Positions 1-32,260 of a stretch of DNA of 32,260 nt are shown here, in pieces. The DNA lies in assembly GCA_021734245.1 (NCBI GenBank), contig JAIPJH010000029.1, positions 1-32,260 of the forward strand. Reading direction: 5' to 3'. Numbering within the stretch: the first letter of the stretch is position 1; each line of letters begins with the position of its first letter. The notes below the pieces were generated by a model. That model worked only from the letters and a program-made list of their open reading frames with translations. It searched no databases and was not told where the DNA came from. Both the position numbers and the translations under genes were made by a program. This DNA is from Candidatus Cloacimonadota bacterium. GTDB taxonomy: Bacteria > Cloacimonadota > Cloacimonadia > Cloacimonadales > TCS61.

Positions 1-94
1 AAATATATCCATTTGTTTATGGTCGCTATTTTTTCGAAACATTACCAATACCTTTTTTCACTTATTTATGGATTCAATATGAAAAAATTCATAT

Positions 95-424
95 TTATTG
101 AAAAGGTTTTTTTTTGATACTTTTTAGAGGGAGCTCAATCTTTTTTCCCAATAAAAGCCAGACGCCCAGCGTTCCAATCAAAGTATTTCCCAAAGCAATC
201 CACAGACCCGACAAACCAAAAGCCCAGCCGATCTTGCCGGCAAATCCGATGAAAAGCACGGCTGAAAAATAAGCCGTTCCATAACTGAATGCTGTCATCC
301 ACGGACCGATCTTGCCGCCGCCAACTGCGAAATCATGGAAGGATTTTGTTTTTCTGGAACCTCTTATTCCAATATAAACTATCATTGCTGCATACAAAAA
401 TACTGCAATATACCTTGCTATCAT
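95..424 (-). pseudogene. Truncated sodium:solute symporter (SSS family), N-terminal fragment
   Basis: This reading frame encodes 109 residues that look like the N-terminus of a sodium:solute symporter. It has a first membrane segment, a GGGKIGPWMTAFSYGTAYFSA stretch typical of the family (residues about 35-55), and a third hydrophobic segment ending LGVWLLLGKK. Family members are usually around 500 residues, so about 80% is missing. The frame runs into a 9-base homopolymer (107-115) and stops at 95-97. The other two frames across this point also stop within about 20 codons and do not resume symporter-like sequence, so a single frameshift cannot explain the loss. The start is good: an AGGAGA ribosome binding site lies about 8 bases upstream, and the gene follows gpsA by 22 bases. 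A deletion remnant is most likely; a misassembly at the window edge is possible. Positions 1-94 hold nothing else I recognise. Confidence 0.7.
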
Positions 425-446
425 ATTTTTTCTCTCCTAATTATTT

Positions 447-1439
447 TTATCCTGCAATCGAATTCAATGTATCCAGAAGTTCTTTCCTCACGTCTTTCAC
501 ATCTTCAAAAATGATGCGGGTTACGCAGGAAATCAGCGGAATGGAAAGATTGAATTTTGCCAGTTTGATGATCGTTTTTGCCATCGAAACACCTTCTACA
601 ACCATGCCTACCTCTTTTAATGCTTCATCACGAGAATAACCTTGAGCCAGAAGTCTACCGAATTTCCTGTTCCTACTGTTTTCTGAAATGCAGGTCGTGA
701 TAAGATCTCCCATCCCGGCAATGCTGTAAGCGGTTTTGTGATAAACACCCAGAAACTTCATCACAGTTACAAATTCGTGCACACCGTATGTCATGATCAA
801 ACCAAAAACGTTGGTTTTAAAGCCCAGTCCGTCTGCAATTCCTACTGCCATGGCAATTAATCCTTTCATGGCTGCAGCTAATTCTACACCTTTCACATCG
901 CGGCTGAATTCAAATTTGAGTAGATCGTTATCAAGTTCACTTTGCAGATGAAAAAGTACAGCAATATCACGAGAAGCCAGAACTGCTTTAGCCGGAATTC
1001 CTTCTGCCAGTTCTCGAGCAATTGTAGGTCCGGAAAGATTGGCATATTTTGCTTTGGGAAGTTTTTCATTGATTATCTGGCCAACTGTCATCAAAGTGGA
1101 ATGCTGAACACCTTTGGAAGCATTTAAAATAATGCATTCTTCTATATTGTTGTTTTTAAATTCCGTCATCAAAATATCCATTTTACTGGAAGGGATCGCT
1201 GTAATGACGATATCATCCGGCTGGATGGAACGGGAAAATTTTTCTTCCACATTTATATTTTCTGGTAATTTAATGCCGGGTAAAAATTGAGATTCATTTG
1301 ATTTATTGATCATATCAGCTTCGGCTTTATTGATCGTCCAAAGATAAACCGGTCGCTTTTGAGAAAGAACAAGGGCGAGCGTTGTTCCCCAATTTCCGGA
1401 ACCGATTATGATAACTTTACCGTTAATTTCTTTTTCCAT
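447..1439 (-). CDS. gpsA: NAD(P)H-dependent glycerol-3-phosphate dehydrogenase
   Basis: This cytosolic enzyme reduces dihydroxyacetone phosphate to sn-glycerol 3-phosphate, the backbone precursor of phospholipids. The 330-residue length is normal for the family. Visible family motifs are the Rossmann dinucleotide loop GSGNWGT (residues 13-19), NASKG (106-110), LSGPT near residue 137, the catalytic-lysine segment AAAMKGLIA with Lys192, AGMGDL (241-246), the substrate-site motif NRKFG (257-261) and VEG (281-283). The ATG is preceded by GGGAG at a suitable distance. The symporter fragment follows 22 bases downstream in the same direction, so the two were probably co-transcribed. No metabolic neighbour explains regulation. 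The family assignment is firm; only the NADH versus NADPH preference cannot be read from the sequence. Confidence 0.95.
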   Translation of the reverse strand: MEKEINGKVIIIGSGNWGTTLALVLSQKRPVYLWTINKAEADMINKSNESQFLPGIKLPENINVEEKFSRSIQPDDIVITAIPSSKMDILMTEFKNNNIEECIILNASKGVQHSTLMTVGQIINEKLPKAKYANLSGPTIARELAEGIPAKAVLASRDIAVLFHLQSELDNDLLKFEFSRDVKGVELAAAMKGLIAMAVGIADGLGFKTNVFGLIMTYGVHEFVTVMKFLGVYHKTAYSIAGMGDLITTCISENSRNRKFGRLLAQGYSRDEALKEVGMVVEGVSMAKTIIKLAKFNLSIPLISCVTRIIFEDVKDVRKELLDTLNSIAG

Positions 1440-1541
1440 TTTTTTCTCCCACTAATTCTGAACAAGTCTTAAAAGATATTTTATATCGTAAAGATTTTTT
1501 TGATTCAGTTATTTATTCATATCATTTTTGCTAATAATAAC

Positions 1542-1577
1542 AAAAAAAACTGGAGTATAATTACTCCAGTTTTTTAT
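1542..1577 (-). terminator. Intrinsic terminator ending the secreted-protein operon
   Basis: A perfect 9-bp stem (1549-1557 with 1562-1570) has a 4-base loop. It is flanked by A-runs on the left and T-runs on the right, so on the minus strand it ends in eight U residues. It sits 22 bases past the stop of the 1,322-residue protein. The symmetry means it could also act on the plus strand. Confidence 0.85.
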
Positions 1578-1598
1578 TAGCTAAGTTTATTCAGCTAT

Positions 1599-4500
1599 TT
1601 ATTTAAGGAGAATCATTTTCTTGGTAGAAGTATAATTTAAAGTTTTCATTTTATAGAAATAAATTCCACTTGCTACCTTTTTATTATTCGAATCATATCC
1701 ATTCCAGATAACACTATGATTTCCGGCTTCAAGATTATCTTGAAGCAATGTGGAAACCTTCTTACCTCGAATATCATAGATTTCTAAAACAATTTTTTGT
1801 TCAGCGGATAAACTAAAATTGATATTAGTTGTTGGATTAAATGGATTAGGATAATTTCCCTTTAATTCCGTTTTGATGTTGATAAGATCATCATTACCAG
1901 TTCCATTATAAACAAAATCTATTGTAACCATCGGAGATATGCCAGATGTGTAAACAGCTTCTATTCCTGCGGTGTAATTTGTTCCAGAAATTAGATCGTA
2001 AAAATACCAGTAATTTTCGGAGGTTGTTCCTACCATTACATCATCTAAATAGATATTGTAATTTTCCAGTTCACGTTCATTTCTGCTTGATCTACTAAGA
2101 GATGGTTCGTTCCATGTTAAATGAGCTGTAGTCTCGTCGATCTGCAGATTTGCAGGTGGGAGCAATTGTTCAATGATTTCTACCTGTACAGGATCTGTTG
2201 CTTCAGATTCCAAATAAGCTGCATTCATCACCTCATAAACTGTCGTAATGCTGTAAGTGTAAGATCCAGCCTGCAGATTTTCATCAATATATTCGGATTC
2301 GATTTCCGGTATTTCAGCTACCAAAATTCCATCACGATAGATGTTGTAACTATCTACAATATAATCGCCATACAGAAGGTTATCTTTTGTGCGATCGAAA
2401 GGTTGCAGATATTCAAAGAAAGCTCTTATTTTCCAATTAGCATCGATGTTATAATCTGTGCTGAGATGCTGCCAGTTATCTATTTCACCGATCAGATCAG
2501 CCTTATCATTGGCAGCGGGACCTTCATCATAAGCCAAAGGTGCAGAAGTATAATTGGAACATTCAATTCCAATGATAAATTGAGAACTGGACTGCATATT
2601 GAAAATATCAAAAATATCCACGTAATTCCATTCTCCCGGAACTACAGAATCCAGAATTTGCTCTTCATTCAACATCCATTGACCCGGCATGAAAGGATCA
2701 TTCGTCCAGATTTTTACAGTATAATCAGCATCTTCCAACGGATAAAAACCGATCAATGCTATTTGATGACTATTAAAATCGATCAAATCCCACTCATCGT
2801 ATTTAACTGCTGCCAGAAAAGTATCACCATTATCACCAAAAGCTCCGCCAATAGAAATATCATCCCAACTGAACCAGTCGCCGGTATCTACGGGTCTATC
2901 CCAGGCGAGATGAACATTCTGATTTTCCACATCGGCACAAAGATTTGCAGCCGGAGGCATCACATCCTCTCCGATCACAATATACACGGAAGAAGAATTT
3001 ATCGATTCACCTTGTTGATAAACTGCTTTTATATTATAGCCAAATTCTTCTCCTATTTGAACGTTTGTATCAATGTATTGAGTTTCGGTAATAGGAGTGG
3101 GATTTTGCAATTCATCCCAGCGATAAACATTGTAACCAACCAGATCAGCTCCCGCCGGCAATTGTGGTTCTGACCAGTAGAGTTCAGCATGATCATCGAC
3201 AGGTAATCCATAGGCATTTTCCGGCGGGAAAAGCACCAAAACTTCAGCTGGATCGGATAAAGCCGATACTCCTTCATCAAACACACTTTGAACTGTGTAT
3301 TGATATGTTTCGATGTTGGTGAGGTCAAAATCTTCGTACATGTTGGGAAATCCGCTGATGATTTGAGAATTTAACTGAATTCCATCCCGAAAAATATTAA
3401 ATCCCAGCAGATCGCGAGATTCAAAAGGATCAGACCAACTGATTCTGATATGCAGTTCAGGCTCCAGCAGCAAAGAGGCAAAGGTTATTTCTGGTGGATT
3501 CAAATAGCCTACTTCTACGGTCACACTATCGGTAAGAGCAGATTCGCCATCGGGGTAAACCGTGCTTGACTGATAGGAATAAATTCCCTGAGCTAAACCA
3601 GAATCAAGATAGGAACAAACTGGCAAAGGTGTAGAATTAACCAGTGAATTATTTCTATACAGATTGTATCCTAAAACGACAGGATTATTGCAATGAGTTC
3701 CCAGTCTGATCATAGCATCCTTGGCATCTGTGCCGTTGAACGGCTGCCAGTTGTTACCATCATCAAACGTAACAAAAGACATTCCATCAGGATCGCTGGT
3801 ATCGCAACCCAAATCAAAATAATCTGCCGAAATGTCATCCTGACACCATTCCAGACAGGCATATACAACTTGACCATTATTCAAGAGAGCATTAACAGGA
3901 ACATCAATCCAGACAGGATCACTGGCCGGATCGTTGGGAAGATTTACAATTTCTACTGGTCCTGCAATAATATTATTCAGGTCTGGTTGTCCAATGTTAT
4001 CACCAACCAGATAGCATTTCATTACTGCATCATCAGCGGCAGGAATGCTGGTCCCAAAATCAATGAAATATGAGAGGTATTTAAGATTGAGTGGTTGATC
4101 AGGAATAAATCTGCTGGCCACGATTTGTGAAGTTGTTGTAGATTGAAAATTCAGGAATTCTTCGGCAACACTGTCATCATAACAAAATTCTACTGTTGGA
4201 TCATCTTCACACTGCGGCCAATTCAGCTCCACTTCATCCAGGCTTATAACATTTGCATTCAAAAAAGAAGGAGCAGGATTATCGATGATGGGATTGAGGA
4301 AAAATGAAAATTCCAGATCATCACCATTTGATAATACGATCAATTCACTTGCCGGTTGAAATCCCGGAGCAGTTACCATCAGTTCATAATTTCCCGGTCC
4401 TACATCATCAAAATCGAAGCCGTAATCACTGCTGCCAAATCCGCCTTCATTGCTTGTGATCTGTCCGATTCCATCTATTTGAACCACAGCATCTGTAATT

Positions 4501-5567
4501 GCAGACATATCATCACTATTTATCACATGCCCATAAACACCGGCAGAAGGCAAGGCAGAGCCATCATTGATCAAAATGTTATCCAGCCACCACCAATCGA
4601 TGCTGAAAGCATCTGCACCATAAGCTCTGAAACGAACTTGAAAAACTTGTCCCGCTACCAAATTTGTAATGTCAAAACTTTCCTGTATCCAATCAAATCC
4701 GCTGTTACTATTATCATAATTGGCTATTTCAATCCAATTTGTACAATCAAATACTTCTACGGCAAAATGTTCTAAACCAGTTACGTCATAATGTTGTGCA
4801 AATAATTCATAATCAAGTGTTATTGTAGAACTATTTGTAGCATCAATTTGCGGGCTGACCAAAGCATAAGAATAATCCAGTTGATCGCCAAAACCAAATT
4901 CGGCGATATTGAAATAATCATTGCTCAAAACACCAATCGCCCAGTTACCCTGTTCAGGATCGAAAGTCCAGTTATTAGCGGCAAAATCTCCGCTTATCCA
5001 GTTTTCGATAAAAGGCATCGTTACTGCTGGTACGCTGCCATCCGAAACATGTATATTATCGATGTTCCAGAACATGAAATCGAATGAGTTAATTCCGGTT
5101 GTTCTAAAACCAATTTGAAAGTTTGTGCCAGCTGCATATTGAGATATATCAAATTCATCATGCTGCCAATCACCAACTGCCGGAATGGCAGAATCATAAG
5201 TTACCAGGCTTGTCCAATCTCCACCAACCGGCCGAACTTCGATACTCATCTGATTTGTTCCAGCCATCATGAACATGGATTTGATGTCATAATCCAGCAT
5301 AACCTGCGTCAGTTGAGAAGCATCAAATTCCTGACTGATCAGTACATATTCATAATTCATCAAAGGTGGATTTGCACCGAATCGGGCACTGCTGCCAGGA
5401 TTTCCCATGCTGGGATAAATTGTCCAGTTTCCAGGATCGTTGTTCTGGAAGGTCCAGTTATTTGTCGTGAAATCTCCCGATTCCCAATCTTCCATAAAAT
5501 TGAGACCACTCAAAAAACTAATTGAGCAGATTAATATACTCATTAAAATTAAATTTCTAAAGTTCAT
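1599..5567 (-). CDS. Large exported multidomain protein with C-terminal sorting (type A / FlgD-like) module
   Basis: This is a 1,322-residue exported protein of unknown function. It starts with a signal peptide (about residues 1-21, hydrophobic core LILMSILICSISFLSG). Two homologous jelly-roll-like modules of the choice-of-anchor type follow, at about 23-178 and 185-340; they open with FMEDWESGDF and FIENWISGDF. A carboxypeptidase-regulatory-like fold is at about 343-425. The remainder holds fibronectin-III-like units recognisable by repeated GYNLYR / GFNIFRDG / GYNVYR / SYNIYRDG / NYNIYLDD strands, with further lectin-like inserts. The last 85 residues are the NYPNPFNP sorting module, which suggests type IX-like export or cell-surface anchoring. 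The start follows an AAGGAG ribosome binding site. The gene lies 58 bases behind the propeller gene and probably shares its transcript. Adhesion or binding of extracellular polymer is plausible but unproven; no catalytic domain is visible. Confidence 0.85.
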   Translation of the reverse strand: MNFRNLILMSILICSISFLSGLNFMEDWESGDFTTNNWTFQNNDPGNWTIYPSMGNPGSSARFGANPPLMNYEYVLISQEFDASQLTQVMLDYDIKSMFMMAGTNQMSIEVRPVGGDWTSLVTYDSAIPAVGDWQHDEFDISQYAAGTNFQIGFRTTGINSFDFMFWNIDNIHVSDGSVPAVTMPFIENWISGDFAANNWTFDPEQGNWAIGVLSNDYFNIAEFGFGDQLDYSYALVSPQIDATNSSTITLDYELFAQHYDVTGLEHFAVEVFDCTNWIEIANYDNSNSGFDWIQESFDITNLVAGQVFQVRFRAYGADAFSIDWWWLDNILINDGSALPSAGVYGHVINSDDMSAITDAVVQIDGIGQITSNEGGFGSSDYGFDFDDVGPGNYELMVTAPGFQPASELIVLSNGDDLEFSFFLNPIIDNPAPSFLNANVISLDEVELNWPQCEDDPTVEFCYDDSVAEEFLNFQSTTTSQIVASRFIPDQPLNLKYLSYFIDFGTSIPAADDAVMKCYLVGDNIGQPDLNNIIAGPVEIVNLPNDPASDPVWIDVPVNALLNNGQVVYACLEWCQDDISADYFDLGCDTSDPDGMSFVTFDDGNNWQPFNGTDAKDAMIRLGTHCNNPVVLGYNLYRNNSLVNSTPLPVCSYLDSGLAQGIYSYQSSTVYPDGESALTDSVTVEVGYLNPPEITFASLLLEPELHIRISWSDPFESRDLLGFNIFRDGIQLNSQIISGFPNMYEDFDLTNIETYQYTVQSVFDEGVSALSDPAEVLVLFPPENAYGLPVDDHAELYWSEPQLPAGADLVGYNVYRWDELQNPTPITETQYIDTNVQIGEEFGYNIKAVYQQGESINSSSVYIVIGEDVMPPAANLCADVENQNVHLAWDRPVDTGDWFSWDDISIGGAFGDNGDTFLAAVKYDEWDLIDFNSHQIALIGFYPLEDADYTVKIWTNDPFMPGQWMLNEEQILDSVVPGEWNYVDIFDIFNMQSSSQFIIGIECSNYTSAPLAYDEGPAANDKADLIGEIDNWQHLSTDYNIDANWKIRAFFEYLQPFDRTKDNLLYGDYIVDSYNIYRDGILVAEIPEIESEYIDENLQAGSYTYSITTVYEVMNAAYLESEATDPVQVEIIEQLLPPANLQIDETTAHLTWNEPSLSRSSRNERELENYNIYLDDVMVGTTSENYWYFYDLISGTNYTAGIEAVYTSGISPMVTIDFVYNGTGNDDLINIKTELKGNYPNPFNPTTNINFSLSAEQKIVLEIYDIRGKKVSTLLQDNLEAGNHSVIWNGYDSNNKKVASGIYFYKMKTLNYTSTKKMILLK

Positions 5568-5584
5568 TTCTTCTCCTTATTTTG

Positions 5585-5616
5585 GGAAGATGCACCTGAA
5601 AACAGATGCATCTTCC
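5585..5616 (-). other. Intercistronic 10-bp hairpin
   Basis: A perfect 10-bp inverted repeat (5585-5594 with 5607-5616) with a 12-base loop lies between the propeller gene and the 1,322-residue protein gene. It lacks a U-tract on the minus strand and is followed directly by the AAGGAG of the next gene. I therefore read it as an mRNA stability, processing or partial attenuation element rather than a terminator. Confidence 0.5.
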
Positions 5617-5625
5617 TGATTGATT

Positions 5626-7971
5626 TTATTTTAAAAGCACCATTTTGCGGCTGTATGTTTGATGGTCGAATTTAATTCGATAGAAATAAGTTCCGGATGA
5701 AACTGCTTTTCCATATTCGTCGGTACCATTCCATAAAATCTGATGATTGCCAGTGTTAAGTTCAGAATGCAGTAAGCTGGTTACTTTCTGACCTTTTAAA
5801 TTAAAGATATCCACATCTACTTTTCCGGCTGTCGGAAGTGAAAACTCAATTCTGGTTTCCGGATTGAAAGGATTGGGATAATTATTATGTTCTATCTGTT
5901 GATGAGAAACGATCTGAGAATGATCAATTCCTGTTGCAGAATACTGACAACTATACAGTCCTCCATTATTAGAGCTTAACCATAAAGTTCCCATCCCATC
6001 AGTACCAATTGCTGTTACAAGATTGGAAACCAAGCAGGAATTTTCCATATCGATAACTTCTGTTTCATCGCCATCCCACATTATTACACCGTTTCCGTTT
6101 GTTCCTATCCAGAATCTGCCATATTCATCTTCAGTCATTTTTGTGATGGCAATTTCACCTATTTGGGAATTATGAGAAATCCACTCTTCATTTTCAAAGC
6201 TGAACAAGCCAACTTCGCTGCCTGCCCAGATCGTGTTGTTGCTGTCTAAGAATAAACTGGTCAGTAGTCCTGTTGTTAAGTTGCTGTTATTGGGCAAAAA
6301 GCTTTCCCATTGCAGATTGTTTATATCTGAAACATCAACTCGAAAAACGCCGGCTCCGGTAGAAATCCAGAGAAGTGAAGTTCCCGGAACGAACATAACA
6401 TCTGTAATCCAGCTGCTGTATAAGGGAGAATTATCATGTGTGTATTCTGTCCAGCTGAATCCATCATACATTGCCAGGCCGTTCAAACTACCCGCCCAAA
6501 TGTTTCCGTTCAAATCTACATCTACACATTGAGCAGAAAGAAATGGATAGCCGGAGGTATAGGTATTGTGAATTGTCCAACTGCCGTTTTCTTTAATGGC
6601 AACGCCGCCGTACATATTGTAAATGGAACAGGCTTGATCATTATCCACACCAGTTGCCACATAGATATTGCCATTTGATTTTGGTTTTATATCGTTCACC
6701 AGGTAGGTTTGGAATGTGTCGTATCCCCAGCTGTCCCAGGAACCATAAGTATTGCTGATGAGAGCATTTTCGGCTGGATTTGTACCACCAAATGGATACC
6801 AGCCGGTGCCGAAATACATTTCTCCTTGATCGGTGGCAGCAATATCCCAGAAACTATTATAAGTAATAGGACAATCATCGTCACTGTATTCATATTCCAC
6901 AAAACTGCCGTTTTGTAAATAGTAAAGTCCACCAGAATATTTAGAAACCCAAACTTCGTTTTCGGAAGTCGTGAATATTTTCTGTATAAAACAACCATAA
7001 AATTCATCGGAATAAACTTCCCAACTGCCTTCCGAAAAACAACCAACAGCATTGATGTAGGAGCTAACCCAGATTTTATCATCGCTGGTAACCGAAACAA
7101 ACCAGTAAAAATCCAGAGGGGAAGGAGCTTGATAAAATACAAAACTGTTACCATCATATTTATACAAGCCATAACTTCCTGTATCGCAGGCTACGTTTCC
7201 ACCCAAACCAAACCAGAGATTTCCCTGACTGTCTTCGGCGATGTTCATTACATCCCATTCCTCGTTTTCTGTATATCCGGCAGGAGGTGGACAGATTTCA
7301 TCATCGAACATTTCCCAGCCGGCAGAATCCAATTTACAAATTCCTCCACCTGTACTGGTGTAAAGTTGTTCGTCGTAATCCGGTCCTACAGCAGCCCAGA
7401 TAATTCCGTTGGAATCTTTCAGCAGAGACATAACAGAGTTTGCATTCAAAGCAGAATTGGATTTATTATAATGCTGCCATTGGTTTGTATCGGGATCAAA
7501 ACTGGAAATACCACCCATTTCATCTGAGCGATATCCATAAGAAATCCAGACAAGACCATTATCATCAAATTCTATATCGGAAATCAAATGACCGCGGATT
7601 TCTGAATTTGCCATGTTGTAGTTTGTGGTTGTTCCATCTGGATGCATAACTGTGATACCACCACAATTTTCTCCACCAAAAAACAAATCGTGAACATGAC
7701 CGAACCAGATATTTCCCTGATCATCTTCACTGATACAATTGATGTAGTTTGTGTCGATTGGATAATTTGTTGAATTCAAAGTAACATTTTCTCCGGTTAC
7801 TTTATCGATAGATAACATACTAAGCGGACTGCCAAATAGAAGTGTGTCATCACTTTCGTGCATGCACAACATATTATAAGGATAAGTATAACCAGCCCAG
7901 TTACTAACCTGTGACCACAACAGTAATGAAGTCATCACCATTACAAATAAAACTACTAATTTCCTACACAT
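5626..7971 (-). CDS. Exported beta-propeller protein (two-component-regulator-propeller type) with C-terminal sorting module
   Basis: This is a 781-residue exported protein. A signal peptide covers about residues 1-20. The body carries many blades of the Reg_prop kind, with recurrent cores such as GNIWFGHV, GLVWISYG, GIIWAAVG, GNLWFGLGG, NEVWVSKYSGG, GNIWAGSLNGL, NTIWAGSEVGL, GRFWIGTNGNG and GTLWLSSNNGG. These probably form one or two seven-bladed propellers. The last 80 residues are a NYPNPFNP sorting module ending in MVLLK. In hybrid two-component sensors such propellers form the periplasmic sensing part; here there is no transmembrane or kinase region, so it is a free or surface-bound protein. 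AAGGAGG precedes the start, and the first 16 bases lie inside the upstream receiver gene, indicating translational coupling. Its ligand is unknown. Confidence 0.85.
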   Translation of the reverse strand: MCRKLVVLFVMVMTSLLLWSQVSNWAGYTYPYNMLCMHESDDTLLFGSPLSMLSIDKVTGENVTLNSTNYPIDTNYINCISEDDQGNIWFGHVHDLFFGGENCGGITVMHPDGTTTNYNMANSEIRGHLISDIEFDDNGLVWISYGYRSDEMGGISSFDPDTNQWQHYNKSNSALNANSVMSLLKDSNGIIWAAVGPDYDEQLYTSTGGGICKLDSAGWEMFDDEICPPPAGYTENEEWDVMNIAEDSQGNLWFGLGGNVACDTGSYGLYKYDGNSFVFYQAPSPLDFYWFVSVTSDDKIWVSSYINAVGCFSEGSWEVYSDEFYGCFIQKIFTTSENEVWVSKYSGGLYYLQNGSFVEYEYSDDDCPITYNSFWDIAATDQGEMYFGTGWYPFGGTNPAENALISNTYGSWDSWGYDTFQTYLVNDIKPKSNGNIYVATGVDNDQACSIYNMYGGVAIKENGSWTIHNTYTSGYPFLSAQCVDVDLNGNIWAGSLNGLAMYDGFSWTEYTHDNSPLYSSWITDVMFVPGTSLLWISTGAGVFRVDVSDINNLQWESFLPNNSNLTTGLLTSLFLDSNNTIWAGSEVGLFSFENEEWISHNSQIGEIAITKMTEDEYGRFWIGTNGNGVIMWDGDETEVIDMENSCLVSNLVTAIGTDGMGTLWLSSNNGGLYSCQYSATGIDHSQIVSHQQIEHNNYPNPFNPETRIEFSLPTAGKVDVDIFNLKGQKVTSLLHSELNTGNHQILWNGTDEYGKAVSSGTYFYRIKFDHQTYSRKMVLLK

Positions 7972-8345
7972 TTTTCCTCCTTGTTTTTTGCAAAAATGTT
8001 TTCTATTTTTTTTATCAACAGCTCAAAATTGAGCGGTTTATCGAAGAAATGAGCATTATTTTCTTTTACAATCTGGATCATTTCTTCATTGGGAATGCCG
8101 GAATAAACGATGATATCAGCATCGGATTTCTGCTGACGAATTTGATGCATCACTTCCAAACCATTCAGGGAAGGCATCAGATAATCCGTTACAACAACAG
8201 CAATAATCTGAGGATCGTAGGCTGCTACTGCTTCTTTCGGATCATTGAACTTCCGGGTGGGAAATCCGTTCATTTCCAAAGCCTTGCCAACAATATTCAA
8301 AGTGAATCTGTTATCATCAATTAACATTACATGCTTATTTTTCAT
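7956..8345 (-). CDS. Receiver-only response regulator
   Basis: This is a single phosphoacceptor receiver domain of 129 residues with no output domain. The acidic pair is D10-D11, the phosphorylated aspartate is D54 in TDYLMP, the switch Ser is S82 in VYSG, and the conserved lysine is K103 in DKPL. I placed the start at the second of two close ATGs: the AAAGGAG ribosome binding site is 9 bases from it but only 3 bases from the ATG at 8351. An open frame to 8417 lacks its own ribosome binding site and would overlap the promoter. The gene overlaps the following propeller gene by 16 bases. A sigma-54 promoter lies just upstream. Stand-alone receivers usually act by protein-protein contact (CheY- or DivK-like) or as phosphate relays. 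The partner kinase is unknown; the TPR kinase at 10,023 is a candidate. Confidence 0.88.
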   Translation of the reverse strand: MKNKHVMLIDDNRFTLNIVGKALEMNGFPTRKFNDPKEAVAAYDPQIIAVVVTDYLMPSLNGLEVMHQIRQQKSDADIIVYSGIPNEEMIQIVKENNAHFFDKPLNFELLIKKIENIFAKNKEEKCVGN

Positions 8346-8382
8346 TTTCATTATCTCCTTTCCAAAACACACCAGAATTATC

Positions 8383-8398
8383 AGCATACCTTGTGCCA
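8383..8398 (-). promoter_or_regulatory. Sigma-54 (-24/-12) promoter of the receiver-propeller operon
   Basis: The minus strand reads TGGCACAAGGTATGC, with GG and GC separated by exactly ten bases, as sigma-54 promoters require. The -24 element TGGCAC is perfect; the -12 element is ATGC in place of the usual TTGC. The expected start point near 8372 is about 27 bases before the receiver ATG. A second site differing at only two of these fifteen bases lies at 18,529. Confidence 0.8.
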
Positions 8399-8530
8399 AA
8401 CAAAAATCAAACCGCACAAAATCTTATATTGCAGGAAGTTAGGAGTTTTATGTTGGATAATTTGGTATCCGTTCAGAATTGACAGATAATGCGTTTTGAA
8501 TCATTCGAAATGAATTATTGCTTCATTATG

Positions 8531-8571
8531 AATAAAAAAAAACGTTCATTCCGAGCAAGAATGAACGTTTT
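8531..8571 (-). terminator. Intrinsic terminator of the kinase/activator operon
   Basis: A perfect 13-bp stem (8539-8551 with 8559-8571) with a 7-base loop is followed on the minus strand by a run of U residues. It lies about 20 bases past the stop of the sigma-54 activator and separates that operon from the receiver-propeller operon. The remaining spacer 8399-8530 has no gene. It is the expected place for upstream activator sites, but I could not define one. Confidence 0.88.
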
Positions 8572-8592
8572 ATAAAAAGGCTGAAAATAATT

Positions 8593-10023
8593 TTACATTT
8601 CGTTTATTATACGGCGGATTTTATTTACCGAGATTCCCAGATAAGCTGCTGTTTTAGTTTTATTGTTATCAAATTTCTGCAAAATTCTTCTTACAAATTT
8701 TTCCTGAAAATCATAGAAATCCAGAGAATCCTCTGGTAATGAAATACTGAATGTTGAAGGATTGTTTTTGAGTTTTTCCTGTTCATTCAGAAAGTCAAAA
8801 TGTTCAGGAAATAGTTCTATATTTTCATATAAAAAACTAACTCTCTGCATAGCATTTTTTAGTTGTCGAACATTTCCTGGCCAATGATATTTTAAAAGAA
8901 ATGTTTCCGTTTCTTTATTCAATATTTTTTGCTTTTTGTTTTGTTCTGTGGCACTTTGTTCCAAAAACATTTTTGTTAATGGTAAAATATCATCTTTTCT
9001 TTTTCTCAATGAAGGCACAATTACATTTGTAGTATTGATGCGATAAAAAAGATCGCTGCGAAATTTACCATTTTCTATAGCTTCTTCAAGATTTGAATTT
9101 GTAGCACAAATTATTCTCGAATTAAGTTTAATTTTTTTTACACCACCCACTCGATAAAATTCTTTTTCTTCTAAAACTTTTAAAAGTTTAGGTTGTAAAC
9201 TCAACGGCATATCACCAATCTCATCCAGAAACAAAGTTCCATTACCTGCCATTTCCAATTTACCTTTTTTACCCTTTTTGTCTGATCCGGTAAACGCACC
9301 ACCTTCGTAACCAAAAAGTTCACTTTCAAAAAGTTGCTCGGAAATTGCCGAACAATTCAAAGATATAAAAGGTTCATCTGTATCGCCATCTGAATAATGG
9401 ATCAAACGGGCAATAACTTCTTTTCCAACTCCAGTTTCACCTTGAATTAAAACTGGAATATCCGGATTGTGATGTAATTTTTCGGTAAGTTTCTGCAACT
9501 TCTGCATTGGTTGGGAATGCATTCCTATCGAGCCTATACCTACTAACTGAGCGTAAGCAGATTTGATGGTTTTCAATTGATTCTGCAATTCGGCACAAGT
9601 AGAATTCAGTTTTTCATCAAATTGATTATTCAGTTCAAAGTTTTCTCGCAATAAAGTTTGGTGTTCTGCCACTCTTTCCACGATCATAGCCAGAAGTTCA
9701 ACATCTACTGGTTTCTTCAGAAAATCATACGCTCCAGCTCGAATAGCCTGCAGGGCAAATTCCAGATTGGCATGACCTGTGATTAACACAATATCCGTGA
9801 AAAGACCTTCCGGTTTTGCTTTTATTTTTTCTATCAGCTCGATTCCGGTCATACCCGGCATTCTGATATCTGAGATCAGAAGCGGAAAAGGTTCTTTCTC
9901 GTAAATCTTGAGTGCTTCCTGAGCATTATCTGCCACCAGCACTTGATGGTTCAGATTGAATGTGAGAAAATTTGCGATTGATTTTCGCACCATTGGTTCA
10001 TCATCGATTACCAGGATTCTCAT
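8593..10023 (-). CDS. NtrC-family sigma-54-dependent response regulator
   Basis: This 476-residue activator has the standard three-part layout. An N-terminal receiver (1-120) has D7-D8, phosphoacceptor D52 in SDIRMPG, T82 and K104. A central AAA+ sigma-54 interaction domain (about 160-395) has Walker A GETGVGKE with K201, Walker B FLDEIGD with D267-E268, and arginine-finger region FRSDLFYRIN. A C-terminal Fis-type helix-turn-helix (about 440-476) carries KTKTAAYLGIS. The sigma-54 contact loop is GAFTGS (242-247) instead of the canonical GAFTGA, and a lysine-rich DKKGKKGK follows it. The ATG overlaps the stop of the upstream kinase by one base (TAATG), so the two form a coupled two-component pair. 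It probably drives the -24/-12 promoters at 8,383 and 18,529; that link is inference from proximity and promoter type. Confidence 0.95.
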   Translation of the reverse strand: MRILVIDDEPMVRKSIANFLTFNLNHQVLVADNAQEALKIYEKEPFPLLISDIRMPGMTGIELIEKIKAKPEGLFTDIVLITGHANLEFALQAIRAGAYDFLKKPVDVELLAMIVERVAEHQTLLRENFELNNQFDEKLNSTCAELQNQLKTIKSAYAQLVGIGSIGMHSQPMQKLQKLTEKLHHNPDIPVLIQGETGVGKEVIARLIHYSDGDTDEPFISLNCSAISEQLFESELFGYEGGAFTGSDKKGKKGKLEMAGNGTLFLDEIGDMPLSLQPKLLKVLEEKEFYRVGGVKKIKLNSRIICATNSNLEEAIENGKFRSDLFYRINTTNVIVPSLRKRKDDILPLTKMFLEQSATEQNKKQKILNKETETFLLKYHWPGNVRQLKNAMQRVSFLYENIELFPEHFDFLNEQEKLKNNPSTFSISLPEDSLDFYDFQEKFVRRILQKFDNNKTKTAAYLGISVNKIRRIINEM

Positions 10024-11696
10024 TATTTTACCTCTTTGGCGGCAGGAAATTCGAGCTGGAAAGTAGCACCACCCAGTTTGTTGTTTTCAGCAGAAATATT
10101 TCCCTGATATTTATCTATATAATTTTTTACAATTGCCAGCCCAAGTCCCATTCCTTTGCCGGGTTTTTTGGTAGAAAAGAAAGGATCATATAATTTGCCG
10201 CCGATATCCGGTGGTAAACCTGCCCCGTTATCTGAAACTGTTATTAAAACAGTATCGGTCTGGCTGCGGGAAGAAATCCTGATAAATTTTTCCATTTTAT
10301 CAGTTTCATCCAAAGCATGCATGGCATTTACAACAATATTGATGATGATCTGTTCGAAATGTATTTTTTCCAGAGAAATCTGCGGCAGATCTTCTGCCAG
10401 TTCCAATTCCAGGAAAATCCCATGAGAATACAGTTGCCTTTCGATAAGACTGAGACCGGATTTGATCGCGGAATTTACATCTATTGCCTCCATTTGATGG
10501 GAAGTGGGCATATTCCAGAAAGATCGCATATGCTGAATTATTTCATTGATATGATTCACCGCTTTGGAAATATCTCGTAATCCATCCAGAAAACCTTCCG
10601 GCAAAACATTATTATTGTTTTTGTTCCAATATAAAATGCTTTCAGCGCTTACTTTGATGGCGCATAAAGGTTGATTGATTTCATGTGTTATTCCGGCAGT
10701 CATCACACCTATAGAAGCAAGTTTGGAAACTTTTTCCGCCATTTGCTGAGCTTTTAATGTGTTAGTTTCTATTTCATAATTTGCCTGCAATTTTGCCAGT
10801 CGATCTGCCATTCTATTTGTATATATTTTTTTATCCAGATTCACGTATTTTTTCAGATAATCAAGAGCTTTGCCCAGATCATCTCTCGATTCGTGAACTT
10901 CATGCAAAGCTTTATAAATGTGGATCAGATATTCTCTGTTTTGATGTTCCAGGGCTTGCTGCTCTGCTATTTCCAGATATTTCACAGCTTTTGAAAAATC
11001 CTGATTCCTCTGATAGGCAGTTCCCAGATAATAGCTGGTAATCATGGGAGTATCATCTTTTCTTTGTTGGGAAAGTTGCAGTGTCTGATGAAGAATTTCA
11101 ATTGCTTTATCGTATTTTTTTTGGTTCAGATAGATCTCTCCCAGATTTATATGAGCAAAAATGTGTGTTCTGGCTCGATCGGGATGAGATTTTTCCCGGC
11201 GAGAGAATTCTAAAGCTATCTTGCCATATTCCAAGGCTTTATCATATTGCTTCAAATGATTATGCGCATGACATAAATTATTGAAGGTTCTGGCAGAGCT
11301 TGGATTATGTTCCAAGGAAAGCTGAAATTGTCCTAAAGCTTTTTCATAATTATTCATTTTTATATAAATATTTCCAATGTTATTATAACCTTCGGCAATA
11401 GTGATATCATTTTTCATTTCCTGATGTAATTGCAGCGCTTTCAATTGATATTCCAAAGCTTCATCGTAATTGTTCAAATAGGAATTCATCAATCCAATCA
11501 GATAATTGGCAGAAGCTTCATATTTCTTATCGTTTGTTGTTTTGGAAAGATCTAATAATATTTCTGCATACTTTTTGGCTTCTGAAAATTCGGATTGCTG
11601 CCACAATGTCTCTGCCAGCATTTCCAACGTTTTCAACCGTTTTTGCTGATCCAGTTTTCTGTTCAACTGCTTTTTCAATTCTTCTACATTTTTCAT
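10023..11696 (-). CDS. Cytosolic TPR-containing sensor histidine kinase
   Basis: The protein has 557 residues from the preferred start. The first roughly 290 residues are tetratricopeptide repeats, with units such as GYNNIGNIYIKMNNYEKAL, INLGEIYLNQKKYDKAI and YYLGTAYQRNQDFSKAV. A coiled linker follows, then a HisKA-type dimerisation region with H-box GITHEINQP (phosphoacceptor His near residue 338), N-box NIVVNAMHAL, G1 DNGAGLP and G2 GKGMGLGLAI. There is no signal peptide or membrane segment, so the input is intracellular and probably a protein partner of the TPR array. An in-frame ATGATG at 11,717 is possible. The ATG at 11,696 is preferred because GGGAG lies 9 bases before it and the upstream ATGs sit inside a hairpin. 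It is translationally coupled to the sigma-54 activator. Confidence 0.92.
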   Translation of the reverse strand: MKNVEELKKQLNRKLDQQKRLKTLEMLAETLWQQSEFSEAKKYAEILLDLSKTTNDKKYEASANYLIGLMNSYLNNYDEALEYQLKALQLHQEMKNDITIAEGYNNIGNIYIKMNNYEKALGQFQLSLEHNPSSARTFNNLCHAHNHLKQYDKALEYGKIALEFSRREKSHPDRARTHIFAHINLGEIYLNQKKYDKAIEILHQTLQLSQQRKDDTPMITSYYLGTAYQRNQDFSKAVKYLEIAEQQALEHQNREYLIHIYKALHEVHESRDDLGKALDYLKKYVNLDKKIYTNRMADRLAKLQANYEIETNTLKAQQMAEKVSKLASIGVMTAGITHEINQPLCAIKVSAESILYWNKNNNNVLPEGFLDGLRDISKAVNHINEIIQHMRSFWNMPTSHQMEAIDVNSAIKSGLSLIERQLYSHGIFLELELAEDLPQISLEKIHFEQIIINIVVNAMHALDETDKMEKFIRISSRSQTDTVLITVSDNGAGLPPDIGGKLYDPFFSTKKPGKGMGLGLAIVKNYIDKYQGNISAENNKLGGATFQLEFPAAKEVK

Positions 11697-11710
11697 CTCT
11701 CTTTTCTCCC

Positions 11711-11729
11711 GCATCATTATTTATGATGC
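11711..11729 (-). other. Leader hairpin before the histidine kinase
   Basis: A perfect 7-bp inverted repeat, GCATCAT with ATGATGC and a 5-base loop, lies about 15 bases before the chosen kinase start. It contains the alternative ATGATG codons. It could be an operator or an RNA hairpin that hides the early ATGs. Confidence 0.4.
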
Positions 11730-11819
11730 TTCCGACAACCCAGTCTTTGAAGATGTATTTTCAAGTAAAGAATTTTTTGATAACTGAACTCCAGTATTTC
11801 CAGTAAAGAAAAAAAAGAA

Positions 11820-11848
11820 TTGACCGGAGTTAGAATATCATTTACATT
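11820..11848 (+). promoter_or_regulatory. Candidate sigma-70-like promoter of the ferritin-like gene
   Basis: TTGACC (11820-11825) and TACATT (11843-11848) are separated by 17 bases and end 38 bases before the start codon. This is a plausible housekeeping promoter, judged only by consensus in an AT-rich spacer. Confidence 0.35.
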
Positions 11849-11886
11849 TAAATAGAAATAATTAGTAAAAAAATATTGGAGGAAAA

Positions 11887-12375
11887 ATGGAAAACGAAAA
11901 AATCCTGACTGCCCTAAAAGATGCAATGAAAGGAGAATTTGACAGCATTGCTGTTTACCAGAACGCCAAACATAATTCTCGGGATAAAGAAGTGATGAAA
12001 TTCTTCGATAACAGAGCAAACGAAGAAAAGAAACATTACAATTATCTTTTGGCTTTATATCAGGCTATCAAAAATTACGAAGAATTAAAACCGGTAAAAA
12101 TGAAAGAAGCTGAAAATCTGATTTTTTCTGACAGATTCAAACAAGAGATCGGAAAAAATAACCTTTTATTTTCAGCTATTTCTGTAGCCACACTTCTTGA
12201 GAAAAATGCTTTTGATTTTTATCAGAAAGCAGCTGAGGAAACTGATAATGAAATTCTGAAATCGTTCTTTGAAAAAATGGCTGACTGGGAAAAGCATCAT
12301 TATGATGTCCTTCTTGAAATTGCCGATGATGCCAAAGAAACTTTTTGGCAGGAAAATAGGTTTGAACCATTTTAG
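11887..12375 (+). CDS. Ferritin-like diiron protein (rubrerythrin-type, no rubredoxin domain)
   Basis: This 162-residue all-helical protein has a four-helix-bundle diiron signature. The likely ligands are E17 in the first helix, E47 and H50 in EEKKHY, E105 in TLLEKNAFDFY, and E135 and H138 in DWEKHHYD. These paired ExxH motifs are typical of the ferritin/rubrerythrin superfamily. The C-terminal CxxC rubredoxin domain of classical rubrerythrin is absent. A role in peroxide detoxification or iron handling in an anaerobe is likely, but the electron donor is not evident. GGAGG lies 4 bases before the ATG. The gene stands alone, divergent from the histidine kinase. Confidence 0.85.
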   Translation: MENEKILTALKDAMKGEFDSIAVYQNAKHNSRDKEVMKFFDNRANEEKKHYNYLLALYQAIKNYEELKPVKMKEAENLIFSDRFKQEIGKNNLLFSAISVATLLEKNAFDFYQKAAEETDNEILKSFFEKMADWEKHHYDVLLEIADDAKETFWQENRFEPF

Positions 12376-12388
12376 ATTTTTTTCTTTT

Positions 12389-12419
12389 GCAAATTTAAAA
12401 ATTATTTGCTTTATTTTAT
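12389..12419 (+). terminator. Weak possible terminator after the ferritin-like gene
   Basis: A 6-bp stem (12389-12394 with 12404-12409) and a U-rich tail lie just after the ferritin-like stop codon. The stem is all but GC-free, so termination would be inefficient. Apart from this and the promoter at 12585, the 262-base spacer shows no gene. Confidence 0.3.
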
Positions 12420-12584
12420 ATCAAGAAGCATGATTAAATTCATTGTTTTACAAGACAATACGTGCCGTCAATCTTGCTTTACGATTTAATTAATTTTGAG
12501 AAACTATTCCTCACATGCGTTAGAAACGAAGTGGATGGAATAAGCGAAAATATTTTTCAAGATGTTTATTATTTATCAAAAAAA

Positions 12585-12611
12585 TTGACACCACAAAATT
12601 AATTTTCAAAT
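12585..12611 (+). promoter_or_regulatory. Candidate promoter of the cNMP-binding / AI-2E operon
   Basis: A perfect TTGACA (12585-12590) is followed after 15 bases by TCAAAT, 27 bases before the start codon. The short spacer recurs at other starts in this window (14212, 21255, 30375). Confidence 0.35.
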
Positions 12612-12637
12612 CTGAATTCACGATTAAAGGAGTGGAT

Positions 12638-13120
12638 ATGGAACAAAATAATCGTGAAGAAAAAAGCATGATCAAATTTTTGAAGAAAGTTTCGATCTTT
12701 GCAAAACTCTCAAAATCGGAACTAAAACAACTTCAACAATTTATTTATACCCGACATTATAAAGCAGGTGAACCTGTTTTCAAAAAAGGTTATCCAAACG
12801 TCATTTTTTTTATTGTAAAAGAAGGTGAAGTTAGAGTATATCTAACCAAAAAGGGTGAGGATATCGAATTGGATAGAGTTAAGCCCGAAGGACATTTTGG
12901 TTCTATCGGTCTTTTTGCAGATGTCAAACGAACAGCTTCGGTTGAAGCGGTTGAGGATTCTGTTTTATTGGGTATATCCAAAAAAGATCTGGCTACATTT
13001 GTAGGAAAACACCACCAGGCCGGTATCAAAATTTTATACGAGTTAGGCAACATTCTATGCGATCACATTATAAAACTGAATGACAGATTGATAGAAGTAG
13101 ATGATGGAAAAAAGCAATAA
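12638..13120 (+). CDS. Stand-alone cyclic-nucleotide-binding-domain protein
   Basis: This 160-residue protein is essentially one cNMP-binding beta-roll of the Crp/Fnr superfamily, with IYTRHYKAGEPVFKKGYP, FFIVKEGEVRVYL, GHFGSIGLF and the stretch KRTASVEAVEDSVLLGISKKDL. The phosphate-binding cassette is non-canonical (GSIGLFADVKRTASV; the Arg is shifted or absent compared with CRP), so cAMP binding is uncertain. There is no C-terminal helix-turn-helix, so it is not a DNA-binding regulator by itself. I chose the ATG because AAAGGAG lies 5 bases upstream; a GTG at 12632 would overlap that site. The last 20 bases overlap the AI-2E transporter gene, so the protein may regulate that membrane partner. 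Confidence 0.85.
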   Translation: MEQNNREEKSMIKFLKKVSIFAKLSKSELKQLQQFIYTRHYKAGEPVFKKGYPNVIFFIVKEGEVRVYLTKKGEDIELDRVKPEGHFGSIGLFADVKRTASVEAVEDSVLLGISKKDLATFVGKHHQAGIKILYELGNILCDHIIKLNDRLIEVDDGKKQ

Positions 13121-14174
13121 ACGTTCAACTGCCATCCGCTGGATAATTTTTGCTATAAATTTATTAGTTCTTATCGCAGCGATATTGTTTTATCGGTCTA
13201 TTTTGTCTTATATTGCTATTTCTTTTTTGATCGCTTATTTGATTGCTCCCATCGTGAATTATGTCGAGAAATATCACATTTCCCGAACTGTTTCAATTTT
13301 GGCTGTTTATGTTATTATCGGTTTTTTGCTTTCATTGTTGTTCAGCGCCATTATTCCGCAGTTGATTCAGCAATATAAAGAGTTTCAGGAAACCTTGATA
13401 GCTGCCAGCAATGAAGGCTTCAGTCTTTCTTCTCTGGGGTTAGATAATATTGATCGTTATATTTCAAATTTGGAAGAAAAACTTCCGGATTTGAGAATTC
13501 GTGAACAGATCAACAGCATGTTTTCTGCCGATAAAGTAAGCAATGTTTTAAACCAGGTTCCCCAGCTTTTCAAGGGCGTTTTCAATACAATTGCATTTAT
13601 AATTGTGGTTCCTGTCGTCAGCTTTTTCCTGCTGAAAGATGAGCGTTACTTCATGCGATCATTTTTCAACATGATCAGTAATCGCTATTTCGAATTTTCC
13701 ATCCATCTTTTCGAAAAGATCGAAGAAAGTTTTGGCAAATTCTTCCGAGCGCTTTTATTGGAGTCTTTATTAGTAGCTCTGCTTTCTATTGCAGGACTGC
13801 TGATTTTGGGAATTCCCTACGCACTCGTTTTGGGGCTGATTGTTGGAATTGCCAATCCCATCAAATATCTGGGCCCATTTATCGGAGCAGTTCCCACGGT
13901 TATTGTAATTCTTTTTGGACCGACACCGGATATTTATCTGCTTTACATTGTTATCATGTTTTTTATTGTGCAACAAATTGACAGCCTTATTCTGTTTCCC
14001 TGGCTTATCGGTAAAAGCATGGATCTGCATCCACTGGTAGTAATTCTAACTGTGATTGCCGGAGGTTATGCTTTTGGGATTTTGGGAATGCTGCTGGCAG
14101 TTCCTGTTGTTTTCCTGCTTAAAACTATTTTAGAAGTTTCCAAGAAAAGTTTAAAAGAATTTGAAATAATATAA
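13101..14174 (+). CDS. AI-2E family transporter (PerM/TqsA-like)
   Basis: This is a membrane protein of 357 residues, the usual family length. Two hydrophobic helices sit near residues 12-50 and a third near 60-85. A soluble middle region follows (about 90-150), and then further helices with the family motifs VSFFLLKDE, GIANPIKYLGPFIGAVP, FPWLIGKSMDLHPLVV and GYAFGILGMLLAVPV. Members export small molecules such as autoinducer-2 or exchange Na+/H+; the substrate cannot be inferred here. Two adjacent ATGs (13101 and 13104) could serve as the start. The gene begins within the last 20 bases of the cNMP-binding gene, which suggests coupled translation. Confidence 0.9.
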   Translation: MMEKSNKRSTAIRWIIFAINLLVLIAAILFYRSILSYIAISFLIAYLIAPIVNYVEKYHISRTVSILAVYVIIGFLLSLLFSAIIPQLIQQYKEFQETLIAASNEGFSLSSLGLDNIDRYISNLEEKLPDLRIREQINSMFSADKVSNVLNQVPQLFKGVFNTIAFIIVVPVVSFFLLKDERYFMRSFFNMISNRYFEFSIHLFEKIEESFGKFFRALLLESLLVALLSIAGLLILGIPYALVLGLIVGIANPIKYLGPFIGAVPTVIVILFGPTPDIYLLYIVIMFFIVQQIDSLILFPWLIGKSMDLHPLVVILTVIAGGYAFGILGMLLAVPVVFLLKTILEVSKKSLKEFEII

Positions 14175-14211
14175 ATTTTTCTCATCGTAATTATTGAAGC
14201 AAATCTTTTTA

Positions 14212-14238
14212 TTGACTCGATTACTCTAACCTTAATTT
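14212..14238 (+). promoter_or_regulatory. Candidate promoter before the YfhO-like gene
   Basis: TTGACT (14212-14217) is followed after 15 bases by TAATTT, 29 bases before the start codon. The -10 match is poor; I list it because the same arrangement recurs before other genes. Confidence 0.25.
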
Positions 14239-14267
14239 TCAGAAAAAAAATTTGAAAGGAAGTTTTT

Positions 14268-16694
14268 ATGGCTGTTAAAGTAAAAAACAAAAAAATCCAG
14301 AAAAAACAAAGGAAAGATATCTTTGAAACTATCTTTGAAGGAAAATATCGGCATGTAATATTCATAGCTGTTCTTTTTATCATTTTATCTTCTTTTTTCT
14401 TCAAAATTGCTTTTAAAAACTACGTTCCCCAAGCCAGCGATACAATGCAATGGCGCTCAAGTGCCGAACAACTTATCGAGTACAATAAAACGAACAAAGA
14501 CCAGGCTTTATGGAATCCGGCAATTTTCAGCGGAATGCCCAGCTACCTGACTTCTTTTGCTTCCAAATATCCTTTTATAAATACGATCCAAAAATTAACC
14601 AACAAAGTAATCAACTGGCGAGTTTTACTACTTTTTACTATGGGATTGGGAGTTTACTTTTTGATGATCTACCTGAAGTTTGATCCCATAATTGCTTTTA
14701 TTTCTGCAATTGCATTTTCACTTTCGGTTCATTTTATCGGGCTTATCGAGATCGGGCATAACTCCAAATTTAAAGCTGTGGTCTACATTCCCTGGATTTT
14801 CTTTTTCGTGCATTACCTAAAGGATCGAAAAACTGTTCTGGCTCTTGGATTGGCAACTTTAATGATAATCGGTCAACTCAGAGAAAATCATCCGCAGATT
14901 TCTTATTACACATTCCTGATGCTGGCAATTTACTGGATTTTCCAACTTGTCTGGGCGATCAGAGAAAAAAAGATAAAACCTTTCATCACTTTCACGCTGC
15001 TGCTTCTGGCTGCAGGAATTATAGCTCTGATGGCAGTTGCACAGCCGTATATGTCCACAATGGAATACGGTCAATACACCATTCGCGGTGGTTCATCTGG
15101 ATTGGAAACAAGTTATGCTACAAGCTGGTCTTTTCATCCGATGGAAATTTTGTCTTTTATCAATCCCAGCATTTACGGTGGCGTGTCTCCTTATTATTGG
15201 GGCTGGATGCCGTTCACGCAAACTTCCATGTATATGGGAGTTATCATTTTCTTCCTGGGTCTATTAGCACTCTTTTCAAATCGATCAAAACTGGTTAAAA
15301 TTTTAGGTACTGTTTCGGTTGTTGTGCTTTTCATTTCTTTTGGAAGGCATTTGCCTTTCCTTTCAAACTTCCTTTTGAACTATCTGCCTGGATTCAATAA
15401 ATTCCGGGTTCCGGCAATGATTCTGGTGATCTTGCAATTTGCTTTTGTAGTTCTGGCAGGTTATGGCTTAAAAACGATTATAGACAGGCGGAAAGAAAAC
15501 AAAAAAAAGTTTTTCAAGAATCTGCAAACCGTACTTTATGTGGTGATCGGTCTTTTGATTGTCTTTTTTCTGATAATCAACTCCATGCAGAATTCAGGTT
15601 TTGTGCGAGATGGAGAACAGAGTAAATATTCCCTGCAGCAAATTCAGCAGTTAAGAACTCTGCGTTATGAAAAAGCTTTGAATGACGGTCTCGTTACAGG
15701 AATTTTCCTGATTGCTGCGATCTTGCTTACAATTCTTTATGGAAATAAGAAGATGTCTAAATATCCTTTTCTTATCATAATCATGATCCTGGTTGTGGTT
15801 GATCTATTGCTGGTGGACAGCAGGTTCCTGCAGAATGTCGTTCCACAAAATTATATTGATAAAACCTATGTAAAAACCGAAGCTGACAAATTCCTGGAAA
15901 AAGATAATGAAACTTTCCGCATCTATCCTTTAGGCGGTGGTTTTGGCCAAAATCAGTGGGGATATTACAATCAAACAATCGGTGGTTATCATGGAGCAAA
16001 ACTGAAACGTTACCAGGAAATTCTGGATAACTGCTTGAACTATGAATTTCAGAATCGAATTCCAATAAACTGGAATATCGTGAATATGTTGAATGTAAAA
16101 TATGTGATCTTCCAGGAGAATCTGCCTTTGGAAAATTTGGAATATGCTTTTTATGATCGCAGGCAGAAACAGACTATTTTCAAAAATAAAAACTATCTTC
16201 CCAGAGCCTGGTTTGTAAAAAATATAGAACGAATAGATAAAAAAGAAAATATCTGGAAAAGATTAAATCAACAGGAATTCAATCCTGCAGAATCTGCAAT
16301 CATCGAGCAGGAAATTCCCCCTGTTTCAGTTCCTGCACAATCTTCAGTTGAACTGGAAAGTTTCGATCTTCATTACTTGAAATTCAATGTAAAAACAGAT
16401 TCGACAGCCTTCCTGACTGTGAGTGAAATTTATTATCCTGCTGGTTGGAAAGCCTATATCGATGGCGAAGAAACCGAGATTTATCCTACAAATTACATTT
16501 TGCGGGGTGTCGTAATTCCTGCCGGAGAACATGTATTGGAAATGAAATTTGCTCCTCAAACTTATACGATCAGTATTAAGCTGAGTTTGGCTGGACTTAT
16601 CATTACGATCATTCTTCTTATCATCGGTTTGTTTTTCTATTACAAAGAAAATTACAAAGGTGAGATCGTTTACACGATGAAGAAAACGGATTGA
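14268..16694 (+). CDS. YfhO family multispanning membrane protein
   Basis: This 808-residue integral membrane protein has a basic cytoplasmic N-terminus, a first helix near 28-46 and then a large periplasmic loop (ASDTMQWRSSAEQLIEY... LWNPAIFSGMPSYL) typical of the YfhO family. About ten further helices extend to roughly residue 525. A soluble extracytoplasmic domain follows (about 530-765, including FLTVSEIYYPAGWKAYIDG, the usual YfhO C-terminal motif), then a last helix near 770-795. YfhO proteins resemble GT-C glycosyltransferases and are tied to cell-envelope polymer glycosylation in Gram-positives; the role in this lineage is unknown. GAAAGGAAG precedes the start. The RsmI-like gene begins two bases after its stop, so they are co-transcribed. 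Confidence 0.88.
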   Translation: MAVKVKNKKIQKKQRKDIFETIFEGKYRHVIFIAVLFIILSSFFFKIAFKNYVPQASDTMQWRSSAEQLIEYNKTNKDQALWNPAIFSGMPSYLTSFASKYPFINTIQKLTNKVINWRVLLLFTMGLGVYFLMIYLKFDPIIAFISAIAFSLSVHFIGLIEIGHNSKFKAVVYIPWIFFFVHYLKDRKTVLALGLATLMIIGQLRENHPQISYYTFLMLAIYWIFQLVWAIREKKIKPFITFTLLLLAAGIIALMAVAQPYMSTMEYGQYTIRGGSSGLETSYATSWSFHPMEILSFINPSIYGGVSPYYWGWMPFTQTSMYMGVIIFFLGLLALFSNRSKLVKILGTVSVVVLFISFGRHLPFLSNFLLNYLPGFNKFRVPAMILVILQFAFVVLAGYGLKTIIDRRKENKKKFFKNLQTVLYVVIGLLIVFFLIINSMQNSGFVRDGEQSKYSLQQIQQLRTLRYEKALNDGLVTGIFLIAAILLTILYGNKKMSKYPFLIIIMILVVVDLLLVDSRFLQNVVPQNYIDKTYVKTEADKFLEKDNETFRIYPLGGGFGQNQWGYYNQTIGGYHGAKLKRYQEILDNCLNYEFQNRIPINWNIVNMLNVKYVIFQENLPLENLEYAFYDRRQKQTIFKNKNYLPRAWFVKNIERIDKKENIWKRLNQQEFNPAESAIIEQEIPPVSVPAQSSVELESFDLHYLKFNVKTDSTAFLTVSEIYYPAGWKAYIDGEETEIYPTNYILRGVVIPAGEHVLEMKFAPQTYTISIKLSLAGLIITIILLIIGLFFYYKENYKGEIVYTMKKTD

Positions 16695-16696
16695 TC

Positions 16697-17389
16697 ATGG
16701 ATCCCAAACTTTATGTAGTTGCTACTCCGATCGGTAATCCCGACGATATAACTCTGCGTGCTTTAAAAGTGCTGAAAGAAGTAGATTTCGTGATTTGTGA
16801 AGAATATAAACCCGGCAGCAAACTTCTGCGATTCTACGAAATAAAAAAGCCACTGGAACTTTTGAACGAACATAATGAAAAAGAGCAAAGCAAAATTCTG
16901 TTGGATCGAATTTTAATCGAAGGAAAATCCGCTGCTCTCATCAGTGATGCCGGCACACCACTTTTTGCCGATCCCGGCAATACGCTGGTTTGGCAATGTC
17001 ACCAAAACGGTATTCCCGTTATTCCGATTCCGGGCGCATCTTCTATCATGGCAGCTCTCATGGGATCCGGTCTGCCAGTAGAAAAGTTCCTTTATTACGG
17101 ATTTCTACCTGCCAATACCGAAAAAAGATTGGCAGCTTTGAAGAATGTTCCTACCCATTTAAATGTAATTTTCTTGGAAGCACCTTATAGATTGAAGCCA
17201 CTTCTGCGTGATTTCAGGAAAATTTTAGGAAATCAGCGACAGGCAATAATAGCTTACAAGCTTACTCAATCGGAAGAGAAATTTTACTGGGGAAATCTGA
17301 AGGAGCTGGCAATTCAAACTCAAACTTTGCCTAAAGGTGAATTCGTTTTTATTCTGAAAAAACTGGAGTCAAACCGGAAGAGAAAGTGA
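16697..17389 (+). CDS. rsmI: RsmI-like SAM-dependent methyltransferase (tetrapyrrole methylase fold)
   Basis: RsmI 2'-O-methylates C1402 of 16S rRNA. The family signatures are VVATPIGNPDDITLRALKVLKEVD at the N-terminus, SDAGTPLFADPG, IPGASSIMAALMGSGLP, YYGFLPA, FLEAPYRL and the C-terminal KGEFVFIL. Two departures are notable. The usual (A/C)EDTR(R/H)T substrate-site segment reads CEEYKPG, and the protein has 230 residues against about 270-290, lacking the extra C-terminal domain. It may be the organism's RsmI or a paralogue with a different target. I chose the ATG two bases after the YfhO stop; the upstream in-frame TTG overlaps that stop. Confidence 0.75.
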   Translation: MDPKLYVVATPIGNPDDITLRALKVLKEVDFVICEEYKPGSKLLRFYEIKKPLELLNEHNEKEQSKILLDRILIEGKSAALISDAGTPLFADPGNTLVWQCHQNGIPVIPIPGASSIMAALMGSGLPVEKFLYYGFLPANTEKRLAALKNVPTHLNVIFLEAPYRLKPLLRDFRKILGNQRQAIIAYKLTQSEEKFYWGNLKELAIQTQTLPKGEFVFILKKLESNRKRK

Positions 17390-17401
17390 TTGCCACTCCC
17401 A

Positions 17402-17497
17402 ATTTCCTCCCCGAAGCGTGAGGGAAATATAATAAAATCTAAATAATCATTTTCTTCCCTGTCTGGGGAAGATGTCCCGAAAAATCGGGACAGTTGG
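17402..17497 (+). repeat. Composite palindromic repeat, family 1, copy A (three hairpins)
   Basis: Three stem-loops stand in a row: 17402-17428 (one bulge), 17454-17471 (6-bp stem) and 17473-17492 (8-bp stem TGTCCCGA / TCGGGACA with an AAAA loop). The last two follow the order stem 1, GATG, stem 2, then a GGAG-containing tail, as in the copies at 24044 and 28613. The repeat ends directly before the ribosome binding site of the lipid kinase gene. Confidence 0.6.
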
Positions 17498-17513
17498 AGC
17501 GAAGGAAAATAAT

Positions 17514-18410
17514 ATGAACACAAAATGGTTTTTAATTGCAAATGCAACAGCCGGCCGTGGTAAAACAGGTCGTAAGATCAGTGAGTTGATCAAATCTTTG
17601 AATGAGCATAAATTTGATTTTGAGATCGAGCTGACAAAAACACCGCTGCATGCTACTGAACTGGCAAAAGAGGCAATCAAAAAAGAATACAGGAAAATTG
17701 TGGTTGTTGGTGGTGACGGCACTTTGAACGAAACAGTGAACGGCATTATGCAGAGCGGAAAGCAAAATGAAATTAAACTTGGTTTGATCCCCGAAGGTGG
17801 TGGAAATGATTTTGCCATGAACTTCAAACTTTCTAATAACATCGATAAAGCAATTGAACTTTTGAAGAGAGAAAAAACCTGCAAAGTAGATATAGGAAAA
17901 ATCGAGGATTACTTTTTTATCAATGCTCTGGGGCTTGGATTCGATGCCCAGGTTGCGCTTATTTCGCGTAGTATTAAACATCTGAATGGCTTGCCCAGAT
18001 ATCTGGTGGCAGTAATTCGAGCCTTGGTGAAGCTGCAGAAATTTGAAGCTGAGATCACATTGGATAACTGCACTTTAAAGAAACCATTTTTACTATTTTC
18101 TATCGGAAACGGGCTTTCTACCGGTGGAGGATTTTTACTCACTCCGGAAGCTCGTGTAAATGACGGTCTTCTGGATATTTGTTTGATCCAGGATGTTACC
18201 AGAAGGCGCATTCTTAGTTTACTGCCAAAAGCCATAAAAGGTCAACATCTCAAAGAGCCGGAAGTTATTATTCATCAAAGCAAAAAGATCCATGTGAAAA
18301 CCGATAAAAAACTTCCCATCTATTTTGATGGTGAGCTTCCTGAGTTGAAGCATCCATTTAATTTTACAATCGAAATTCTTCCAAAACAAATAGAGTTTAT
18401 TACAGGATAG
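17514..18410 (+). CDS. Diacylglycerol kinase family lipid kinase (YegS/DgkB type)
   Basis: This 298-residue cytosolic or membrane-peripheral kinase has the DAGK catalytic signature. Its nucleotide-binding motif is VVVGGDGTLNETVNG (GGDGT at 66-70) and the second conserved loop is IPEGGGNDF (GGGNDF at 95-100). ANATAGRGKTGR is at the N-terminus, and the C-terminal beta-sandwich contains GNGLSTGGGFLLTPEARVNDGLLDICLI. It phosphorylates a diacylglycerol or similar lipid using ATP, probably in phospholipid recycling. A longer frame back to 17472 exists, but the ATG at 17514 has AAGGA seven bases upstream and starts exactly at the conserved domain. The 124-base gap before it is filled with repeat hairpins. 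Confidence 0.9.
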   Translation: MNTKWFLIANATAGRGKTGRKISELIKSLNEHKFDFEIELTKTPLHATELAKEAIKKEYRKIVVVGGDGTLNETVNGIMQSGKQNEIKLGLIPEGGGNDFAMNFKLSNNIDKAIELLKREKTCKVDIGKIEDYFFINALGLGFDAQVALISRSIKHLNGLPRYLVAVIRALVKLQKFEAEITLDNCTLKKPFLLFSIGNGLSTGGGFLLTPEARVNDGLLDICLIQDVTRRRILSLLPKAIKGQHLKEPEVIIHQSKKIHVKTDKKLPIYFDGELPELKHPFNFTIEILPKQIEFITG

Positions 18411-18528
18411 TCTTTTATATTTTTGATAAACTCGACAATTCACGATTTATCATAATTATAAAACATTTAACCTAAAGCCAAAAATCTAATCTCTTTATTT
18501 CCAACCAATTAGCTCACACCCTCTGGAA

Positions 18529-18544
18529 TGGCACAAGAAATGCA
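18529..18544 (+). promoter_or_regulatory. Sigma-54 (-24/-12) promoter of the TSNG-repeat protein gene
   Basis: The sequence TGGCACAAGAAATGCA has GG and GC separated by exactly ten bases and differs at two of fifteen positions from the site at 8383. The expected start point near 18,555 is about 26 bases before the ATG, the same geometry as the other site. Upstream, GATAAA (18425-18430) and TTTATC (18446-18451) form an inverted repeat roughly 115 bases before the start point. It is a possible activator site, but a weak claim. Confidence 0.8.
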
Positions 18545-18580
18545 GTTACTATTGGTAGAAGTGAATTTTGGAGGAAGAAG

Positions 18581-19483
18581 ATGAAAAAGATAATAATATT
18601 TTTAGCAATTTTATCTATAGCTGTTCTGTTATATGGAATTTCTCAAACGCGTGAAATCAACAAAACTTTCGAAGTAACAGATAATACGGAGCTGAACTTG
18701 GATAACATCAATGGTCCTATAAATATCGCTGGCTGGGATAAAGATTACATCGACGTAACAATAATCAAAAAAACTACCAACGGTGATGAGGAATTAGAAA
18801 AAGTTGAAGTAAATTTTACACATGAGAAGGATCTGACAATTGAAACCAAATTCTTGGAAAAAAATGCCAAAGTAAGTGTAAGTTATGATCTCAGCGTCCC
18901 ACGCTTTATTATGCTGAAGAACATCCACACTTCCAATGGCAGTATCAGCTTGCAAGATGTAGGAGTTGTAGATCAGGTTTCTACTTCAAATGGTTCGATA
19001 AATCTGGAGAAATGCGAAGGAAAGATCACAGCAGATACCAGTAATGGAACTATCAAAGCAAACGAAATAAACGGTTCTGTATTTGCCTACACATCAAATG
19101 GCAGGATCAGGTTAGAAAATGTAACAGGTCTCGTTGATGCCAAAACATCAAACGGCAGCGTTAAATTATTTAATGTGGCAGCTATTGAAAATGCAAAGAC
19201 TTCCAATGGTTCAATAAAAGCTCATCTTGCCAGTTTACCCACCGACACAAATCTTCGTACAAGTAATGGCTCAATTACTGTTTTTCTTTCGGAAAATTTG
19301 AATGCCGATATTAAAGCATCTACCTCCAATGGAAAAGTTAAGCTTCACGATTATCAAATACTTGCCAGCGATATTTCCAAATCCTATGTTTCAGGTTCTA
19401 TTGGAAATGGTGGAAATCTTCTTAGATTGAGCACATCGAACGCCAGCATTAATATTTATAATGAAAGAGATATCCAATTCTAA
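18581..19483 (+). CDS. Exported TSNG-repeat (DUF4097-like) adhesin-like protein
   Basis: This 300-residue protein has a signal peptide or N-terminal anchor (hydrophobic residues 3-18). From about residue 120 to the C-terminus there are nine imperfect repeats of 18-20 residues (one longer), each opening with TSNG or TSNA followed by a short beta strand (SISL, SINL, TIKA, RIRL, SVKL, SIKA and so on). Such T/S-N-G ladders are typical of the DUF4097 putative-adhesin family and should form a stacked beta-solenoid. No sorting module of the NYPNPFNP type is present. GGAGGAAG precedes the ATG. It has its own sigma-54 promoter upstream and an intrinsic terminator downstream, so it forms a single-gene unit under inducible control. 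Its ligand or role is unknown. Confidence 0.85.
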   Translation: MKKIIIFLAILSIAVLLYGISQTREINKTFEVTDNTELNLDNINGPINIAGWDKDYIDVTIIKKTTNGDEELEKVEVNFTHEKDLTIETKFLEKNAKVSVSYDLSVPRFIMLKNIHTSNGSISLQDVGVVDQVSTSNGSINLEKCEGKITADTSNGTIKANEINGSVFAYTSNGRIRLENVTGLVDAKTSNGSVKLFNVAAIENAKTSNGSIKAHLASLPTDTNLRTSNGSITVFLSENLNADIKASTSNGKVKLHDYQILASDISKSYVSGSIGNGGNLLRLSTSNASINIYNERDIQF

Positions 19484-19542
19484 ACAATCTTCTCTGATGA
19501 GAAATAAATAAAAGCATTGATTCCCCCCATATGATCAATGAC

Positions 19543-19570
19543 AAGCCCCGAAATTTTCGGGGCTTTTTTT
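19543..19570 (+). terminator. Intrinsic terminator of the TSNG-repeat gene
   Basis: A GC-rich stem (19543-19551 with 19557-19565) includes GCCCCG / CGGGGC and is followed by a run of seven T. It lies 59 bases past the stop codon. Confidence 0.92.
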
Positions 19571-19907
19571 GTTGCATAACTCTGAAATGGCTCTCTTTCA
19601 AAAAATTCTTTCACTTGAGACTTTCAGGGTTGGAATCAAAATAATCCGGAAGGTTTTTACTTGCATCTCCCAAAAAAATTGGCTGATATAAACCTAACTT
19701 ATTGTTATAAAGGAAATTATTTCTATTTTGTTCGTCCAAAACCTCATCCAGTAAAGTCCACGAATTTATTCGCGGGATGCGTGGAAAGTTTTTACATTTG
19801 ACAGATAATTTCCTATTCTAATCCTGAACAATATCACCCTGAGTGATTCCGATTCATCGGAATTGTATTGAAGGGCGTGGTAGTAAATTTATATTTTGAG
19901 GAAAAAA
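19571..19907. other. Gene-free spacer before rarA
   Basis: No coding region is apparent. It contains an imperfect hairpin at 19757-19777 (inner arms CGAAT / ATTCG), a TTGACA at 19798 without a convincing -10 element, and the palindromic repeat at 19834-19880. The rest is unremarkable AT-rich sequence. Confidence 0.5.
19834..19880 (+). repeat. Palindromic repeat, family 2, copy 1
   Basis: The outer arms (CACCCT near 19835, AGGGCGTG near 19872) are complementary with one mismatch. The centre is an inner stem ATTCCGAT / ATCGGAAT (19846-19863). The flanks CCTGAGTGAT and TGTAtTGAAGG match the inverted copy at 28310, while the inner stem differs. Confidence 0.6.
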
Positions 19908-21224
19908 ATGACAAATCAGATTTCATTATTTGAAGAAACGAAAAAACCGACCAATGTACCTCTGGCAGAGAAGATCAGACCGCATGAATTGGAACAGATC
20001 TATGGACAACATAAGCTGCTGGAAGAAGGTTCACAACTTCGTAACATGATAGAAAACGACATCTACAGTTCTTTCATTTTGTGGGGTCCTCCCGGAACCG
20101 GAAAAACCACGATAGCGCGAGTGATCGAATCTAAAACATCACATCGTTTCATTTCTTTCAGTGCTGTTCTTTCGAGCATCAAAGATGTGAAAGCCGTGAT
20201 GAAAGAAGCTGAATACAATCTGAAAGCACACAACAAAGGTACTATTCTTTTCATCGATGAGATCCATCGTTTCAACAAATCTCAACAAGATGCGTTTCTG
20301 CATTACATCGAATCCGGTGCTGTTATTCTGATCGGAGCTACAACCGAAAATCCTTCCTTCGAAGTTATTTCGGCTTTGCTTTCCCGCTGCAATGTTTTTG
20401 TGCTTCAGCAGCTGTCAGATGAAGATATCATCAAGATCATTCAGCGTGCTTTGGAAGCACTTTCTGTCGATGTAAAATTTGAAGAAAAAACACTTCCCTA
20501 CTTAGCAGAACTTTGTGGTGGCGATGCTCGAAAAGCTCTGAATTATCTGGAAATTATTTTGCAGAATATCAAAGAAGAAAAACTGATCGATGTTAAATTT
20601 ATTTCTAAAATCCTCAGCCGCAAAGCAATGTTTTACGATAAAGACCGCGAGGAACATTACAATGTGATCTCGGCTCTGCATAAATCTTTACGCGGCAGCG
20701 ATCCGCAGGCTGGTTTATATTGGCTGGCCCGCATGCTGGAAGCCGGTGAAGATCCGTTGTACGTGGCGCGCAGATTGGTGCGGTTTGCTTCCGAAGATGT
20801 AGGGCTGACCGATCCGAATGCTCTGGTACAGGCAATTGCAGTAAAAGATACCTGTCATTTTCTGGGAATGCCGGAAGCAAACGTTGCGCTGGCGCAACTG
20901 GTGGTCTATCTGGCCACCGCACCAAAAAGTAATGCACTCTATTCTGCTTATAAAAAAGCTGCTTCAGATGCCCAGAAAACCAGTCATCTTGGCGTGCCGC
21001 TTCATATCAGGAATGCACCGACAAAATTAATGAAAAATCTTGATTACGGCAAAAATTACACCTACGATCACATGCATGAAAATGCCTACAATTATCAAAA
21101 ATATTTTCCCGATAAAATGGCTGAAAAATCATATTATCAACCTTCCAAATTCGGTTATGAAAAAGAAATCCAAAAACGCTTGGACTGGTGGAAAAAATTA
21201 CGGGATGAGCAGGAAAACAATTAA
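19908..21224 (+). CDS. rarA: Replication-associated recombination protein A (AAA+ ATPase)
   Basis: This 438-residue protein of the RarA/MgsA/WRNIP1 family is a clamp-loader-like AAA+ ATPase that works at stalled replication forks. Walker A is GPPGTGKTT (K66) and Walker B FIDEIHRFN (DEIH 117-120). Sensor 1 is GATTENPSFEV and arginine-finger region LLSRC. The C-terminal tetramerisation domain has DPQAGLYWLARMLEAGEDPLYVARR and SEDVGLTDP. An N-terminal QISLF (residues 4-8) resembles the beta-clamp-binding consensus. I chose the ATG over the TTG at 19896 because GAGGA lies about 6 bases before it. The gene appears monocistronic. Confidence 0.95.
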   Translation: MTNQISLFEETKKPTNVPLAEKIRPHELEQIYGQHKLLEEGSQLRNMIENDIYSSFILWGPPGTGKTTIARVIESKTSHRFISFSAVLSSIKDVKAVMKEAEYNLKAHNKGTILFIDEIHRFNKSQQDAFLHYIESGAVILIGATTENPSFEVISALLSRCNVFVLQQLSDEDIIKIIQRALEALSVDVKFEEKTLPYLAELCGGDARKALNYLEIILQNIKEEKLIDVKFISKILSRKAMFYDKDREEHYNVISALHKSLRGSDPQAGLYWLARMLEAGEDPLYVARRLVRFASEDVGLTDPNALVQAIAVKDTCHFLGMPEANVALAQLVVYLATAPKSNALYSAYKKAASDAQKTSHLGVPLHIRNAPTKLMKNLDYGKNYTYDHMHENAYNYQKYFPDKMAEKSYYQPSKFGYEKEIQKRLDWWKKLRDEQENN

Positions 21225-21254
21225 ATTCTTGACTCTCTTATTTTTTACTACAAT

Positions 21255-21281
21255 TTGACTTGCATAATCTATAAATAAAAT
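21255..21281 (+). promoter_or_regulatory. Candidate promoter of the exported TPR gene
   Basis: TTGACT (21255-21260) and TAAAAT (21276-21281) are separated by 15 bases, 24 bases before the start codon. The -10 matches five of six consensus bases; the spacer is shorter than the usual 17. Confidence 0.35.
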
Positions 21282-21305
21282 AGATGCGGCAAACACGGAG
21301 GGGAT

Positions 21306-23123
21306 ATGTTTAAAGCATTCAGACGTCTTTTTTTAATTGTTTCTATTCTAATTTTATTTTCAACTATTTTATCTGCTGAATTCCTTTTACAAAAGGGAAA
21401 CCTATTTCGAGAAGATCGTTTTGTAGAAATAGATCTGAACACCGTAAATCAGTTGCAGGTAATTTTTCAGATTGATCCCATTGATTGGGAATTGCCCAAA
21501 AATGTTATTGAGATAGTAAACGAAAATTTGAAAATTATTCAAAATGATAAAAAAATAAAAATAACGGATACAAAAGCTTTTGATAATTATCTACTGATCA
21601 GTTTTTCAAGAAGTAATTTAAATATCTTTGAAGATTTTGAATTCCATAATTCAGAAAATACACTTCCTTTTTCCATTGCTGAAAAAGATTGGCCGGATTA
21701 TGATGAGTATCACGATTATTATAATAAAGCTCTCGATTTTGCTATCGATATGGATTACAAATCTGCTTTTTCATCATTAACAAATTTTCTGGTTAATGAT
21801 AAAAACATTGAACAATTCAGTTTCACTTCCAAAGCCAGAGATAAAGCAGGTGAATGCATTGAAGATTATTTTAAAAATAAACAAGTTTTTCTGGATACTC
21901 ATAAAATTAAAAACAGCAAAGAATTAAAGCAAACTGCCATCTCAGAAATCGATAGTTTGATCATCAAATTGCAGGAAGCAGATCAACTTTTTACTGTTTA
22001 TTATGATTTCTATCCTGAAAGTGAACTGAAACAAAACAACGAGCAGATAATTGCCGATTATCAGAGTTATCTGACAAATTTGAAGACGCGCTATTTCAAC
22101 GAGGTTCAGACCATTTTTATCGATCAGGATTACAGCTCCAATAAGTTTAAAATGTTGTTGGACAGCTTGGTTCGTTCACTTTGTTATAAAGATTCGTTTT
22201 GCCTTATCAGTGAATACAATGCTGCGAACATGAATTATATGAATTCCAAGCCCGATTTGAAAAGTAAATTGGAAAATCTGGAATGGTTGAATTTCTTTGA
22301 GCGCTTGATAAAAGCGGTAAATGTTAACATTGAAAACGAGGGATATTTTCTGAATCAGGAATGTATAGAAAGCCTTAAGAACAAAGAAATAAATGCTCCA
22401 CAACCTTATTATCCTATCTTGCAAACTTTGCATTTTGCTCTGCAGGAAAATTGGACTGATTTCAACTTGAAAATTAATGAAGCTATCGAAAGATGTGCTG
22501 ATCTTGAACTTTTACACCTTTTGGAAAGAATGAGAATTGCTTATATCGCTGAAGTCATTTTGAATATTGATGAAAATGTCATTTACGAGATTAATGGTGG
22601 AATTAAGCATCTAAATCTAAATGATTATGAACAGGCAAAAGCAGCCTTTCAGAAAGCAAAAAACTGGCAGAGTAATTTTGCTGTTCCCGATTTGATGCTG
22701 GGAAAACTTTCTATGAAAATGGGAGAATTTGCCAAAGCAGAAATTTATTTTGATAACGCCATAATGAAGCAGCAACAATACCTGGAACCGATCTATGCAA
22801 AACTTGATCTTTTAATAAAAAATGAAAATTATGATGACGCTCTTAAACTTTTGAATGCCGCTTTAACTGCCAATTCCTGGAATAAATATTACTTGCTGGG
22901 AAATCTCAATCTTAAACAAAATAATTTCAAAAAAGCCAAAGAATATCTGGAAATGGCAGCGAATATTAATTCCAACAATTTTGATCTTATGATTTTTTTA
23001 GGCGATTCATATAAAAATTTAACCGACAAAGACAAAGCTGAAATGTATTATAAAAAAGCGGGTTTTTTAAATCCGGAAAATGAACTTTTCAGGGATAGAA
23101 TGCAGGCTTTGAAATCTGAATAG
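21306..23123 (+). CDS. Exported TPR-repeat protein of unknown function
   Basis: This 605-residue protein has a signal peptide (about residues 1-25, core LFLIVSILILFSTILSA). The N-terminal 100 residues are a beta-rich region without a recognised fold. A long helical middle (about 120-420) follows. The C-terminus (about 430-600) has clear tetratricopeptide repeats, for example LNLNDYEQAKAAFQKA, MGEFAKAEIYFDNAI, YLLGNLNLKQNNFKKAKEYL and KDKAEMYYKKAGFLNPEN. It probably serves as a periplasmic or outer-membrane-associated scaffold. GGAGGGG lies directly before the ATG. The radical SAM gene begins 10 bases after its stop, so they may share a transcript although no functional link is obvious. Confidence 0.8.
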   Translation: MFKAFRRLFLIVSILILFSTILSAEFLLQKGNLFREDRFVEIDLNTVNQLQVIFQIDPIDWELPKNVIEIVNENLKIIQNDKKIKITDTKAFDNYLLISFSRSNLNIFEDFEFHNSENTLPFSIAEKDWPDYDEYHDYYNKALDFAIDMDYKSAFSSLTNFLVNDKNIEQFSFTSKARDKAGECIEDYFKNKQVFLDTHKIKNSKELKQTAISEIDSLIIKLQEADQLFTVYYDFYPESELKQNNEQIIADYQSYLTNLKTRYFNEVQTIFIDQDYSSNKFKMLLDSLVRSLCYKDSFCLISEYNAANMNYMNSKPDLKSKLENLEWLNFFERLIKAVNVNIENEGYFLNQECIESLKNKEINAPQPYYPILQTLHFALQENWTDFNLKINEAIERCADLELLHLLERMRIAYIAEVILNIDENVIYEINGGIKHLNLNDYEQAKAAFQKAKNWQSNFAVPDLMLGKLSMKMGEFAKAEIYFDNAIMKQQQYLEPIYAKLDLLIKNENYDDALKLLNAALTANSWNKYYLLGNLNLKQNNFKKAKEYLEMAANINSNNFDLMIFLGDSYKNLTDKDKAEMYYKKAGFLNPENELFRDRMQALKSE

Positions 23124-23133
23124 TTTTGATTAT

Positions 23134-24015
23134 TTGAAAAAATTTAAAATCACTCCCATAAAAGCCAAAAAACTGCTGGGACACGTAAAGCAACCAGACG
23201 ACTGGTTTGGTTTGAAATACAACATGAACCTCTATCGAGGCTGCCAGCATCAATGTATCTATTGTGATACGCGCAGCGAATGTTACCAGATCGAAGATTT
23301 TGAAAATGAAATTCTCTACAAAGAAAATGCTGTCGAACTTTTACGCATAGAATTAGCTTCTAAACGGGTCGTTGGCACTATCGGTTTAGGTTCCATGAAC
23401 GATCCTTACCAACCAATTGAAACCGAGCTGAAACTAACTCATAAAGCATTGGAAGTGATCGCTGAATTTGGTTTTCCTCTCCATATAATTACCAAAAGTG
23501 TTCTGGTTTTGAACGATCTGGAAATCCTGAAAAAGATCAATCGGGTTTATGCCACAGTCAGTTTTACGATCACAACTACCGATGATGACTTGTCAAAGAT
23601 CATCGAACCGCGAGCATCGCTCTCTTCCGAAAGATATGATGCCATGAAAATACTTTCCGAGAATGGAATTCAAACCGGGATTTCCATGATGCCGATCCTG
23701 CCATTTATTGAAGATAATGTGAAAAACATTTCTGACATCGTGGAAAAAGCTAATTTAGCAGGAGTAAAATACATCATCCCTGCTTTCGGCATGACAATGC
23801 GAGATCGGCAGCGACAATATTTTTACAAAAAACTGGACGAATATTTTCCTGGTATCAAACAGAAATATATTCATAAATTTGGAGGAAATTATAGTTGTGG
23901 AGTGGAAAATTATCAGGAACTGAAAAAAGTATTTCAGGAAAAATGCCATGAATATGGAATTTCAACACGAATAATTCCATTTAAAAAGAAAGCTGAACAA
24001 TTGAGGATATTTTGA
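23134..24015 (+). CDS. SPL-family radical SAM protein
   Basis: This 293-residue radical SAM enzyme of the spore-photoproduct-lyase-like family has the iron-sulfur motif CxxxCxxC at C37, C41 and C44 (RGCQHQCIYCDTRSEC). Other family segments are GSMNDPYQPIE, HIITKS, TVSFTITTTDDDLSKIIEPRA and GISMMPILPFIEDN. The true substrate of these non-sporulating homologues is unknown. The start is a TTG 10 bases after the preceding stop with no strong ribosome binding site; the next methionine (residue 31) is only six residues before the cluster motif, so the TTG start is needed. Expression probably depends on coupling to the upstream TPR gene. Confidence 0.85.
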   Translation: MKKFKITPIKAKKLLGHVKQPDDWFGLKYNMNLYRGCQHQCIYCDTRSECYQIEDFENEILYKENAVELLRIELASKRVVGTIGLGSMNDPYQPIETELKLTHKALEVIAEFGFPLHIITKSVLVLNDLEILKKINRVYATVSFTITTTDDDLSKIIEPRASLSSERYDAMKILSENGIQTGISMMPILPFIEDNVKNISDIVEKANLAGVKYIIPAFGMTMRDRQRQYFYKKLDEYFPGIKQKYIHKFGGNYSCGVENYQELKKVFQEKCHEYGISTRIIPFKKKAEQLRIF

Positions 24016-24043
24016 TGAAATATAAAATTTCTTTTTCCGCTTT

Positions 24044-24113
24044 AGCTCCCATGTTAAGGAGAGCTGTCAATCGTCTAAATTTTGTAAAAAGTTTAGACGA
24101 ATGACTGAGGGGT
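24044..24113 (+). repeat. Composite palindromic repeat, family 1, copy C
   Basis: Stem 1 (24044-24065, one bulge) is followed by a 14-bp stem 2 with one mismatch (24066-24079 with 24092-24105), then the tail TGAGGGGTT. The same order of parts occurs at 17454 and 28613. The tail's GAGGGG falls six bases before the GNAT gene's ATG and acts as its ribosome binding site. Confidence 0.6.
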
Positions 24114-24118
24114 TATAA

Positions 24119-24964
24119 ATGAAAAATCTAACCATAAAATCCATGAACAGAGCTGATCTTGATTTCATGATTGATCAGGCTGCCAATGAAGGTTGGAATC
24201 CCGGAATTTTCGATGCTGATACTTTTTATAAAACCGATCCGAATGGATATTTTCTGGCAGAAATAAATGGAAAACCAGTCGGTTGTATTTCGCTGGTAAA
24301 ATATGATAACACTTTTGCTTTTCTGGGTTTCTTTATCGTCATCGAATCCATGCGTGGTAAAGGTATTGGAATGAAACTTTGGCAGCAGGCAATAAATTAT
24401 GCAGGAAATTGTAATATCGGTTTGGATGGCGTGGTTGCACAGCAGGAAAATTATAAGAAAAGCAGTTTTAAATTTGCCTACAACAACAGCCGCTACGAAT
24501 TTATCAAACAAACAGAAATAAAAATGCCGGACGCTGTTAAGAATTTGAGAAATTTTGGCTTTGCAGAAATTCTTGAATACGACAAAATCTGCTTTCCAAC
24601 AAAACGAAAAACTTTCCTGAAAAATTGGCTGAAGCAAACAGATTCACTTTCATTTGGAATTCTACAAAACAACAAATTTTCCGGTTTCATTGTTATCCGT
24701 CCCTGCCGGGTCGGCTATAAGATCGGGTCACTTTTTGCTGATGATTTTGCGACTGCTGAAAAATTATTTTCCGCCGCTGTTTCACAAATTGATATCGGTC
24801 AAAAGGTTTATCTTGATATCCCCGAAATAAACCCGGAAGCAGTGAAATTTGTGCAGAAAAACAAAATGGAAAAAGTGTTCGAAACAGCCCGAATGTACAC
24901 TGGTTATTTTCCAAAAATCGACATCGATAAAATATTTGGAGTAACTACTTTCGAACTGGGTTAG
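24119..24964 (+). CDS. Two-domain GNAT family N-acetyltransferase
   Basis: This 281-residue cytosolic protein has an N-terminal GNAT domain (about 1-140) with the acetyl-CoA loop RGKGIGMKLWQQA after the FLGFFIVIESM strand. A second, smaller C-terminal domain follows (about 150-280, with SFGILQNNKFSGFIVIRPC and KVYLDIPEINPEAV), as in the YitH/Acetyltransf_18 class. The N-terminal segment DQAANEGWNPGIFDADTF is also typical of that class. The acyl acceptor is unknown. The start codon follows GAGGGG provided by the repeat copy just upstream. It lies in the same direction as the genes on both sides but is separated from the peptidase gene by 67 bases. Confidence 0.85.
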   Translation: MKNLTIKSMNRADLDFMIDQAANEGWNPGIFDADTFYKTDPNGYFLAEINGKPVGCISLVKYDNTFAFLGFFIVIESMRGKGIGMKLWQQAINYAGNCNIGLDGVVAQQENYKKSSFKFAYNNSRYEFIKQTEIKMPDAVKNLRNFGFAEILEYDKICFPTKRKTFLKNWLKQTDSLSFGILQNNKFSGFIVIRPCRVGYKIGSLFADDFATAEKLFSAAVSQIDIGQKVYLDIPEINPEAVKFVQKNKMEKVFETARMYTGYFPKIDIDKIFGVTTFELG

Positions 24965-25031
24965 AGAAAATTCCTTGTCAATCTGAATTCAAATTATCGC
25001 TTTGAATCAATAAATTTATTGGAGTATTATT

Positions 25032-27425
25032 TTGAAGAATTCATTAGTTCTACTATTCATTGGGAGTTTTTTTATGACATTATTCGCATCTGATAGCGGT
25101 TACAAATTACCGCCAAAACATATTCAGGATGTCTTTGATACCAAGCGTCCAAACTACTACAGTTTTGTTCCTTTCCATAATCTGGCGTTAGAAAAAAATT
25201 ATCAACGTTATCAAAGTTTGGAGCAGATTTCCGATCCAACCGTAAAGCTGGCAGGAAGAGAAATTTCCATAAAATTGAATGCTTCTGCAACTCGTTATCC
25301 CGAAAATTATCTGGCAATTTATGACTTTACTAAGGATAAGAAAATAAATGTCGATCTACCTGAAAATATCAAAATCCGAGATTCTAAACTTTCTTTCGAT
25401 AATTCCAAACTGGCGATCAGCTATGAAACCGAGGAAGGAATTAAACTGATGATGGTAGATGTGGATACTGGAAAGATAAAATATTTTGAAGATTTTGTTT
25501 TGAACGATGCTTTCGGTGATACAGCTTTCTGGTGGATGAATGACAACAAAACTCTTTTTATCAAAATAATTCCGCCCGAACGCGGTGAAATGCCAAAACG
25601 ACCAACCACACCAGCTTCTCCTACCATGGAAGAAACCAGCGGAAAAATCAGCACAACTCGAACTTATCAGCACTTGCTGAAAGACAAATTCGACGAAGTT
25701 CTATTCGATTATTTTTTCACTTCCTATCTGGCAAAATTAAATACTTCCAATCAAAAACTGAAAATAATCTCCAAACCAAAAATCTGGGAAGAAATGATTT
25801 TATCACCTGATAACGACTACATTTTTGCCACTATTTTGAATAAACCATATTCCTATCAAGTGCCTTATTATCGCTTTCCGCAGTCGGTGCAGATTTTGGG
25901 TAAAAAAGGAAATTTCGTAACCACAGTTTACGATCGTCCACTTCAGGATCAGGTTCCAATTGGTGGGGTCTACGTTGGGCCCAGACGGTTTGACTGGCAG
26001 CCATTGAAAGATGCTTCGCTTTTGTGGGTAGAAGCGCTTGACGAGGGCGATCCTAAAAACGAAGTTCCGTATCGTGATAAAATAATGCGCTGGGATGCTC
26101 CATTCGAAAAAGATCCTTATGAGATTTTCCGCACAGTTCATCGCTCATCTCATACAGACTGGTCGGAAATCGAAGATGAAATAATTTATTCGGAATATGA
26201 TCGCGACCGCATTTGGATGACGACTTATCTTTATAAAATCGGTAGCAAAGAAGAGCCGAAAATGCTTTTTGATATGAGCCGCAGAGATAAATATAACTTC
26301 CCTGGAAAATTGATTCATAAAAAGACGGAACGCGGTGAAAATGTATTTCTGCATCGTGGAGATTTCGTTTACTTTGATAACGATACCGGAGCCACTCCGG
26401 AAGGACGTTTTCCCTATCTTTCCCGTTTCAATTTAAAGACAAAGAAAACAGAAATTTTGTGGCGGTGTCAGTTCGATCATTACGAAACATTCCTGGCTTT
26501 CGTGGATGAAGACATGAATAAGATCGCTATTCGCAGTGAGAGCAATCTTAAATATCGTGATTATTGTTTAGTAGATTTAGATTCGAAGATAAGAACAAAA
26601 CTTACCGATTATCCCAATCCTTACCAGGAAATCACCGATCTCAAAGTGGAATTGGTAACATACACTCGCAAAGATAGCATTCCGCTTTCCGGCACTCTGA
26701 TATTACCGGCAAATTACCAGAAAGGTGAAAGGCTGCCGCTCATTTACGAAGCTTATCCGCAGGAATATACCGATGCTTCCACAGCAGGCCAGGTTACGAA
26801 TTCTGCGAATCGTTTTCCCAATTTCTGGGGTGCATCAATTCGTTATTTAGTTTTGGAAGGTTATGCAGTTCTTTTGAATGCTTCCATTCCTATTATCGGC
26901 GATCCCGAAACAGTTAACGAAACTTTCATCGAACAAACCGTGAGCAGCGTGGAAGCAGCTATCGATTACCTGGACAAGCGAGGTATTATCGATCCGGAAA
27001 AAGTGGGAATTACCGGACACAGTTATGGAGCTTTTATGGTGGCAAATGTGCTGGCTCACAGCGATATTGCAGCTGCCGGAGTTGCCAAAAGCGGAGCTTA
27101 TAATCGCATGCTTACTCCGTTTGGTTTTCAAAGTGAACGCCGCACGCTGTGGGAAGCCAAAGATTTTTATGTGGAAGTTTCTCCCTTCATGTTTGCCGAT
27201 AAGATCAAAGAACCGCTGCTGCTAATCCACGGAGAAGATGATCCCAATTCCGGCACTTATCCGATGCAGTCTAAACGCTTTTATCAGGCTTTAAAAGGAA
27301 ATGGCGGAACTGCTCGCTACGTTCTGCTGCCCAATGAAGGTCACGGTTATGCTGCGCGGGAATCGCTGCTGCACGTTCTGGCAGAAACCATAGAATGGTT
27401 CAATAAATATGTGAGAGACAAGTAA
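25032..27425 (+). CDS. Exported S9 family serine peptidase (glutamyl endopeptidase / CGEP-like)
   Basis: This 797-residue enzyme has a signal peptide (about 1-19), an N-terminal beta-propeller and a C-terminal alpha/beta-hydrolase domain. The catalytic triad is Ser664 in GHSYG, Asp737 in HGEDDPN and His771 in NEGHGY. The N-terminal segments YKLPPKHIQDVFD, KLAGREISIKLNA, PERGEMPKRP and TRTYQHLLKDKFDEVLFDYF recall, by memory, the plant chloroplast glutamyl peptidase branch of the prolyl oligopeptidase family rather than true prolyl oligopeptidases. It probably degrades peptides in the periplasm or outside the cell. Translation starts at TTG with GGAG seven bases upstream; the next Met is residue 15, inside the signal peptide. 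Confidence 0.9.
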   Translation: MKNSLVLLFIGSFFMTLFASDSGYKLPPKHIQDVFDTKRPNYYSFVPFHNLALEKNYQRYQSLEQISDPTVKLAGREISIKLNASATRYPENYLAIYDFTKDKKINVDLPENIKIRDSKLSFDNSKLAISYETEEGIKLMMVDVDTGKIKYFEDFVLNDAFGDTAFWWMNDNKTLFIKIIPPERGEMPKRPTTPASPTMEETSGKISTTRTYQHLLKDKFDEVLFDYFFTSYLAKLNTSNQKLKIISKPKIWEEMILSPDNDYIFATILNKPYSYQVPYYRFPQSVQILGKKGNFVTTVYDRPLQDQVPIGGVYVGPRRFDWQPLKDASLLWVEALDEGDPKNEVPYRDKIMRWDAPFEKDPYEIFRTVHRSSHTDWSEIEDEIIYSEYDRDRIWMTTYLYKIGSKEEPKMLFDMSRRDKYNFPGKLIHKKTERGENVFLHRGDFVYFDNDTGATPEGRFPYLSRFNLKTKKTEILWRCQFDHYETFLAFVDEDMNKIAIRSESNLKYRDYCLVDLDSKIRTKLTDYPNPYQEITDLKVELVTYTRKDSIPLSGTLILPANYQKGERLPLIYEAYPQEYTDASTAGQVTNSANRFPNFWGASIRYLVLEGYAVLLNASIPIIGDPETVNETFIEQTVSSVEAAIDYLDKRGIIDPEKVGITGHSYGAFMVANVLAHSDIAAAGVAKSGAYNRMLTPFGFQSERRTLWEAKDFYVEVSPFMFADKIKEPLLLIHGEDDPNSGTYPMQSKRFYQALKGNGGTARYVLLPNEGHGYAARESLLHVLAETIEWFNKYVRDK

Positions 27426-27440
27426 CGCAATGCTCTGTCT

Positions 27441-27520
27441 TTGCGACTCGGCGACAGTGAGACATTGTGACTTTGTGGCTTTGGGACTTTGTGAAGATGA
27501 GATTAGGCGACTGGGAGATT
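27441..27520 (+). repeat. Degenerate 8-nt tandem repeat, ten units
   Basis: Ten consecutive units of exactly eight bases follow the consensus TTGNGACT (for example TTGCGACT, TTGTGACT, TTGTGGCT, TTGGGACT, AGGCGACT). They begin 16 bases after the peptidase stop codon. The rest of the spacer to 27607 has a small hairpin (GACAAA 27540-27545 with TTTGTC 27556-27561) and fragments like those of the family 1 repeats. Confidence 0.75.
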
Positions 27521-27607
27521 TAAGAGTATTGATAAGATGGACAAATCAGCTTTTGTTTGTCTTCCCTGTCCCGCCGTAGTTTGAACGTAGGTGGATTCGT
27601 TACTAAA

Positions 27608-28267
27608 TTATACCATCCCAATCACTGAAATCTGGCGTCCAGTTGTTCCATTTTCCCGAAAAGAAAAATAACTGCTGTCTTCTTTTGTGCAAATGTCATG
27701 ATTAAAAATATTCTCTCTCAATATTCCAGCTTTCTGTAGTTTAGTTTTCACCACTTTCTTCAGATCAAGTTTGGGAAATATTTGTTCCACTTCGGTTTTG
27801 GAAACAAATTCATCGAAAGTTTTCTGATCTACAGGATAGCATTTTCCGCAGACCGCAGGTCCTATTTCCACTCGAATATCGGTTGGATCGCTGTTGAACT
27901 TATTTACAAAAATCTGAACTGCTTTTTCGGCAATATTCAGTTCTGTACCTTTTCTGCCAGAATGCAGTGCAGCGATCACATTCTTTGTTTCATCCCAAAC
28001 TAAGATCGGAATGCAGTCAGCAGTTTTTACTGCCAGAAAAACATCAGGAACATTTGTTATCAAACCATCCACACCTGTTATTGGTTTTGATATTTGGATA
28101 TCATCAAATTCGTTCTCTTCAATAATTTCAATTCGATCGGAATGAACTTGTTCCATTAAGATTATGCGATTGGTTGGAATTGAAAGATCTGCAATTTTTA
28201 TAGAATCTGAATTTTTTAGTAATTCCAGATCGAAGTTTTTATCTCCAAATTTTTTGATGATTTTCAA
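27608..28267 (-). CDS. pgeF: PgeF / YfiH (laccase-domain) family protein
   Basis: This 219-residue protein of the YfiH/DUF152 family has a metal site visible as H42 (MEQVHSDR), C85 (TADCIPIL) and H102 (ALHSGRKGT). Other family segments are DGLITNVPDVFLAVKTADC, GPAVCGKCYPV and FSFRENGTTGRQ. Members were called multicopper oxidases. They are now linked to purine nucleoside phosphorylase/adenosine deaminase activity and to peptidoglycan editing (PgeF). The usual HAGWRGT reads HSGRKGT, so the tryptophan is lost. The length is a little short (usual about 240). The start is a TTG with AAAAGG about 8 bases before it; no ATG fits until residue 38. Convergent with the peptidase gene. Confidence 0.85.
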   Translation of the reverse strand: MKIIKKFGDKNFDLELLKNSDSIKIADLSIPTNRIILMEQVHSDRIEIIEENEFDDIQISKPITGVDGLITNVPDVFLAVKTADCIPILVWDETKNVIAALHSGRKGTELNIAEKAVQIFVNKFNSDPTDIRVEIGPAVCGKCYPVDQKTFDEFVSKTEVEQIFPKLDLKKVVKTKLQKAGILRENIFNHDICTKEDSSYFSFRENGTTGRQISVIGMV

Positions 28268-28309
28268 AAGAATTCCTTTTTCTTATTTTCCTAACTTTCG
28301 CTCTTCAAA

Positions 28310-28351
28310 TCCTTCGGTACAATCCGGCAATTGCCGGATCACTCAGGATGA
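28310..28351 (-). repeat. Palindromic repeat, family 2, copy 2
   Basis: The centre is a perfect 18-base palindrome (28322-28339, ATCCGGCAATTGCCGGAT). On the minus strand the flanks CCTGAGTGAT and TGTACCGAAGG match the copy at 19834. The inner stem differs in sequence but remains fully complementary. Confidence 0.6.
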
Positions 28352-28385
28352 CATAATTGATTGCTATGAAAGAAAATACTTATTG

Positions 28386-28520
28386 GTTCAATCGTCTCGA
28401 TTGAACTGAATCTTTGTTTTGATCGTCCCCAATCAATTTTTGTTAGAATTGATCCCAAAATAGAGTGTGGGTTAATAATAACAAAAACATTCTTACCTGA
28501 AAACTTCGCTTTCAGGCAAG
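28386..28520. other. Cluster of three isolated hairpins in a gene-free spacer
   Basis: The spacer 28268-28697 has no gene. Besides the repeats listed separately it holds three inverted repeats. The first is a perfect 9-bp stem with a 3-base loop (28386-28394 / 28398-28406). The second is a 7-bp stem (28432-28438 / 28447-28453). The third is an 11-bp stem with one mismatch (28492-28502 / 28510-28520). None has a clear U-tract, though the last could slow transcription from either side. Confidence 0.5.
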
Positions 28521-28612
28521 TCTGGAATTTTTGAGCCGAAAACATGAAACTGATAGACTCCTATAGACGTTAAGTCCAACCTCTCACTCATCTTCATAAA
28601 TTTTTCAACTTC

Positions 28613-28651
28613 TCTCCCCTGTTTGAGGGGAGATGCCAAAGGCAGAGGGGT
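28613..28651 (+). repeat. Composite palindromic repeat, family 1, copy B
   Basis: Stem 1 is TCTCCCCT / AGGGGAGA (28613-28620 with 28626-28633), stem 2 is TGCC / GGCA (28634-28637 with 28641-28644) and the tail is GAGGGGT. The order matches the copies at 17454 and 24044, but stem 2 is much shorter. Confidence 0.65.
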
Positions 28652-28660
28652 AAAAACTTC

Positions 28661-28685
28661 TGGACTCCACGATATGTGAAGTCCA
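28661..28685 (-). terminator. Candidate terminator of the ATPase-GNAT gene
   Basis: A 10-bp stem with one mismatch (28661-28670 with 28676-28685) and a 5-base loop lies 12 bases past the stop codon. On the minus strand it is followed by GAAGTTTTTA. The T-run starts four bases after the stem, so termination may be partial. Confidence 0.5.
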
Positions 28686-28697
28686 ACGGTTGTTCAT

Positions 28698-30155
28698 TCA
28701 TCGTTCCATCATCGATTTATAGGCATTTCCCACATATGCAGCCAGCTCTTCTCCGAATTCGGAAGCTGTGATAATTTCGTTGGGATCGACTTCCACATTG
28801 TTAAGAAACTGCAGTCTGAGAACATCGCCATTCTGTTTTTCGGGAATGATGCCGGCAAAGAAAAATCCCAGCATTTCCAGCGATGCACAAAATTGCTGAC
28901 TGGCTGGATTGGACAATGGCAAATCGATGTAAATACAGTTCATGTGACGGAAGCAAAGTTCGCGCAGTCGAAATTTTACAAGTTCCAGAAAATCCTCTCC
29001 AAACTTGATGATATTCATGAAAGCAAAACCGCGTTCCGGTTTCACGGTCACATCTATCTGAGTTTTTTCTGCCAGCTTCAATTCACCTTCAAATTTTTCG
29101 ATCTCATTTCTTTTCAGTTTCCCAATTTCGTAGATCTTCTTGATGATAGCTTTATGATGGAACGGCAAATATGAATCGTGAACCGGTCCATCCAGTATCT
29201 TATAATAAAAAAACATTGCTGGAGTTCGTTTTGTTTTGTCTTTCTTTTCGATGTTTTTGAATTTCATAGTTGGCGGAGATAATCCCAATAAAACTCCGGT
29301 TTCCCGCGCTCCCAGCGAAAGATTTCCTTTTTGCGAATAGGGATGAACCGCCACCGCTTCGCTATAGAAACCATGAACTCCTGTTTTTCTGGCATGTTCA
29401 GCCATAAAAAGTTTCATTTTTTTAAAAAGACCGCGACCGCGATAACGAGGATCGGTTACAGCCATTCCTGTTTCTCCTACCAGATCTTTCGGGCTTGGTC
29501 TTATCATGGCAAAATGTCCGATAATTTCTTCTTCAGAATTTGTGTAAATACAGGAAGTCAGGTAGCCGCTTTTTAGAAGTTCTTTCACCTTTTCGGGATA
29601 ATAAATGAATTCCCAGCCATAAGTATAACCATAAGAACGATAGATGCACCGCGCCATTTTATCGGCATCTTCCGGCTTCATGATGCGAATATTTACTTCC
29701 TCATCCAGAGGTGCTTTTTCCACTTCCTTTTCTTCTGGTTTGGAATGCTCAATTTCTTCGTATTGCAGATTTTTGGAAAATTCTACCCGCTTTCCACCAC
29801 GACCAATATTCAGGAATTTGATCTCATCAGCAAAAGCACGCATCAGCAGCATTCCCAAACCCTTATTTTCATCTGGTTTGAATTTGGTGAAATTAAATGG
29901 CAGTCCCTGATCTTCCACAGCAATTACAACTTTACCCGGCTGTCTTTCAATGATAACCTGATACTTACCTTCCTCACCAGGATCGAAGGCATGTTCGATA
30001 ACGTTGGCACAAGTTTCTTCTGTTATCAATTCCAGCTTTTTTGCATCATTCTTTTCCAATCCCAGGCGTACAGCCAATTTCCCTACAAAAGAAATAACTT
30101 CGGACAAATATTTCAGTTCAGCCTTCACTTCAAGTTTGGCAATTTGATTATTCAT
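28698..30155 (-). CDS. Fusion of RsbW-type ATPase domain with GNAT-like domains
   Basis: This is a 485-residue cytosolic protein. Residues 1-135 form an anti-sigma-factor-like GHKL ATPase domain with N-box ELITEETCANVIEHAF, G1 VEDQGLPFN and G2 NKGLGMLLMRAF. After a charged linker (KPEEKEVEKAPLDEE), residues about 155-300 are a GNAT domain with YRGRGLFKKMKLFMAEHA as the acetyl-CoA loop. The last 150 residues are a further alpha/beta region, possibly a degenerate second GNAT lobe (CIYIDLPLSNPASQQF, MLGFFFAG). RsbW domains bind sigma factors or phosphorylate anti-sigma antagonists; no sigma factor, STAS or PP2C gene is nearby. I chose the ATG after GAGGTGATC rather than the GTG within that site. 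Its target is unknown. Confidence 0.8.
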   Translation of the reverse strand: MNNQIAKLEVKAELKYLSEVISFVGKLAVRLGLEKNDAKKLELITEETCANVIEHAFDPGEEGKYQVIIERQPGKVVIAVEDQGLPFNFTKFKPDENKGLGMLLMRAFADEIKFLNIGRGGKRVEFSKNLQYEEIEHSKPEEKEVEKAPLDEEVNIRIMKPEDADKMARCIYRSYGYTYGWEFIYYPEKVKELLKSGYLTSCIYTNSEEEIIGHFAMIRPSPKDLVGETGMAVTDPRYRGRGLFKKMKLFMAEHARKTGVHGFYSEAVAVHPYSQKGNLSLGARETGVLLGLSPPTMKFKNIEKKDKTKRTPAMFFYYKILDGPVHDSYLPFHHKAIIKKIYEIGKLKRNEIEKFEGELKLAEKTQIDVTVKPERGFAFMNIIKFGEDFLELVKFRLRELCFRHMNCIYIDLPLSNPASQQFCASLEMLGFFFAGIIPEKQNGDVLRLQFLNNVEVDPNEIITASEFGEELAAYVGNAYKSMMER

Positions 30156-30184
30156 GATCACCTCTTTAAATTTATGCGTATGAA

Positions 30185-30210
30185 ATTATTCTTTGACTTT
30201 TGTTTGTCAA
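30185..30210 (-). promoter_or_regulatory. Candidate promoter of the ATPase-GNAT gene
   Basis: On the minus strand TTGACA (30205-30210) is followed after 14 bases by AATAAT, 30 bases before the start codon. The -35 box also forms an inverted repeat TTGAC-N8-GTCAA. Confidence 0.3.
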
Positions 30211-30330
30211 TATTTGTAAATCTGAATAACAAAAAAATGGCTAAATCTGAATTGCCAAATTAGATTTATCCACTTTTCTGATTTTCATTATATTCTTACA
30301 TCCGCATAAAACCAGCGGGAAATCAAAATT

Positions 30331-30377
30331 CAAATTATTTTTAGCACTCTTAGCGATGGTCTGCTAAAAATAATTTG
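30331..30377 (+). promoter_or_regulatory. CIRCE-like HrcA operator 1 (extended palindrome)
   Basis: Sixteen-base perfect arms (30331-30346 and 30362-30377) contain TTAGCA and TGCTAA separated by 15 bases, the CIRCE spacing. The left inner part is the canonical TTAGCACTC, while the right is GTCTGCTAA instead of GAGTGCTAA. The right arm overlaps the -35 box of the candidate hrcA promoter. Apart from the operators and promoters, the 310-base spacer has no gene. Confidence 0.75.
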
Positions 30378-30401
30378 ACATCTTTGTCAGAAAAATTAAA
30401 T
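30375..30401 (+). promoter_or_regulatory. Candidate promoter of hrcA-grpE
   Basis: TTGACA (30375-30380) is followed after 15 bases by TTAAAT (30396-30401). It lies between the two CIRCE-like palindromes, so bound HrcA would cover both its upstream edge and the likely start point near 30,408. Confidence 0.4.
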
Positions 30402-30410
30402 TGTCCGTAG

Positions 30411-30439
30411 TTTAGCAGTGAAAGCTAAAAAATGCTAAA
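30411..30439 (+). promoter_or_regulatory. CIRCE-like HrcA operator 2
   Basis: TTTAGCA (30411-30417) and TGCTAAA (30433-30439) are again 15 bases apart. The inner CTC/GAG triplets of CIRCE are absent. The site would lie in the 5' leader of hrcA, the usual CIRCE location, with its centre 71 bases from that of operator 1. Confidence 0.55.
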
Positions 30440-30465
30440 AAGTTTAAAAGGTTGAAGAGGAGAAA

Positions 30466-31521
30466 ATGAAGAAGAATGAGATTAGGCAGCAGCAGGTTCT
30501 TAAATACTTGGTAAAGGAATTTATCCAGACTTCGGAACCGGTATCTTCCAAACTCATTAACGAGAAATATATTCAAAATTCCAGTCCGGCCACGATCAGG
30601 ATAGATTTGAATAAGCTGGAAAAAGAAAATTTCATCTATCAACCTCATACATCTGCCGGTCGCATTCCTACGATCACAGGTTATCGCTGCTACCTGGAGA
30701 TGCTGGCTCCTAAACTTAATACGATCCAATATGAAAAAAATGATATTTTACGAAATATCTTAATTAAATACTATAAAGATATTCCTCTTGCTCTTCATTA
30801 TATAATGCAGTTCCTGGCTCGCGAAACCGATCAGCTCAGTTTTGTGGCGGAACCGGAAGTTTCATACGGTTATCTGGAAAAACTGGATGTTTTCAAAATT
30901 GCCGAGAACAAACTTCTCTTTGTTGTAAGCCTGGATTCCGGTTTGGATAAAACAGTTATCCTCAAATGGGATCACGGCATAACAGAGCAGCAATTAAAAG
31001 CAGTTGTGCGCTACGTGAATGATAAATTTGCCGGACACAGAATTTATGATATCCAACATCGCTATCTGGAAGAAACATCTGACAAGATAAGCGAAGAGAA
31101 TAAGCTTTTAAAATATTTTCTGGATGAAATGGAAAAAGCTATATCTGAGATCAGCAGCTATTTCATCCATTTTGATGGAAATATCAGTTTTCTGGAGCAG
31201 CCGGAATTTGACGATAAAAGCTCAATCCTGGCTTTTCTGGGTTTCATTCAAAAGCAGGATTATCTGGTAAATCTAATGCAGCGTTATGACAAAAATAAAC
31301 CTTATACCGTGGTAATGGGAGAAGATATTGGTCATCCTGAATTATCGGATTATACTCTTATTTTTTCTCGCTACGAAATCTTTGGTATTCCTGGTTATCT
31401 GGGAGTTCTAGGACCGATCAGAATGAATTATGAGAAGAATATCCCGATCATTCGAGATATGGCTCAGATCATTACAAAAACAACAAAAAAAGGTATGGTG
31501 GTACCGAAAAATGACAGATAA
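30466..31521 (+). CDS. hrcA: Heat-inducible transcription repressor HrcA
   Basis: This 351-residue repressor binds CIRCE operators and is kept active by GroEL. The N-terminal winged-helix domain (about 1-70) shows VLKYLVKEFIQTSEPVSS, the recognition segment SSPATIRIDLNKLEKENFI and QPHTSAGRIPTITGYRCYL. The C-terminal ligand/dimerisation region has the typical late segments VVMGEDIGHPELSDYTLIFSRYE and the end motif GVLGPIRMNYEKNIPIIRDMAQII. GAGGAG precedes the ATG. It heads the heat-shock operon, overlapping grpE by 11 bases, and is probably autoregulated through the two CIRCE-like palindromes upstream. Confidence 0.95.
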   Translation: MKKNEIRQQQVLKYLVKEFIQTSEPVSSKLINEKYIQNSSPATIRIDLNKLEKENFIYQPHTSAGRIPTITGYRCYLEMLAPKLNTIQYEKNDILRNILIKYYKDIPLALHYIMQFLARETDQLSFVAEPEVSYGYLEKLDVFKIAENKLLFVVSLDSGLDKTVILKWDHGITEQQLKAVVRYVNDKFAGHRIYDIQHRYLEETSDKISEENKLLKYFLDEMEKAISEISSYFIHFDGNISFLEQPEFDDKSSILAFLGFIQKQDYLVNLMQRYDKNKPYTVVMGEDIGHPELSDYTLIFSRYEIFGIPGYLGVLGPIRMNYEKNIPIIRDMAQIITKTTKKGMVVPKNDR

Positions 31522-32095
31522 ATTTAAAGAACAAGAAACAAAAAAAAATAGCGAAGTTTCCAAGGAAAAGGAAACAAAGAAAAAAGCTAAAAAGCTTTCC
31601 AGCAATGATAAAATCAAAGCTCTTGAATTGGAACTGGAAGAATTTAAAGACAGATATGTTAGAAAAGCTGCGGAGTTTGACAACTTCCGGCGCCGGAACA
31701 TTTCGGAAAAAGCTGATTGGATTAAAAATGCCAATGAGCGGATCGTGCTGGAATTGTGCGATGTTCTGGATAATTTTGAACGTGCTCTTCATCCCGAAGT
31801 AGAGAAGAATCGTGAATCTCTTGAAAAAGGAATCGAATTGATCTTTCAGCAGCTTTCCAACCTTTTGAAAAAAGAAGGTGTGGAAAAGATAGATGCGATG
31901 GAACAGGAATTCGACCCCAATATTCACGAAGCATTGGCACACATTCCTTCCGAGCATGATGATAATATCGTAGCCGCAGTTATTCAAAATGGTTATAAGA
32001 TGAATAATAAAGTAATAAGGCCGGCTCGGGTTGCTGTATCAAACGGTCAGAAACCTGAAGCTGAAGAAGAAAATAAAAAGAAAAAAAATAAATAG
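31511..32095 (+). CDS. grpE: Nucleotide exchange factor GrpE
   Basis: GrpE is the DnaK co-chaperone that releases ADP. The 194-residue protein has a charged, lysine-rich N-terminal tail, a long coiled-coil (about 38-90, with ELELEEFKDRYVRKAAEFDNFRRR), the four-helix region with LELCDVLDNFERAL and GIELIFQQL, and the beta-wing domain with DPNIHEALAHIPSEHDDNIVAAVIQNGYKMNNKVIRPARVAVSN. An upstream frame to 31430 overlaps hrcA and is not needed. The ATG at 31511 lies inside the end of hrcA, with GGTGG about 9 bases before it. dnaK is expected nearby but does not begin within the 165 bases left. Confidence 0.95.
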   Translation: MTDKFKEQETKKNSEVSKEKETKKKAKKLSSNDKIKALELELEEFKDRYVRKAAEFDNFRRRNISEKADWIKNANERIVLELCDVLDNFERALHPEVEKNRESLEKGIELIFQQLSNLLKKEGVEKIDAMEQEFDPNIHEALAHIPSEHDDNIVAAVIQNGYKMNNKVIRPARVAVSNGQKPEAEEENKKKKNK

Positions 32096-32100
32096 TCTGC

Positions 32101-32121
32101 TTCGTTCCGTTTGGGAACGAA
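32101..32121 (+). other. Hairpin after grpE
   Basis: An 8-bp perfect stem (32101-32108 with 32114-32121) with a 5-base loop lies five bases past the grpE stop. No U-tract follows, so it may be an mRNA 3' end stabiliser or processing site rather than a terminator. Confidence 0.45.
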
Positions 32122-32139
32122 AATGGTAGTGTAACATGT

Positions 32140-32260
32140 TTTATGAAAAGTTATGAAACATTTTCATAAAGCGAGAATAGAAAAACATAAGTGAAAAATA
32201 GTGTCAAATCGTGGATAAGTCTGAAATTTATCTAAAGTGTACACTATCCACACCACGACT
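32140..32260. other. Gene-free window end with inverted repeats and DnaA-box-like 9-mers
   Basis: TTTATGAAAA (32140-32149) and TTTTCATAAA (32161-32170) form a 10-base inverted repeat. AGTGTACACT (32236-32245) is a perfect palindrome. It is flanked by TTATCCACG on the minus strand (32210-32218) and CTATCCACA on the plus strand (32244-32252), each one base away from the DnaA box TTATCCACA. No gene is visible. Confidence 0.35.

Follow-up and report, generated by a model that had tools for sequence, protein, structure and literature searches.

Potential intrastrand triplex repeats (PIT/TMECO/BoxC) have been known since 2000 (Hoyne and Maher 2000; Holder et al. 2015, PMC4666352). They are built from antiparallel purine-motif triads, G·G:C, A·A:T, and T·A:T (PMC4666352), and in the class II order a pyrimidine arm is followed by a complementary purine arm and a mirrored third segment. 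The loops were 1–6 nt in the search of Holder et al. and 0–10 nt in that of Hoyne and Maher, as cited there (PMC4666352). Triplex formation has been measured for the short-loop motif of E. coli alone, in isolated DNA, and Holder et al. found no association with transposons, phages, or plasmids (PMC4666352). E. coli holds about 23 BoxC copies for one ycjD gene, a member of the DUF559 family (PMC4666352 for the copy number). The second system that invites comparison is the REP/RAYT pair (TnpAREP; PMC6006769, PMC2817692), in which small dispersed palindromic repeats accompany a nuclease gene that lies between copies of its own family. Among the titles and abstracts listed for papers that name DUF559 or ycjD, none links them to triplex repeats; most subscription papers lie outside this set. 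To our knowledge, no function, origin, or enzyme has been assigned to BoxC/PIT repeats in the decades since they became known.

The window, the whole stretch of 32,260 nucleotides that was analysed, is contig C29 of a 3.1 Mb genome (G000, the own genome). Judged from the order and identity of their bases, the repeats it carries are potential intrastrand triplex repeats of the PIT/TMECO/BoxC kind in a hairpin-looped form: one strand of the DNA is able, on its own, to adopt an antiparallel purine-motif triplex. Like the published repeats, they have the class II order Y-R-reverse-Hoogsteen with G·G:C and A(T)·A:T triads, are intergenic, and occur in many copies and inverted pairs. They differ in that loop 2 is often a 10–40-nt hairpin of free sequence, the arms vary widely, and a candidate gene partner, DUF559, can be named, whereas none was known for the PIT/TMECO/BoxC repeats. 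With REP/RAYT they share the small dispersed palindromes and the nuclease gene placed between copies of its own family, but the partner would be a Vsr-like PD-(D/E)XK nuclease rather than an HUH Y1 enzyme, and the DNA mark would be a triplex with a mirror tail instead of the GTAG-tagged hairpin of REP. We give a probability of roughly three in four to this explanation as a whole, namely mobile-like DNA repeats that fold into a foldback purine-motif triplex and have DUF559 as their partner. The three copies in the window have the following parts:

17453–17459, + strand: copy 1, pyrimidine arm of hairpin 1, TCTTCCC (sequence, detector, folding)
17466–17472, + strand: copy 1, purine arm GGGAAGA (sequence, detector, folding)
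17473–17491, + strand: copy 1, hairpin loop 2, TGTCCCGAAAAATCGGGAC; the outer T-A pair uses A17492 (folding)
17492–17497, + strand: copy 1, AGTTGG as the putative third strand, with triads A·A, G·G, T·A, T·A, G·G, G·G (detector score 6)
24044–24050, + strand: copy 2, pyrimidine arm AGCTCCC (sequence, folding)
24058–24065, + strand: copy 2, purine arm GGAGAGCT, degenerate, with one A bulged or mismatched (sequence, folding)
24066–24105, + strand: copy 2, hairpin loop 2, GTCAATCGTCTAAA...TTTAGACGAATGAC, with one A-A mismatch (folding)
24106–24113, + strand: copy 2, TGAGGGGT as the putative third strand, with triads T·C, G·G, A·A, G·G (G·A mismatch), G·G, G·G, T·A (assigned manually)
28613–28620, + strand: copy 3, pyrimidine arm TCTCCCCT (sequence, detector, folding)
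28626–28633, + strand: copy 3, purine arm AGGGGAGA (sequence, detector, folding)
28634–28643, + strand: copy 3, hairpin loop 2, TGCCAAAGGC; the outer T-A pair uses A28644 (folding)
28644–28651, + strand: copy 3, putative third strand AGAGGGGT, 8/8 triads matching (detector score 8)

A preliminary description of this DNA had placed the copies correctly, at 17454–17497, 24044–24113, and 28613–28651, as two successive stems and a G-rich tail. Its first stem for copy 1, CTCCC/GGGAG, was wrong and is CTTCCC/GGGAAG. The pairing that it claimed throughout is present in every copy, but stem 1 of copy 2 is imperfect and stem 2 of the same copy is interrupted by its A-A mismatch. The automatic detector missed copy 2 because of the imperfect stem. 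Folded as single-stranded DNA, copies 1, 2, and 3 reach z-scores of −6.4, −7.1, and −2.5 against dinucleotide shuffles, with 0/200, 0/200, and 5/200 shuffles folding as well. The PIT rule of G·G:C and A(T)·A:T triads with at most one mismatch holds in all three: copy 3 is perfect, and over the full arm copies 1 and 2 each have one triad mismatch, with a T opposite C in copy 2 as well. Copies 1 and 2 lie directly upstream of start codons, and the tail GAGGGG is similar to a Shine-Dalgarno sequence.

The G-rich tail is indeed there, but it is not a loose feature: base for base, it is the mirror image of the purine arm. Across copies, the arm and the tail read GGGGAG-A...A-GAGGGG, GGGGAAG...GAAGGGG, GGGAAAA...AAAAGGG, and AGAGGGAGG...GGAGGGAGA. 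The closing pair of stem 1, the position left free by the search pattern, covaries with the letter before the tail: T:A goes with A, C:G with G, and G:C with T. In 432 kb of unselected DNA from the own genome, 23 full mirror tails follow purine hairpin arms; the same 432 kb yields 2 tails read as direct repeats, 1 as reverse complement, and 4.5 ± 1.3 with shuffled arms. The triplex detector finds 35 elements in the own DNA versus 1–2 in shuffled DNA. We also aligned triads in a code-free manner, anchoring them only on equal G-runs and reading the remaining letters blind. In the own genome, A in the arm stands opposite A or T and G opposite G (p = 8e-12); an A is faced by A in 30 and T in 12 of 44 cases, and an inner A by T in 34/38. 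The tail follows the arm by the triad rules in other phyla too, after removal of the scanned copies (p = 3e-29), and again in the flanks of DUF559 genes, where A is faced by A in 64 and T in 56 of 136 cases and G by G in 63/76 (p = 3e-43). The T·C:G triad is the best fit for a C:G inversion, and an arm C is faced by T in 24/44 cases of the cross-phylum set, this signal having been seen in one of the three sets. If the partnership with DUF559 described below holds, the variation among many genomes, which reads out triad rules known from chemistry, is a natural source of covariation data on the triple helix of DNA.

This third-strand relation is not expressible as base pairs. The direct-repeat and reverse-complement readings of the tail served as controls, the direct reading being much weaker (p = 0.015 in the DUF559 flanks). 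Parallel-stranded pairing of the tail with the pyrimidine arm was considered and rejected; it has the same mirror rule but does not predict the T opposite A.

The second stem is best read as a loop that joins the second and third strands and is kept compact, not conserved. It is paired yet free in sequence because the tail is the third strand and the ends of the loop must stay together; the loop must therefore be either very short or a hairpin of free sequence. Loop 2 is bimodal, with 1–7 nt in 106 of 350 distinct elements and mostly paired sequence in the rest. Among distinct loops of 9–40 nt, 125/179 are closed at their ends by 4 bp or more, compared with a mean of 33 (maximum 41) for shuffled spacers, so the pairing noted in the preliminary description stands well above shuffled expectation. 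The two forms coexist in the own genome: the paired loops of the three copies in the window measure 19, 40, and 10 nt, and other copies have loops of 1–5 nt. The short second loop of PIT elements (0–10 or 1–6 nt) is replaced in the window copies, which are thus a variant form, and with published limits of at most 10 or 6 nt the hairpin-looped form would be missed.

The family is large. The strict pattern CTCCCN{3,14}GGAGATGN{6,36}AGAGGGG has 52 exact matches in the own genome (3.1 Mb) and none when reversed; a looser pattern has 137, with 0 in its control. Further copies are plentiful. The preliminary description had proposed either a functional RNA or DNA element or a mobile miniature repeat. 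The dispersed, structure-conserved family with a free stem 2 holds up at the DNA level and resembles a mobile miniature repeat, but it is unlikely to be an RNA element. The elements that were sampled tend to lie outside long reading frames: of 26 midpoints, 7 fall inside open frames of at least 150 codons, which make up 90% of the DNA. Public genomes contain the core pattern in at least 119 stretches, and the matches listed include Bacillota, Bacteroidota, Chlorobiota, Cloacimonadota, Patescibacteria, Margulisbacteria, and Pseudomonadota; elements beside DUF559 also occur in Cyanobacteriota and Deinococcota. Several copies in the own genome lie far from any DUF559 gene. In a comparison with relatives, the sites of copies 1 and 2 show turnover without a clean insertion footprint; relatives at 75–80% identity carry other sequence there, and none of the window copies yielded a clean empty site. 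At the copy 1 site, the same-genus relative G001 has a DUF559 gene between elements, that is, a unit, and the same-genus relative G002 has a different triplex-like element (CCCCTC..GAGGGG, tail GGGGTG); at the copy 2 site, G002 has unrelated sequence.

An element lies within 400 bp of 65/75 DUF559 genes from at least eight phyla, and the flanks of those genes (60.6 kb) hold 165 elements versus 1.0 in dinucleotide shuffles. The own genome has four DUF559 genes, each with elements beside it. At the 33 DUF559 loci of the own phylum, 75 elements are no more than 400 bp away and 4 are more than 700 bp away. The 30 loci from many phyla, in genomes chosen for having elements, have 74 near and 7 far. 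Twelve loci picked only by protein similarity all have an element (12/12), with 33 near and 11 far, and 8 of these 11 belong to one Photobacterium array. For the plasmid search, the DUF559 probe was a composed, consensus-like sequence used only for finding loci. Two element-negative loci (L221 and L223) were seen by eye to hold imperfect relatives with mirror tails. Both flanks carry one element family in 21/28 loci, against 4.5 (maximum 11) for shuffled partners, and direct repeats bracket the gene in 28/60 loci versus 4/54 controls. The elements occur on either strand relative to DUF559, which accompanies many different element families. Genomes of the own phylum average 10.4 elements with DUF559 and 0.67 without it (p = 4e-8, kinship being considered within one family only); in the own family, the 10 genomes lacking DUF559 have 0–1 elements, and those with it have up to 137. 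This statistical association suggests that DUF559 is the partner gene of the elements and may mobilise them, and that triplex elements clustered around DUF559 genes are an overlooked kind of mobile DNA.

The DUF559 proteins hit PF04480, and their alignment has invariant E25, W29, Q45, D54, F55, E65, G68, H71, D78, and R81 (numbering of the first sequence). An AlphaFold model (pLDDT 89) has as its best PDB matches the DUF559 protein 3hrl and then I-Bth0305I (3r3p), with Vsr further down. DUF559 is thus predicted to be a PD-(D/E)XK nuclease of the Vsr/I-Bth0305I fold, and its catalytic domain would share this fold with the Vsr-like homing endonuclease I-Bth0305I. Unlike intron-borne enzymes of the latter type, DUF559 is free-standing, about 115–140 aa long, and flanked by repeats. 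We know of no activity, target, or site duplication for any DUF559 protein. YcjD has been placed near Vsr within the PD-(D/E)XK superfamily (PMC1189080).

One unit with inverted repeats is found in Deinococcus psychrotolerans, where DUF559 lies between paaD and paaZ within 56-bp inverted repeats that differ by one mismatch, each holding a triplex element. In Deinococcus sp. QL22, paaD and paaZ are neighbours and the unit is absent; the QL22 flanks are strongly diverged at the site compared for a target-site duplication. This one case has the terminal inverted repeats of an IS-like unit and is missing from a relative, and the other loci have direct repeats.

We propose the following mechanism. 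The pyrimidine and purine arms on one single strand would form hairpin 1, and the tail would fold back antiparallel on the purine arm as a third strand through G·G:C, A·A:T, T·A:T, and probably T·C:G triads. A strand exposed at replication could then adopt the triplex, which would mark the ends of the unit; DUF559 would nick or cut at these ends or at a target, and repair or recombination would copy the unit or a solo element into a new site. That the triplex forms in this cell, that DUF559 recognises it, and that transposition follows are inferences from the patterns described above; the arrangement would resemble the REP/RAYT partnership but use a different enzyme and a different DNA structure.

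The strongest competitor to a mobilising DUF559 accepts the triplex repeats as real and takes DUF559 for a hitchhiker that homes into them as safe multi-copy targets. The direct copies around the gene in 28/60 loci are what insertion into a repeat would leave, the fold is that of a homing endonuclease, and the 23 or so BoxC copies per ycjD (PMC4666352) outnumber the gene. However, genomes without DUF559 are nearly free of elements, the inverted terminal elements of the Deinococcus unit are its own ends, and DUF559 follows many element families, not one target, so we regard mere homing as rather unlikely.

Far less probable is that these are conventional REP elements belonging to RAYT transposases (group 5 / subclass 2.6, "atypical structures"), an idea that would fit the RAYT-type transposase suggested in the preliminary description. 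The elements are short intergenic palindromes in many copies and inverted pairs, about 11 RAYT/Y1 genes are present in the own genome, and subclass 2.6 has atypical repeats (PMC6006769). Those RAYTs that were inspected carry different repeats of their own, the detector gives one weak hit in the 8.8 kb of flanks around all 11, compared with 3.1 per kb around DUF559, and in the copies read the family core has no GT[AG]G tag where the hairpin begins or ends, at its foot. The RAYT partnership was rejected on these grounds.

A structured RNA or terminator, with the tail as a ribosome-binding or antiterminator segment, would suit the start codons behind copies 1 and 2 and the Shine-Dalgarno-like GAGGGG, but is very improbable because RNA does not form purine-motif triplexes (PMC4666352), the tail mirrors instead of complementing the arm and accepts T opposite A, the elements are found on both strands with respect to DUF559, and PIT elements had no promoter or terminator effect (Hoyne and Maher, as cited in PMC4666352).

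For mobile-like triplex repeats with DUF559 as partner, a broader generalisation is one that we favour by a small degree: triplex repeats, including E. coli BoxC/PIT, may be the ends and solo remnants of widespread minimal mobile elements driven by DUF559/YcjD, which would be the first class marked by a DNA triple helix instead of a hairpin or a duplex sequence. If the partnership is true, it gives a candidate driver for BoxC/PIT repeats and a candidate job for a domain of unknown function that is common and includes E. coli ycjD, and it is directly testable in E. coli K-12. There, the DUF559 gene is ycjD, between sapF and fabI, and in a K-12 strain a published BoxC/TMECO motif adjoins it 175 bp downstream. 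The ycjD region is covered to at least 80% in 3334/5426 complete genomes, and many E. coli lineages are without ycjD; other E. coli genomes have efflux genes at the ycjD site (eef operon, PMC12817139).

The intergenic stretch at window 28450–28690, which contains the third copy of the repeat (28613–28651, forward strand), is a mosaic. One component is a relative of the repeat found with the gene for a REP-associated transposase (RAYT) on contig C10 of the same genome, CCCAAAATAGAGTGTGGGTTAA...TTCTTACCTGAAAACTTCGCTTTCAGGCAAG; another consists of GACTCCACGATATGTGAAGTCCAAC repeats, present also next to the RAYT gene on C59. This genome carries at least seven RAYT genes (loci L033–L039, on contigs C73, C7, C96, C123, C59, C10, and C102), most of them located between direct copies of a repeat whose family differs from gene to gene. 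On two of these contigs, C73 and C96, the repeat itself encodes the last part of the RAYT reading frame.

Reading frames of DUF559, a Vsr-like nuclease family, often enter the flanking element (L209, L210, and other DUF559 loci), with C-termini such as SPLEGEKTRRISSQRG, and annotated DUF559 proteins may bear these repeat-encoded tails. At a Flavobacteriales locus, L262, DUF559 is flanked on both sides by GCTCCCCTTGCTAAGGGGAGC units in long arrays, together with solo hairpins, which suggests that these arrays have grown.

In the code-free alignment of arm and tail letters in DUF559 flanks, arm T corresponded to tail C in 11 of 15 cases, a count that probably stems from a single element family on a Pseudanabaena plasmid (L279), where tail C lies opposite arm T, a pairing outside the standard triads of the purine-motif triplex.

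At the E. coli sapF-fabI site (L282–L284), ycjD with its BoxC motif and the eef efflux operon (PMC12817139) replace one another. The published interpretation is that eef was lost; alternatively, a ycjD unit may have replaced it.
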